Translations under genes and position numbers: made by a program | Assembly (NCBI GenBank): GCA_002719675.1 | Contig: PBID01000003.1 | Location: forward strand, 179,948-243,947 | Direction of reading: 5' to 3' | From: Chloroflexota bacterium | GTDB lineage: Bacteria > Chloroflexota > Dehalococcoidia > Lucifugimonadales > GCA-2719675 | Length of the DNA: 64,000 bases | The notes under the pieces: model-generated | The model's input: the letters and a program-made list of their open reading frames with translations, nothing else | What the model was told of the DNA's origin: nothing | Database searches by the model: none | Shown: positions 1 to 64,000 of the stretch, one piece after another | Layout: each line of letters begins with the position of its first letter | How positions within the stretch are numbered: position 1 is the stretch's first letter

Positions 1-1
1 T

Positions 2-667
2 CCGAGAAGGGCGCAGTTTTCTCTACAACTTCTACAAGATGCTGTAGATGATGCTCATAGATTGGAAGTTCCTGTTGCGTCACATTGCCACGGAACGGAA
101 GGAATTGTAAATTCTGTAAGTGCAGGAGTAGATAATTTAATTCATTGTTCTTGGATTTCATCAAACCCTTCTGAAGGATATGATTATAGAGAAGATGTTG
201 TTGATGAAATTGCTGACAAGGGCATATTCGTTGATCCCACTATTGCCTTGGGACATCTGAGGCAAATAGATGACCCTGAGGCAGATGTTTTTCAACCAGG
301 GGGAGTGTTCTACGATTTAGATGCCAGATATGAAATGTTACGTGATATGTGGGAAAAAGGAGTCAGGTTTATTTCTGGACTTGATGCAGGAATGTATATG
401 GGGGAATTTGGAACCCATTACAATTCTGTTTTGGTGATGATTGAGAAAATGGGTGTTTCGCCGATTGATGCAATCAAGTGTGTCACAAAAAATTCAGCTG
501 AATGTTTGGGAATATTGCAGGAAACAGGTACATTGGAGAAAGGTAAATCCGCAGATTTAATTGTACTAAGTGATGACTTTGAGAAAAATCCAGATTCTTT
601 GCAAAAAGTAGATACAGTTATCAATAAAGGTGAAATTGTTAAAGAAAATCAAATTCCATTAATTTAA
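2..667 (+). CDS. Amidohydrolase family protein, C-terminal part (5' end outside window)
   Basis: Open frame continues to the window edge upstream of the listed ATG (PRRAQFSLQLLQDAVDDAHRLEVPVASHCHG); HCHG and 'GLDAG' metal-site-like motifs and C-terminal 'GTLEKGKSADLIVL' typical of amidohydrolases. Confidence 0.85.
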   Translation, partial: PRRAQFSLQLLQDAVDDAHRLEVPVASHCHGTEGIVNSVSAGVDNLIHCSWISSNPSEGYDYREDVVDEIADKGIFVDPTIALGHLRQIDDPEADVFQPGGVFYDLDARYEMLRDMWEKGVRFISGLDAGMYMGEFGTHYNSVLVMIEKMGVSPIDAIKCVTKNSAECLGILQETGTLEKGKSADLIVLSDDFEKNPDSLQKVDTVINKGEIVKENQIPLI

Positions 668-697
668 AACCAATTTATTTGAATGAAGGAGCTTCTT

Positions 698-1780
698 ATG
701 AATGATAGAAATTATAATTTTGGACAGGTGGGATATAGAGGAAGGGGAAAGGGTCTTGCGTCTTTTGTTGAAGACGCAAAGGATGCGAAATTAGTTGCCG
801 TAGCAGATTTAGTAGGTGAGAATTTAGAAGATGCTAAATCTTTGTACAGTAATATTAATGTTTATTCTAGTCATTTAGAAATGATTGAAGCTGAAAATTT
901 AGATGTTTTAATCATTGCAACAGCTCCGAAATTTAGATTGCCTATCGTAACTGATGCAGCTCAAAAAGGAGTTAAGGCAATTTATATGGAAAAGCCTATT
1001 GCTAATACTCTTGCAGAAGCAGATAAAATGATTTCTTTGTGCAAGGAAAATGGAGTTGAATTATCAATTGGGCATCAAAGAAGATGGAATCCAAATTATG
1101 TAAATATTAAAAATGCTATAAAAAATGGAGATTTAGGTACTGTAACTCACGGAGTGTCCTATTGGACTGCTGGGAGAATTGGTGCAAATGGAACACATTT
1201 TTTGGACATGATTAATTTTGTGCTTGACGATGAACCAGTTAGAATAAGCGGAACTGCACAATTTGGGATGAATAAAGAGGCAGATTTTAATGAAAAATTA
1301 AATGAATGGATGGAAAAAGATCCAGGAGTCAGTGGATTTATAGATTATTCTAAAGGTACAAGGGTCTGGATACATTGTTTTAATGATGTGATTACACCTC
1401 ATACACATATGTTTTGCGGGACTAAGGGGAGAATAGATGTTTTTGAAGGAACAGGAAAAATGGACATTTTATATAGAGCTAGCGATAAAAACAGCACTGA
1501 TATGAGAGGCGTTCATGAAGTTGAGTCTAAAGAATTCCCTATAACCAACACTGAAGGGAAACCTGAAATAATGGTTTCATATGGGTATCAAGAATTAATT
1601 GAAGTAATTTCTGAAGGAAAAACAAATTCTTCTACAGGAGAAGATGGACGGAAAGCCCTTGAAATGATTGTTGCGTTTCAGCTTTCTTCTGAAAATGGAG
1701 GAAGGCCTGTTACTTTGCCATTACCAGAAAGTTGTTTCAATTATGAGGTTGGTTATCACCCGAATCCATCAGGTAAATAA
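698..1780 (+). CDS. Gfo/Idh/MocA family oxidoreductase (start 683 or 698)
   Basis: Rossmann N-terminus, 'YMEKPIANTLAEADKMI' (EKP motif), 'GHQRRWNPNYV'. Confidence 0.85.
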   Translation: MNDRNYNFGQVGYRGRGKGLASFVEDAKDAKLVAVADLVGENLEDAKSLYSNINVYSSHLEMIEAENLDVLIIATAPKFRLPIVTDAAQKGVKAIYMEKPIANTLAEADKMISLCKENGVELSIGHQRRWNPNYVNIKNAIKNGDLGTVTHGVSYWTAGRIGANGTHFLDMINFVLDDEPVRISGTAQFGMNKEADFNEKLNEWMEKDPGVSGFIDYSKGTRVWIHCFNDVITPHTHMFCGTKGRIDVFEGTGKMDILYRASDKNSTDMRGVHEVESKEFPITNTEGKPEIMVSYGYQELIEVISEGKTNSSTGEDGRKALEMIVAFQLSSENGGRPVTLPLPESCFNYEVGYHPNPSGK

Positions 1781-1914
1781 TTCATGACGTTGAATTGTTA
1801 AAATTTACTTTAATTCGAATAAAAAATGTTTTTATAATTGAAATCAGTATTGACCTTAGGGTTAACTCAGTGTAGCCTCGTTGAAAATTTTGATTTCAAA
1901 AATAGGAGATAATA

Positions 1915-2940
1915 ATGGCAAATGGCAAACTTAGAGCTGGAGTAATTGGATTAGGCTTAGGCTCGAATCATGCGTACGCTTATAATCAGTCATCCCAATA
2001 TGACTTGGTAGGAGTGAGCGAAATTTCTTCAAATGTAGTAGATAATTTTTGGGACAAAGCAAAAATTTCAAAAGGCTCTGTTCCTGTATATGACGATTAT
2101 AAAGAAATGATTGAAAAAGAAAATCTTGATGTTGTTAGCGTTACAATTCCCGACCATTTGCACACAGCTCCTGTTTGTGATGCTTCTAACATGGGGGTAA
2201 AGGGAATATTTTGTGAAAAACCGCTTTGTATCAATCTTGAAGATGCTGACTTAATAGTAGAAACAGTAGAAAAAAATGGAACTAAAATGGCCGTTGACCA
2301 TACAAGGAGCTTTGTTCCCAATTATTCCATGTCAAGAAAATCTATTCGCAATGGAGAGATAGGTGGTTTAACTAGAATTATTGCCCATATGGGTGGAACA
2401 CGTGCGATGTTATTTAGAAATGGGACACATATAGTTGATTTGATTAATTTCTTTGCAGACGCTGATCCAGTGTGGGTTTTAGCTGTTCATGAGCAGGGGT
2501 TTGAAGATTATGGGACCGAATATAAGGGCGAAGGCGGCAAAGATCCTGCCCTAGACCCAGGAAGTACTTTAATAATTGAATATGCCAACGGAGTTCGTGC
2601 GATACTTAATTCTGCAAAAAAAACGCTTGCTTTGTATGAGATAGACCTTATAGGCCCAAATGGCAGAATTTATTGCACAGACAAAAGTGTCACCAGATGG
2701 CTTACGGAAAAGTACGAAGGTACTCCTATACTGGATGAATCTTTTACTAGCCCAGGCTATCCTGAATTTTTTGGAGATTCATTGATTCCTGCTGTTGACG
2801 AACTCGCTGATGTTGTGCTGAATGATGTAGAGACTAGTTCCCCTGTTCGCAGGGCACGACATACATTAGAGATCATGCTTGGTGCTTTAAAGTCGCAAGA
2901 TGGAGGCAATGTGAAGGTTAACTTGCCTCTTCCTAGGTAG
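1915..2940 (+). CDS. Gfo/Idh/MocA family oxidoreductase
   Basis: 'AGVIGLGLGSNHAYAY', 'FCEKPLCINLEDADLIV'; paralogous to the preceding gene. Confidence 0.87.
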   Translation: MANGKLRAGVIGLGLGSNHAYAYNQSSQYDLVGVSEISSNVVDNFWDKAKISKGSVPVYDDYKEMIEKENLDVVSVTIPDHLHTAPVCDASNMGVKGIFCEKPLCINLEDADLIVETVEKNGTKMAVDHTRSFVPNYSMSRKSIRNGEIGGLTRIIAHMGGTRAMLFRNGTHIVDLINFFADADPVWVLAVHEQGFEDYGTEYKGEGGKDPALDPGSTLIIEYANGVRAILNSAKKTLALYEIDLIGPNGRIYCTDKSVTRWLTEKYEGTPILDESFTSPGYPEFFGDSLIPAVDELADVVLNDVETSSPVRRARHTLEIMLGALKSQDGGNVKVNLPLPR

Positions 2941-2988
2941 GTTTATAGATCAGAATAAAGACATTAGTATGACATATCAGGTGTTTTT

Positions 2989-3813
2989 TTGCTGATAGAA
3001 AACTTATTAATTTTTGTTGATTTTCCAACTTGGAAGTTATTTAGTTTGCTGTTAATTTCTTTTTTTGTTGGATTATTAGGTGGATTTGTGGGATTAGCAT
3101 TGGGTACAATACGTCTTCCTTTTTTACTCCTTTTTGGTATCCCTCCTGCTACAGCTGCGGGAACAAATATAATCATAAGTGCTTCTAGCTCGCTATCAGG
3201 CATGATACGTCATTTTAGAGATGGAAGAATTGATTTCAAAATAGCATTAATGATGGGTGTGCCTTCTGTATTTGCTGCTTTTGTAGGAGGTTTATTCAGT
3301 CATCGTTTAAATAGCGATCTTTTGATTTTATTTATTGGTGGATTTGTTGCATGGCAGGGTGTTGAATTTATATTGATGTCGAAAAATAAAAGTAATCAAA
3401 AAAATTCAATTCCCAATTCAAATTATACGCACAAAAATATGATTCGAAATTTGTCTGAAGCTGGAATAGGACTAGGAATAGGACTACTTGGAGGATTGGT
3501 GGGGCTAATATTGGGAAGCATTAGATTGCCGGCATTAATACGTCTTTTAAAGGTAGAGCCACGCATAGCTGCTGGGACGAATACAATAATTGGATTTTGC
3601 ATGGGTTTTGTTGGAGGACTTGGGCATTCAATTCATGGAGGGATTGAGTATGAAATAGTTCTGATGATGGGACTTGCTGCTATTTTGGGCAGCTACCAAG
3701 GTGCCAGATTAACAGGGAAAGTTAATCTGAATTTATTGCTTGCTTTTATGGGAGGAGTTCTTTCAATTACAGGAATTGTAATGTTTTTGAGAGGGGTAAT
3801 CAATTTATATTAA
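2989..3813 (+). CDS. TSUP/TauE-SafE family membrane transporter
   Basis: Duplicated 'GLLGGFVGLALGTIRLP...AAGTNIIIS' / 'GLLGGLVGLILGSIRLP...AAGTNTIIG' repeats, hydrophobic. Confidence 0.85.
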   Translation: MLIENLLIFVDFPTWKLFSLLLISFFVGLLGGFVGLALGTIRLPFLLLFGIPPATAAGTNIIISASSSLSGMIRHFRDGRIDFKIALMMGVPSVFAAFVGGLFSHRLNSDLLILFIGGFVAWQGVEFILMSKNKSNQKNSIPNSNYTHKNMIRNLSEAGIGLGIGLLGGLVGLILGSIRLPALIRLLKVEPRIAAGTNTIIGFCMGFVGGLGHSIHGGIEYEIVLMMGLAAILGSYQGARLTGKVNLNLLLAFMGGVLSITGIVMFLRGVINLY

Positions 3814-4548
3814 TTATCTTGCCCATTTTCCTTTTGGGGTTTCAAGTAATACTGTTACTCCCATATCAAGATAAAGTTGCCTGCTTCCAAGGTCATTTCT
3901 GAAGCAAACAGCAGTGTTTGTAGATGAAAGTTCATTGGAAGTAAATGCAACACAATCTTCGATGGACTTAAAGTTATGATTTGAAGTATTTTCTAAACTA
4001 AATGAAAGGTCTGCAGGTCCAAAAGATAAGCAATCCACCCCAGGTTTAGCAAATTTGCGACAATTTTTTACGGCATCAACTGATTCTAATTGAAGCCACA
4101 AAGTGCCATAATTTTCCCACCAGTGGCTATATTCTAACCGAGAGGGTTTTTGTGAAAGACCGACTCTGTCTTGCCCTCCCCAACTGCGAATACCTTTTGG
4201 AGGATAATAAAAATTGTTTATAGTTTCAATAACAGTTGATTCAAGTTCAATTTGAGGTATTTCAACTCCAGAAGGTCCAAGATCAATGTAATTACCTGAT
4301 AAAAATGCTAGATTTGTATGTTTAATTCTAAATTGAACATGAATGTTTAGCTCGTTGGCTATGTAGCAAAAATTAGAAATGCTATCTTCGTTGAGGGGAG
4401 CATGTTGCCCGTCTATTAAAACAAAATCATAATTATTGCTTTCGATGAGTTTGGTCAATTCGTCTTTGTTCATGTTTACTGAAGCCATTGTTCCAAACAC
4501 TGGCATTTTTTTTGAAATTTTGTATTTTACAGAATTGTTTTCAGTCAT
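3814..4548 (-). CDS. HpcH/HpaI aldolase family protein
   Basis: 'DFVLIDGQHAPLNEDSI', 'GIRSWGGQDRVG', 'CLSFGPADLSFSL' typical of the class II aldolase/citrate lyase-like family. Confidence 0.85.
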   Translation of the reverse strand: MTENNSVKYKISKKMPVFGTMASVNMNKDELTKLIESNNYDFVLIDGQHAPLNEDSISNFCYIANELNIHVQFRIKHTNLAFLSGNYIDLGPSGVEIPQIELESTVIETINNFYYPPKGIRSWGGQDRVGLSQKPSRLEYSHWWENYGTLWLQLESVDAVKNCRKFAKPGVDCLSFGPADLSFSLENTSNHNFKSIEDCVAFTSNELSSTNTAVCFRNDLGSRQLYLDMGVTVLLETPKGKWAR

Positions 4549-4563
4549 ATTTTAAAATTGCCT

Positions 4564-5112
4564 TTATCGTTTTTGTCTCTGTGCGTTTTTTGCATCGATT
4601 TCTGCTTTTCTTTCTTTTCTTTCTCTGTTTCTGTCACTGCTTGATTGTTCTCTTCTTCCAATACTAGAAAATCTTTCTTCAGTAATTTGTATTGTAGAAC
4701 TTAAAGCCCATACTTCGTTAAATGTTCCACTGCTTGCGTTTCCGGTGTTATTAAGGGATGGAAAGCGAATTTTAGAAAGGCCTGTTGAAAATGTAGAAGA
4801 TTCTCCGGTTTCTTCATTGATCATAGTTTGAGAACACGTTGCTTCGTCTAGAATTTCCACTCTAGTTCCCTTTTTTGTAGTAATTTCGCCAGGAGAAGAA
4901 ACCTGACAAATGTCCGTGCTGCTGTAGTTAAATGTAGTCCAAGCAATCATTGGAATTGTGATAGATTGTTCTGAAGCTTCAATTAATATTCCTCGACCAG
5001 ATCCACTTTTTTCAGAGCAAGAAATTAAAACTCCAAGTGAAACACATGAAATTAATGTCATTAACAAGAACATTTTTGGATTTAAATCTTTATTTTTTGA
5101 TAGCATATTCAT
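4564..5112 (-). CDS. Uncharacterised lipoprotein, paralog of the next gene
   Basis: Signal peptide with lipobox (GVLISC); shares 'GTRVE(I/V)(L/I)DEATCSQT..NEETGESSTFST.LSKIRFPS' with 5128..5715; Arg/Lys/Glu-rich C-terminus. Confidence 0.75.
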   Translation of the reverse strand: MNMLSKNKDLNPKMFLLMTLISCVSLGVLISCSEKSGSGRGILIEASEQSITIPMIAWTTFNYSSTDICQVSSPGEITTKKGTRVEILDEATCSQTMINEETGESSTFSTGLSKIRFPSLNNTGNASSGTFNEVWALSSTIQITEERFSSIGRREQSSSDRNRERKERKAEIDAKNAQRQKR

Positions 5113-5127
5113 TCTTCAATCCTGTAA

Positions 5128-5715
5128 TTACTTTTTGGCTTTTTCCTTAGCTTTTTCCTTAGCTTTTTGTTCTGCTTTTTCTTTTTCTCTTTGCTCTAGC
5201 CTTTGTTTTACCTTATCTTCGTTTTGTACATTGCTCCTTGCTTGAGTTCTTAATTTTTCTTCAATGATTCTTATGTTTGAAGTTAATGTCCATAATTCCC
5301 AGAAGGAACCTATTCCTTCTGCATGGGCTCCAGCGGTAGCGTTTCCTACATTTGTTGGAGATGGAAAGCGAATTTTAGAAAGGCTTGTTGAAAATGTAGA
5401 GGATTCTCCAGTTTCTTCGTTAAATATTGTTTGTGAGCATGTGGCTTCATCAATAACTTCAACTCGTGTACCTTTTCTAAGAGCAATAGGGTTAAGTGAG
5501 CTCGCTTGATCAACAATACAAGCATTAGTTCCGTTATATTCAAATGTTTGCCATGCAGCGAAAGGAACTTCTACTCCATCTAAAGTAGAGTTTTGTAAAA
5601 CTCCTCTGATTTTTCCGCCCTTGCCTGAACATGCGGTTAATGTAATAATTGCAAGGCAAAAAAGTAAAAAATAAATTGGAATGAATTTTTTTTTGTAAAA
5701 AACAAATCTCATCAC
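5128..5715 (-). CDS. Uncharacterised lipoprotein, tandem paralog
   Basis: Lipobox (ITLTAC), shared domain as above, KEKAEQKAKEKAKEKAKK tail. Confidence 0.75.
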   Translation of the reverse strand: MMRFVFYKKKFIPIYFLLFCLAIITLTACSGKGGKIRGVLQNSTLDGVEVPFAAWQTFEYNGTNACIVDQASSLNPIALRKGTRVEVIDEATCSQTIFNEETGESSTFSTSLSKIRFPSPTNVGNATAGAHAEGIGSFWELWTLTSNIRIIEEKLRTQARSNVQNEDKVKQRLEQREKEKAEQKAKEKAKEKAKK

Positions 5716-5810
5716 AGGATTCCTTTATATAAGAAGGTTGGTATAGGAAGTATACAGAAGATTACAAAGGGATTCTAGATTTGAAGAAAATTTTTCTTTT
5801 TTATATTGAA

Positions 5811-6191
5811 TTAATTTTTAAATTTTTTTAGTAAATTCACTATCCAGTTATTTTTCTCATAATCAATTTCTCTACCACGCCAAGTTTTTTTTGTTTTGGC
5901 TGGTTTCACAAAAATTATTGAATATCCAAATACAACAAGGGCAAGCCCTAACCAACCAGATATTGAGATAAAAACTGATTCAACGTTTCTTAAAATAATA
6001 AATGTTAGAATTAAAGCGATACCTAGGGAAATAATATAACCTGGAGCAATTTTCCATTCTTTGCTAAATAGGATTTTGTTCAATTTCTGATAAAACGAAT
6101 CAGAATGTTTGGAGGTTTTATTTGCTTTTTGTAGCTCTCCAGCTTTATTTAATATTTCTTCTATCTCATCTTTGTAGTTTTTAGTCATCAA
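5811..6191 (-). CDS. Small membrane protein of unknown function
   Basis: Two hydrophobic segments and 'TWRGREIDY' tail. Confidence 0.6.
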   Translation of the reverse strand: MMTKNYKDEIEEILNKAGELQKANKTSKHSDSFYQKLNKILFSKEWKIAPGYIISLGIALILTFIILRNVESVFISISGWLGLALVVFGYSIIFVKPAKTKKTWRGREIDYEKNNWIVNLLKKFKN

Positions 6192-6283
6192 AGTTCCAAA
6201 TCAAGTAAAATATTATTTTGTTACATAATCGTAAGTTAAATTTTTATTTGATGTCAAATAATTGTTAAAAATTTATACTGGCA

Positions 6284-7333
6284 TTAAGTAGAGGATGAAC
6301 AAACTTTTTTAAGTGTTTCAGGAAAAGAATTCACAGCAGTTTGTGACCAATTTCCCATTAGGCATACCTGAATCCAGTTGCGTTTAACAAGGTATTCACT
6401 GTTGAAGCTTAATTCAAATCCAGATTCTTTCAACTTGTTACCAATATCAACTGAATTTAAAGTTTTTGGTAGATGAATCGTTGTAACTGCAGGAGAAGAA
6501 TTTTTTAAATCACCTATTACTTCAAACCCCATTTCTTTGATACTGTTTCTTAAAAATTTTGAAGCTTTAACAGTTTCATGGAAAGAAGCAGAAGGGTTCA
6601 TCAAATTAACAGCTGTTTTAAGAGCATAAACCAGATTCGATGAAATCGTAAAAGGAATACCCTTTTTGTCTTGATATAATCCTAAATCTAAATTTCTTGG
6701 AAGGCTTTTAGATGAGGTAGGTTTATAAGATGAAAAAACCAAGGCTAGACCGGGAAAAGAGCCAATTCCTTTGCCACTGACTGCAGAGGCTAAATAAACA
6801 TTATTTAAATCCACTGGCATATTTCCAATAGTGCTGATGCAATCAAGTATGATTTTCACTTTCCGTTTGTTGCAAATAATTTTTAGCTCAGATAATTTTG
6901 TTAGTTTGCCACTAGATGTTTCGCAATGAGTAAGCCATATCCATCGAATGTCAGGATTTTTTTCTAGTGTTTTTTCAATTTCTTTTAGATTAAAACTATT
7001 GCCCCATGGTATTTTAAATTCTTCGAATTTTAACTGAGCCCTAGATGCATGATCAACGAGTCTTTCTCCGAATTCTCCACTGTTTAGAACCAGGCCATAT
7101 TCTTTTAAAAGTTTTAACTGGTAAGCGATGATGTCGTTAGCTAAAGTACCGGATCCTGTAATGATTTGACAAAAATTTGCAGATAATATTTTGCACAAAT
7201 CAAATCTTAATTCAGATACAGCATCCACAAAGCTGCCTAAGCGGTGGGAAATTGGAAGTTTGCTAAACTCATCGAGGACTTCTTTTCTAATTGTAACTGG
7301 CCCTGGGAGTAAGTTAAACAAAAGATTATCCAC
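6284..7333 (-). CDS. Aminotransferase class V (AGXT/2-aminoethylphosphonate transaminase-like)
   Basis: 'NLLPGPVTIRKEVL', 'GSGTLANDII', 'LTHCETSSGKL', 'VKIILDCISTIG', 'AVSGKGIGSFPGLALVF' (PLP Lys region). Confidence 0.85.
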   Translation of the reverse strand: MDNLLFNLLPGPVTIRKEVLDEFSKLPISHRLGSFVDAVSELRFDLCKILSANFCQIITGSGTLANDIIAYQLKLLKEYGLVLNSGEFGERLVDHASRAQLKFEEFKIPWGNSFNLKEIEKTLEKNPDIRWIWLTHCETSSGKLTKLSELKIICNKRKVKIILDCISTIGNMPVDLNNVYLASAVSGKGIGSFPGLALVFSSYKPTSSKSLPRNLDLGLYQDKKGIPFTISSNLVYALKTAVNLMNPSASFHETVKASKFLRNSIKEMGFEVIGDLKNSSPAVTTIHLPKTLNSVDIGNKLKESGFELSFNSEYLVKRNWIQVCLMGNWSQTAVNSFPETLKKVCSSST

Positions 7334-7904
7334 TATTTTCTTCAGTGATTGCGTCTTTAAGGAATTTTTCAGCCCATTCGTGAGTAAGGTCTTCTAGTTT
7401 TTTATACATGGGTTGATAATATACTTGTCCACTTTTGACTGGATTGCCGAAAGGCAAGAAACCTAATCTTAGATATAATTTTTCTTGCTCAACAATTCCG
7501 GAAATTAAAGCTATATCGAATCCTTTTTTAATACAAACTAGTGCAAGTTTTGTTAAAAGGCCTTGTAATATTCGTCCACTTCTTCTTTTAGTTTCAATTG
7601 ACAGGAGTCTAATTTCGCATGGTTTAAAGTTTTTATAAAAAAAAGAATCTAAGTTTTTAACTTTTGCATCTAGAGAAAAAGGTCTGTTTCCTCTCACAGA
7701 AACCATTGCAATGACGATCCCATTTTCTAAGCAGATCACATAAGTGTTTTCGGTGTGGAATTTATCTACCAAATATTTTTTAGGATTTTGAGGATGTTGT
7801 TGAATTTCTTCTACAAAAGTTTTGTAATTTAGCTTGTTGATTTGGTCAAATTCTTCGGGTGTTTCTGCAATTTTAAATTGCAATTTTGAATCTGCGTTAG
7901 ACAA
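7326..7904 (-). CDS. GNAT-like N-acyltransferase (FeeM/acyl-homoserine-lactone-synthase-like fold suspected)
   Basis: 'FKIAETPEEFDQINKLNYKTFVEEI..', 'CEIRLLSIETKRRSGRILQGLLTKLALVCIKKGFDIALISGI...LYLRLGF'; overlaps the aminotransferase start by 8 bp. Confidence 0.7.
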   Translation of the reverse strand: MSNADSKLQFKIAETPEEFDQINKLNYKTFVEEIQQHPQNPKKYLVDKFHTENTYVICLENGIVIAMVSVRGNRPFSLDAKVKNLDSFFYKNFKPCEIRLLSIETKRRSGRILQGLLTKLALVCIKKGFDIALISGIVEQEKLYLRLGFLPFGNPVKSGQVYYQPMYKKLEDLTHEWAEKFLKDAITEENSG

Positions 7905-7941
7905 TTATTTTTACCTACTCTAATCATTACAATAGTTTTGG

Positions 7942-8535
7942 TTAGATATTGTACTCGCTATTTTTGAATTTTAATATTTCTTTTAAGTTGTTTCTGTGTG
8001 CAAAAATTACCAGTATTGCATTGACTGCAACTACTAATGTATCAATTAGATTTTTTGAATACAGAAAAGTTCCAAAGGGAGTTAAAAATACTACGAATAA
8101 TACTCCAAGCGTTGAGTTTCTAAAAATAATTGATGTAATGGGAATAATTATTAATCCTAAAACAGATATTATCCAATTGGAGATTAGCATTACGCCCAAA
8201 AAAGGACCAAGGCCTTTACCTCCTTTAAATTTCATTAATATAGGATAAATATGCCCTAATATAACAAATGTTCCACAAAAACCAGTTAAAACCTCAGAAG
8301 AGCTAAGTAATTTTGAAACTAAAAATATTACAATAGATCCTTTCAAAATATCTGATAAAAAAGTTATAAAAAAGCCGGTTTTATTGGTGTTTCTATAAAC
8401 ATTCATAGCGCCTGTGCTGCCTGAGCCAATTGTTCTGATGTCAGTTTTTTGAAAAGTTTTTGCGTATAGAAATCCAGATGGGAAATTTCCCATTAGATAT
8501 GAAAATATAAGCAAGATAGTTGTTTCAAGTAGCAT
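7942..8535 (-). CDS. plsY: Glycerol-3-phosphate acyltransferase PlsY
   Basis: 'YLMGNFPSGFLYAKTFQKTDIRTIGSGSTGAMNVYRNTNKTGF', 'FKGGKGLGPFLG' conserved PlsY motifs. Confidence 0.93.
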   Translation of the reverse strand: MLLETTILLIFSYLMGNFPSGFLYAKTFQKTDIRTIGSGSTGAMNVYRNTNKTGFFITFLSDILKGSIVIFLVSKLLSSSEVLTGFCGTFVILGHIYPILMKFKGGKGLGPFLGVMLISNWIISVLGLIIIPITSIIFRNSTLGVLFVVFLTPFGTFLYSKNLIDTLVVAVNAILVIFAHRNNLKEILKFKNSEYNI

Positions 8536-8734
8536 TTATTAGTTTTTCAGGAAATCATGTGTTAAGTATATTCTATAATTTTTTAGCTGTTCAGTTAAGA
8601 TGTGTTCAGCTGTTTCTGGTTGTTTTAATAGGCAATATTTGTTAACCTTTAGCTATGAATTTGTATTTATTTAATTTGAAATAAATAACATTAATTCGAA
8701 TCTTACGTTTTAATTTCTGAAGGGATATCTTGAA

Positions 8735-9833
8735 ATGAAATCAGAAAGGCTCAAAATAAATAAACTTTTAGACAGAGTTTCAAGAATTATGGTGCGTCTT
8801 TGACGCAGACTCTAAATTGGAAAAAACAGATAAAATTGAAAAAGAAATTTCTTCAGAAGGTTTTTGGGACAATACTTTGATGGCACAAAAAAAGATGAAA
8901 GAGCTATCTCTACTTAAAAATCAAATTGAACCATGGCTTCAATTTAGAATAGAACTAGAGAATTTGATAGATCTTTGTGATTTAGCTGACGTTGAACATG
9001 ATGAAACTTTGGAGAAAGAAATAATTGCTGAAATAAATCTAATTTTTGACAAGATTAATTCAGAGGAATTTAAAGTTTCATTATCGGGAATCTATGATCA
9101 CAGAGCAGCTATTTTTGCGATACATTCAGGGGCTGGAGGTCTAGAAGCTCAAGATTGGGCTCAGATGTTATTTAGAATGTATAAAAAATGGTCTGATCAA
9201 AGAGATTTTAATATTAATGTTTTAAATGTTTCAGTGGGAGAAGAGGGGGGGATTAAAAGCATAGTTGTAGAACTCAATGGAGATTATGCTTTTGGTTATT
9301 TAAAATCAGAAAAAGGGGTACATAGGTTAGTAAGAATATCTCCATTTGATGCAGATCATGCAAGGCACACATCTTTTGCCTTGGTAGAGGTAATGCCTGA
9401 GGTAGAAGATGATGTAGAAGTTTCCATAGATCCTTCAGACCTTAAGATAGATGTATTTAAGGCTGGTGGAGCAGGAGGCCAAAGTGTACAGAAAAATTCT
9501 ACTGCCGTTCGAATTACTCATATTCCTTCAGGCATCAAAGTAAGCTGCCAAAACGAAAGATCTCAATATCAAAATAAAACTATTGCTATGAAAATCCTTT
9601 CATCTAGATTGTTACAGCAAAATATAAATGAAAAAAATGAAGAAATTAATAAACTTAAAGGAGAGCATATTTCCGCAGAGTGGGGAAATCAAATTAGAAG
9701 TTATGTTTTGCACCCATATACGATGGTAAAAGATCATCGTACGGGATTTAATGTAACCAATGCAGATGCAGTTCTAAATGGAAATATTCAAGGATTTATT
9801 GATGAATATTTAAGAAAGAATATTGCTGTTTAA
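8735..9833 (+). CDS. prfB: Peptide chain release factor 2, with programmed +1 frameshift at 8798-8804 (CTT TGA C)
   Basis: Frame 1: MKSERLKINKLLDRVSRIMVRL then TGA (8801-8803); +1 shift to DADSKLEKTDKIEKEISSEGFWDN. GGQ motif (GGAGGQSVQKN) and RF2-type SPF motif (ISPFDADHARHTSF). ORF track lists only 8817-9833. Confidence 0.95.
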
Positions 9834-9881
9834 TATGTTGATTATTGATTTAATTTTGATGATAATTTTTTGAGGAGAAAG

Positions 9882-11567
9882 ATGAAAAAAATATTATTAA
9901 CATCGTTGTGTCTTGTTATTTTGATGGTTTTGGGCTGTTCGAATGACGCCCAAGTAAGCCTTGATGTTTCTACTGATGATAGAAAAGAGCAGAGTACTAA
10001 ATCTGTATCATCGTCTGCTCAAAATACTGAAAAATCTCAAGCCCAATCGACCCAAAAAACAGGAGGAGGTACATTTAGGAGATTGTGGTCAGATCCACCT
10101 ACTTTGGACCCTCATTTAACAAAAGATACTACTTCTGCTGGAATTGTTGTTGAGATATTTAGTGGATTAGTGGGATTAAGTACTGATTTGGAGCTTGTGG
10201 CAGATTTGGCAGAGACTTGGGATATAGACAGTACAGGAACAATTTATACGTTTAAAATTAGAGAGAATGCGAAGTTTCATAACGGAAAAAATGTTACTGC
10301 TGATGACGTGAAATGGTCTTTTGAAAGATCAGCCAGTAAAGAAACGGCATCTCCTGTAGCAGAGACATATCTAGGTGATATTGTTGGCCTAAAGGATTAT
10401 ATGGAAGGCAAAGCTGATTCTATCAAAGGTTTAAAAGTTATTGATCAGCAAACTATCCAGATTACTATTGACGCACCTAAACCATACTTTTTAGCGAAAT
10501 TGTCTTATCCCACTTCTTATGTATTAGATCGTGATGTTGTTACAGCTGGCGGAAGGAATTGGTGGTTGGAAAATCCAGTCGGGACAGGGCCATTTAAACT
10601 AACTGAATATAAAATTGGTGAAAGGATAGTTTTAACCAGAAATGATGATTATCATTTAGGCCCAATTGATATTCATAAGATAGAAATGTATTTAGGTGGC
10701 GGACAATCAATGGCAATGTATGAAAATGATGAAATTGATATTACAGGAGTTGGTTTATTTGATTTAGAGAGGGTTTTAGATAAACAAGAGCCGCTAAATA
10801 AAGATTTAGTAATTGCTCCGCCTGGGTTTAGTATTTCTTATATTGGCTTTAATACTACAATGCCGCCTTTTGATGATAAAAAATTTAGGCAAGCATTAAA
10901 TCATGCAATTGATAAAAAGATGATTGCTAAAGATGTTTTATCTGATTTAGTTGTTCCGGCGTATAGAATTTTACCTATTGGATTCCCGGGCAGAAGTGAA
11001 AACATCGATGGGTTATCATATGACCAAGATTTAGCAAAGCAATTATTAAAGGAATCTAAATATTCTGATTCTTCATCTAGGCCAAGGATTACAATTACTG
11101 TACCTGGAACAGGCGGTACGCTAGGGTTAGATTTGGAAGTAATTTTAGAAATGTGGAAACAAACATTAGATATTGAAGTAGAAATACAACAAGTTGAATG
11201 GGCAACTTTCTTAGAAGAATTAGATAAAGAGGCATTGCAGGTTTATGCAGGATTGGGTTGGGAGGCTGATTATCCTGATCCACAGGATTTCTTAGATATA
11301 TTGTTTCATTCACAAAGTGCTCAAAACCATGGGCAACATTCTAACAGCCAATTGGATGATATCCTTGAACGAGCAAGAGTTGAACAAGATATTAATAGTA
11401 GAATAGAATTGTATCGCCAGGCGGAACAAATTATCGTTAATGAAGCCTATTGGGTTCCATTGTGGTTCACTGGGGAACAATATGCTTTAATTAAACCAAG
11501 AGTTCAAGGGTATGTTTTGACTCCTATGACTGTTCCTAAGTTAAGCAAGTTGAAAATATCTGAATAA
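9882..11567 (+). CDS. ABC transporter substrate-binding protein, family 5 (peptide/nickel type), lipoprotein (start 9870 or 9882)
   Basis: Lipobox 'VLGCS', 'DPPTLDPHLTKDTTSAGIVVEIFSGL', 'YTFKIRENAKFHNGKNVTADDVKWSFER'. Confidence 0.92.
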   Translation: MKKILLTSLCLVILMVLGCSNDAQVSLDVSTDDRKEQSTKSVSSSAQNTEKSQAQSTQKTGGGTFRRLWSDPPTLDPHLTKDTTSAGIVVEIFSGLVGLSTDLELVADLAETWDIDSTGTIYTFKIRENAKFHNGKNVTADDVKWSFERSASKETASPVAETYLGDIVGLKDYMEGKADSIKGLKVIDQQTIQITIDAPKPYFLAKLSYPTSYVLDRDVVTAGGRNWWLENPVGTGPFKLTEYKIGERIVLTRNDDYHLGPIDIHKIEMYLGGGQSMAMYENDEIDITGVGLFDLERVLDKQEPLNKDLVIAPPGFSISYIGFNTTMPPFDDKKFRQALNHAIDKKMIAKDVLSDLVVPAYRILPIGFPGRSENIDGLSYDQDLAKQLLKESKYSDSSSRPRITITVPGTGGTLGLDLEVILEMWKQTLDIEVEIQQVEWATFLEELDKEALQVYAGLGWEADYPDPQDFLDILFHSQSAQNHGQHSNSQLDDILERARVEQDINSRIELYRQAEQIIVNEAYWVPLWFTGEQYALIKPRVQGYVLTPMTVPKLSKLKISE

Positions 11568-11640
11568 TTTTAATATTTAATTTTGTTATTATGATCAATT
11601 CAGTAGCATGTAATTAAATTGAAGGTTTTTTGAAAAAAAA

Positions 11641-12594
11641 ATGTGGAATTATATTATTCGTAGATTGCTTTGGGTTCCATTTTTACTTTTAGTGGTTTCT
11701 TTTATTTCTTTTATGCTTTTTCGTTTAGGCCCTGGTGACCCAGTGCTAGTAATTTTGGGAAATAAATACGATCCTAGCTCTCAATCTGCTCAAAATCTTA
11801 GAGAAGAGCTTGGGCTTGATAAGCCTTTGATGGTTCAATTTGCTAATTATTCTGTAAATTTTTTCCAAGGTGATTTTGGGGAAAGTTATCGCTATAGGGG
11901 GCAATCAGTACGAAAGTTAATTTCCGCAAAGATGTGGATTTCTGCTCAATTATCTTTGGCTGCATTGGTAATTAGTACTACCATTGGGATACCGCTAGGG
12001 TTTTTCATTGCGCATAAGCAAGGAGGGTGGCAAGACCCTGCTATAGTAACCATTTGTTTAGTAGTAATGTCTATACCTGTAATGGTATTTGTTCCAGTGT
12101 TATTGTGGTTATTGTGTCTAAAAAACTTGTGGCTACCGTTTTGGGGCGGAATACCTTGCTCAGGGTGGGGCGGATTATTTGATCAAAGGATAATTGTTCC
12201 TGCTTTGTCAATGGGGCTGCCGGGAGTTGCAGTTTTTGTTAGATTAATGCGTGCTTCTACCCTAGATGTAATGAAACAGGATTATATTGTGACTGCTCAT
12301 TCAAAAGGATTAGGGCCATTTGTTATAGACACCAGACATGTTTTTAGAAATGCAGTAATTCCCATAGTCACTATTTTGTCTTTTTCTTTGGCCGGCTTGA
12401 TTGGAGGGGCAATCATTACTGAAACAATAATGGGAATCCCAGGGATTGGAAGACTGGCAGTTCAGTCGGTATTTGATAGAGATTATCCGGTTATTATGGC
12501 AATCACTTTGATTACTGCAGGATTTTTTGCAATTGCTAATTTACTTGCGGATATTACTTATGCTTTGGTTGATCCGAGAATTCGATACAGGTAA
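11641..12594 (+). CDS. ABC transporter permease, DppB-like
   Basis: 'MWNYIIRRLLWVPFLLLVVSFISFMLFRLGPGDP', 'ETIMGIPGIGRLAVQSVFDRDYPVI'. Confidence 0.93.
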   Translation: MWNYIIRRLLWVPFLLLVVSFISFMLFRLGPGDPVLVILGNKYDPSSQSAQNLREELGLDKPLMVQFANYSVNFFQGDFGESYRYRGQSVRKLISAKMWISAQLSLAALVISTTIGIPLGFFIAHKQGGWQDPAIVTICLVVMSIPVMVFVPVLLWLLCLKNLWLPFWGGIPCSGWGGLFDQRIIVPALSMGLPGVAVFVRLMRASTLDVMKQDYIVTAHSKGLGPFVIDTRHVFRNAVIPIVTILSFSLAGLIGGAIITETIMGIPGIGRLAVQSVFDRDYPVIMAITLITAGFFAIANLLADITYALVDPRIRYR

Positions 12595-12600
12595 ATTTTC

Positions 12601-13566
12601 ATGACTCAAAATGTCAAAACAGAACAAGAAATTAAGTCTTTCAAAACTAAAGGGCATATACACAGAGCTTTTGATAGATTAATAAGAAAAAAACTAGCTG
12701 TGGGATGTTTAGTGATTTTAGGAATTATTTACCTTTCAGGAATCACTGTTGATTGGATTTCTCCTTATGGGTATACAGACCAAGATTACACACAAATTAG
12801 ACAAAGTCCAAATTCTTCTCACTGGCTAGGAACAGATCGTGCTGGAAGAGATGTTTTTACACGAGTTCTTTGGGGTATTCAAAATACATTGATTTTAACT
12901 TTTGTAGGAATGTTAACGGGGGGATTAATTTTAGGCGTAACAATGGGATTGGTAAGTGGATATTTTGGAGGTTATATTGATGCAATTATCCAAAGGACAG
13001 GAGAAATAGTTTCTTCTATTCCTACATTTTTTTTGATTTTAATCATTTCAGCAACTGTTCGGCCGAGGATAATTGAATTTGTAAGGTGGGTTGAAGACAA
13101 TAGCTTTTTGGAAGGTTTAGTTAGAGGGGGGATTGTTGATTATTTTGTAATTTCGTTATCTTTGGTCAGTTTTGGTTGGATTGGTACTGCTCGGTTGGTA
13201 AGAGGTCAAATATTATACTTAAAAGAAACACAATTTATTGATGCAGCTAGATCTATTGGCGTATCAACTCCTAATGTCTTGTTTAGACATTTGTTACCTA
13301 ATGCAATCAGTCCTTTAATTGTTACAGTGACAATGGGAATGGGTTCAATGATTGGCGCAGAGATATTTTTGAGTTGGATAGGGCTTGGAATTCAACCTCC
13401 AAGACCTTCCTTAGGGGTGATGTTGTGGGAAAGCGGAAATATTAGCGTCATAAGAACAGAGCCTTGGTTAATGTTTGCTCCTGGAAGCGTAGCATTTTTA
13501 ATGGTATTAGCATGGAATTTATTAGGAGATGCCCTGAATGATGTTTTCAATCCTAGAACTTACTAA
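12601..13566 (+). CDS. ABC transporter permease, DppC-like
   Basis: 'HWLGTDRAGRDVFTRVLWG', 'AARSIGVSTPNVLFRHLLPNAISPLIV', 'EIFLSWIGLGIQPPRPSLGVML'. Confidence 0.93.
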   Translation: MTQNVKTEQEIKSFKTKGHIHRAFDRLIRKKLAVGCLVILGIIYLSGITVDWISPYGYTDQDYTQIRQSPNSSHWLGTDRAGRDVFTRVLWGIQNTLILTFVGMLTGGLILGVTMGLVSGYFGGYIDAIIQRTGEIVSSIPTFFLILIISATVRPRIIEFVRWVEDNSFLEGLVRGGIVDYFVISLSLVSFGWIGTARLVRGQILYLKETQFIDAARSIGVSTPNVLFRHLLPNAISPLIVTVTMGMGSMIGAEIFLSWIGLGIQPPRPSLGVMLWESGNISVIRTEPWLMFAPGSVAFLMVLAWNLLGDALNDVFNPRTY

Positions 13567-14995
13567 TTTTTTTAGATCTTGAGACTAAAAATATAACCAA
13601 TATAACAATTGCTGCGGAACTTAAATCTTTGGAATCGGATCCATTTGCTTGACAAGATCCTTTAGTAGATTTTGAAGCATTCTTTTTTTCAGAGTTGTTT
13701 TCGTTTGAACCTATTGTTTCAGCACCAGCTTGAGGGGTTAAAGAAAAAAGTTTAAGCTTTTTTTGAGGGATTGCTGTAGGTCGTGCAGATTGATTTTTTT
13801 CTTGAGTATACAAAGGGGCTTTGACGGTTGTACGCCATTCGTTTTCTAACTCAATCAGAGACTTGTTGTATGTTTTTTGTATGGCATCAGGAAGGCTTGT
13901 TCCTTTTTTCATATTGGCCATTAATTCTCTCATTTTATGTTTTCCATATTTTGAAATAATCATTGAAACTAAAGATCTGCTTTGTCCATAAAATATTATT
14001 ACGTCTTCTGGAGTAGAAGGATATTTTTGAGATAATGTTATTGGCGTAATTAATCTGTTTGTTCCTATGGCAAATTCTAATGCCAAATCATAAGAATAGC
14101 TTGGTTGTATATTGCCGTATTCTGCAAGACCTTCGTCTAGCCATTGGGGTAGTTTATATATTCTTCCTTCTCCAGCTCTATGAGATAAAATATGAGTTGC
14201 TTCATGGGAGGCGGTTCCAGAAGTTAATTGGCCTGAACCTAGGACTAATACGGTACCATAAGATGTAAATGCTTGACCTTCTGTAACCAGTTCTCTGCTG
14301 ACTGTTTTGCTTTTTGCAGGTAAGGCGCTTATCATTTCTTTGTAATTGTTATATAGAGTTACTCGTATTGGAAGATTGATTTTTTCATTATCTGGATTGA
14401 AAAGAACAGGGTTCATTTTTTTTACAGTTTGGTCGATTGAATCAAGAACTATTTCAGCTCTTTTTTTAACTGGACCGTGGTAAGCTACGTTTACCAAATC
14501 ATTTGAGACATATTTCCATTCAAATCTGGGATCTAAATAAATAGATTGTTTGCTCTTAGTGGTTGATTTTTCACCAGTAATATATGTAATTTCGTATTCA
14601 TAGTTAACAAATGTATTAGGAGGAACATACTTAGCAGGAGTGTCTGTTCTCCAAAAAAAGTTTGCAGTTGTATTTTGGGAAAGATTATTTTGAGTAAAAT
14701 TCATGTAATTGTAGGCTCCTCGTTCTTGAGTGCCAAATTTAATTTTTAATTTAATTGATTGTATTTTTTTTGAATTTGAAAATTCAGCTTGAAATTTAAT
14801 TCCATCAGGGAATTCGCTTGTGATTTTTTCAGATACGATTTTGTTTGAATTTTCTTCGGCGTATAGGTGGTTATTTTGTATAGAATGTATTAGAAAAGAA
14901 GAAGCGCTTATCATCAATGAAGCGAACAAAATAGATAACCCCATTTTTCTGTTAACTGGGGATTTATTGATTTTTGAATTTAAAATAATATTCAT
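13553..14995 (-). CDS. Peptidase MA-like zinc metalloprotease domain protein, membrane anchored
   Basis: HExxH-type 'ASHEATHILSHRAGEGRIYKLPQWLDEGLAEY'; N-terminal signal/TM; C-terminal TM followed by basic residues (VILVIFLVSRSKKISKF). Confidence 0.82.
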   Translation of the reverse strand: MNIILNSKINKSPVNRKMGLSILFASLMISASSFLIHSIQNNHLYAEENSNKIVSEKITSEFPDGIKFQAEFSNSKKIQSIKLKIKFGTQERGAYNYMNFTQNNLSQNTTANFFWRTDTPAKYVPPNTFVNYEYEITYITGEKSTTKSKQSIYLDPRFEWKYVSNDLVNVAYHGPVKKRAEIVLDSIDQTVKKMNPVLFNPDNEKINLPIRVTLYNNYKEMISALPAKSKTVSRELVTEGQAFTSYGTVLVLGSGQLTSGTASHEATHILSHRAGEGRIYKLPQWLDEGLAEYGNIQPSYSYDLALEFAIGTNRLITPITLSQKYPSTPEDVIIFYGQSRSLVSMIISKYGKHKMRELMANMKKGTSLPDAIQKTYNKSLIELENEWRTTVKAPLYTQEKNQSARPTAIPQKKLKLFSLTPQAGAETIGSNENNSEKKNASKSTKGSCQANGSDSKDLSSAAIVILVIFLVSRSKKISKF

Positions 14996-15600
14996 TCATC
15001 TAGTATTTTAAGTGTTGATTTTATTAGAGAAATTCTTTGAGAAAACGTGATTATAGAAAGGGATGTAATTAGCAGAAGGCAATAAAAAATTGAATTTGCA
15101 AAAAATTCTTCGAATATAATTCCGATTACTAAAATTACAATCCTTTCTGCTCTGGTCATAATACCTATGGTGCATTTGATATTTAAGCTTTCTGCTTTTG
15201 ATCTTGCATAGCTTACTAAGCTTGAAGATGCTACAGACGTTAGAATAAATAAGTTGTGTATCATGTCGTAATTTTTAGAATGGAAATATACTAGAATTCC
15301 AATAAAAATTAATATTTCTCCAATTCTATCGCATATTGAATCTAGAAGCGCACCATATTTACTAGTTTGTTTATTTGTGCGAGCCATTTCGCCATCAAGC
15401 AAATCAAAGAATCCGGAAAGAAGTAAAATTAATCCTCCGTATATTAGAAAGTTTTGTGAAATCATAGTTGCTGAAATTGCTGAAATGATTACTCCGGAAA
15501 TTGTTAGATGGTTAGGAGTAATTTTGGTTTTTCTTAGGAAAACCACAATTGGCTTTGATAGATAATCAGACACTATTTGTTTTGTTTTATTTCTATCCAA
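14992..15600 (-). CDS. CDP-alcohol phosphatidyltransferase family protein
   Basis: Signature D-G-x2-A-R-x8-G-x3-D-x3-D: 'DLLDGEMARTNKQTSKYGALLDSICDR'. Confidence 0.9.
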   Translation of the reverse strand: MDRNKTKQIVSDYLSKPIVVFLRKTKITPNHLTISGVIISAISATMISQNFLIYGGLILLLSGFFDLLDGEMARTNKQTSKYGALLDSICDRIGEILIFIGILVYFHSKNYDMIHNLFILTSVASSSLVSYARSKAESLNIKCTIGIMTRAERIVILVIGIIFEEFFANSIFYCLLLITSLSIITFSQRISLIKSTLKILDE

Positions 15601-15829
15601 AATATTTTTCCGTACAAAAATATAACGTCAATTGTTATGTTGTTTATTTTTTAAATTTTACAATCGCAATCTTTGATTGAGATTACTATGTTTCATTTTA
15701 TATCTAATTGTTCTTGATTAAAAGCAATTGGAGTTGAATCAAAAAACAAATTTTTTCATTAATGACTGCGTTTATTCAAAATGATATAATTTACCTAGGA
15801 AATAATCCCAAAATATTCTAGAGGGGTAT

Positions 15830-16618
15830 ATGCTTTTAGCTATTGATATTGGAAATACGAATATAAACATTGGTCTTTTTGATTTGCTGAAATCAAAAGA
15901 TAGACATGTCCCTATTGTAACTTGGAAAGTTGCAACTGCTCCTTCGCGCATGGTAGACGAGTATGGGATTTTGCTTGTTGACTTGCTTGAAAACAAAAAA
16001 TTGTCTGTTGATATTATTAGTAATGTAATAATTTCAAGTGTAGTGCCGCCTTTGACGAACGTTTTTTTTGAAGTTTCGGAGAAATATTTATCTATGAAGC
16101 CTCTTATTGTTGGCTCAGGAATTAAAACAGGGGTAAAAATTGTTTATGATTCACCAAGAGATGTTGGAGCAGACAGAATAGCTGACGCAGCAGCTATTCT
16201 AAAATTATATAGTAATCCAGCTATAGTAGTTGATTTTGGGACTGCAACTGTATTTGATGCAATTTCTGAGGATGGCCAGTATATTGGTGGTGCTATCGTT
16301 CCTGGAATATCCGTTTCAGCCGATGCTTTATACCATGGGACATCCCAATTACGTAGAGTTGACTTAAATACTCCAAAAACAGCTGTAGGTAAAAATACGA
16401 TCCACGCATTACAGTCTGGTTTAATATTTGGTCATATTGCAATGGTTGAAGGGATGATTAAGAGGCTAAAAACAGAGTTGCCAGGAGGTCCTATAGTAGT
16501 AGCTACAGGGGGATTTTCAGAGCTTGTAAATAAAAACACACAGATTTTTGATTATGTTGATTTGAATTTAACACTGTCGGGATTATATTGTATATTTGAA
16601 CTTAATCAACATAAATAA
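15830..16618 (+). CDS. coaX: Type III pantothenate kinase
   Basis: 'LLAIDIGNTNINIGLF', 'DVGADRIADAAA', 'VVDFGTATVFDAISEDGQYIGGAIVPGI'. Confidence 0.94.
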   Translation: MLLAIDIGNTNINIGLFDLLKSKDRHVPIVTWKVATAPSRMVDEYGILLVDLLENKKLSVDIISNVIISSVVPPLTNVFFEVSEKYLSMKPLIVGSGIKTGVKIVYDSPRDVGADRIADAAAILKLYSNPAIVVDFGTATVFDAISEDGQYIGGAIVPGISVSADALYHGTSQLRRVDLNTPKTAVGKNTIHALQSGLIFGHIAMVEGMIKRLKTELPGGPIVVATGGFSELVNKNTQIFDYVDLNLTLSGLYCIFELNQHK

Positions 16619-16666
16619 TATTATAGTTAAATATATAAAATTGAAACGAATAATGAATTTGTAATT

Positions 16667-17866
16667 ATGATTAAGTATTTTGAAAATAAAAAGATTGTAA
16701 TAGGTGTAACAGGAAGTATTGCAGCATACAAATCTGTTGATATAGCTAGCCAGTTGACACAAAGAGGTGCAATTGTTGATGTTATTATGACTGAAAAAGC
16801 TACTAAGTTTGTTAGTCCGTTGTCTTTTCAGGCAATCACTCATCGTAAAGTAGTAGTTGATTTATATGATCCCGCTTCTGACATGGGCATGGATCATTTA
16901 GTTTTAGCAAACCAAGCAGATCTTTTTGTTATAGCACCTGCTACAGCTAATATTGTTTCAAAAACAGCTTTAGGTATTTCGGATAATTCATTAACTGCAA
17001 CTTTGTTAGCAACTGAGGCTCCGATTTTGATATGCCCAGCTATGGACGGAGATATGTTTCAAAAACCTCAGATTAAAACTAATTTAGATAAATTAATTGA
17101 ATATGGCTTTCATATGTTGGGCCCAGATGAAGGAAGGTTAGCCTCTGGCAAAGTTGGAAAAGGGAGATTAGTAGAATCATCTGAAATTTTGGATATGTGT
17201 AGATATATTTTGGGGATTCATGGAGACTATGAAGGCAAAAATATTGTTGTTACATCCGGAGGAACCCGAGAACATATTGATCCCGTAAGGTATATTTCTA
17301 ATAATTCTTCTGGGAAGATGGGGAATTTTTTAGCTGAAGCTGCTAGAGATAGAGGCGCCTTCGTTCAATTAGTTTCATCTTCAACGGTTTCAAAACAATC
17401 TCCTGGGATAGAGTTAAAAAAGGTTAAAACAGCTGAAGAAATGCTACAGTCTGTTGAGCTTGCATCTACAAGTGCCGATGTTCTAATTATGGCTGCTGCT
17501 GTTTCTGATTGGAAACCAAGTGATGTTAGTCAACAAAAAATTAAAAAAGATGGTGTGAAAGAAATTTCCATTGAAATGGTTCAATCTTCAGATATTTTGT
17601 CAACTGTATTAAAACCTGGATTAATAAAAATTGGTTTTGCAGCGGAAACTCAGGATGTTATAAAAAATGCTTTAGAAAAATTAAATTCGAAAGGGTTAGA
17701 TTTAATTGTAGCTAATGATATTTCAGATGAGTCTATTGGGTTTGAAAGTGATTATAATTCTGTGGCCATTATTGATAAAAACGGCAACACAAAACAAGTT
17801 GATAGATCATTAAAATATGAAGTGGCAAATTTGATACTTGATGAAGTGCTAAACTTATTCGATTGA
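16667..17866 (+). CDS. coaBC: Bifunctional phosphopantothenoylcysteine decarboxylase/phosphopantothenate--cysteine ligase
   Basis: 'IVIGVTGSIAAYKSVDIASQL', 'PAMDGDMF', 'VVTSGGTREHIDPVRYISNNSSGKMG', 'IKIGFAAET'. Confidence 0.95.
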   Translation: MIKYFENKKIVIGVTGSIAAYKSVDIASQLTQRGAIVDVIMTEKATKFVSPLSFQAITHRKVVVDLYDPASDMGMDHLVLANQADLFVIAPATANIVSKTALGISDNSLTATLLATEAPILICPAMDGDMFQKPQIKTNLDKLIEYGFHMLGPDEGRLASGKVGKGRLVESSEILDMCRYILGIHGDYEGKNIVVTSGGTREHIDPVRYISNNSSGKMGNFLAEAARDRGAFVQLVSSSTVSKQSPGIELKKVKTAEEMLQSVELASTSADVLIMAAAVSDWKPSDVSQQKIKKDGVKEISIEMVQSSDILSTVLKPGLIKIGFAAETQDVIKNALEKLNSKGLDLIVANDISDESIGFESDYNSVAIIDKNGNTKQVDRSLKYEVANLILDEVLNLFD

Positions 17867-17919
17867 GCTATTATACACTTACTGCTACAAGATTGTATTT
17901 TGTGTGTTTCGATTGATAA

Positions 17920-17949
17920 TTGACCACTCAAATTTGGTTGTGCTACAAT
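17920..17949 (+). promoter_or_regulatory. Putative sigma70-type promoter of the atp operon
   Basis: TTGACC (17920-17925), 18-nt spacer, TACAAT (17944-17949) with extended -10 TGC; ~45 bp before the first atp gene. Confidence 0.5.
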
Positions 17950-17993
17950 TTCCCCCGATGTTCGAAATTGTTTAGATTTAGGAGTGCATTTTA

Positions 17994-18185
17994 TTGCGTA
18001 ATGCCCTGAGATTTCTTGGATTGGGCTGGTATGTAGTTTTGTGCTTGTTTGGATGTGGTTATATAGGTTATATTTTCGACAATAATTTAGGAACAAAACC
18101 GGTTTTGATTCTTTTGGGACTATTGACTGGTTTGTTTCTTTCAGTTGTAGGGATATACCGTATGGTAAAGACATTAAACAATTAA
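17994..18185 (+). CDS. AtpZ/AtpI-type small membrane protein
   Basis: 63 aa with two TM helices (RFLGLGWYVVLCLFGCGYIGYIFDN...PVLILLGLLTGLFLSVVGIYRMV), TTG start, immediately upstream of atpB. Confidence 0.75.
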   Translation: MRNALRFLGLGWYVVLCLFGCGYIGYIFDNNLGTKPVLILLGLLTGLFLSVVGIYRMVKTLNN

Positions 18186-18221
18186 ACGAAAAATGTTTTA
18201 AGTATTTGAACGAGGGTTTTT

Positions 18222-19304
18222 TTGCCAGGCATTTTATTAAATAGAAAATTATTAGTCTTTTTAGCTCTCTTAGTTCTTGTGATAAGTATATTTGGAGGTA
18301 TTTTAGGGCAAAAGTTTGGAGGGGGATTTTTGGGATCTCCTATGGCTCATATTCAACTTCCGGCTGAATCGATTAGCAGTTCTCCGGTGGGTGAATTAGG
18401 ATTTTTAGGCAAAATATATATAACAAATACGATGATAGCTACTTGGATTACTATCTTGTTTTTATCTGTTTTTGCATTTCTTGGATCAAGGAAAGCCTCA
18501 GAGATACCTAATCGTATTCAAGGATTCTGGGAAATTGTTTTGGAGCTTTTTATTACTACTTGTGAAAGAGTTGCTGGTAAAGAAAAGGGTAGAATATTTT
18601 TTCCTCTTGTCATGACGATTTTTTTGTTTATTGTCACAGCAAATTGGTTTGGTATTTTGCCAGGATTTGGAACTATTGGAAGAGTAGAAAGTCCCGAAGA
18701 AGTATTTCATCATAGAGGCATAGATATTCATTCAGGCGACCATCATGCTTCTGATGAAGATCTAGAAGGTGTTAGGTTGCAGGTTTTTGATAAATTATCT
18801 GACAATGTTTTTGTATTGAATTTAGGATCTGGCCAGAGCGTAACTAATGGAAAAGCATGGATGGATGAACATGAACATGGGCATGAAGAAGGTGGAAAAA
18901 AAGCAGGATTGTTGGTTCCTTACTTCAGAAGTGCTAATACAGATATTAACACTCCATTGGCTATTGCGATTGTTGCCACAATAATGATTCACTTTTGGGG
19001 ATTAAGTACTTTAGGTATATTTGGTCATATTGGAAAGTTTATTAATTTTAAACATGGCCCTATAGGATTTTTCGTTGGGATTTTAGAGGCCCTTAGTGAG
19101 GTAGCAAGGTTAGTTAGTTTTACATTTAGGTTGTTTGGAAATATATTTGCCGGAGAAGTTTTATTGATTGCTATGGCGTTTTTGATTCCTCTTGTGGGCC
19201 TCATTCCATTTTTGGGTTTGGAGGTCTTTGTTGGTGCAATTCAAGCATTTATTTTTTCAATGCTCACATTAGTTTTTGCAACTGCTGCTACATCACATCA
19301 TTAG
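18222..19304 (+). CDS. atpB: ATP synthase F0 subunit a
   Basis: Essential-Arg helix 'EVARLVSFTFRLFGNIFAGEVLL' and C-terminal 'VGAIQAFIFSMLTLVFA'; contains a His/acid-rich insertion. Confidence 0.95.
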   Translation: MPGILLNRKLLVFLALLVLVISIFGGILGQKFGGGFLGSPMAHIQLPAESISSSPVGELGFLGKIYITNTMIATWITILFLSVFAFLGSRKASEIPNRIQGFWEIVLELFITTCERVAGKEKGRIFFPLVMTIFLFIVTANWFGILPGFGTIGRVESPEEVFHHRGIDIHSGDHHASDEDLEGVRLQVFDKLSDNVFVLNLGSGQSVTNGKAWMDEHEHGHEEGGKKAGLLVPYFRSANTDINTPLAIAIVATIMIHFWGLSTLGIFGHIGKFINFKHGPIGFFVGILEALSEVARLVSFTFRLFGNIFAGEVLLIAMAFLIPLVGLIPFLGLEVFVGAIQAFIFSMLTLVFATAATSHH

Positions 19305-19441
19305 GAGAAAAATATTATTATTATTGATCAGTTTTAGGTGAAAATTACTAGAAAATCATTTTACTATTTAAGAAAATTATTTTATAAAGAAAATATACGT
19401 TATTGGTTAAAATTTCAATTACAACATATAAGGAGTAATAG

Positions 19442-19675
<234 letters not shown>

Positions 19676-19718
19676 ATTCGTTGGTTATTACAATTCTACA
19701 GAAAGCTGTTGTTAGATT

Positions 19719-20213
19719 ATGGATGCATTAGGTATTAATTTAGCTACTTTGTTAACACAAGTTGTGAGTTTTTTGGTTTTGTTTTTTATTCTTTCGAAAG
19801 TTCTTTATGGCCCATTGGTAAAAATTATTGACCAGAGGGCTTTAAAAATTAAAGAAAGTTTACAGATGGTAGAAAAAGCGAAATCTGATTCTGCAGAACA
19901 AAGTCGAATAATGGAAGAAAAATTGTCTGAAGCAACGACAGAAGGACAGGCTATTATTGCTGAATCCAGAAAAATAGCGCAGAAATTTCATGATGATGAA
20001 TTAGCTAAAGCTAAGGCAGACATAGAGGCTGAACGTTTAAAGGCAGCGACTAATATACAGCGAGAAAAAGATGTGGCTTTAGAGGAAATACGTAAGGAAT
20101 TTGCTGGCTTGGCAGTTGATGCAGCTGAACGTGTTATTGGAAAATCAATTGATCCTAAAACGCACAAGGATTTGATTGCGCAAGTTTTGAAAGAAGGTAC
20201 AGAAGTCAAGTGA
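19719..20213 (+). CDS. atpF: ATP synthase F0 subunit b
   Basis: N-terminal TM helix then long charged coiled coil; position in operon. Confidence 0.95.
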   Translation: MDALGINLATLLTQVVSFLVLFFILSKVLYGPLVKIIDQRALKIKESLQMVEKAKSDSAEQSRIMEEKLSEATTEGQAIIAESRKIAQKFHDDELAKAKADIEAERLKAATNIQREKDVALEEIRKEFAGLAVDAAERVIGKSIDPKTHKDLIAQVLKEGTEVK

Positions 20214-20299
20214 TGAATAATTGACTTAATTTTGATTAAGTACAGGTGTTCGTTTTGGCTTTAGTGGAAGGTTTAATTTTATGTCGATAGAGGGTTTTA

Positions 20300-20836
20300 A
20301 TGCCTAAGGTATCATCTCCTAAAAGATATGCTCAGGCGATTTTTGAAATTGCTTTGGAGCAAAATAATATTGATTCTTGGACAGACAGCTTGGAAGCTAT
20401 TTATGATGTCCTGGATTCTGTTTCTATTGAAATTTTAGATTCTCCACAGTTTTCTAAGTCAAAAAAATATGAATTGATACAGAATTCTTTTAAGAAAATT
20501 GATAATAAGATGGCTATTAATCTAGTTTGCTTATTAGCTTCTAGGTGTTTGGTGAATATTTTGGGAGATATTCTCATTGAATTTAACAATGTAAATGATA
20601 AGTATAAAAAAGTGTCAAGACCTCTCGTAGTTTCAGCAGTTGAATTAGGAAATAAACAGCTAGATGATATAAAGAACATGTCCAAAGATTTATTTGGAGG
20701 AGAGATAGTACTTGAAACGGCAATTGACCCAAGTATTATTGGTGGATTGATATTAAAAGTGGAAGATACGGTTTTGGATGGTAGCGTTGCGAAGAAGCTT
20801 AATAATATGAGAAAAGAAATAATAAAAAATAATTAA
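20300..20836 (+). CDS. atpH: ATP synthase F1 subunit delta
   Basis: 'RYAQAIFEIALEQN', 'DPSIIGGLILKVEDTVLDGSVAKKLNNMR'. Confidence 0.94.
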   Translation: MPKVSSPKRYAQAIFEIALEQNNIDSWTDSLEAIYDVLDSVSIEILDSPQFSKSKKYELIQNSFKKIDNKMAINLVCLLASRCLVNILGDILIEFNNVNDKYKKVSRPLVVSAVELGNKQLDDIKNMSKDLFGGEIVLETAIDPSIIGGLILKVEDTVLDGSVAKKLNNMRKEIIKNN

Positions 20837-20870
20837 ATTTGTATAAAGGTAATTAACAACGGAGGGAAAA

Positions 20871-22382
20871 ATGGCAGTTAATGGGCAAGAAATAGTATCT
20901 GTAATTCGAAAACAGATTAAAGATTTTGGAGCTGATTTATCTGTGGAAAATGTTGGTACAGTAGTTGAGGTAGGCGATGGTATAGCTAGAGTTCATGGTT
21001 TATCAAGCGTTGGAGCTAATGAGCTTGTTGAATTTGATGGCGGGATTATTGGCATGGCATTAAATTTAGATGAAGATGGAATTGGTGTTGTTATTTTGGG
21101 AGATCCTATTGCCGTTAAAGAAGGTAGCGGGGTAAGAGGTACTGGAAATGTTGTTCAGGTGCCAGTAGGAGACGAGCTTATCGGAAGAGTTATTGATGCG
21201 TTAGGTAATCCGATTGATGGAAAAGGCGCAATTAAAAGTACTGAATCTAGGCCAGTGGAAATTATTGCCCCTGACGTAGCTTCTAGGCAATCAGTTGACA
21301 CTCCTGTGCAAACAGGTGTTAAAGCTATAGATAATATGATTCCTATTGGTAGAGGGCAAAGGGAGTTGATTATTGGAGATCGATCTACAGGTAAAACTGC
21401 TCTAGCTATTGATACTATTATTAACCAAAAAGGTGGAGATTTAGTCTGCATATATGTTGCTATCGGACAAAGAGTTGGTAAAGTAGCTCAAACAGTTGCT
21501 AAGATTGAAGAATTTGGAGCTTTTGAGCATACTGTTGTTGTTTCTGCTAATGCTGCTGATTCAGCTCCAACGCAATTTCTAGCTCCTTATACCGGCTGTG
21601 CTATCAGTGAATATTTTATGAGTCAAGGAAAAGATGCCCTTATAGTTTATGATGATTTATCTAAACATGCTTGGGCATATCGCCAAATGTCTTTGTTATT
21701 GCGCAGACCTCCTGGGCGAGAAGCATATCCCGGAGATGTATTTTATTTACATAGTAGATTGTTAGAAAGGGCTGCTAGATTATCTCCTGAGTTAGGTGGA
21801 GGTTCATTAACAGCACTTCCTATAATTGAAACTTTAGCTGGGGATGTATCCGCCTATGTGCCTACAAATGTGATATCTATTACTGATGGACAGATTTATT
21901 TAGAAACAGAATTGTTTAACTCTGGAACTAGACCTGCGGTTAACGCCGGGCTTTCTGTTTCGAGAGTAGGTGGTTCAGCTCAAACTAAAGCGATTAAAAG
22001 TGTAGCAGGTCGTTTAAGATTAGATTTAGCGCAGTTTAAAGAATTGGCCACGTTTGCTCAATTTGGAACTTCTGATTTAGATGAATCTACTAGAGCTCAA
22101 TTGGAAAGAGGTCAAAGGGCTGTGGAAGTTTTGAAGCAGCCAGAAAATAAACCTCTATCATTAGGACAACAAGTAACTATTTTGTTTGCATTAAATAACG
22201 GACATTTGGATGATGTTGATGTGTCAAAAATTTTAGATTTTGAGAATGCATTTCATGAATATATATCTTCTAATCATCAAGATTTGTTAGATGAAATTCA
22301 AAAAAAGAAAGATCTAACAAAAGAGATTACAGAATCTTTGGAGTCTGCAATTTCAAAATTCAAAAAGGCAGGACTGTATTGA
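20871..22382 (+). CDS. atpA: ATP synthase F1 subunit alpha
   Basis: '[19 protein letters not shown]', '[28 protein letters not shown]', '[14 protein letters not shown]'. Confidence 0.98.
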
Positions 22383-22420
22383 TTTTCACTGATTTTTTGA
22401 ATCTAAAATAGGAGTATTTT

Positions 22421-23272
22421 TTGCCTAGCGTAAGAGAAATAAATAGAAGAATTAAAAGCGTTCAGAGTACGGCTAAGGTTACTAAAGCCATGTCTATGAT
22501 TGCTGCTTCTAAGATGCGAAAAACTCAGGAAGCTGCTTTGTTTAGTCGTCCATATAACCAAATGATAGGAGAATTTGTTAATACAATTGTTCCTAGAATT
22601 TCCAACGATGATTCTGTTCATCCTCTTTTGGAAAAAAGAGAAATAAAATCTAATCAGATAATATTAATTACTCCTGATAGAGGATTGACGGGCGGATTAA
22701 ATAATAATGTAAATAGGTTTGCAAATCAGTTTATGGAAGGTAATAGCTCAGAAAATTTAGTCATTGCAGTTGGGAAAAAAGGTTTTGAATTTTTTGAAAA
22801 ATCTCAAAATGAAATCTCATCAGTTTTTACAGATGTTGGGGAAAGCCCTGAAATATCTGATGTTTTACCGATCTCTAAGATTGCTATAGATAATTATGTA
22901 AAAGGAAAGGTTGATGCGGTGTCTGTAATCTTTTCTGAATATGTTAGTTCTACCGTACAGAAACCTGCTGTTTTGCCTTTGTTGCCTATTGAACAAACTG
23001 ACTTAAAGAATGTAGATTTTATTGCTGAACCAAACATCAATGATTTGATAAAAATTTTATTGCCTAAGTTCGTAGAGGTTCAGATATTTCATTGTTTACT
23101 AGAAAGTATTGCCAGTGAGCAGTCTGCAAGGATGGTAGCTATGCAAAAAGCTACTGATGCAGCTAATGAAATGATCGATGATTTGACTTTAAAAATGAAT
23201 AAAGCTAGACAAGAGATGATAACTAATGAGTTGTTAGATATTGTGGGCGGAGTTGAGGCACAAACGTCTTAG
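22421..23272 (+). CDS. atpG: ATP synthase F1 subunit gamma
   Basis: 'REINRRIKSVQSTAKVTKAMSMIAASKMRK', 'DRGLTGGLNNN', C-terminal 'NKARQEMITNELLDIVGGVEA'. Confidence 0.97.
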   Translation: MPSVREINRRIKSVQSTAKVTKAMSMIAASKMRKTQEAALFSRPYNQMIGEFVNTIVPRISNDDSVHPLLEKREIKSNQIILITPDRGLTGGLNNNVNRFANQFMEGNSSENLVIAVGKKGFEFFEKSQNEISSVFTDVGESPEISDVLPISKIAIDNYVKGKVDAVSVIFSEYVSSTVQKPAVLPLLPIEQTDLKNVDFIAEPNINDLIKILLPKFVEVQIFHCLLESIASEQSARMVAMQKATDAANEMIDDLTLKMNKARQEMITNELLDIVGGVEAQTS

Positions 23273-24688
<1,416 letters not shown>

Positions 24689-24706
24689 TTTAGAGGATAA
24701 TAATCT

Positions 24707-24964
24707 ATGTCAATTCATATAGAAATTGCTGTTCCAGAAAAATCAGTTTTCAGCGCTTCTGATGCAACTATGGTTATTGTACCTGGTGCTGATGGTCAGC
24801 TTACTATATTGCCTGGGCATGCTCCTTTGGCAAGTCTTTTGTCAAACGGAAAATTAACATACAGATCATCTTCAACAGAGAAAGATTTTTTACTTACTGG
24901 CGGCTCAATCAGAGTTGAGAATAATCGAATAATGGTTCTTGCAGACGGGTTAGAATTAGAATAG
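24707..24964 (+). CDS. atpC: ATP synthase F1 subunit epsilon, N-terminal domain only
   Basis: 85 aa: 'VPEKSVFSASDATMVIVPGADGQLTILPGHAPLASLLSNGKL...GGSIRVENNRIMVLADG' then stop. Confidence 0.93.
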   Translation: MSIHIEIAVPEKSVFSASDATMVIVPGADGQLTILPGHAPLASLLSNGKLTYRSSSTEKDFLLTGGSIRVENNRIMVLADGLELE

Positions 24965-25069
24965 ATTTATTGTTTCAGGTTTGTAAATCCAATTAACTGA
25001 CATCTGATATTTTAGTGTGGAATTTGTGCTTTTATATTGTAAGATGAGACAATAGTTGAAACTTCTACT

Positions 25070-25948
25070 TCAATTAATTATTCCTAAACGCGGTTCTTTA
25101 ATAGCTGTCTTTTGCCTATTTATTGCTTGTGCTTCTTCTTGTTTGGTTAGAGGGTAAAATCTTTCAGCTGAGTTTAGGATTTTGGGTAATACTGTGATTT
25201 CTCCAGTGCTAGGAGCTGTATGTATGGGTTGTGATAAAAGCCACCATAGCGAAGCATCAATTTCATCTTGAGTTCTATGTGGATCATACCATGTTGTGCA
25301 ATCTGGAGTAGAATCTCCCCATCCTCCTCTTGCTAGCATTTTAATACATTGTATTCCAACATTATTAGTTTTTGCATGTTTTAAAAGTTTTTTTGAATCC
25401 ATTTGATATTTTTCATTTCGCCATATCGATGGACTCATAGGGAACATAATAGTGTCAAAATCAAACCTTCTAAGAGCTTCTAGGTGTACTTTTGGTGCTT
25501 CAGGTCCATGGCCTGTAATACCTATCCATTTCGTAATTCCTTTTTGGCGAGATTCGACTATTGCATCTAATGCACCATTTTTCATAGTTACTTCATCTAG
25601 TTGAGCCATCGTAGATATACCATGAAGTTGTAAAAGATCAACATTGCTAACTTTTAATCTTTGAAGGCAGCTTTGAATATTTTCCCACGCACCTTTTTGA
25701 TCTTTGACGGCGGTTTTAGTTCCTAAGAAGATTTTATTTCGTATTTTTGGAATTGATGGAGCTAAGGCTTCCATAGCATTACCATAACCTGGAGCAATAT
25801 CAATATGATTGATTCCGTATTGATTTATTGCTAAATCAACGATGCCATCTAATTGCTTTTGAGGTAATTCAGATTTTCCTAAAACTATAGCACCAAACGT
25901 AACTACAGTACTTGAGTGGCCTGTTCTTCCTAAAAGTCTTTTTTCCAT
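25070..25948 (-). CDS. Aldo/keto reductase
   Basis: 'LLGRTGHSSTVVTFGA', 'HIDIAPGYGNAM', 'VDLLQLHGI', 'KWIGITGHG'. Confidence 0.88.
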   Translation of the reverse strand: MEKRLLGRTGHSSTVVTFGAIVLGKSELPQKQLDGIVDLAINQYGINHIDIAPGYGNAMEALAPSIPKIRNKIFLGTKTAVKDQKGAWENIQSCLQRLKVSNVDLLQLHGISTMAQLDEVTMKNGALDAIVESRQKGITKWIGITGHGPEAPKVHLEALRRFDFDTIMFPMSPSIWRNEKYQMDSKKLLKHAKTNNVGIQCIKMLARGGWGDSTPDCTTWYDPHRTQDEIDASLWWLLSQPIHTAPSTGEITVLPKILNSAERFYPLTKQEEAQAINRQKTAIKEPRLGIIN

Positions 25949-25965
25949 TATTTTAGTGGATAAAT

Positions 25966-26604
25966 TTAGTCGTTAATTGATTGAATATATTTTACCAAAT
26001 CCCAACGCTCTTTTTCAGATAGTAAGTATCTAAAACTAGGCATTGGGGAAGCTGATTCCCTGTTTCGAATATGTGACGAGAACCCTTGTCTGCCACCATA
26101 AGATATGAATGCAAAGACTTCTCCGGGTTTAGCATCTTGAGTTGAAGATTCCAATAAATTGACGGGTAAAGGGCCTTTGTCAATGTACTTTACAATATTT
26201 CCGCTACCATCTAAGTTTTGCCCATGACAAACTAAACAATTAACTCTATATATTTCCTTAACCTGTTCTTCATTATAAGTAGAAAGAAAACGTTGTGGAG
26301 TTGAAAGTCCTTGGTATTCTTCAAGGGAATTGTATGAGAGTTCTTTGCCTGTAATAGGAACAGAATCTCTTGGAGGTAGTAGCCTGGGGCCTTCTTGGGA
26401 CCTGTAAGATTGTTGATAATGCATTTCGCTAAATACCATAACCTTATGCGAACCTGTTTTAGGAATTACTGGTAAATCAAATGACCCTACACCTCGAATA
26501 GTAGTTACACCACTAATATTATTGTAAGAAACACATCCCGTTGCTGAAAATACAGTTAACAGTGTAAATATAAATAAAATTATATGTGTTTTTTTATTCA
26601 TCAT
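25966..26604 (-). CDS. actE: Alternative complex III monoheme cytochrome c subunit ActE-like
   Basis: Lipobox 'TGCVS', 'YRVNCLVCHGQNLDGSG' CxxCH, 'MPSFRYLLSEKERWDLVKYIQ'; position in cluster. Confidence 0.85.
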   Translation of the reverse strand: MMNKKTHIILFIFTLLTVFSATGCVSYNNISGVTTIRGVGSFDLPVIPKTGSHKVMVFSEMHYQQSYRSQEGPRLLPPRDSVPITGKELSYNSLEEYQGLSTPQRFLSTYNEEQVKEIYRVNCLVCHGQNLDGSGNIVKYIDKGPLPVNLLESSTQDAKPGEVFAFISYGGRQGFSSHIRNRESASPMPSFRYLLSEKERWDLVKYIQSIND

Positions 26605-26611
26605 TAATGAA

Positions 26612-27127
26612 TTATTCCCATCCTCTTTTTACTTCTTCGGCACCATTATTTTTTAATACCTCTTCAGCAGTGGACATTTTTTCTGGAGTTGAAGTAATAC
26701 ATATTCCAATATATCCTTCAGTAATTTTTGTATCATACGCGCCCATGAAAAGCCTTGGCAATCTTGATTCAAAAATAATTCCAAAAACTGTGAATAATAT
26801 TGCTCCTAGCATGGTACCTTCATACATTATTATTAGCATAGGAGGGATAGACAATAGAGGCTTACCTCCCGTTATTAAAGGAAAAGCTATTTGATTCCCT
26901 GCAGTTAATAAAAGACCAACTATAAAACCACACATAGCACCAATAATTGGAAATCTATAAAGTTTATGTTTTGGTTCTTCGTCACCGAATGTTCCGTCTG
27001 GGTAAGGAGTACCAGTCAAAATTTCATATTCGGCTGAACTAAATCCTGATTCAGACACTTTGTCCAGCGCGTCTGCAACAGAATCTTCATCTGTAAACAA
27101 GCCTATAACACTTCTTTTGTTAAACAT
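26612..27127 (-). CDS. actD: DUF3341 protein, alternative complex III ActD-like
   Basis: 'VIGLFTDEDSVADALDKVSESGFSSAEYEILTGTPYPDG', two TM segments; position between NrfD and cytochrome genes. Confidence 0.85.
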   Translation of the reverse strand: MFNKRSVIGLFTDEDSVADALDKVSESGFSSAEYEILTGTPYPDGTFGDEEPKHKLYRFPIIGAMCGFIVGLLLTAGNQIAFPLITGGKPLLSIPPMLIIMYEGTMLGAILFTVFGIIFESRLPRLFMGAYDTKITEGYIGICITSTPEKMSTAEEVLKNNGAEEVKRGWE

Positions 27128-27137
27128 AATACAATCC

Positions 27138-28514
27138 TTACTCTCTTATAGAAGCAGGCACTTTAGCCCTGCCAATTTTAATTTCATCTCGTCCAACCAT
27201 ACCTTCTTTGATATCAAATAGTGGAATTAGAGGAAAAACTCTTGCGAATAAAAGCATTCCCATTAAAACCCAAGCAAACGTCATAGCAACCATAAGTATT
27301 TCTACTATACTAGGGGAATAAGTTCCCCAGCTGAACATCAAAGGTTGCTTTCTCATTAAACCAGGAACAATGATTAAGAATCTTTCAAGCCACATACCTA
27401 TATTTACGGATATAGTTGTAATAAACATCCACAAGAAATTTCTTCTTACTTTTTTAAATAACCACAAAGGTACAGGGAAAAGGTAAGCTGTAATAACAAA
27501 CACAATAAATAAAGCACTCCATGGCATTTCAAATACCTGCAGTTGCCTCATTGCGAGTTCTGGGCCTTCTAGAGTGTACAATGCATATACCCATTCAAGG
27601 AAAAAGAAGAAAAACCATGCAGTTGCTACTATAATCAGTAGTCTTCCTATAGCGTCTAAATGGTCAGATGTAATGTATTTATCCCACTTAAATAGCCAGA
27701 CCATAACTACCATTACAGTAGCTACAGCAGAAACACCAGAATGGATTGCGCCTATAATAAAATATGGAGCAAAAATTGTAGAATGCCAAGCTTCAGGTCC
27801 AATTTGAGCAGCGAAGTCCCAAGAAACTATGCTGTGCACAGACACAAAAACAGGCAAAACTAGAGCTGACAATAATATCCCAGCAACAATTTGTAATTTC
27901 CACTGAACAGGTGTTCCTCGCCAGCCTAAAGATAGAAATCCATAAATTTTACTTACGATTCCTTTTGTTCTGTCTCTAATTATTGCTAAATCTGGAATCA
28001 AACAAACAAAAACAAATAAAGTACTAGCAGTTAGATATGTCATTACAGCACTTGGGTCCCAAATAAATGGTGATTTTACATTAATCCAAATACCTCTAGA
28101 AAAGTCATATGGAAATACCCATAGATCAGCTCTCCAAGGTCTCCCGACGTGAACTAAGGGAGCAGCTTGAAGTGCAGCTATTAGAGAAAAAACTGTTAAA
28201 ACTTCAGCAGCTCTAGTGATAGGCCTGCGCCATTCAGCTTGAGTTAATCTTAAAATCGCAGATATCATTATTCCGGCATGGCTAATACCTATCCAGAAAA
28301 CAAAATTCACCATGTAGAATCCCCAAAAAACGGGTCTGTTAAGACCTGTAACGCCAACTCCTTTATTAAGCATATATCCAAATGCTGTCATTCCAGTAAG
28401 ATATACTATCAGGCAAAGTAAAGTAGCTATTGGCCACCATTTTGGAGTTGCAAATATAGAGCTTAGTAGCTCCTTATTAATTTGTTTGTCTGTACGATGA
28501 TGATGTTCTTGCAT
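27138..28514 (-). CDS. actC: NrfD/PsrC-like quinone-interacting membrane subunit, ActC-like
   Basis: 'FWGFYMVNFVFWIGISHAGIMISAILRLTQAEWRRPITRAAEVLT', polytopic. Confidence 0.88.
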   Translation of the reverse strand: MQEHHHRTDKQINKELLSSIFATPKWWPIATLLCLIVYLTGMTAFGYMLNKGVGVTGLNRPVFWGFYMVNFVFWIGISHAGIMISAILRLTQAEWRRPITRAAEVLTVFSLIAALQAAPLVHVGRPWRADLWVFPYDFSRGIWINVKSPFIWDPSAVMTYLTASTLFVFVCLIPDLAIIRDRTKGIVSKIYGFLSLGWRGTPVQWKLQIVAGILLSALVLPVFVSVHSIVSWDFAAQIGPEAWHSTIFAPYFIIGAIHSGVSAVATVMVVMVWLFKWDKYITSDHLDAIGRLLIIVATAWFFFFFLEWVYALYTLEGPELAMRQLQVFEMPWSALFIVFVITAYLFPVPLWLFKKVRRNFLWMFITTISVNIGMWLERFLIIVPGLMRKQPLMFSWGTYSPSIVEILMVAMTFAWVLMGMLLFARVFPLIPLFDIKEGMVGRDEIKIGRAKVPASIRE

Positions 28515-28549
28515 TTTATTTCTTAATAATAATATATATGTTCATTAAT

Positions 28550-29977
28550 TTATTCTGGCTTTCCAAGAACTAAGACTTCAGTTCTATGGAATTTTTTATG
28601 GATTTTATATAACGATAATTCTTTTTGTTGCCAAATGCTAATTACTGGAATCAATTTTGTTAATAATGTGTAAGCTAGTATTATCGCGCTAATTCCACCA
28701 ACAATAATCATGATATCCGGAATGTCAGGCAATATAGTTGCAGGAATATCTGCGAGGTAAATATTATGTTTGTTAGGATGTTCTGTTAATTGGTATGCAG
28801 GCACATAAATTCTAAGTCTATCCAAGAAGCTTCCTATTAGTATAAAAAATGCTATGATAGTTGGTCCCCAAATAGACCTTCTGATTTTGTTGAAAGGCAT
28901 GGTAATTAAGGGCAAAATAAATAACAAAAATGCTGAACCTAGGAAAGGAACAAAATAAGGACCAGTCATTGACAATTCAATAATTGCTTTTTCAGTTGGT
29001 TTAGCGCCATACCAAAATATAATAAAGCTAGAGAAGAAAAACCAAATCCACATCAATGAAAGAGCAAACATTAATTTTCCTAATGCCCAGAATTGGTCAA
29101 ATTCGATAAAATCTTTACAACCACCCCATTTTCTTAATGCGAACATTGCTAAAATTACAGTAGCTACACCTGCTTGAAATGAATTTGCAGCATGTGTTAT
29201 TGGATATAGCGAATCGATCCATCCGGGAATCAAACTCATTGCGAAATCTGAGCTTATTTGAAAGTTTAGAATTACCAGTGTCATAAAATAAAATGCACCT
29301 AATATTCCAATTCTATGCTTTTGGGTGAACCATTGTTTGGAAGTCCCTATCCATCTGTTAGAAAGGATTGAAAAAAGTTTTTTATGATAAGGGTTTTTTG
29401 AGTTTTCTCTTAGGATCGCAAAGTCAGGTACCGTAGATACCCACAGCAAAGCTATTCCAAGCAGAACCAAACATATGAAACTAATTGAAGTTATTATGTG
29501 AGGCATGTGAGAGTGCATTTTAAGTGATTCAAAGAACCATAATGTTCTTCTACCATCACTAAGACTTGGTAAAACACATAGAACAGGGACGAATAAAATT
29601 AGATTAATTAAGCCCAAAGGAGCAAATAATTGAGCAACTTTAGTAATTGATCTATTCCAATGTCCTTTAGCAATAAATGGTGCAATAGCAACCATGGGAG
29701 CAGCCTGAACAGTGGTGAGTATAAAAACTACAAAAGTCACATAATATCCCCACTCAGCAGGGTTATCAAATCCATCAGTGCTGATTTTTACTATTAATCC
29801 AATTAAACCGATAATGGATAGGATAGAAAGCAAAACCAAAAAAATTCTATTTTTATTATACTTAGAAACATGCAACCCAACTAATTTTTCTGTTAAATCA
29901 GTTTGTTTTGAAAATTGTGTTTGTTGATGTGTGTTATGACTAGTGGACATGATTTTCCTGCTTGTTTCCCTTCTCAA
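28550..29977 (-). CDS. Second NrfD-like polytopic membrane subunit (ActF-like?)
   Basis: 'TVQAAPMVAIAPFIAKGHWNRSITKVAQLFAPLG', about 10 hydrophobic segments; 38-bp overlap with the upstream Fe-S gene. Confidence 0.75.
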   Translation of the reverse strand: MRRETSRKIMSTSHNTHQQTQFSKQTDLTEKLVGLHVSKYNKNRIFLVLLSILSIIGLIGLIVKISTDGFDNPAEWGYYVTFVVFILTTVQAAPMVAIAPFIAKGHWNRSITKVAQLFAPLGLINLILFVPVLCVLPSLSDGRRTLWFFESLKMHSHMPHIITSISFICLVLLGIALLWVSTVPDFAILRENSKNPYHKKLFSILSNRWIGTSKQWFTQKHRIGILGAFYFMTLVILNFQISSDFAMSLIPGWIDSLYPITHAANSFQAGVATVILAMFALRKWGGCKDFIEFDQFWALGKLMFALSLMWIWFFFSSFIIFWYGAKPTEKAIIELSMTGPYFVPFLGSAFLLFILPLITMPFNKIRRSIWGPTIIAFFILIGSFLDRLRIYVPAYQLTEHPNKHNIYLADIPATILPDIPDIMIIVGGISAIILAYTLLTKLIPVISIWQQKELSLYKIHKKFHRTEVLVLGKPE

Positions 29978-30662
29978 CTTTTTTAAGATAAATCACATTG
30001 GGTTCTGTTCCTAGTTCTTCTAGCATTTTATAACTACGTTTTTCACCTTTTGATCTAGCTTTGGAGACTTTACTTTCAGGATCATTTAAATTTCCAAACA
30101 CTAACGCATCAGTAGCGCAGGCATTTGTACATGCAGGATTTAAATCTCGTTCGTTTGTTTTTTCTCCAGATTTAGAATTTTTCGATACTCTTCTAATTCT
30201 TTGTATGCAAAAAGTACATTTTTCCATAATTCCACGGCTTCTGACTGTTACATCAGGGTTAAGCTGGTTTTTCAAGCTATCAGGCCATTCTGGTTCCCAG
30301 AAATTAAAGAATCTAACAGTGTATGGACAGTTATTGGCACAAAACCTAGTTCCAATACATCGATTATAAACTTGCACATTTAAACCTTGGTCGTTGTGGT
30401 AAGTTGCTAAAACAGGACAAACTGGTTCGCAAGGAGCTTCATCACAATGTTGGCATAATACGGGAACATATCTAGCTTTCACATTTGGAAATTCACCTTC
30501 CCAGTATCTTTCAATTCTGATCCACTCAATAGCTCTTCTTTGATTGAATATGTCCTCTGTGTTAATAGGTATATTGTTTTCAGATTGGCAAGCAACTACA
30601 CAAGATTGGCACCCTGTACATTTATCTAAATCAACTACCATTCCCCACTTAGTTTCAGCCAT
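29940..30662 (-). CDS. 4Fe-4S ferredoxin-type subunit of alternative complex III (ActB2-like)
   Basis: 'CTGCQSCVVACQSEN', 'CQHCDEAPCEPVCP', 'CIGTRFCANNCPY', 'CTFCIQRI...CTNACATDAL'. Confidence 0.9.
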   Translation of the reverse strand: MAETKWGMVVDLDKCTGCQSCVVACQSENNIPINTEDIFNQRRAIEWIRIERYWEGEFPNVKARYVPVLCQHCDEAPCEPVCPVLATYHNDQGLNVQVYNRCIGTRFCANNCPYTVRFFNFWEPEWPDSLKNQLNPDVTVRSRGIMEKCTFCIQRIRRVSKNSKSGEKTNERDLNPACTNACATDALVFGNLNDPESKVSKARSKGEKRSYKMLEELGTEPNVIYLKKVEKGNKQENHVH

Positions 30663-30706
30663 TTGATTGTTTCTCCATATAGTTAAGTTTATTGCAGAAT
30701 AGTGAA

Positions 30707-32995
30707 TTAATGATGCTCATTTTTTTCTCCATCACCATCAATTTTGATTACTTTGCGCTCAGGATCTCGAGGGAAATCTCCTAATTCATTTTCCATCTGA
30801 GGTAATTTTTTCCAATCTCCAGTTTTAGCGATTTGGACTTTCGTAGCCGACCAAGCTAAAGATCCAGTATTGTCGTCTTTTGAAGGATCAAGTATAGACA
30901 ACACATTAGCACCACGGTTTTTAGCATACCTTCCCATAGAAGTATGCCCTTGTCCAACAGGAACACATACAGTATTTGGAGCTGAGGCAGGATTAGGATA
31001 GGCTATAGCTTCTATGCTTTTCCCAGATTGGTTAGTAATTTTTATTATATCTCCCTCAGTGATGTCTAATTTGTTAGCATCTTTCAGGTTAATTTCAACC
31101 CAAGTAGACCATGTGGCAGTTGAAATGGGGTCAGGAAGAGATTGCATCCATGGCAGGTTAGCTCCTGATCCATCGGATATTCCATTTGAAACAAAAGGAA
31201 TAAGGTGGAAATCATACTCTGCATTATCATTAAAAACAGGTGTTGGTAAGTTTTTAAATTTTGGAGGTTTGTTTATTTTACCTTTAAACATATTTTTGAC
31301 ATCCCACCAGCCACCTCTTTGTAACACACCCACCCAAAATTCTTTATCATTTTGAGCTCTTACAGAACCCCTATTAAGATCAAATAGTTTTTTGGAATCT
31401 TCTTTGACTAAATCTTTGATAGAATCAGAATTAATTTTTATATCTAAATCCATTGTTTTTGAAATCGAAATGAGTGAATCGGAGAAGCTTTTATTACCAT
31501 AATGCTTTCCTTTAGACTCAAAAAATGGCCTTACAACGGGTTGTTGAAAACCTAAAGTTTGATATCCAGGGCCAGGGTCTGGTATATTTGTACCCCATTC
31601 TTCCAAAGGGTCTCCTTGGGGTAAAATAAGGTCTGCCATAGATGTGGTGTCATCCATATGTCCAGAAAAACTGACAATTAGTGGCACAGTATTTTCAGAA
31701 GATAAAATTTCTTTGACTTTTAGGCTTCCAGGTAATCCATAAACAGGATCTATATTTGAAGTTAAGAGGATATTAATTTTACCTTCTCTCATATCAGTTG
31801 TGACTTTTTCCCATTCAGAGAAACTACCAGGAATTTCATTGTTGATTAATTCAGGCATTGCTGGTTTTGGCTGGTATATTACACCGCCTTTTTTGCCGAT
31901 GTTATTTACCAAATAATTTAATGAATAAATAGCTGACAAAGAATCAAAACCATTAGTATGAGATCCAACAGAATCTCCCCCAATAGCTAAACTTGGTGAA
32001 TGTTCTATAAATTCATTAGCAATTTTTACAATTTGATCAGCAGTTAAGTAAGGGCTAATAATATTACATACTTTACCAGGACTATATTCTGACATATCGA
32101 ATCTGCCATTATTTGTTAGGCTTGCTATGTTAGCTTGGTTGCCTAGTTTACGCCGAATGATCACGTATGCTATAGACATAGCAAGGAGGCCTTCAGTGCC
32201 AGGATTTACATAAATCCATTCGTCTGCATTTGCAGCAGTCATGGAATACCTTGAACTAACGTGAATCATTTTGCCACGTACATCACCGCCTTGTCTAAAA
32301 TGACCAAAATCTCTTGAGTATTTAGTTGGAGAAACCCAGCTTTCAAGAAAATCTGCTCCAAAAGAGAGGAGGAATTTTGAATTCTTTATATCAAAATCAG
32401 GAATTTGTGTTTGATTAAATACATGATTGATAGCAGATCTTAAGTTCGTAGATTCTATTGGTTCATATATTAAATTTTTACACCCTAAAGAAGTTGTGAA
32501 ATTGTTAAGGATCATTTGAGAATGACCACTAAGTCTATTGTTTGCCATTAATATGGAAGATTTATCATCAATATTTGAAATTTGTTCCGAAACTCTTGCT
32601 ATAGCATCAGTCCAGCTAATTTGCTCCCATTTCCCTGAACCTCTAGGCCCTATACGTACCAGAGGGCTTGAGATACGGTCAGGATTATATAAGGATTGAA
32701 GTGTAGCTTCAGCTCGAGGGGAGTGTTTTCCTTGATTAATTGGATGATCAATATTTCCTTCAATTTTTTTTGCTCTTCCTTCCATAACTCTGACTACAAC
32801 ACCATCCGTGGCGGGAGTAGTATTTATAGAAGTAGCATACCAATTATCGATACCTGTCACTAAATCTTCTGGCATCTCGAAGGGAGCTTGAATAATTAAT
32901 TCTTTTTCAGGTACACCACAAGCTTGAAAAACTACAGCTCCAATTGCTGTACCTCCAAGTAATCCTAAAAATTTTCGTCTTGATGTAGTCAACAT
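30707..32995 (-). CDS. Molybdopterin-oxidoreductase-like large subunit of alternative complex III (ActB1-like), Tat-exported lipoprotein
   Basis: 'TSRRKFLGLLGGTAIGAVVFQACG' (twin Arg and lipobox), 'GKHSPRAEATLQSLYNPDRI'; no N-terminal CxxC Fe-S motif, as expected for ActB. Confidence 0.88.
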   Translation of the reverse strand: MLTTSRRKFLGLLGGTAIGAVVFQACGVPEKELIIQAPFEMPEDLVTGIDNWYATSINTTPATDGVVVRVMEGRAKKIEGNIDHPINQGKHSPRAEATLQSLYNPDRISSPLVRIGPRGSGKWEQISWTDAIARVSEQISNIDDKSSILMANNRLSGHSQMILNNFTTSLGCKNLIYEPIESTNLRSAINHVFNQTQIPDFDIKNSKFLLSFGADFLESWVSPTKYSRDFGHFRQGGDVRGKMIHVSSRYSMTAANADEWIYVNPGTEGLLAMSIAYVIIRRKLGNQANIASLTNNGRFDMSEYSPGKVCNIISPYLTADQIVKIANEFIEHSPSLAIGGDSVGSHTNGFDSLSAIYSLNYLVNNIGKKGGVIYQPKPAMPELINNEIPGSFSEWEKVTTDMREGKINILLTSNIDPVYGLPGSLKVKEILSSENTVPLIVSFSGHMDDTTSMADLILPQGDPLEEWGTNIPDPGPGYQTLGFQQPVVRPFFESKGKHYGNKSFSDSLISISKTMDLDIKINSDSIKDLVKEDSKKLFDLNRGSVRAQNDKEFWVGVLQRGGWWDVKNMFKGKINKPPKFKNLPTPVFNDNAEYDFHLIPFVSNGISDGSGANLPWMQSLPDPISTATWSTWVEINLKDANKLDITEGDIIKITNQSGKSIEAIAYPNPASAPNTVCVPVGQGHTSMGRYAKNRGANVLSILDPSKDDNTGSLAWSATKVQIAKTGDWKKLPQMENELGDFPRDPERKVIKIDGDGEKNEHH

Positions 32996-33020
32996 TTACC
33001 CTTATTGAATATTAAATTGT

Positions 33021-33629
33021 TTAGTAATGACAGGTTGTGCAATCAGTAGGTCCGTCATTTTTCTTATGGCAATCAACACAATCACCCATTTTTAATTCTC
33101 TAGCTTGTCTAACTTTTTCCATTTCAGCAACATTGCCATGACATATTGAACAAGTTTGAGCGGGTTCCACATTATTTTTTTCAGAAAAATGTTTAACATG
33201 GGCTTCATGTATGAAATGAGCGTGATCTGGAACTCGATGTACTCTTATCCAGTCGATAGTTCCTTTAGACGCATAAATAGATCGTAATTTTTCAATTTCC
33301 TCCAGATCATCCCCCACGCTTTTATGACAGGTCATGCACAGGGTAACCGAAGGCACAGAAGCAGAAGCTTCTGATGTTACAGTTCTATGGCAAAAGGTAC
33401 AGTCAAGGCCTAATTCCTCGACGTGGGTTTTATGAGGAAATTTAATTGGTTGGTCTGGACCTTCGTTAAGACCAAAAACATCTAGTGGTAACCCGAACCA
33501 AGCAGACAGGACAAAAGAAAGTAAAGTTATGGCAACAGTTGCACCAATAAGACCAACAATAGATAGTATTACCAAGTAAATTAGGTTTTTTTTGTTACGT
33601 TTTGGTAGTTGAAAATCTCCAGGAATCAA
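33021..33629 (-). CDS. actA: Pentaheme cytochrome c subunit, ActA-like
   Basis: Five CxxCH motifs: CTFCH, CMTCH, CSICH, CVDCH, CTTCH; N-terminal TM. Confidence 0.88.
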   Translation of the reverse strand: MIPGDFQLPKRNKKNLIYLVILSIVGLIGATVAITLLSFVLSAWFGLPLDVFGLNEGPDQPIKFPHKTHVEELGLDCTFCHRTVTSEASASVPSVTLCMTCHKSVGDDLEEIEKLRSIYASKGTIDWIRVHRVPDHAHFIHEAHVKHFSEKNNVEPAQTCSICHGNVAEMEKVRQARELKMGDCVDCHKKNDGPTDCTTCHY

Positions 33630-33677
33630 ATTGCTTTGACCTCAACTAAATTTTTAACAAAAATTTTCATTAATATT

Positions 33678-34013
33678 TTATATCCAAATAGCATCATAAA
33701 TTTCTTTTACTACAGGCAGTGCACTAAAAGCTGTATATAGCAGATAAATTAAAGCCACAAATCCAGCTATACATACTGCATAGCAAGCTTTTTGTATTTT
33801 TAGTAGGAAAGAAACAAACTTAGGGTTTTCTAGTTTTGCTCCGTTGATTATAGACAAAGGGCTGTCTTGAGAATCTATAAGAGAGGGAATAAATATATAC
33901 CCTATAAGCAAATTGGTTGCAATAATAATAACTGCTCCAACAGAATAAAACATAAAATTAACAAATTGACTTATTTGAGCCCAGTGAGTACCGGTAATTG
34001 TGATGGGATCCAT
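33678..34013 (-). CDS. Small membrane protein heading the alternative complex III cluster
   Basis: Two hydrophobic helices, co-directional, about 50 bp upstream of actA-like gene. Confidence 0.6.
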   Translation of the reverse strand: MDPITITGTHWAQISQFVNFMFYSVGAVIIIATNLLIGYIFIPSLIDSQDSPLSIINGAKLENPKFVSFLLKIQKACYAVCIAGFVALIYLLYTAFSALPVVKEIYDAIWI

Positions 34014-34085
34014 TAATTTACCTAGATTGCGTTTTCCTTTAAAAAGTATATGGAAGCTATAGCCATTAACTATCCAACCTGAATA

Positions 34086-34165
34086 ATTCTATAAATATTG
34101 ATTTAATGTGTCAATTGAAATTTTGGTAATTTCAATTGACAAAATTGTATATAAACAAGTATACA
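34086..34165. promoter_or_regulatory. Divergent promoter pair with 14-bp perfect palindrome
   Basis: TGTCAATTGAAATT-TTGGT-AATTTCAATTGACA (34109-34141). Plus strand TTGACA(34136-34141)-N18-TATACA(34160-34165); minus strand TTGACA(34114-34109)-N17-TAGAAT(34091-34086). Confidence 0.65.
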
Positions 34166-34289
34166 CTTCTATTATATTGGGTTTTTATAAATAATTGGCC
34201 TTTCAAGTAGCATTATTTTGAGTAATTAGCAATGTAAATTTGTTTTCAATGATATGGTACAATTCAAACGAAAATTATTAGGTTAAGAC

Positions 34290-35465
34290 ATGAAAGAAGC
34301 TGTAATAGTAAGCGGGGCAAGAACTCCGATAGGAAGATTTGGTGGTTCCTTAAAGGATGTTTCTGCTTCAAAACTGGGAGCTACTGCTATCAAGGGAGCT
34401 CTAAAATTTTCTGGTATCAACAGCGAGGATGTTGATGAAGTTGTTTTTGGAAATTCTATACAAGGGGCTGAAGCTGGATATGCAGCTAGGCTATCTTCAT
34501 TGCTTGCTGGGTTGCCTAAAGAAGTTCCATCGGTCGCAATTAATAAACAATGTGCATCAGGCTTGGAAGCAATCAACATAGCGGCTCAGTTAATAATTTC
34601 TAATCAAGCAGACATAGTAATAGCAGGAGGTACTGAAAGTATGAGTCAGTCTCCATTTGTTAAGACCTATGAATCTAGATTTGGGAGTGAAAGTACAAAT
34701 TCAGATGCTTTGATTAATTCAATTTCTTGTCCAGTTAATCAGTATCATATGGGTGTGACTGCTGAGAATTTAGCATCTAAGTACAAGATTTCAAGAAAAG
34801 CCCAAGATATTTATTCGTTAGAAAGCCAACGCAGGGCAGTTACAGCCATTACAGATTCAAAATTTAAGAAACAAATAGTTGAAGTAAAAATTTCTTCTGA
34901 ATCTGAGGCTGCCTTTGTAAATCAAGATGAATGCCCCAGGCCTGATTCTACTTTAAATAAGTTAAGTAAATTGCCTCCAGTTTTTCAAGAAAATGGAACT
35001 GTAACAGCTGGAAATTCTTCTGTAATAAGTGACGGTGCAGCAGCAGTGGTAATTATGTCATTGGATAAGTGTAAGAGTTTAGGAATTAAACCTAAGCTTA
35101 GGTGGGTTAGTAGAGGAGTTGCAGGTGTTGAACCATCTTTAATGGGGACAGGTCCTGTTCCAGCATTGGGTAAGGCAATTTTGTCAGCTGGGTTAACTTT
35201 GGATGATTTAGATTTGATTGAACTAAACGAAGCATTTGCTTCTCAATCTATTTATTGTATTCAAGAACTAGGATTAGACATGCAAAAAACAAATGTAAAT
35301 GGTAGTGGGATCAGTTTAGGCCATCCAATAGGTGCAACTGGCGCAGTATTAGTAGTTAAATTGATGGAAGAGATGAATTTAAATAATCATTTATTTGGAG
35401 GGGTTTCTTTGTGTGTTGGTGGCGGACAAGGTATAGCAAGTATTTTTGAAAATGTTCAAATTTGA
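34290..35465 (+). CDS. Acetyl-CoA acetyltransferase (thiolase)
   Basis: 'SGARTPIGRFGGSLKD', 'NKQCASGLEAI', 'NVNGSGISLGHPIGATGAVLVVKL', 'CVGGGQGIA'. Confidence 0.95.
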   Translation: MKEAVIVSGARTPIGRFGGSLKDVSASKLGATAIKGALKFSGINSEDVDEVVFGNSIQGAEAGYAARLSSLLAGLPKEVPSVAINKQCASGLEAINIAAQLIISNQADIVIAGGTESMSQSPFVKTYESRFGSESTNSDALINSISCPVNQYHMGVTAENLASKYKISRKAQDIYSLESQRRAVTAITDSKFKKQIVEVKISSESEAAFVNQDECPRPDSTLNKLSKLPPVFQENGTVTAGNSSVISDGAAAVVIMSLDKCKSLGIKPKLRWVSRGVAGVEPSLMGTGPVPALGKAILSAGLTLDDLDLIELNEAFASQSIYCIQELGLDMQKTNVNGSGISLGHPIGATGAVLVVKLMEEMNLNNHLFGGVSLCVGGGQGIASIFENVQI

Positions 35466-35517
35466 TAGTTCGGATGTATATTTTGCAAACAATAATATAA
35501 TAATTTGAAGGTTTGTT

Positions 35518-36681
35518 ATGAAAATTACTAAAGTAAATACAATTTGTATTAAAGGTCAAACTGGCAGACCTCAAATCATTGTAAAAGTAGACACAGATGT
35601 TGGTATATATGGTCTTGGCGAAGCTGGAGTCCCGAATTGGGGTAAATCAGTTATTGAAGCGATTAAACATCTTTCTGAATTAGTTATAGGTGAAGACCCT
35701 TTTGAGACCGAAAAGTTGTGGCAGAGTATGTTTCGGCGAGGGTTTTTTCCTGCCGATAGAGTTTATTCATCAGCAATTAGTGCGTTAGATATAGCTTTTT
35801 GGGATATCAAAGGTAAAGCAACAGGGTTGCCTGTTTACAAATTATTGGGAGGCCCTTTAAGAGACAAAATTGTATGTTACACACATTGTGAAGACGCAAA
35901 AAATACAGATAAATTAATTCAAAGTTGTATAAAAAAAGTTGAACAAGGCTGGAAGTTTTTAAGATGGAGCCAGCCAGTCACTGGAGATGAAAATCCTGAA
36001 GGTATTCAGGTGCTTGAGCCTTTAGAATCAATTGATTTAGTTGAATCTCAAGCAAATCAAGTTAGAAAAACGGTGGGAAAAGAAATCCAAATTTGCTTAG
36101 ATGTTCACACTAGGTTAGATATGGCTCATTCTATAACTTTATTTAAGATTTTGGAGCCATACCGTTTGTTTTTTATTGAAGATCCATTAAGATCTGAGAG
36201 TTCAGCAAGTTATAGAACTCTTGCTAAGCATGCAACTACGCCTATAGCAGCTGGAGAACAATGGGTTGGAAAGTGGGCATTTAGAGAAGTAATTGAGGAA
36301 GAATTGATTCAGTATGCAAGGATTGATTTATGTATTGTTGGAGGATTGACAGAGGCTTTAAAGATTGCCCATTGGTGTGAAACTCATTACATAGATATTG
36401 TTCCACATAATCCTTGGGGGCCAATTAGTTCGGCTGTGTGCGCGGCATTGTGTATGGCCTGTACTAATGTAGGGGTATTAGAAATGCCAGAAATTCCAGG
36501 AAATTTAGATAAGGATATTTTCCCTGTTCAATTACAATGGGAACGAGGGTATGTAATTCCTCAAGATATACCAGGCTTAGGTGTAGATATAGATATGGAT
36601 ATTGCAGAAAAATATAGAACAGTTCCTAATTCATGGCATCCTCATCTTGTTAGAAATGACGGTTCGTTGACTAATTGGTAG
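35518..36681 (+). CDS. Mandelate racemase/muconate lactonizing enzyme family (enolase superfamily)
   Basis: 'ISALDIAFWDIKGKATGLPVYKLLGG', 'ICLDVHTRLD', 'FFIEDPLRSES', 'PIAAGEQWVGKW'. Confidence 0.92.
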   Translation: MKITKVNTICIKGQTGRPQIIVKVDTDVGIYGLGEAGVPNWGKSVIEAIKHLSELVIGEDPFETEKLWQSMFRRGFFPADRVYSSAISALDIAFWDIKGKATGLPVYKLLGGPLRDKIVCYTHCEDAKNTDKLIQSCIKKVEQGWKFLRWSQPVTGDENPEGIQVLEPLESIDLVESQANQVRKTVGKEIQICLDVHTRLDMAHSITLFKILEPYRLFFIEDPLRSESSASYRTLAKHATTPIAAGEQWVGKWAFREVIEEELIQYARIDLCIVGGLTEALKIAHWCETHYIDIVPHNPWGPISSAVCAALCMACTNVGVLEMPEIPGNLDKDIFPVQLQWERGYVIPQDIPGLGVDIDMDIAEKYRTVPNSWHPHLVRNDGSLTNW

Positions 36682-36706
36682 ACGAGATATTTCATTTGTA
36701 GTAAAT

Positions 36707-37432
36707 TTGTTAATGATAATTTTTCAATCTGAGGAGAAGGTATTGGCAAAAAACATTTCAACATTTGAAATTTTTTGGGTTTTTTCTTCTATAACTTTAA
36801 TTGCTTCCCTAGGAATTCTTTTTATTTGGGTTCCAACTGATGCAAACCTTGGTATTTCTCAAAAAATATTTTACCTACATGTTCCCTCTGCTATTTTAGG
36901 AATGATTAGTATAGCAATAGTAGCATTTTTAAGTATTCTTTATTTATTAAATACTGAAAAGAAAAAATGGGATGATTTAGCATATTCATTTTCAGAAGTT
37001 GGTATGGTATTCCTTACCATAGCATTAATAAGTGGTTCTTTGTGGTCAAAACCTGCTTGGGGTGTATGGTGGACATGGGAGCCTAAATTAACTTTGACGT
37101 TAGTATTATGGTTTATATATGTTGCTTATTTGATGATGAGATCGTATATGTCAGGGTCTGGAAATGAGGCCAAATTTGGATCAGTAGTTGCTCTAATAGG
37201 AGCAATTGACGCGCCGCTGATATATTATGCTACTGAACTTTGGAGATCGGCACATCCAGGGGCTGTGGTGGGGCCTAATGCTGAATCTGGGGCTTTAGAT
37301 GAAAGAATGTTTTTTGGGTTAATTGCTTCATTTATCGCGTTATCATTTATGTTCATATATTTTGTTTCTAATAGGTATTTTTTAAGAAGTACTGAAACAA
37401 GGATGAATTTTATTGTTAGGAAATTAAATTGA
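36707..37432 (+). CDS. ccmC: Cytochrome c maturation / heme handling protein CcmC
   Basis: 'KIFYLHVPSA', 'WSKPAWGVWWTWEPKLTLTLVLWFIYVAYLMMR' Trp-rich motif. Confidence 0.9.
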   Translation: MLMIIFQSEEKVLAKNISTFEIFWVFSSITLIASLGILFIWVPTDANLGISQKIFYLHVPSAILGMISIAIVAFLSILYLLNTEKKKWDDLAYSFSEVGMVFLTIALISGSLWSKPAWGVWWTWEPKLTLTLVLWFIYVAYLMMRSYMSGSGNEAKFGSVVALIGAIDAPLIYYATELWRSAHPGAVVGPNAESGALDERMFFGLIASFIALSFMFIYFVSNRYFLRSTETRMNFIVRKLN

Positions 37433-37465
37433 TGTTTTTTGGTGAAATATTTCAGGAGATTTAAA

Positions 37466-37600
37466 TTGGAATTTTTGGTTGCTGCATATTTGATTGCTTG
37501 GGTGATTTTTTTTGGATATTCTTTTATTCTTTCCAGGAAAATTAAAGATTTAAAAAATGATATTAAAGAATTAGAGATTCGTATTAGGGAAGATTCTTAA
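37466..37600 (+). CDS. ccmD: CcmD-like small membrane protein (absent from the ORF track)
   Basis: TTG start; translation MEFLVAAYLIAWVIFFGYSFILSRKIKDLKNDIKELEIRIREDS*; single TM plus charged tail; stop TAA overlaps ATG of ccmE by 1 nt. Confidence 0.8.
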   Translation: MEFLVAAYLIAWVIFFGYSFILSRKIKDLKNDIKELEIRIREDS

Positions 37601-38058
37601 TGGGCAAAACTGATGCATTAGAGCAAAAACCAGATTTTCGCGAACAGGAAATTGGTTTTATTTATGCACATAGGATCAAATTAATCATTGCTATATTGGT
37701 TTTGGTTTTAGCTGTAGGATATTTAGCTTTTAATGCATGGGATAGTGCAAAAGTTTACTATTACACAGTTTCAGAAATTAAAGAAATTGGCCCTACCAGT
37801 GAAGGACAGTTTGTTAGGGTTAGCGGCAAGTTAATTGATGGTACTTTTGAAAGAGTTGAAAATACTACTTTGGCATCTTTTATACTCACTGATGGAACGG
37901 AAACTGTTCAGGCAATACATCAAGGTATAATTCCTGACCTGTTTTTCAATGAACATTCTGAAATAATTTTAGAAGGAAGATATACTCAAGACAAAGTTTT
38001 CCAGAGTAAAAATATTATAGTCAAATGTCCTTCAAAATATGTTGCATCTTCAAGTTAA
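37600..38058 (+). CDS. ccmE: Heme chaperone CcmE, CxxxY type
   Basis: 'GQFVRVSGKLIDGTF', 'QAIHQGIIPDLFFNEHSEIILEGRY', 'NIIVKCPSKY' at the heme-binding position. Confidence 0.88.
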   Translation: MGKTDALEQKPDFREQEIGFIYAHRIKLIIAILVLVLAVGYLAFNAWDSAKVYYYTVSEIKEIGPTSEGQFVRVSGKLIDGTFERVENTTLASFILTDGTETVQAIHQGIIPDLFFNEHSEIILEGRYTQDKVFQSKNIIVKCPSKYVASSS

Positions 38059-38068
38059 AATATTAGAA

Positions 38069-38974
38069 TCAATTGATTTTTGAGTTTATACTAGATTCAA
38101 ACTGAGTCATTTCTGAAAGGGTTTCTTCTGGCCAACTTCTCTTCCATTTATCTGCCACAGATACTTTCAATTTTCCTAATCCTGTGATTTCCATTTGAAT
38201 TTGGTCACCATTTTGTATAGGACCTAGTCCAGTGTGATTGGTTCCTGTTGATACTACATCTCCTGCTTGTAGGGTTGTTACCCAAGAAGCAAATTCTAGT
38301 ACTTGGTTTACGGACCTTCCCATATCACTAGTATGAACATCTTGTCTTATTTTATTGTTAACCCATAATCTTATTCTCAAGTTTTGAGGGTCTTGAATTT
38401 CGTCTTTCGTGACGATATAAGGTCCCATGGGGCCGAAAGTGTCCCATGATTTACCCCAAAAAAAACTATTATTACCGTTTGGTTCAATTCCCCTTGCAGA
38501 AATATCCATGAAGTTCACGTATCCAAAAATATGGTCGGAAGCTGAGTTAGGAGAAATATTTTTTGTTGTTTTTCCTATTACAACGCCCAATTCTGCTTCA
38601 TGATGGAATACTGGAGCAGCACAATCTGGCAATATTACTTCGCCCCCATTTCCTATTACAGAGCTTGGAGATTTTAAGAATGCATCACGATCACCCACTA
38701 ATGATCGAGATCCATTTTCTAAATAATTTCCAGCCATACATACCAATCGTTTTGGTTCAGGAAGCGGAGCCTTTAATTGAATATCATCAATTTTGAATTT
38801 TGGAGAAGTAGTTTTTTCAATTTTATCTCTATAAGAATCAAATTCTTTGATAATTCCAGACATTAAAGTTTGTCCATCAATACGAGGAATATCAGAAACT
38901 GCTTCAGAGATATCTATCACATGGTCTCCGTCAATAATTCCAGGTATATCTTGGTTGAATAGAACTAATTTCAT
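38069..38974 (-). CDS. Fumarylacetoacetate hydrolase family protein
   Basis: 'HHEAELGVVIGKTTKNI...HIFGYVNFMDISARG', 'GDVVSTGTNHTGLGPIQNGDQI'. Confidence 0.9.
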   Translation of the reverse strand: MKLVLFNQDIPGIIDGDHVIDISEAVSDIPRIDGQTLMSGIIKEFDSYRDKIEKTTSPKFKIDDIQLKAPLPEPKRLVCMAGNYLENGSRSLVGDRDAFLKSPSSVIGNGGEVILPDCAAPVFHHEAELGVVIGKTTKNISPNSASDHIFGYVNFMDISARGIEPNGNNSFFWGKSWDTFGPMGPYIVTKDEIQDPQNLRIRLWVNNKIRQDVHTSDMGRSVNQVLEFASWVTTLQAGDVVSTGTNHTGLGPIQNGDQIQMEITGLGKLKVSVADKWKRSWPEETLSEMTQFESSINSKIN

Positions 38975-39000
38975 TAAAGACTCCGATTATATTCGATTTG

Positions 39001-39861
39001 TTATTTTCCTGTAGTATTAGTAAGCGTTCCTACGCCTTCTACAGTTCCTTCTATTACATCGCCAGGGTTTAAGTAAATTTCATCATCACTAGCACCTGCA
39101 GCAACTCCAGTTGCTATTAAATCACCAGGTACCAAAGTGCATAGGTTGGAAATATACTCAATTTGGCTCTCAATGTTATGAATCATAAGTTTAGTAGTAG
39201 AAACTAACCTTTCTTCTCCATTGACCTTTGTAGTTAATTTTAAATTTGTAGTGTCTTTCAAGTCCTCGGCAGGTATAATCCAAGGCCCTACGGCACAGTA
39301 GCCATCAAGCCATTTACCGTTTAACCAATCAAACCATCCGCTTCTAGCAGGATTTTTTCTGTCAGGGGAAAAGTCTAAATCTCTTCCTGAAACATCATTA
39401 ACAACTGTGTATCCAAAAATATGATCGAAGGCATTTTCTCTCTTAATATTTTTACCTGGTTTTCCAATTATTAAACCAAGTTCTATTTCTTCAACTTGGT
39501 TTACGACTAACGAGTTATCTGGAATTATGTCACCATCTGCAATTAAAGCTGTAGAAGGCTTACTAAAAAACTCAGGTTCTTCAATGTTTAAATCTTTTTC
39601 TAGTTTGCCACCTACTGGAGTATAGTTTGCAGCCAGTAACAATAATTTTTTAGATCCATCAACTGGAGAGAGTAGCCTTACATCTCCTAGGGAGTGGTGA
39701 GTCATTGATGCATTTTTTAGTTGACTTAACCCACTTTTGTCAAGTAATGGAATTGTTTCCAAATTTCCTGATGATCCAGGAACTTCAGATATTGTTTCTC
39801 CGTCTAAGATTCCAACAGCAGGTCCAGTGGAACTCTTAGCGATATATCTAACTAATTTCAT
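39001..39861 (-). CDS. Fumarylacetoacetate hydrolase family protein
   Basis: 'EEIELGLIIGKPGKNI...HIFGYTVVNDVSGRDL', 'GDLIATGVAAGASDDEIYLNPGDVIEG'. Confidence 0.9.
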   Translation of the reverse strand: MKLVRYIAKSSTGPAVGILDGETISEVPGSSGNLETIPLLDKSGLSQLKNASMTHHSLGDVRLLSPVDGSKKLLLLAANYTPVGGKLEKDLNIEEPEFFSKPSTALIADGDIIPDNSLVVNQVEEIELGLIIGKPGKNIKRENAFDHIFGYTVVNDVSGRDLDFSPDRKNPARSGWFDWLNGKWLDGYCAVGPWIIPAEDLKDTTNLKLTTKVNGEERLVSTTKLMIHNIESQIEYISNLCTLVPGDLIATGVAAGASDDEIYLNPGDVIEGTVEGVGTLTNTTGK

Positions 39862-40051
39862 TTATTTCTCCTTGAACGTTTAAATTGTTTGAAAATTATT
39901 ATAGATGTTTTTTTTAATGGGATAAAGATGTTTTTGATTTTAACCGCAGAATTTTATTGTATTAATGTAAAGTAATTGAATTTCATTGTTGTAATTCGAA
40001 CCAATAAATATGTAGTATTTGTTCAAAAACTGGAAATCCTGGAGTTTTGAA

Positions 40052-41143
40052 ATGAAGTATACAGCAGCAGTAATAGGGTTAGGGAGAATGGGAAGTACTT
40101 TTGATGATGAGATTGATCAGGCCCGTGGTCCTGGTGGAGATAACAGAGGGCCAGGATTAATATTGCCTTATTGTCACGGACCCAGTTATTACTCTTCTGA
40201 GAAGATTTCCCTTATAGCTGGTGCAGATCCTGACTCTGGAAAGCGTGAAAAATTTGGCAAACGCTGGGAAATAGAAGATAAAAATTTATTTGAATCTCAT
40301 CAAGAATTATTAGAAGTTGTTAAGCCTGATATATTGAGTGTCTGTACAACAGCTAAAATTAGAAGTGAAATTGTTATTGATGCAGCTGGTTCTGGAGTGA
40401 AAGCAATTTGGGCAGAAAAACCTATTTCAACAACTCTTAAAGAAGCCGATGAAATGATAGAAGTTTGTGAACAAAACGATGTTGTGTTCGCTGTGAATTG
40501 TGCCAGAAGATGGAACCCGCATTATTATCAGGCAAAAAAAATGATTGATAAAGGGGACTTTGGAAAGATTTTACAAATTACTGGATATGGATCAGCTCAT
40601 GCTTCGCACAATGGGAGTCATTTAATTGACACTATGAGGTTTTTAGGTGGAGGAGATGTTTCCTGGGTTTTTGGAGAAGTAGAAAACGAAAGCCTTGATG
40701 GGAATAAAGACTTTCGTGCTAATGGGTATCTTGCTTTTACAAACGGTGCGAGAGGTTACTTGAGATCCATGGATTGTGGAGCAGGCAATTGGAATATTGA
40801 AGTTTTAGGAGAGAAAGCAAGGTTTTTGTCATCTGGAGACACTGAAGTATTAGAATTTGAAAAAGTTGGGGAAAAAATTTCAGGAGATCTCACAGGTAAT
40901 GTCAAAATTCCATTCCCCCAGCCTGCAAGATTTCAAGGTATGGGATTGAGTATAATTGATGATTTAATTCATGGTATTGAAACAGGTTCTTCGCCTAGAT
41001 GCTCAGGTAGAGATGGCTTAGCTGCGCTGGAGATAGCGATTGCATTGAGAGAGTCTCATTTATCTGGTAATAAAAAGATAATGTTACCTGTTAAAGATAG
41101 AAATTTAGGGATTATTTCATATGAATCAGAGGGTGGAAGATAG
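40052..41143 (+). CDS. Gfo/Idh/MocA family oxidoreductase (start 40019 or 40052)
   Basis: 'AAVIGLGRMGSTFDDE', 'WAEKPISTTLKEADEMI', 'NCARRWNPHY'. Confidence 0.88.
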   Translation: MKYTAAVIGLGRMGSTFDDEIDQARGPGGDNRGPGLILPYCHGPSYYSSEKISLIAGADPDSGKREKFGKRWEIEDKNLFESHQELLEVVKPDILSVCTTAKIRSEIVIDAAGSGVKAIWAEKPISTTLKEADEMIEVCEQNDVVFAVNCARRWNPHYYQAKKMIDKGDFGKILQITGYGSAHASHNGSHLIDTMRFLGGGDVSWVFGEVENESLDGNKDFRANGYLAFTNGARGYLRSMDCGAGNWNIEVLGEKARFLSSGDTEVLEFEKVGEKISGDLTGNVKIPFPQPARFQGMGLSIIDDLIHGIETGSSPRCSGRDGLAALEIAIALRESHLSGNKKIMLPVKDRNLGIISYESEGGR

Positions 41144-42196
41144 TTATTTAAAGAATACGTTCGAGCTATCAATATCTAAGGTATTTGCTATATTTGATAA
41201 TTTGGACCATGTTGTTTCTGGAATTGGTATTCCCTCTTTAACTCTGTGAGCTAAAATTAGTTTTTCCGGTTCTCCGGGCATCATAATTTCATTTATTTCA
41301 TTGTTTTTAGGTAGGCTTTTAATTGATTCAATCAATCGACTAATGTTGTTTTTGTATTCTTCTAAATCAGTAAAGTGAGATATGTTTAATACTGCTATTA
41401 CGCTGTTTTGGATATGTGTTCTTGGTTTTTTTGCTTCAATGAAGGTTGTGATTAGAGGATTGTTTACCATTAAGCTAGTGATACATTCAAACATTAATGC
41501 TAATCCTGATCCTTTGGGGCCCCCTGCAGGCAATAATATTTCTGCGATGTTTGGATCTGTTGTTGGATTTCCTTTAGGATCTAAGGCCCAACCAGAAGGT
41601 ATTTTGATGCCTTTTTCAGCAGCTAATTGTATTTTTCCTCCTGCAGCAATGCTAGTTGCCATATCTAAACAAATATGGTTTTTTTTAAGACCCGGTACGG
41701 CTATAGAAATAGGACTGTTATGAACTCCTGCAGCGATAGATCCTGTTGGTGCCATATTAGGTGGACTGCATACGATTGAAATACCAACCATCCCTGCATC
41801 TGCTGCCATTAAAGAATAATACCCCATCGCACCTTGGTGTGTTGTGTTTCTAATATTTGCCCAACTGATTCCAGATTTTGATGCTTTTTCGATCAGCATT
41901 TTTGTTATTTTTTTCGTAACAACCGGGCCTGGTGATTTATCAGCTTCAACTAACAATGTAGCAGGTGTATCTTTTTCTATAATTATATTGGGTTTAGGAT
42001 TCATAATTCCAGCTTCAATCCATTCCAAGTATGTTGGAATTCTTTGGACCCCATGAGAATCTATTCCTCTTAAATTAGCCCATATTAGTAATTCAGCTTG
42101 AGTATTTGCGTCTTGTATGGGGACGCCAGATTTGTAAAAAATTTGTTTTGTGAAATCTTTGAGTTTTGGAGGATCACAAAAAATAGTAGGTTTCAA
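41144..42196 (-). CDS. Malate/L-lactate dehydrogenase family (Ldh2/MDG2) oxidoreductase
   Basis: 'IDSHGVQRIPTYLEWIEAGIMNPKP', 'HNSPISIAVPG', 'CLDMATSIAAGGKI', 'LPAGGPKGSGLALMFE'. Confidence 0.92.
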   Translation of the reverse strand: MKPTIFCDPPKLKDFTKQIFYKSGVPIQDANTQAELLIWANLRGIDSHGVQRIPTYLEWIEAGIMNPKPNIIIEKDTPATLLVEADKSPGPVVTKKITKMLIEKASKSGISWANIRNTTHQGAMGYYSLMAADAGMVGISIVCSPPNMAPTGSIAAGVHNSPISIAVPGLKKNHICLDMATSIAAGGKIQLAAEKGIKIPSGWALDPKGNPTTDPNIAEILLPAGGPKGSGLALMFECITSLMVNNPLITTFIEAKKPRTHIQNSVIAVLNISHFTDLEEYKNNISRLIESIKSLPKNNEINEIMMPGEPEKLILAHRVKEGIPIPETTWSKLSNIANTLDIDSSNVFFK

Positions 42197-42213
42197 TTTT
42201 TACTCTATATTTA

Positions 42214-43263
42214 TTAAATTTTTATATCGGATGTTTTTGCTAAGTCTGAAATTAAATTCCATGTTGCATCTTCAATTTCTACACCATTAGCAATTCTTTG
42301 ATTTCTGGTATTAAATTCAATTTCACCTGGAAAAAGTATTTCATCAACCCCTTCCATTTTAGGAGTATTTTTGATGTATCCAACGATATCGGAAACCTCT
42401 TGGCCGAAATGATCGATTGAAGAAAGGGATTTTAGATTGATCACTAGTATAGAAGAACCTACTTTATCTACAGGTCCGTTATTAGGGGAAGTAAGTCCTA
42501 TACTTCCCATGACTGCTCCCATTAAAGAAACCATCATGGATAGCGCAAAACCTTTGTGTCCTCCAATTGTGCCTCCCACCGGTAGGATTGCCCCACCTTC
42601 ATAATAAGCATTTGGGTCATCTGTGGGTATTCCATTTTTATCTATTACCCAATTGTCAGGTAGTTTTTTATTTCTTGCTTTATAAACTCTAAGTTTGCCT
42701 TCTGCTGCTATTGAAGTAGCAAAATCTAGCAAAATAGGACAATTTTTTTTGTAAGGGAATGCCATTGAGATTGGGTTTGTTCCAAGCCTTCTTGCGCTGC
42801 CACCAAATGGGGCAACATTATTTCCAACAGTTCCTCCAACAAATCCTGTAAACATCATTCCTGTCATTCCTGAATTGGCAACTACTTCAGTGTATGTCCC
42901 TATTCTTCCCGTATGACCAAGTTTTCCCATACCAACAACTGCAACTCCATGTTTTTTAGCTTTTTCAATTGCTAATTCAGTTGAAAATGATGCGACTACC
43001 TGACCAAAAGAGTCATTTCCATTTACTTGTACAGTTGAACCGTTGTCAGAAATAATTTCTGGCGAAGCTTTTGGGTCTAATCTGCCTGTTTCAATATCAT
43101 TAAAATATTGAGGAATTCTAATAAATCCATGAGAATCATGCCCAGCTAGATTAGCATTAGCAAGATGCCGTGCTACAACATCTGCATTTTCTGTTGTTGC
43201 ACCTTTGGCACAAAGCATAGTTTTAGAAATTGAATAAATTTTTTCGTGGTCTAAAATTGGCAT
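42214..43263 (-). CDS. Malate/L-lactate dehydrogenase family oxidoreductase, paralog
   Basis: 'GHDSHGFIRIPQYFNDIETGRLDPKA', 'LGTNPISMAFP', 'LLDFATSIAAEGKL', 'LPVGGTIGGHKGFALSMMV'. Confidence 0.92.
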   Translation of the reverse strand: MPILDHEKIYSISKTMLCAKGATTENADVVARHLANANLAGHDSHGFIRIPQYFNDIETGRLDPKASPEIISDNGSTVQVNGNDSFGQVVASFSTELAIEKAKKHGVAVVGMGKLGHTGRIGTYTEVVANSGMTGMMFTGFVGGTVGNNVAPFGGSARRLGTNPISMAFPYKKNCPILLDFATSIAAEGKLRVYKARNKKLPDNWVIDKNGIPTDDPNAYYEGGAILPVGGTIGGHKGFALSMMVSLMGAVMGSIGLTSPNNGPVDKVGSSILVINLKSLSSIDHFGQEVSDIVGYIKNTPKMEGVDEILFPGEIEFNTRNQRIANGVEIEDATWNLISDLAKTSDIKI

Positions 43264-43299
43264 TCAAAAATCCTTTGGTTTAAATGGTTAAAACTACAT

Positions 43300-43373
43300 T
43301 GGCTGCCCGGCCAGGATTTGAACCTGGACTGAGGGATTCAAAGTCCCTTGTGCTACCGTTACACCACCGGGCA
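43300..43373 (-). tRNA. trnQ: tRNA-Gln, anticodon UUG, CCA encoded
   Basis: Minus strand TGCCCGGTGGTGTAACGGTAGCACAAGGGACTTTGAATCCCTCAGTCCAGGTTCAAATCCTGGCCGGGCAGCCA; 7-bp acceptor, anticodon loop CTTTGAA, T-loop TTCAAAT. Confidence 0.95.
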
Positions 43374-43663
43374 TTAAAATTTAAAATCTAACAAAAAAAT
43401 TATTGCTCATTTTAATTAGTATATGCTATCTGAAATCTTTTTTATTTTAAATGATTAATATTACAAATCATATAAATTTTATTATTAAGATTAAATAAGG
43501 GATGAAATTATTGTTGAGTTTTAATATTTAGATTTTTAAAACAAATAATCTTCGTAGCTAAATGACTATATATTACAGATACCATAACATATAATTAGTT
43601 TACATCAGTTTGTATTGAATTATATTAATTAAATTATTCATAGTTGTTTTAGGAGAGTGCGGA

Positions 43664-44614
43664 ATGTCTGAAATTTCAATTGTTAGTGAAATTGCAAAGA
43701 AAATCCGAAGCAGTATTCAGGAAATTATTGTTGGGAAAGATGACCAGATCAACACGGCTATAATAGCTATTTTGTGTAGAGGTCATGTATTAATTGATGA
43801 TGTTCCGGGAACGGGTAAAACAAGTCTTTCTAAGGCGTTGGCAGATTCTTTGGATTGTAGTTTTAATCGAGTTCAATTTACTCCTGATTTGATGCCATCA
43901 GACATTCTTGGAGTTAATATATTTGATCAAAAAAATTCATCGTTTAAATTTGTAGAAGGACCTATATTCAGTCAAATTTTGTTGGCTGATGAGATCAATA
44001 GGGCCACACCTAGAACTCAGTCTGCAATGTTAGAAGCTATGCAGGAGCGCAAAGTGACAGTTGATGGTAACACTAGGGATCTACCTGATCCATTTATGGT
44101 GATTGCAACTCAAAATCCTATAGAAATGGAAGGAACTTTTCCTTTGCCAGAATCACAGATTGATAGGTTTATGGTTCGTGTTCAGCTTGGGTACCCTGAA
44201 CATAATGAAGAAACTCAAATTTATCGAAGATTTATGAATGAATCGGAAATTCCAGTATTGAAATCAGTTGTTAATTCTAAACAACTTAACAAAGCAGTGA
44301 ATTTGATACCAACAGTTAGGGTAGACGATTTTATAGTTAAGTACATTGTTGATTTAATTCATACAACGAGGCAAGGTTCAGGAATAAAAGTAGGTGCTAG
44401 TCCTAGAGCGGGCCTTGCACTGTATAAAACTTCTCAAGCATTAGCTGCATTGGAAGGAAGGGATTATGTTATCCCTGATGATGTAAAAAAGATGGCAGTA
44501 CCTGTTTTGTCACATAGGTTGATTTTAGATTCATCTGCAAAATTGAAAGGTCAAACTGGGGAAAATTTTGTTGAAATTGTTTTATCTAAATTAGAAGTTC
44601 CTATATCAAAATGA
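43664..44614 (+). CDS. MoxR family AAA+ ATPase
   Basis: 'IVGKDDQINTAIIAILCRGHVLIDDVPGTGKTSLSKAL', 'LLADEINRATPRTQSAMLEAMQERKVTVDG', 'ATQNPIEMEGTFPLPESQIDRFM'. Confidence 0.95.
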   Translation: MSEISIVSEIAKKIRSSIQEIIVGKDDQINTAIIAILCRGHVLIDDVPGTGKTSLSKALADSLDCSFNRVQFTPDLMPSDILGVNIFDQKNSSFKFVEGPIFSQILLADEINRATPRTQSAMLEAMQERKVTVDGNTRDLPDPFMVIATQNPIEMEGTFPLPESQIDRFMVRVQLGYPEHNEETQIYRRFMNESEIPVLKSVVNSKQLNKAVNLIPTVRVDDFIVKYIVDLIHTTRQGSGIKVGASPRAGLALYKTSQALAALEGRDYVIPDDVKKMAVPVLSHRLILDSSAKLKGQTGENFVEIVLSKLEVPISK

Positions 44615-45897
44615 GAAATTCAAATTACTCAGATAAATCTTCAGCTCCAGTTTCTGGGTTATTAATTACTACTCAATGGTTAGAAGTTTTGTTTCTTGCC
44701 TTTTTAGTAGTATTAATTAGTGGCATTGTTGGAAGTAATGGTGGAGTCATAGCTTTTGGTGTTATGGGAATAACAGCAGGGATACTATCATATTTATTTA
44801 GCAGAGTTGCTCTAAATCAAGTTTTTTATCAGAAAAAATTTAGTGGAAATAGATTTTTTGTTGACGAAATTGTTGCTATGGAAGTTATGATTTCGAATAA
44901 AAAACCAATTCCTGTTCCTTGGATTCGTATTCAAGACGAATTACCTGAAATTTTTGAAGTTGAAAATACAGATATTACAAATTTTATCTACAATTCATAT
45001 ACAAAAACTCAAGTTTTGAGACATTTTACTTCGATGCGTTGGTATGAACGAATCAAATGGGATTATAAATTGAAATGTACCAGAAGAGGAGTTTTCAAAA
45101 TAGGTCCTAGTAAGATTGAAAGTACTGAGCCATTTGGAATGTTTGGTTCTGTAATCAATTATGATACCTTTGATGAAATTATTGTTTATCCTAAAATATT
45201 TTCTCTTGATGAACTTGAATTGCCACCATTAAAGCCATTTGGAGAAAGTTCAGGTGGAATGGAATTGATTCAAGATTTTTCTGGCCCAAGAGGTTTAAGA
45301 GAATATATTCCAGGGGATAAACTTAGCACTATTAACTGGAAAGCTTCGGCAAAGTTACAAAAATTACATGTAAATTTATATGATCCGAGTTCTGCCCACA
45401 CTATTGTAGTAGCGGTAGCTGTTGATTCTTTGGAAAATTATTGGGCGCCCGGAGATGTCGATATTGTTGAAAATATCATGTCTATGGCTGCTTCCATTTC
45501 ATATCATGCTCTCTCTAACAATTACACAGTAGGTTTATTGTCGAATGATATGCAAACGCAAGAGTCAAAAGCGTTTATTGTTTCTCCCGGAAGAGGTGAA
45601 TATCAATTAACCAAGGTGTTAGAATCTTTAGCAAATATTAATACATTAGCTTATGCGCCTATGTCAGAACATCTGATAGAAATTTCGAGGAGTTTTCCTA
45701 TGGGCTCAACAATTACAATTTGTATTTCTTATGTTAACGATAATTTGCTCAATTCTATTCAATATTTAATGGATAGAGGTCATTTAGTTGTTGTTTTATA
45801 TTTAGGCAAAGGCGATATGCCTGATATTGGATCAGATGTAAAGATTTATGATTTTAGAGAAAAAATGAATAATAATGAATTTGCGATTAAGCCTTAA
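44611..45897 (+). CDS. DUF58 domain-containing protein
   Basis: 'DFSGPRGLREYIPGDKLSTINWKASAKLQKLHVNLYDP'; directly downstream of moxR. Confidence 0.92.
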   Translation: MRNSNYSDKSSAPVSGLLITTQWLEVLFLAFLVVLISGIVGSNGGVIAFGVMGITAGILSYLFSRVALNQVFYQKKFSGNRFFVDEIVAMEVMISNKKPIPVPWIRIQDELPEIFEVENTDITNFIYNSYTKTQVLRHFTSMRWYERIKWDYKLKCTRRGVFKIGPSKIESTEPFGMFGSVINYDTFDEIIVYPKIFSLDELELPPLKPFGESSGGMELIQDFSGPRGLREYIPGDKLSTINWKASAKLQKLHVNLYDPSSAHTIVVAVAVDSLENYWAPGDVDIVENIMSMAASISYHALSNNYTVGLLSNDMQTQESKAFIVSPGRGEYQLTKVLESLANINTLAYAPMSEHLIEISRSFPMGSTITICISYVNDNLLNSIQYLMDRGHLVVVLYLGKGDMPDIGSDVKIYDFREKMNNNEFAIKP

Positions 45898-47302
45898 CAA
45901 TATTAGATGGATTTCAGTTGCTCATGTGATAGCTGAAAGCTCTTGGATGTTTGGAATTATGTTGATGATTGGTGTGGCTTTTGGCAAAACTATTCCTTCT
46001 CAACAGCCTATTATTACTTGGTTTGGTGTTCTGTTATTAATGTCATTGGGTTCATATTTAGGGCATTATGATTTTTTTGGATTGAAAATGCGTTTTCGTT
46101 CATTGATTACGTTATTAGTAATCTATTTTGTAGTAGCTTTGACTCCAGCTCCTGGCCACAGTTTTGAAATATTTTGGCCTAATTTAATTTTTTCTGATGC
46201 TAGTACAGCTGGATACAAATTCCGATTGATTTTATCTATTTTCCTTAGTTCACTTTTATGGTTACGTGGTACGAGAATCGGAGCTTTTAGTTCTCCTGAT
46301 CAAGGAATGTCAACAACTTTTAAAATAGGAGTTTTGATTCTTAGCTTAACAATAGTTGTAGATTTATTCTCTGTAACAAATCTTAATACATTCATTCTTT
46401 CTATAATATTTTTTGCTTCTGGTTTATTTGGTCTTGGATTTGCAAATATTGATGTGAATGATTACGAAGATCAAAGTAATGACAATAACATTAATCCAGT
46501 TACCCTGACTGTCGGAGCTTTAGTTGTAATAATTTCTATGATTGGAATTTTTTCTACATTTTTACAAGGTGACATTGCAAATTATATTTCTTTATTTATG
46601 TTTTTCTTTTACCAAATGTTTGTATTTGCATTTATTTGGGGTTTTGTTGTGCCTATTGCATGGATATATGGATTAATAGTTGACTTAATCAGGAAGTTAT
46701 TTATGGGTATGGATTCCTCTGCTGAGGCTCGAGAGGCACCTCCCATGAACTTTTCTGAAGGAGCGATTGAATCAATCCAAAATATCCAACGTGAAGGTGG
46801 TGTTAATCCAATTTTCTCAATTGTTTTATGGACTTTATTTACCTTAATACTTATGTTCATTTTATATTTAAGCATGAAGTATTTGATGCGTCCAAAAGAT
46901 AAAAAAACCATACAATTAACTGGGCAAAGAGAATCTTTAATTGAAGATGCAAATGTATTAGAAGATTTTAAAAATTTATTTTCAAGTTTATTTCAGGGGA
47001 TTGGGCGCAGAAGTAAAAAATCTTTGTATGACACAGGAGAAGGATCTAAAGGTATTATTGAGATAATATTGCTTTATTATAAATTTTTAGAATTCGCCGA
47101 AACTAAAGGTGTATCCAAAAAACCACATCAAACTACTCTTGAATTTAGGAATTCATTACAGTCTATTTTCAATCAGAATTTTGTAAAAGAAATTACCGAT
47201 AGTTTTAACGATGCTTTTTATGGCGCGAAGTCGTTTGATATTGATACGATTTTAAAACTTGAAAATCAATTTGACCAAATACGTTTTGGAAAAACTAAGT
47301 AA
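45875..47302 (+). CDS. Membrane protein with C-terminal DUF4129-like domain
   Basis: Polytopic; C-terminus 'IILLYYKFLEFAETKGVSKKPHQTTLEFRNSLQ'; overlaps the DUF58 gene by 23 bp. Confidence 0.75.
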   Translation: MNLRLSLNNIRWISVAHVIAESSWMFGIMLMIGVAFGKTIPSQQPIITWFGVLLLMSLGSYLGHYDFFGLKMRFRSLITLLVIYFVVALTPAPGHSFEIFWPNLIFSDASTAGYKFRLILSIFLSSLLWLRGTRIGAFSSPDQGMSTTFKIGVLILSLTIVVDLFSVTNLNTFILSIIFFASGLFGLGFANIDVNDYEDQSNDNNINPVTLTVGALVVIISMIGIFSTFLQGDIANYISLFMFFFYQMFVFAFIWGFVVPIAWIYGLIVDLIRKLFMGMDSSAEAREAPPMNFSEGAIESIQNIQREGGVNPIFSIVLWTLFTLILMFILYLSMKYLMRPKDKKTIQLTGQRESLIEDANVLEDFKNLFSSLFQGIGRRSKKSLYDTGEGSKGIIEIILLYYKFLEFAETKGVSKKPHQTTLEFRNSLQSIFNQNFVKEITDSFNDAFYGAKSFDIDTILKLENQFDQIRFGKTK

Positions 47303-47386
47303 TTTTCAAGTTGATCTAATTACAATATACTTGCAGACAGCTAAGCAATATTAAATGTTGCATAGTATTTAATGATGTGACAGGAT

Positions 47387-48310
47387 ATGCAAATGAATAT
47401 TAGTGAGTTTATATTAGAGCATCCGGTTCCAGAAATGAACAATACTAGGGTAATTGCTATTTTAAAACCTTGGATTGATGTTGGACGTGTAGGTACTTTA
47501 ACTTTGGCTAAATTAGAGAAGATGCTAGGAGCTAAAGAGTTTTCCAAATTTCGTAAACCAGGGAAATATTTTGATTTTACGAGAAATAGGCCGTACACTC
47601 GACAGGAAAATGGGAACAAGATATTTGATATACCCAATTGTGTTATTAATCATGCAAAAGATATTAAAAAAGATATAGATTATTTGTTTTTACATTTAAT
47701 GGAGCCTCACAATAATAGTGAAGAATACTGTGAATCAATTGTTGATTTATTGAAAACTTTGAAAGTCAAAGAATATTGTAGGATAGGTGGTTTCTATGAT
47801 GCAGTTCCGCATTCTAGACCTCTAATTGTTACAGGTAATTTGACAGAGAAACAAATTCAAAAAACTAGTGGTTTGGTTTCTAAAAGTACTAGTGAATATC
47901 AAGGGCCTACTAGTATAGTAAATTTAATTTCTCAAGAATTAGAAAAAATTAATGGAGTTAATGTTACTAGTTTGATGGTACATCTGCCTCAATATGTTCA
48001 ATTTGAACAAGATCATTTGGGCACATTCAGGCTGTCTCAAGCTATCTGTAAAATGTTTGATTTGGACTATGATCTTTCTGATGAGTCTAAAGGACAAGAG
48101 CAGTATAAATATATTGAACAACTTATAGAGAATAATCCAAATGCTAGTAAAGACATCATCTCTAAATTAGAAAAACAATATGATGGCAAATATGATGGAG
48201 ATCTTGATGCAGATATCACGATTAATGATTTACCATTGATGCCTGATGTGGAAAAATTTCTTAGAGAAGTTGGAAACCGTTTAGACGAAAATTCTTCTGA
48301 AGATAAATAA
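47387..48310 (+). CDS. PAC2 (proteasome assembly chaperone-like) family protein
   Basis: 'PWIDVGRVGTLTLAKLEKMLGAKEFSKFRKPGKYFDFTRNRP', 'CRIGGFYDAVPHSRPLIVTG', 'VTSLMVHLPQYVQ'. Confidence 0.78.
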   Translation: MQMNISEFILEHPVPEMNNTRVIAILKPWIDVGRVGTLTLAKLEKMLGAKEFSKFRKPGKYFDFTRNRPYTRQENGNKIFDIPNCVINHAKDIKKDIDYLFLHLMEPHNNSEEYCESIVDLLKTLKVKEYCRIGGFYDAVPHSRPLIVTGNLTEKQIQKTSGLVSKSTSEYQGPTSIVNLISQELEKINGVNVTSLMVHLPQYVQFEQDHLGTFRLSQAICKMFDLDYDLSDESKGQEQYKYIEQLIENNPNASKDIISKLEKQYDGKYDGDLDADITINDLPLMPDVEKFLREVGNRLDENSSEDK

Positions 48311-48328
48311 ATTTAGGGAGAATTAGAA

Positions 48329-49207
48329 ATGCCTAGAACTAATAAAATGATTCATGTTCTAGAGCAAGACGAAATAGTTATTTTCACCACCACAGAAGAA
48401 TTAGACTATCAGTCTGGTGTTGAAATGAGCAAAACTTGGGCAGATGCGATATTGGTTGATTTTGAACATGATCCTTTTGACACTATTGGCTTAAAGAGTT
48501 TCATGAAGGGCATATCTGATGGTTTTATTACAAATAATTTAGATTTTATGCCTAGTGTTATCACCACATTGCCTTCAAATTGTATGACTCAAGAGGAAGT
48601 TCTATATAATTCGTGGCAAGTGCGTCATGTTTTGGGAGTAGGTGTACATGGAGTATTACATACGCATGCTAGGACTCCAGAAGCTGTTAAAACTTTTATT
48701 TCTACAACTAGATATCCGTTTAATAATTTGGGATTGAATCAAGGTTTAAATGAAGGGTTGAGAGGTAGTGGAGGGCAAGACTTTGCATCTAAAATTTGGC
48801 AGATGAATACTGATGAATATTTAAGCAAAGCTGATCCGTGGCCTTTAAATCCAGATGGCGAATTAATTTTAGGACTTAAGATAGAAGATAAATTTTGTTT
48901 AGAAATGGCACCAGAAATTACAAAAATTCCAGGAATAGCGTTTGCTGAGTGGGGGCCTGGAGATATGGGGATGTCCTTTGGATTTCCAGATGCCCATGAT
49001 CCTCCTTATCCAAAAGAAATGGATATGGCAAGAGATTTAATTAAACTTGAATGTGATAAAAACGGGATGGCTTTTTATAGTTCATGGCGTGATCCGTCTA
49101 TGAGTGAAAAAGATCAAATTAAATATGCAATCCAAGTTGTTGGTGCTAGAATTGTTATGGTTGAATCAATGGAATTAGCAACATTTGCAAGATCTTTAAA
49201 GGAGTGA
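48329..49207 (+). CDS. HpcH/HpaI aldolase family protein
   Basis: 'WADAILVDFEHDPFD', 'VLGVGVHGVLHTHARTPEAVKTFISTTRYP', 'GIAFAEWGPGDMGMSFG'. Confidence 0.85.
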   Translation: MPRTNKMIHVLEQDEIVIFTTTEELDYQSGVEMSKTWADAILVDFEHDPFDTIGLKSFMKGISDGFITNNLDFMPSVITTLPSNCMTQEEVLYNSWQVRHVLGVGVHGVLHTHARTPEAVKTFISTTRYPFNNLGLNQGLNEGLRGSGGQDFASKIWQMNTDEYLSKADPWPLNPDGELILGLKIEDKFCLEMAPEITKIPGIAFAEWGPGDMGMSFGFPDAHDPPYPKEMDMARDLIKLECDKNGMAFYSSWRDPSMSEKDQIKYAIQVVGARIVMVESMELATFARSLKE

Positions 49208-49210
49208 ATT

Positions 49211-50134
49211 TTGGCAAATTATGATATTTCGAAATATATAGCATACTTTAATGGAGACTGGGTTCCGTACTCTGAAGTAAAAATTGATCCATTAGATAGG
49301 GGATTTTTTTTAGGAGATAGTGTTTTTGAGGTTGAGAGAACATTTAACGGTAAAAGTTTTAAGATGCGCGAACACATAGAACGTTTATATCGTTCTTTGT
49401 CATTTGCAAGAATTGATCCAAAAATTGATGCTGAAGAAATGATCAATATTAGTGAAGAAACTATTAATAAAAATTTATATTTGTTAGACGATGTTGGAGA
49501 TTTTTTAATTCACCAGTTTATTACAAGAGGATTTGGCAGGAGGGCCGCAGCGGCTGTAGACCCAACAGTATGTGTGAGAATTAACCCTATAGATTTTGAA
49601 AGATATCCCATAGAAAAATATTATTCGGGAGGACATTGTGCTATTACAAGTATTTTAAGTTATCCGAATGAATCTATTGATCCAAAAGTTAAAAATTATA
49701 GCAGGATGAATTTTAATTTAGCTGAATTAGAAGCTAACGATATTGATGAAGGATCTTTTCCAATTTTAAAAGATCAATTTGGAAATATTACGGAAGGAAT
49801 TGGTTATAATGTTTTTATTGTCACTGATGGTGTTTTAAGGACACCTTCGGATAAGGCTATTTTGCAAGGTGTATCTAGATCAATGGTGTTTGATTTGGCA
49901 GAGCGACTGAATATAAAAGTATTACAAGAAGATTTACAGCCTTATGATGTGTATACAGCAGATGAGGTGTTTATGACATCTACTCCATTTTGTGTTTTGC
50001 CAATAACTGTAGTGGATAACCGGAAAATAAAAGATGGAAACCCTGGTCCGATTGCCAATCAACTTTTGGCAGCATGGAGTGAAGTTGTTGGTTTAGATAT
50101 TGTAGATCAAGTAGCTAAATTTAGCCGAAAGTAA
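49211..50134 (+). CDS. Aminotransferase class IV (branched-chain / D-amino acid type)
   Basis: 'YFNGDWVPYSEVKIDPLDRGFFLGDSVFEVERTFNGK', 'NITEGIGYNVFIVTDGVLRTP', 'EVFMTSTPFCVLPIT'. Confidence 0.9.
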   Translation: MANYDISKYIAYFNGDWVPYSEVKIDPLDRGFFLGDSVFEVERTFNGKSFKMREHIERLYRSLSFARIDPKIDAEEMINISEETINKNLYLLDDVGDFLIHQFITRGFGRRAAAAVDPTVCVRINPIDFERYPIEKYYSGGHCAITSILSYPNESIDPKVKNYSRMNFNLAELEANDIDEGSFPILKDQFGNITEGIGYNVFIVTDGVLRTPSDKAILQGVSRSMVFDLAERLNIKVLQEDLQPYDVYTADEVFMTSTPFCVLPITVVDNRKIKDGNPGPIANQLLAAWSEVVGLDIVDQVAKFSRK

Positions 50135-50142
50135 ATTTGACA

Positions 50143-50487
50143 TTAATTATTTAGCTGTTTAAATAGATCGTCAGTTTTTGCAGCCATTATGAAGTCATTT
50201 TTGTGTAATCCATTAATCTTATGAGTCCACCAAAGAACTTCAATGTTGCTAAATTCTACGATAATTTTTGGATGATGACCTTCTTCTTCAGAAATTTCAA
50301 AAATTAAATTTGCAAAATTCATTGATTGTTTGAAATTTTTAGTCTTGAATTTTTTTGCTAAATACGTGGATTGTTCATGTTGTACATCCCAAGTAGGGAT
50401 ATTTACTATGAGTCCTGCTATTGATTTATCATCTAATGGTGGAATTCCTCCTCTGCAGGGAACACATTTTTCGAATTTAATATCCAT
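50143..50487 (-). CDS. 4a-hydroxytetrahydrobiopterin (pterin-4a-carbinolamine) dehydratase
   Basis: 'FANLIFEISEEEGHHPKIIVEFSNIEVLWWTHKINGLHKNDFIMAAKTD'. Confidence 0.88.
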   Translation of the reverse strand: MDIKFEKCVPCRGGIPPLDDKSIAGLIVNIPTWDVQHEQSTYLAKKFKTKNFKQSMNFANLIFEISEEEGHHPKIIVEFSNIEVLWWTHKINGLHKNDFIMAAKTDDLFKQLNN

Positions 50488-50489
50488 AA

Positions 50490-50915
50490 TTAAATAGTTT
50501 TTTCTCCACAGCTAGCACAAAAAATTGCTTCTTCATCAGCTTGGCTTTCTGTACCACAACTAGTGCAAAAACTTGAATTAGATGATGGTCTAGCATATAA
50601 ATAAATGAGATAAATTGCTGGAATTATCAAAAAGGAAGCTATCAAAAGTAATTGCCACCAACCTGATTTGTTTATGTCGTGTAGCCGTCTTGCACCAACA
50701 GCTAAACCAGGTAATAGCAAACCAAGAGTTACTAAGCTTTGAATTATTCCTGTAGAACCTACTTCTTCTCCAAGTAAAATTATATCAGCTATTGATCCTA
50801 CAGCGCCCATCAAAATATTGAATAAAAAGAACCACCAATATTCAGATCTAGAAGCTCTGCCACTAAAGTCGGCATATTTTTTTAAACACGTTTCAACTGA
50901 TTGTACAAATGACAT
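50490..50915 (-). CDS. DUF805 membrane protein with C-terminal zinc ribbon
   Basis: 'YADFSGRASRSEYWWFFLF', 'VGARRLHDINKSGWWQLL', C-terminal 'FCTSCGTESQADEEAIFCASCGEKTI'. Confidence 0.88.
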   Translation of the reverse strand: MSFVQSVETCLKKYADFSGRASRSEYWWFFLFNILMGAVGSIADIILLGEEVGSTGIIQSLVTLGLLLPGLAVGARRLHDINKSGWWQLLLIASFLIIPAIYLIYLYARPSSNSSFCTSCGTESQADEEAIFCASCGEKTI

Positions 50916-51099
50916 ACTAGAAACTCCTCAACATAGAATTGTTTTATCAAAGTATAGATGGAGCCAAAAAAGTTAGCAATTTGATTTAGGGTTTTAAATT
51001 TATAAATTATTAAGGCTATGTTTAAGAAAATGTATCAAATATAATGAATATTATGTAGATACTTTATAAAATTTTAAATCATTTTGGTTAGGTGACAAG

Positions 51100-51915
51100 A
51101 TGTCTATAAAAACTGCAGTTATTCCTGTTGCTGGATACGGGACACGATTTTTCCCAGCTTCTAGAGTAATTCCAAAAGCTTTATTGCCAATTTTTGATAC
51201 TCCTGGGATTCAATTTATAGTAGAAGAGGCCGTAAATTCCGGCATTCAAAAGTTGATATTTGTGATTTCTAGTGATCAAGACTTAATTAGACAGTATTTT
51301 TCAGAATCCAATAAAATTGATGAGGTTTTAAAGAAAAAAGGAATGTCTGAAAAAGTAGAAAATTTTTCACATAGTTTTAAAAACCTAGAAATTAAATATG
51401 TTAATCAAGAAGAACAAAATGGGCTCGGCGATGCTATTTTGCAAGTGAAAAATATTGTAAATGAAGATTTTTTTACTGTTATGTTACCTGATGATATTAT
51501 CTTTAACCCGAAGCCATTTTTAAAAGATATGATCAATTCATTTGAGGGATCTACAGGTTGTTATATAGCGCTTAAAAAAGTTTCAGATCAAATGATACCT
51601 AATTTAGGGATTGTTGATGCAAAAAGGATAAAGTCTAATCTGTACTCTGTAAATTCTTTGATTGAGAAACCTTCTTTAGAACAAGCTCCATCTAATTTGT
51701 CGATAATGGGTAGATATATTTTGCCAAATGAAATTTTTCATAATTTAGAAAATATTGATTTTGGGGCTAATGGCGAAAAACAATTGACGGATGCTTTAAA
51801 TTTGATTCTACCTAATTCTAATTTGTTTGGATTTGAATTTTTTGGTAATCATTTTGATATTGGTACTCCTCAAGGTTTATTAGATGCATCAAATTATTAT
51901 TTATTAAATCATTGA
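51100..51915 (+). CDS. galU: UTP--glucose-1-phosphate uridylyltransferase
   Basis: 'AVIPVAGYGTRFFPASRVIPKALLPIFDTPGIQFIVEEAVNSGI', 'MLPDDIIF', 'GRYILPNEIF', 'FDIGTPQGLLDASNYYL'. Confidence 0.92.
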   Translation: MSIKTAVIPVAGYGTRFFPASRVIPKALLPIFDTPGIQFIVEEAVNSGIQKLIFVISSDQDLIRQYFSESNKIDEVLKKKGMSEKVENFSHSFKNLEIKYVNQEEQNGLGDAILQVKNIVNEDFFTVMLPDDIIFNPKPFLKDMINSFEGSTGCYIALKKVSDQMIPNLGIVDAKRIKSNLYSVNSLIEKPSLEQAPSNLSIMGRYILPNEIFHNLENIDFGANGEKQLTDALNLILPNSNLFGFEFFGNHFDIGTPQGLLDASNYYLLNH

Positions 51916-51977
51916 TTAGTTGGTGTTATATTTATTGCTAGTTAAGGTTGCTATAGTATTTGGTAGAAATTAGAATA

Positions 51978-51998
51978 AACCATAATTATGGTTATAAT
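51978..51998 (+). promoter_or_regulatory. gap promoter -10 (TATAAT) abutting a 16-bp perfect palindrome
   Basis: AACCATAATTATGGTT (51978-51993) overlapping TATAAT (51993-51998), ~36 bp upstream of gap ATG. Confidence 0.5.
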
Positions 51999-52034
51999 GT
52001 AAGTAATATTTTTAACAAACAGAAAGGTAAATAA

Positions 52035-53051
52035 ATGGTTGCACGAATAGGTATTAATGGTTTCGGAAGAATAGGTAGACAAGTACTCAGAGCCACTATT
52101 GAGAGGCACCCTGATGATTTACAGGTTGTTGCTGTAAATGATTTAGGTGATACATCTACAAATGCCCATTTATTTAAATATGATAGTAATTATGGTATTT
52201 ATCCAGGTGATGTTGAGGCGGGGGAAGATTCAGTCATAATTGATGGATCTCCTGTAAAGATATTGTCAGAAAGAGAACCTTCTAAAATCGATTGGGGACA
52301 GCATGGAGTAGATATTGTCGTTGAGTCAACAGGATTTTTCACAGATGGTTCAGCTGCTGCGGGACATATACAAGGAGGGGCAAAAAAAGTAATTATTTCA
52401 GCTCCTGCTAAAGGTGAAGACATTACTGTTGTGTTAGGAGTTAATGAAGGTTCATATATTGCAGATAAACATCATGTAGTGTCAAACGCATCATGTACAA
52501 CAAACTGTATCGCAACTATGGCTAAGGTGATTCATGATGCATTTGAGGTTGAGGAAGGATTTATGACCACTATTCATTCTTATACTGGAGATCAACAGAT
52601 TTTAGATAAAATTCATGAAGATCTTAGGCGTGCGAGAGCAGCAGCAACTAATATTATTCCAACTACAACAGGTGCCGCAAAAGCAGTTGGTTTAGTTCTG
52701 CCTGATTTGAATGGTAAAATTGATGGGATGTCGTTTAGAGTCCCTACAGCTACCGTTTCGGTCACTGACTTTGTAGCTAAGCTAAAGAAGTCCGCTTCAG
52801 TAGATGAAATTAATGATTCTTATAAAGAAGCTGCTAATAATAATCTTAATGGAATTTTAGATTACACAGATATTCCATTAGTTAGTTCAGATTTCAGGAA
52901 AAATTATCACAGTAGTGTAATTGACGGCCAATCCACAATGGCAATAGGCAGTCAATTTGTGAAGGTTGTAGGATGGTATGATAACGAATGGGGTTATAGT
53001 TGCAGAACTTCTGATCTTGCTAGGTTCATATCAGAACAGGGATTAAGTTAA
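52035..53051 (+). CDS. gap: Type I glyceraldehyde-3-phosphate dehydrogenase
   Basis: 'RIGINGFGRIGRQVLRA', 'SNASCTTNCIATMAKVIHDAF', 'IIPTTTGAAKAVG', 'WYDNEWGYSCR'. Confidence 0.98.
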   Translation: MVARIGINGFGRIGRQVLRATIERHPDDLQVVAVNDLGDTSTNAHLFKYDSNYGIYPGDVEAGEDSVIIDGSPVKILSEREPSKIDWGQHGVDIVVESTGFFTDGSAAAGHIQGGAKKVIISAPAKGEDITVVLGVNEGSYIADKHHVVSNASCTTNCIATMAKVIHDAFEVEEGFMTTIHSYTGDQQILDKIHEDLRRARAAATNIIPTTTGAAKAVGLVLPDLNGKIDGMSFRVPTATVSVTDFVAKLKKSASVDEINDSYKEAANNNLNGILDYTDIPLVSSDFRKNYHSSVIDGQSTMAIGSQFVKVVGWYDNEWGYSCRTSDLARFISEQGLS

Positions 53052-53066
53052 TATTACTTTAGGAAA

Positions 53067-53822
53067 ATGATGAAAATATTTGACGGTAAAATAGTATTTG
53101 TTACAGGTGGTTCTCGAGGGATTGGTAAAACTATAGCATTAGAGTTTGCAAATTTAGGCGCTGATATTGCATTTAATTATTTCAGGAGTGATAAATCAGC
53201 TTCAGAAACCCAAAATGAGATAGAAAAAAAAGGTGTTAGGTGTTTAAAAATACGCTCAAATTTGTCAGAGACTACTAAAGTAAAGCAAATGTTTAAAGAA
53301 ATAAAAAATTATTATGGTAAATTAGATGTTCTTATTAATAATGCTGCTTCAGGTATTCAGAAATCTGCTTCTGAATTAGAAGAAAAACATTGGGATTGGA
53401 CAATGAACATCAATGCTAAAGCACCTTGGGTTTGCTCTATTGAAGCTTCAAAATTAATGGATAATGGGGGCAATATTGTTAACATAACCAGTGAAGGTTC
53501 AAGGCATGTTTTGCCGTACTATTTTTCTGTAGGCACCTCAAAGGCTGCACTAGAGTCTGCAACAAGATATTTGGCTGTTGAATTATCTCAGAAAAATATT
53601 TCAGTGAACGCGGTTTCAGGTGGATATATTGAAACAGATGCTTTGGATTCTTTTCCAAATAAAGATTCAATGTTAGAATCTGGTCAAAAGACGTTGATTG
53701 ATAGACCTGTAAGTAAAAAAGATGTTGCTGATGCAGTAGTTTTTTTATGCTCTAAACAGGGGAATGCTATTAGGGGTCAAGTTATAGTTGTTGATGGAGG
53801 AGCATCTCTAAAAGTTATTTGA
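53067..53822 (+). CDS. fabL: Enoyl-ACP reductase III (FabL-type SDR)
   Basis: Y-x6-K active site 'YFSVGTSKAALESATRYLAVELSQKNISVNAVSGGYIETDAL' and 'IRGQVIVVDGGASL' match the FabL pattern rather than the usual SDR Y-x3-K. Confidence 0.8.
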   Translation: MMKIFDGKIVFVTGGSRGIGKTIALEFANLGADIAFNYFRSDKSASETQNEIEKKGVRCLKIRSNLSETTKVKQMFKEIKNYYGKLDVLINNAASGIQKSASELEEKHWDWTMNINAKAPWVCSIEASKLMDNGGNIVNITSEGSRHVLPYYFSVGTSKAALESATRYLAVELSQKNISVNAVSGGYIETDALDSFPNKDSMLESGQKTLIDRPVSKKDVADAVVFLCSKQGNAIRGQVIVVDGGASLKVI

Positions 53823-53849
53823 CAGATATTTGTGTGAATAATAGTAGTA

Positions 53850-54113
53850 TTATTTTAATTTAGATTTTAAGGCTGATCTCATTTCTTTAACTCTACCCAA
53901 GTCAGGATGTTTGTCATCTTCTTGGCTTTTATCGTAAATGACATCACCATCAGCTATAACTTTTAAAACACCACTTTCACCAGGTGTTAATGTTAAAGCA
54001 ATTCCATTACCACATTCAGCAAAAAATTCATTAGCCATCCAGGCTGCTTCAGCATGGTAGCTTCAGGGTACGCAATAGATTATTTCCACATGTAGTTTGT
54101 TTTCTAAGGACAT
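53850..54113 (-). CDS. Putative SelW/Rdx-family selenoprotein with in-frame UGA at 54063-54065 (CxxU)
   Basis: Full frame MSLENKLHVEIIYCVPUSYHAEAAWMANEFFAECGNGIALTLTPGESGVLKVIADGDVIYDKSQEDDKHPDLGRVKEMRSALKSKLK*. GGAG Shine-Dalgarno 6 nt before the ATG at 54113. ORF track starts at an internal ATG (54038). Confidence 0.82.
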
Positions 54114-54257
54114 AATCAACTCCATTAATATTTGAGAGATTTAATTTGTAAAATGAGATTAGCATTGGTGGATATGTATGTCAATCAAATAAGTATTGTG
54201 AGATGTTTTGAAATTAGGTGTAAAATAGGGACAATGTGAAAAAAACATTTTAAAATT

Positions 54258-54896
54258 ATGGGTACACAAAATATGAAACAAGTAAAGATAGATATATTTG
54301 CTGATTATGCATGTCCGTTTGTTTTTAATGCTTATATGTGGTTGAGTAAAATTAAGAATCACTATGGAGACAATTTAAATATAAAATGGAAAAGTTTTTT
54401 GCTGGATACCAAAGATGTAAACTTTGATTGGAAGAATCCTGAAACCTTGAGTTCAAATAGATCTTTGATGTCTTTAATTGCAGCTAAAGCTGCAAAGAGG
54501 CAAGGAGAAGATTTGTTTCAAAGATATCATGATAAATTGTTGATCTCTCGCAATAGCCAAATAAAGAGGATTCGTTTAAATGACAAGCCAACTTTAATTA
54601 GATTAGCTAATGAATGTGATTTAGATTTAAATCAATTCGAAGTTGATTTAAACAGTGAACAAATAATTGATGAAGTTTCTAGTGATCATAATGAAGCCGT
54701 CAATAAATTTGGTATTTTTGGAACTCCAACTTTTGTATTTGAAAATGGAAATTCAATTTATTTAAAAACATTTATTCCTACAGAACAAAATGCCACAAAA
54801 AGCTTTGAACATTTTTTGTCTATTTCGAAAGACTGCTCATTTATAGGAGAGATGAAAAGACCTCAACCTCCTTGGCCAAGTGGTTATGATGTTTGA
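54258..54896 (+). CDS. DsbA/FrnE-family thioredoxin-fold oxidoreductase
   Basis: 'IDIFADYACPFVFNAYMWLSKIK', 'NKFGIFGTPTFVFENGNSIYL'; CPFV instead of CxxC. Confidence 0.8.
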   Translation: MGTQNMKQVKIDIFADYACPFVFNAYMWLSKIKNHYGDNLNIKWKSFLLDTKDVNFDWKNPETLSSNRSLMSLIAAKAAKRQGEDLFQRYHDKLLISRNSQIKRIRLNDKPTLIRLANECDLDLNQFEVDLNSEQIIDEVSSDHNEAVNKFGIFGTPTFVFENGNSIYLKTFIPTEQNATKSFEHFLSISKDCSFIGEMKRPQPPWPSGYDV

Positions 54897-55617
54897 TTTA
54901 AAACGAATTAAGAAATTTCAAGATAGTTTTGGGATTCATTTTAATAATCAAGACTTGTTAATTACAGCGTTAACGCATTCATCATTTATTAATGATTTTT
55001 ATCAAGGCAATGATGTTGATTTGGAATCTAATGAAACACTTGAATTTTTAGGCGATGCTGTAATTGGAATGATTGTTTCCAAACTTTTATATGATATGTT
55101 TCCAAAATGGAATGAAGGTTCTTTAACCAAAGCTAAGGCCTCAATTGTTAGTGGTTCTAATTTGGCGAAATTATCAAATCAATTTGAATTAGCTCAGTAC
55201 ATTTATATGGGAAAAGGGGAAGAAAATAGTGGAGGAAGGACACGAACCAGTAACCTGGCAAATGCTTTCGAATCTTTGATTGGGGCTTTGTTTATTGATA
55301 AAGGATATGATAGTTGTTTTGATGTTATTCAGAAGTCTATTAATGAAGATATAAAATTGCTTAAAAATAATTCAGAATCCGATGAAATTTTCGGTAATTA
55401 CAAAGGAACTTTGCAGGAAAAGTTGTTGTCTGAAAAATCAAATTTGCCTATTTACAAAGTAGTAAGTATTCAAGGTCCGGATCATAATCCTTCTTTCACA
55501 GTGGAGGTTTATATTAACGGAAAGTGTTTAGGTTTAGGGGTAGAAAAAACCAAGCTATTAGCTGAGCAACGGGCAGCATTCAATGCATTAAACAATCCAA
55601 AAACTTTTTCTAACTAG
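54889..55617 (+). CDS. rnc: Ribonuclease III (start 54880-54889)
   Basis: 'NETLEFLGDAVIGMIVSKLLYDMFP', 'NLANAFESLIGALFIDKGY', C-terminal dsRBD 'YKGTLQEKLLSE...NPSFTVEVYINGK'. Confidence 0.95.
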   Translation: MFDLKRIKKFQDSFGIHFNNQDLLITALTHSSFINDFYQGNDVDLESNETLEFLGDAVIGMIVSKLLYDMFPKWNEGSLTKAKASIVSGSNLAKLSNQFELAQYIYMGKGEENSGGRTRTSNLANAFESLIGALFIDKGYDSCFDVIQKSINEDIKLLKNNSESDEIFGNYKGTLQEKLLSEKSNLPIYKVVSIQGPDHNPSFTVEVYINGKCLGLGVEKTKLLAEQRAAFNALNNPKTFSN

Positions 55618-57139
55618 ATAGGAAATAATCTTCAATATAATTTATATCTAATTCAGGGTATAGTGGAAATTGTTCTAATAACTTTGTGACATTAGATTTA
55701 GACTGGTTAAGTGAATCTTGATTTAGATTAAATCTTGCTTTTGATAATTCACCTGCCTTAGATCCTTTACTAATTGTCTCAGGGGTAGTATTTGCCAAGA
55801 CAATTTTTAAAGTTTCAGCAATTGTTTTCATTTCTTGAGTACCCATTCCAAGAGAAGTAATTGCTGGAGTCCCCAATCTTAATCCACTTGTGTACCATGG
55901 ACCATTTTTGTCGAAAGGAAGTGAATTTCTGTTCAGTGTAATTTTTGCACTTCTTATTGCTGATTCAGCTTGTCGTCCAGTGAGGTTGAATTTTGACACA
56001 TTGATTAAAAGTAGATGATTATCTGTGCCTCCAGTTAAGACATCTAGTCCTTCTTTTATACAGTTTTGAGCAAGTGAAGATGCATTTTTAATAACATTTT
56101 TTGTATAAATTTGGAATTCTTCAGATTGAGCTTCTTGAAATGCTAAAGCTTTAGATAACATGATTTGAGGCAGAGGACCTCCAATAACCATAGGGCATCC
56201 TTTGTTAACTTGGTCTGAAAATTCTGATGTAGATAAAATCATACCTCCCCTAGGGCCTCTTAATGTTTTATGGGTAGTAGATGTGATGATATCTGCAAAT
56301 GGAACAGGATTAAAATCTCCGGAGAAAGCTTTCCCTGCAACTAAGCCAGAAAAATGAGCCATATCAACCATCAGTACGGCGCCAATTTCGTCAGCTATTT
56401 CTCTGAAAATTTTGAAGTTAATTTTTCTTGGATAAGCACTGTATCCAGCTAGCAAAATTAATGGTTGAAATTTTTTTGCTTTATCTCTAATGACATCGTA
56501 ATCAATTAGCATAGTTTTTTTATCTACATCATAAGATTCAACATTGAACATTCTTGAAGATACATTATGTCTATAACCATGTGTTAAATGTCCACCTGAG
56601 TAGTAGTTCATGCCTAATAGTTTTTGTTCACCAAAAGATTTTCGTAATTCAGCCCATTCATTTTCTGATAGTTGAGAGACATCCTTTTTATCCATTTTAG
56701 ATAAAAATGGATCTTGTACTTTCTGGTTTAGAATAGACCAAAAAGCAATTAAGTTTGCATCTGCACCTGAGTGAGGTTGGACATAGGCATTTTCTGAATT
56801 AAAAAGTTGGCAAGCTGCTTGAACTGCCATATCTTCAATCTCATCAACATTATCACACCCTGCGTAGAATCTATGATAAGGAAATCCTTCAGCATATTTA
56901 TCGGTAAACAGGTTTCCCATAGCTAATTGCACAGCTAGAGAAGAAAAATTTTCACTTGCTATCATTTTTAAGTTGTTTTTTTGATCTGAAAGTTCTTTAA
57001 GTATAGATTTAGCAATTTCTGGAGATACGGAATTGATATGATCTAGCATTGCTAGATATGCTATTGCTCCAGAATTAATTTTTTGGTTTTTTGCAGAAGA
57101 TTTTTCTAAATAATTTATGATTAAAGAATTTTGATTCAT
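55610..57139 (-). CDS. glyA: Serine hydroxymethyltransferase, long form
   Basis: 'MIASENFSSLAVQLAMGNLFTDKYAEGFPYHRFYAGCDNVDEIE', 'QPHSGADANL', 'TTTHKTLRGPRGGMIL' type PLP-Lys motif. Confidence 0.93.
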   Translation of the reverse strand: MNQNSLIINYLEKSSAKNQKINSGAIAYLAMLDHINSVSPEIAKSILKELSDQKNNLKMIASENFSSLAVQLAMGNLFTDKYAEGFPYHRFYAGCDNVDEIEDMAVQAACQLFNSENAYVQPHSGADANLIAFWSILNQKVQDPFLSKMDKKDVSQLSENEWAELRKSFGEQKLLGMNYYSGGHLTHGYRHNVSSRMFNVESYDVDKKTMLIDYDVIRDKAKKFQPLILLAGYSAYPRKINFKIFREIADEIGAVLMVDMAHFSGLVAGKAFSGDFNPVPFADIITSTTHKTLRGPRGGMILSTSEFSDQVNKGCPMVIGGPLPQIMLSKALAFQEAQSEEFQIYTKNVIKNASSLAQNCIKEGLDVLTGGTDNHLLLINVSKFNLTGRQAESAIRSAKITLNRNSLPFDKNGPWYTSGLRLGTPAITSLGMGTQEMKTIAETLKIVLANTTPETISKGSKAGELSKARFNLNQDSLNQSKSNVTKLLEQFPLYPELDINYIEDYFLSS

Positions 57140-57287
57140 AATTAATGTGACATCAACTTTTTATAAAACAGTTTTGTGATTTTGCTACTTACTATTGTAA
57201 GTAATTAAATAAGATATGTAAGCAATTATGCATGGTTATATTCTAAATATTGTAATATTTAGTTATAATTGATTTGTAGATTTAAAT

Positions 57288-57866
57288 TTGGAGATTCACC
57301 AATTGATTGATAAAGAAAAAATCAGGGAATCATTTAGAGAGATTATTATTTCTATTGGCGAAAATCCAGATAGAGATGGGTTGTTAGATACTCCTAAAAG
57401 GCTAGCTGTTTTATATGAAGAATTATTTTCAGGATTAAAATTAAATCCTGATGATGTTTTAAGTCAATCTTTTCAAGAACCTAAAAATAGCGATATGATA
57501 GGCATTGTGGGGATTCCGTTTTATTCTGTATGTGAGCACCATTTTTTACCATTTTGGGGGAATGTTGATGTAGCGTATATTCCTGTTGATAAAATCGTAG
57601 GAATTAGCAAAGTAGTTAAGGTTGTAGAAGTTTTATCTAAACGCCCACAGTTACAAGAAAGATTGGGGACTCAACTTGCTAATTGCATTTTAGATACTTT
57701 ATCACCTTCAGGTGTAGGGGTTAGGATTGAGGCTGAACATATGTGTATGTCGATGCGTAATATCAAAAAACCTGGAACAAAAGTAATCACTTTCAATAAG
57801 TTAGGTTTGATTGATGAACAGGAATCTTCCCAATTAGAATTTTATGAAATATTGAGGAAAAAATAG
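57288..57866 (+). CDS. folE: GTP cyclohydrolase I
   Basis: 'GENPDRDGLLDTPKRLAVLYEELFSG', 'VCEHHFLPFWGNVDVAYIPVDKIVGISKV', 'EAEHMCMSMRNIKKPGTK'. Confidence 0.96.
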   Translation: MEIHQLIDKEKIRESFREIIISIGENPDRDGLLDTPKRLAVLYEELFSGLKLNPDDVLSQSFQEPKNSDMIGIVGIPFYSVCEHHFLPFWGNVDVAYIPVDKIVGISKVVKVVEVLSKRPQLQERLGTQLANCILDTLSPSGVGVRIEAEHMCMSMRNIKKPGTKVITFNKLGLIDEQESSQLEFYEILRKK

Positions 57867-57867
57867 T

Positions 57868-58833
57868 TTGAGAATTTCTGTTTTTGATCGTTTTGATTCT
57901 GTTTATAACGATTGGGAAAAATTAATTGAAAACTCACAGAGTTCACCATTCATTTCTGCTTTTTGGCAAAATTTATGGTGGGATAACTTTGGCGAAGGCG
58001 ACTTAGTCCTGATAAAGATTTTTGATGATCAAGAAGTTATTGGAATAGTTCCTCTATATTTAAATGGGGATATAGCTAGATTTATTGGTGGTACAGATCT
58101 TTTTGATTACCAGGATTTTATATTTAAAAAAGGTTTTGAAGAGAAAGCAATTAAAACATTTTTAAGTCATGTAGTTTCATTAAATTGGAATGAAATTGAA
58201 TTGTTATCAATTCCAGAAGATTCATTAAATATTGAATTACTGGAACGTTTAAGTAAGGATTATGGATTTTTATTTGAAATTTCTGTCATAGAAACTTCTC
58301 CGGTAAAATATTTGCCTGAAACTTGGGATGAATATATTGCCGGACTTTCAAAGAAAAACCGACATGAACTTAGGCGAAAATTTAAAAGAATACAAAATGA
58401 AGGATATGAATTTTATATTTGTGAAGAATCGGATTTGCAAAATTCTTTATCTGATTTTTTTAGACTTCATAAATTGAGTAGTGTTGATAAATCAGATTTC
58501 ATGAGTGCTGAAAGGGAGACATTTTTTACTGAGATCGCAATCAATCATATGAAAAACAATCAACTAAGTCTTTCTTTTGTGGAGATGAATGGTGTCCGAG
58601 TTGCTTCAAGTTTTTGTTTTGATTATGGTGACTCTACATTTTTATATAATAGTGGATATGATAAAGATTTTTCGTCATTTAGTGTTGGTTTTATATGTAA
58701 CGCATTGGCGATTAAATCATCAATTGATAAAGGGAAAAAAACATTTGATTTTTTAAGGGGAGATGAAAGATACAAGTATCATCTTGGCGGTATAGATAAA
58801 TCTGTTTATAAAATTACTTTGTCTAAAAAATAA
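57868..58833 (+). CDS. GNAT-type acyltransferase of the FemAB/BioF2-like (Acetyltransf_6) family
   Basis: 'WQNLWWDNFGEGDLVLI', 'SKKNRHELRRKFKRIQNEGYEF', 'YNSGYDKDFSSFSVGFICNALAIKSSIDKGKKTFDFLRGDERYKYHLG'. Confidence 0.85.
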   Translation: MRISVFDRFDSVYNDWEKLIENSQSSPFISAFWQNLWWDNFGEGDLVLIKIFDDQEVIGIVPLYLNGDIARFIGGTDLFDYQDFIFKKGFEEKAIKTFLSHVVSLNWNEIELLSIPEDSLNIELLERLSKDYGFLFEISVIETSPVKYLPETWDEYIAGLSKKNRHELRRKFKRIQNEGYEFYICEESDLQNSLSDFFRLHKLSSVDKSDFMSAERETFFTEIAINHMKNNQLSLSFVEMNGVRVASSFCFDYGDSTFLYNSGYDKDFSSFSVGFICNALAIKSSIDKGKKTFDFLRGDERYKYHLGGIDKSVYKITLSKK

Positions 58834-58835
58834 AG

Positions 58836-60050
58836 ATGAAAATGAAACGAGTTGCAATTATTAGCTTTCATTCTTGTCCATGCGGAAAACTTGGCGATAA
58901 GGATGTAGGAGGAATGAATGTATACGTTTTAATGCTTTCAAAATATCTTGGACATCTTGGATTTGATGTAGATATTTTTACTAGAAATCACGACGATTGT
59001 ATTTATCCACAGATAGGTAATATTGAACCACGAGTTAGAGTAATTCATATAGAAGTTGCCCACCCAAATACTAGCAAGATTGAGCTATATAATTACGTAG
59101 ATCAATTTGTGTTAAACGTTAAAAATTTTTCTGATAACAATATGATTAGTTATAATTTAATTCATTCGCATTATTGGTTGTCAGGATGTGTTGGAGAAAA
59201 ATTAAGCGATGCTTGGGGAATAAATCATTTATTAAATTTTCATACTACATCAAAGGCTAAATCAGATGTAGATATTGTTGAAGAAAATGAAACAGTTAGA
59301 AATCTAATGGAAGAAAAACTTTTTTTCTCTTCAGATGCGATAGTTACGTCAACTTCACAAGAAATTAACGAGCTACAAGAATATTATAGAGGAAGTCCTA
59401 AAAAAAGTTATGTAATAATTCCTGGCGTGGATTTGTCAACTTTTTATCCTGTTGAAAAGTCTTTTGCAAAAAATCAGCTTTCTATAGAAGAAGATTTTGT
59501 TATTTTATTTGTAGGCAGATTGGATCCAATAAAGGGAATTGATTTATTGATAGAATCTTTTTCTCAGATTCAACATCTCAAATTTTCAAGACTATTAATC
59601 GTAGGGGGTACCAAAAATGAAGATGATAATTCGTATTTTACAAAAATGAAGAATTTGACTAAACATTTTGGGATTGAAGAAAAAGTTAGTTTTGAAGGTA
59701 GTGTCAATCAGAATGATTTATATTTGTACTATAACGCTGCTGATGTTTGTGTTGTTACGTCTCATTACGAGAGTTTTGGGTTAACGATTTTAGAATCTAT
59801 GGCGTGTAAAACACCAGTTATATCAACTCCGGTTGGAGCCTCCAAAAACTTGATTGAAGATGGTGAAACTGGATTTTTGGTTAATGTGAGGTCTGCTAAT
59901 GAGCTGTCAAAAAAAATTGAACATCTTCTGAAAGATTCAGTTTTAGGTTCGAAAATAGGGTTAAATTCGTATGGTTTGGTTAAGAAAATGAGTTGGTCAG
60001 AAATGGCATTAAAATTTTCAGAGGTGTATGAATCTTTTTTGAAGAAGTGA
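58836..60050 (+). CDS. GT4 family glycosyltransferase (MshA/sucrose-phosphate-synthase-like)
   Basis: 'GDKDVGGMNVYVLMLSKYLGHLGFDVDIFTR', 'IHSHYWLSG', 'IIPGVDLSTFYP', 'FVGRLDPIKGIDLLIES', 'ESFGLTILESMACKTPVIST'. Confidence 0.9.
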   Translation: MKMKRVAIISFHSCPCGKLGDKDVGGMNVYVLMLSKYLGHLGFDVDIFTRNHDDCIYPQIGNIEPRVRVIHIEVAHPNTSKIELYNYVDQFVLNVKNFSDNNMISYNLIHSHYWLSGCVGEKLSDAWGINHLLNFHTTSKAKSDVDIVEENETVRNLMEEKLFFSSDAIVTSTSQEINELQEYYRGSPKKSYVIIPGVDLSTFYPVEKSFAKNQLSIEEDFVILFVGRLDPIKGIDLLIESFSQIQHLKFSRLLIVGGTKNEDDNSYFTKMKNLTKHFGIEEKVSFEGSVNQNDLYLYYNAADVCVVTSHYESFGLTILESMACKTPVISTPVGASKNLIEDGETGFLVNVRSANELSKKIEHLLKDSVLGSKIGLNSYGLVKKMSWSEMALKFSEVYESFLKK

Positions 60051-60123
60051 TTTTCGGAAGAATTAAGGCAGTCTTATAAGTGCCATTATCTTAATATCTG
60101 TTAAATTTTTGAATGAAATATAT

Positions 60124-61269
60124 CTAAAGAAATTTAATACATATTGGTTTAGGGGTTTTAATCATTTCTCCTGTTTCAGTTAAATTGCCTGTAGTTTTAT
60201 CTACTGAATACACAATTATTGAATTAGAATCTTGATTTGCAGCAAAGAGAAAATCATCATCTGGGGTTAAAGCAAAATTTCTTGGAATTTCGCCTTTAGT
60301 AGAAAATGTATTCATTCCTTCTATTGCTCCGGTTAATTGATCAATTTTTGCTAAGAAAATGCTATGATGTCCTCTATTTGAGCCATATAAAAATTTTCCA
60401 TTTTTTTGAACATGAATATCAGCAGTTGTATTAATTCCTGAGAATGATGCCGGAACTGTAGAAATGGTATTAATTGGAGTTAAAGTACCATTTGATTTAT
60501 AAGAAAGTGAGGTAATAGTCGAATTTAATTCATTAATGACATATGCAAATTTATGGTTAGGGTGAAAATCAAAATGTCGTGGTCCTGCGCCAGGTTGTAG
60601 AGAAACAGATGATTTTGAAAGAAAAGAAATTTTGCCAGTTAGATGTTCTATTTTATATACTAAAAGTTTATCAATGCCAAGGTCTGCTGCTATAGCATAT
60701 TTGTTTTCTGGTGATATCGTGAAAGAATGTGCATGAGGACCTTTTTGTCTTTCAAGATTAATCCCTTGTCCTTGATGTTGAGCAAAATCTGTCATATTTC
60801 CTAAAGAACCATCAGAATCAAGAGTGAAGACGCAAACGCTTCCGCTATTATAATTAGCTACGAAACAATGTTTTCCTGTTTGGTCGATGCTTATATGGCA
60901 TGGAGATGAGCCATTAGTAGATTTAGTATTCATTGAAGTTAATTTTTTTGAGATAGGATCAATTTTAAATGAAGTAATAGTTCCATTGTCAATTTCATTG
61001 ATTGAATATAAAGATTTTTTAGATGGATGTATTGTTAAAAATGAGGGATTTATACCAGCACTAAAATCATTTATAAATTTTGTTGAATTTGTTTTTCTAC
61101 TAAATTCAAATAATGTAATTCCGTTTTTTCTAGGTTCTACTGTAGTAAATGAAGTAGATTCCGTATAACTTCCAACATAGAAATAGTAATTTTCTTTCAT
61201 TAAATTTTCCTTTAAGTGGTTGTTTGGGGAAATAATAGATCCATTTTTTCTCTTAAAGTATTTTTTCAA
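60124..61269 (-). CDS. Lactonase family beta-propeller protein (6-phosphogluconolactonase-like)
   Basis: 'YVGSYTE', 'PCHISIDQTGKHCFVANYNSGSVCVFTLDSDGSL', 'GPRHFDFHPNHKFAYVINELNSTITSL'. Confidence 0.88.
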   Translation of the reverse strand: MKKYFKRKNGSIISPNNHLKENLMKENYYFYVGSYTESTSFTTVEPRKNGITLFEFSRKTNSTKFINDFSAGINPSFLTIHPSKKSLYSINEIDNGTITSFKIDPISKKLTSMNTKSTNGSSPCHISIDQTGKHCFVANYNSGSVCVFTLDSDGSLGNMTDFAQHQGQGINLERQKGPHAHSFTISPENKYAIAADLGIDKLLVYKIEHLTGKISFLSKSSVSLQPGAGPRHFDFHPNHKFAYVINELNSTITSLSYKSNGTLTPINTISTVPASFSGINTTADIHVQKNGKFLYGSNRGHHSIFLAKIDQLTGAIEGMNTFSTKGEIPRNFALTPDDDFLFAANQDSNSIIVYSVDKTTGNLTETGEMIKTPKPICIKFL

Positions 61270-62158
61270 ACCAAATTGTAGAAAAATATTTTTTGAATTC
61301 TAAGGCAGTATAAAGTTTTATAGCACGGAGATTAGCTTCGTCAACTTCCAACGTAATTGTTTTAATCTTATTGGATTTAAGATAGTTCATTCCTGCTAAT
61401 ACTGTAATTTTACCTATCCCTAGATTTTGAAATTTTGGATGCACTCCTATCATACCTATTTTGCCAATATTTTTATTGAATATTTGTGTCCAATTGAAGC
61501 TGATAAATTCATTATTTTTTTTAAGTATTACAATATCATTGAGGTTATGATTCGATGAATAAATTGAATGGATAATTTCTTCTACTGTATTTGGACAAAA
61601 TCCCCATTCTTTTTCGAATGATTTATTTAAAATATCAGTAAATTTTTTTTCATCACCTATTTGTAGTGATCCTAATTGGATACTATCGGGTATTTCAACA
61701 GATTGTAAAATTTTTGAATCATGGATTAAATTAGAGTATTTTCTTATTTTTTTAAATCCTAATTGAATTAATATTTTTTGTATTTGGGTATCAAATTCCT
61801 CGGTTTGAATATTCATAGTTTGAATATTCATTTTCTTTAAATAATTTATGTTTGTCTGAATTAATTTAATTGAATCAGGTTTTGAAAATTGTTGTCTATC
61901 GATTCCAATGAATGTTACAGCCCTAGAAATTTTTTGCTCAATATTTGTTGCAGAAATTCCAGTTAAAGCATTGTTATTCTTCATTGAAAAGAATTTTTTT
62001 GGTCTTAAAGAACTAGTTTGATATAAGTTGTCTAAAATGGGATGGGGTAGTTTTTCAGGCCATTGAGATCTATAAAGATTTTTTAAAAAAGAATCCCAAA
62101 TCTTTGGATTAATTGGGGCTAAGTTTGTAACTTCCAAATCATTTTTTTCGTTTGTCAT
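61253..62158 (-). CDS. GNAT family N-acetyltransferase
   Basis: 'IGMIGVHPKFQNLGIGKITVLAGMNYLKSNKIKTITLEVDEANLRAIKLYTALEF'. Confidence 0.85.
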   Translation of the reverse strand: MTNEKNDLEVTNLAPINPKIWDSFLKNLYRSQWPEKLPHPILDNLYQTSSLRPKKFFSMKNNNALTGISATNIEQKISRAVTFIGIDRQQFSKPDSIKLIQTNINYLKKMNIQTMNIQTEEFDTQIQKILIQLGFKKIRKYSNLIHDSKILQSVEIPDSIQLGSLQIGDEKKFTDILNKSFEKEWGFCPNTVEEIIHSIYSSNHNLNDIVILKKNNEFISFNWTQIFNKNIGKIGMIGVHPKFQNLGIGKITVLAGMNYLKSNKIKTITLEVDEANLRAIKLYTALEFKKYFSTIWFEKIL

Positions 62159-62174
62159 TAACTTTTACCTGAGG

Positions 62175-62588
62175 TTAAGCAATATTTTCGCCGAAGATAA
62201 TTTTTGGAGTAATTTCAATTATAATGAAGTCTATCTTTTTAAGAGCTTCTTTTGAATATTGTTGGCCATCTTCTTTGCCTCTGTATGAGATAGACATTGT
62301 CTCAACAATTTCTTTAATATTTTGGGAATGTAATTTTGCAATACCGGAAATTTGTACGTATTTGTGAGAAGAATCAGATTGACATACGCAGATTCCAACA
62401 TTTGGATTTTGCTTAATGTTTTTGATTTTTACAGATGTTTTTTCTGATGCGACGATAATTTTATTTGAGTCATATAAATGCCAAACAGGAGTCATGTGAG
62501 TCGTGCCATCTGGCCTTATAGTAGTAATAATTGCTATTAGCGGTTTCTTAAGAAAGGAATCTATTTCTTTTTTAGTCATTTTGCTCAA
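62175..62588 (-). CDS. Pyridoxamine 5'-phosphate oxidase-like FMN/F420-binding protein
   Basis: 'LIAIITTIRPDGTTHMTPVWHLYDSNKIIVASEKTSVKIKNIKQNPNVGICV'. Confidence 0.85.
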   Translation of the reverse strand: MSKMTKKEIDSFLKKPLIAIITTIRPDGTTHMTPVWHLYDSNKIIVASEKTSVKIKNIKQNPNVGICVCQSDSSHKYVQISGIAKLHSQNIKEIVETMSISYRGKEDGQQYSKEALKKIDFIIIEITPKIIFGENIA

Positions 62589-62616
62589 TTGATTAAGTTC
62601 CTTTTTTAGTTTTCAA

Positions 62617-63285
62617 TTAAATATTTTTCAATTTTGATTCAATTGTTTCCCAAATTATTTTACTAATTTTTGTTTTGGTTAAATCTGCATTAATTATTTT
62701 CCATCTTTCAGGGTCATTTTTTGCCAGTTCAAGGTATCCGTTTCGGACTCTGTTAAGGAATTCATTTGATTCAGTTTCAAATCTTACTCCTTCTGTTTCC
62801 CTTTGATTGGACGATTCATTCAGGCTAAATTCCATTTGATAAGAGCCTAATCTTTCAATTCCAGTGGAAGGATTGAAGTCTAGTAAAAATGTAATATCTG
62901 GCATAATATTTTGAGTTGCTAAATTGTTAATTAATTTTATTTTATTTAAATCAAGCTGCCTACCATATCCTTGATAAGCTGTAGTTGAATCTACATATCT
63001 GTCACAAATAACAACTTTATTTGACTTCATTAGTTTTTGTAATTTGTTGGTTATCAAGTCTGCTCTAGCAGCAGAAAACATAAACAATTCAGTAATTTCA
63101 GATAAATGTTCAGAGTCATCTAAGCTGCCTTTTAAAAGTTTTCTGATTTTTAAGCCTAATTTTGTTGTGCCTGGTTCTTGTATAGACACAACATCAAAAG
63201 AATTTTTCTCTAGTGTGTTTTTTAATATTTCGATTTGAGTTGTTTTGCCAGTGCCTTCACAACCTTCAAAAGATATGAAAAACAA
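62617..63285 (-). CDS. tmk: Thymidylate kinase
   Basis: 'FISFEGCEGTGKTTQIEIL', 'REPG-like QEPGTTKLGLKIRKLL', 'CDRYVDSTTAYQGYGRQLD'. Confidence 0.93.
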   Translation of the reverse strand: MFFISFEGCEGTGKTTQIEILKNTLEKNSFDVVSIQEPGTTKLGLKIRKLLKGSLDDSEHLSEITELFMFSAARADLITNKLQKLMKSNKVVICDRYVDSTTAYQGYGRQLDLNKIKLINNLATQNIMPDITFLLDFNPSTGIERLGSYQMEFSLNESSNQRETEGVRFETESNEFLNRVRNGYLELAKNDPERWKIINADLTKTKISKIIWETIESKLKNI

Positions 63286-63330
63286 ATTTTACTCCCAATC
63301 AGGTAATCTATATTATTTTTTATATAGGTA

Positions 63331-64000
63331 TTAAGGATTATATATTATTACTTTTCTGTTAGGCTCGTTTCCAGCACTTGCCGATAATAATCCCTGTTTT
63401 TTTATTAGTTCGTGTTGTAATTTTCTGATATGTGATCCTTGGGGATTTAATTCAACTTTTGAGAATCCGTTTTCTATTTTAGAGACGCCATTTTTAGCAT
63501 CCGCCATTGCTATATTAGATTCGTGTTCGTGAGAATTTTGTTGAATATTTTTGTTTCTAAGAATAGCCGTGAGAAATTGTTGAATTTGTATCGCTGTATT
63601 TTTTCTTAAAACATATACTGGTTTTTCTTTTTTTTCTGCTTCTGAAAGAGCCTTAGTTCGTCTTTTATAGAAATGTTTTGTTGTTACAATTAAATCAGAT
63701 TCTTCCATTGTGGAGACTATTTTGAAAGGGCCGTAAGAGTTTATTATGCATTGTTCTAGTTTCCCTTTGTTAACCCCGTAGGGTAATATTTTTATATTTT
63801 TTAAGGCAAGACTTTCTGTTTCGGAAGTATTTGAAAGTTTAGGAAAAGATTCATTTGATTTGGTGAGCATTTTTTGAGATGTTTCAACTTGGAGGGTGGG
63901 TTTTGTTGTTTGAATTTCTCCAGATTCGTTAATCTTTCGGACTTCAGGGGTATATTTATTTCCTCTGAGCAGGGTGTCTACTACATCTGATACATTTTCG
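63331..64000 (-). CDS. C-terminal part of an AAA ATPase/R3H (SpoIIIAA/Ycf45-like) nucleic-acid-binding protein (5' end outside window)
   Basis: Frame stays open to the edge (ENVSDVVDTLLRGNKYTPEVRKINESGEIQTTKP...); R3H-like 'IRKLQHELIKKQGLLSASAGNEPNRKVIIY'. Confidence 0.75.
   Translation of the reverse strand, partial: ENVSDVVDTLLRGNKYTPEVRKINESGEIQTTKPTLQVETSQKMLTKSNESFPKLSNTSETESLALKNIKILPYGVNKGKLEQCIINSYGPFKIVSTMEESDLIVTTKHFYKRRTKALSEAEKKEKPVYVLRKNTAIQIQQFLTAILRNKNIQQNSHEHESNIAMADAKNGVSKIENGFSKVELNPQGSHIRKLQHELIKKQGLLSASAGNEPNRKVIIYNP

Follow-up and report, generated by a model that had tools for sequence, protein, structure and literature searches.

The window, i.e., the whole stretch of 64,000 nucleotides that was analysed, belongs to the genome of a marine SAR202 group bacterium. 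It carries an operon for alternative complex III (ACIII) on the minus strand and, divergent to it, a thiolase gene on the plus strand. The intergenic gap between them comprises 276 nt with a G+C content of 25% and contains a long palindrome, for which the preliminary description had proposed a role in the joint control of both transcription units. The genes and the features discussed below are:

25966..33629, minus strand: ACIII genes, the part of the operon that follows the 111-aa gene
33678..34013, minus strand: first gene of the ACIII operon, encoding a 111-aa membrane protein without family match
34086..34091, minus strand: predicted ACIII -10 box TAGAAT, N17 spacer
34109..34114, minus strand: predicted ACIII -35 box TTGACA, in the left palindrome arm
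34109-34141, no strand: perfect palindrome of 14-bp arms and a 5-bp spacer, TGTCAATTGAAATT-TTGGT-AATTTCAATTGACA
34136..34141, plus strand: TTGACA in the right palindrome arm, earlier proposed as a -35 box
34146..34165, no strand: small inverted repeat TGTATA-N8-TATACA
34160..34165, plus strand: TATACA, earlier proposed as a -10 box, N18 spacer
34255..34263, plus strand: candidate extended -10 element TGGTACAAT
34290..35465, plus strand: gene for acetyl-CoA C-acyltransferase (thiolase)

The ACIII genes encode an ActA-like multihaem cytochrome, a molybdopterin-family subunit, an Fe-S subunit, two NrfD-like membrane subunits, ActD (PF11821, by Pfam name) and an ActE-like cytochrome c; for the 475-aa NrfD-like subunit no Pfam match was obtained. 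Orthologues of the 111-aa first gene stand before ActA throughout the order. The divergent arrangement of ACIII operon and thiolase is kept in the genus, and the thiolase is directly divergent in another family as well (L068, L072), while three further families have an extra gene between the two.

The location of the palindrome between the two divergent units, with the first-gene ATG at 34013 and the thiolase ATG at 34290, as well as its perfect 14-bp arms with an outward-facing TTGACA in each, were confirmed from the sequence together with all coordinates and spacings. No other perfect dyad in the window is as long, the runner-up having arms of 11 bp. Using a first-order Markov model of intergenic DNA, perfect dyads with arms of at least 14 bp are expected about 0.0002 times per gap of 276 nt and about 0.07 times across all intergenic DNA of the genome, both values being rough as they derive from few hits in simulation. 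The palindrome is real and its origin by chance is unlikely. A function as terminator was ruled out by its position between two divergent gene starts. The search for similar sites, which had been recommended as a check, yielded no second copy with up to three mismatches in the 1.40-Mb genome. A scan with both arms of the 338-kb contig gave no second site above 21/28, a score that is also the maximum of the reversed control, and when this contig and the 210-kb one were scanned with both arms, which as background represent one contig each from the window's genome and that of its sister species, only the palindrome site and its orthologue exceeded the reversed-arm control. The nearest two one-arm matches on contig C3 are both located inside coding sequence.

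The ACIII-side predicted promoter is strongly supported. Compared to the sigma-70 consensus it matches in 6/6 positions of the -35 and 5/6 positions of the -10 box with an N17 spacer, and only three upstream sites on the contig are this good. In the sister species (G001) both boxes and their spacing are identical, the -10 box being part of a 16-nt block, AATTCTATAAATATTG, that is identical as a whole, and the block 34083-34117 is conserved to 83%. Moreover, a signature TTGACAC-N-TGATAnTTTTCAC of SAR202/Dehalococcoidia ACIII operons recurs in 54 other loci, mostly 88-126 nt before the first gene. With the window counted, TTGACA is present in 50/55 ACIII upstream regions compared to about 5 in Markov shuffles, and TTGACA-N14-16-TGATA in 46/55 compared to 0.03 expected. 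The minus-strand promoter TTGACA-N17-TAGAAT of the preliminary description thereby finds its counterpart in the sister species and, for TTGACA, across the order. The order-wide counterpart of the TAGAAT box is TGATAnTTT, TAGAAT being a variant of the window's genus, and the most consistent reading of the order-wide signature is a promoter of the extended -10 type, in which TGATAnTTT follows a spacer of 17-19 bp. This resembles extended -10 promoters (TGnTAnnnT), as does TGGTACAAT before the thiolase; the ACIII promoter of the window, however, has TTATAGAAT, in which the TG is lost, combined with a consensus -35. The exact sequence GTGATAnTTTTCAC occurs in 22/59 genomes of relatives, nearly always once each, and coordinate comparison placed 19 of the 23 exact copies in these 59 relatives directly upstream of ActA. 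A literature search on SAR202 ACIII promoters found no paper; the order-wide signature offers a handle on respiratory gene control in this poorly cultured and abundant deep-ocean group.

In relatives (e.g., L063, L067, L083, L088; copies L197-L219), GTGATAnTTTTCAC places a GTGA-N6-TCAC dyad on the ACIII -10, and this dyad is lost in the window's genus. A reading of the dyad as CRP/FNR site was rejected, since site and protein do not co-occur: HTH_Crp_2 gave no match at E 0.001 in G009, G014, G018, G023, G031, G045, G050 and G052, all of which have the exact site.

For the thiolase, the preliminary description had suggested TTGACA-N18-TATACA on the plus strand as promoter. Neither of these boxes is kept in the sister species, in which the -35 reads TTGGTA and only 2/6 positions (33%) of the -10 are the same, and the TATACA of the window deviates from the consensus in two positions. 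The small inverted repeat overlapping this -10 is present at the position described; as a feature it is not notable, being absent in the sister species, and it is unremarkable because arms of 6 bp are too short in DNA of 75% A+T. The likely thiolase promoter is the predicted element TGGTACAAT at 34255-34263, with a predicted start at about 34270. It is identical to the sister species in 8/9 positions and lies in a block with TGnTACAAT (34250-34281) in which 27/32 positions (84%) are identical. Within the last 110 nt before the thiolase, TGGTACAAT is found in the window and in L072, and TGTTACAAT in L003, which is the locus of the sister species G001, and in L068. Furthermore, TGnTATAAT precedes the intervening gene in two of the three families that have one (L063, L064), and in the third (L067) there is TATAAT without the exact TGn spacing. 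The predicted thiolase promoter is located about 95-130 bp from the palindrome, too far for a dimer bound there to block it through occlusion of its -35. The sequence TACAATTCAAAC (window 34258-34269), which covers the thiolase -10/start region, recurs at G000:C3:329929 in the divergent gap C3:329868-329996, and its first 11 bases end the longest conserved run of that gap.

Comparison to the sister species shows which parts of this eye-catching promoter palindrome are constrained. The gap consists of two conserved islands, the ACIII promoter (83%) and the thiolase-proximal block (84%), and is otherwise poorly conserved, with 40-42% identity both from the first ACIII gene to the first island and from the TATACA at 34160..34165 to the second; among the other syntenic gaps of two contigs it does not belong to the well conserved ones. 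The sister palindrome is TGTCAATTCAAATT-TGGG-AATTTAAATTGGTA, with 11/14 pairs and a spacer of 4 bp compared to 5 bp here. Four arm substitutions separate the two species, of which none is compensated in the opposite arm, and the three differences in the right arm all restore pairing in the window's species, where the within-genus comparison covers one sister species and hence does not distinguish between loss and gain. The left and right arms are identical to 86% and 79%, respectively, compared to about 40% in the flanks. A constraint on the whole palindrome element is possible, because the arms outscore the flanks and the sister copy pairs at 11/14. Outside the genus (48 loci), a single locus reaches 10/14 pairs around the ACIII -35 and the others do not exceed 7, which is the null level. 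As the -35 is conserved across the order while pairing is at the null level, the left half is old, unlike the symmetry. The preliminary description had named lack of conservation in close relatives as the observation that would speak against it: the minus-strand half is kept, the plus-strand half is not.

Long perfect dyads are in general more frequent than expected on this contig. Eight perfect palindromes with arms of at least 12 bp were found on 338 kb compared to 0.9 expected, and 6/8 are inside crude ORF calls, showing that such dyads arise here without being operators. The sister copies of these eight dyads mostly have 7-9 pairs, with one fully kept and two without orthologue match; this decay alone proves nothing because dyads chosen for perfection in one species look worse elsewhere, and what is informative is their overall excess. 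For the intergenic dyad at C3:328403, the differences from the sister copy fall together in a single arm, a pattern expected from template switching. In Escherichia coli, the correction of imperfect inverted repeats by template switching is an established kind of mutation (PMC7202029), and such a quasi-palindrome template switch would account for the three right-arm differences all restoring pairing. The likeness consists in an imperfect sister dyad, a perfect dyad in the window and three clustered differences in one arm; the direction of change is not polarised here, with one sister species and no alignable outgroup. The simplest origin of the palindrome would be quasi-palindrome correction with the left arm as template.

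Taken together, the gap probably contains two separate divergent promoters of housekeeping type, with a palindrome that has grown at the genus level around an old ACIII -35. The ACIII operon would be transcribed with the left-arm TTGACA as -35 and the TAGAAT at 34091-34086 as -10, and the thiolase from the proximal extended -10 at 34255-34263; conservation was observed for both, and use of the boxes is what we infer from it. The right arm would mirror the ACIII -35 in the window's species rather than being an ancestral promoter element, and correction of an inverted repeat (quasi-palindrome), templated by the left arm and acting on the A+T-rich upstream tract, might have created the symmetry. 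The palindrome would then be without operator function. As known for divergent sigma-70-type promoters, two promoters point away from each other and have -35/-10 or extended -10 elements close to the consensus, and nothing essential differs; the two core promoters here do not share the palindrome. More broadly, the palindrome may have arisen as a by-product of mutation or may be an operator local to ACIII, rather than a shared switch.

A local operator would mean that, specifically in this lineage, a dimeric repressor sits on the -35 of the ACIII promoter and controls this promoter only, which we regard as unlikely. A perfect dyad of 33 bp is rare by chance, the two CAATTG centres are spaced by 21 bp, i.e., two helical turns, and the arms are better kept than the flanks with 11/14 pairs in the sister copy. 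However, the genome has no second copy of the dyad, the four arm substitutions are uncompensated and the spacer changes from 5 to 4 between the species, and a fitting regulator was not detected. At E 0.001, TetR_N (PF00440), GntR (PF00392), LysR and HTH_Crp_2 had no match in the genome, which is about 90% complete, the absence of the named families being strong and not final. A MarR-like match to MarR_2 was below the cut-off, and the one Rrf2 protein of the genome adjoins suf-like genes. The palindrome is presumably unlike the sites of IscR and NsrR. The TetR/FadR-type regulator suggested in the preliminary description belongs to families, TetR and FadR/GntR, that were not found in the genome. 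The dyad at a promoter beside an acyl-CoA gene is reminiscent of operators of TetR or FadR/GntR proteins, but it has a 14+5+14 architecture and is not conserved.

It seems quite improbable that the signature TTGACAC-N-GTGATAnTTTTCAC with its GTGA-N6-TCAC has a dedicated regulator and that the genus lost this dyad and gained the larger one over the -35; if true, the replacement of GTGA-N6-TCAC by a new -35 dyad would be a regulatory rewiring of the respiratory chain. It is also very doubtful that the A+T-rich DNA which lies upstream of the ACIII -35 serves RNA polymerase as an UP element and that its symmetry is incidental: a high A+T content and partial conservation are seen in the right arm (79%) and in the adjoining stretch on its far side (58%), yet families with G+C-rich upstream regions have the ACIII promoter without an A+T tract. 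A single dimer that covers the two -35 boxes together and so couples respiration to acyl-CoA metabolism, as first proposed from the outward TTGACA in both arms and their plausible spacing to -10-like hexamers, is most improbable, since the plus-strand boxes are not conserved, a conserved extended -10 lies closer to the thiolase as part of a probable separate promoter, and the palindrome is degraded inside the genus and absent across the order although some families keep the divergent neighbourhood.

Elsewhere on the contig, some stretches are unusually similar between the two species. Seven genes at G000:C3:133481-140456 have 97-99.7% protein identity to the sister species compared to a contig median of 84%, which suggests that this block was recently exchanged between the two lineages. 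At G000:C3:135994-136023, in a crude ORF call, there is a further perfect palindrome (14-bp arms, 2-bp spacer); the sister species has the identical sequence, embedded in a stretch of 98% identity. Similarly, the divergent gaps G000:C3:140457-140616, 303124-303277 and 230863-231046 are 94-97.5% identical between the species, far above the typical value; the first of them adjoins the exchanged block and the last one a gene of 98.9% identity.
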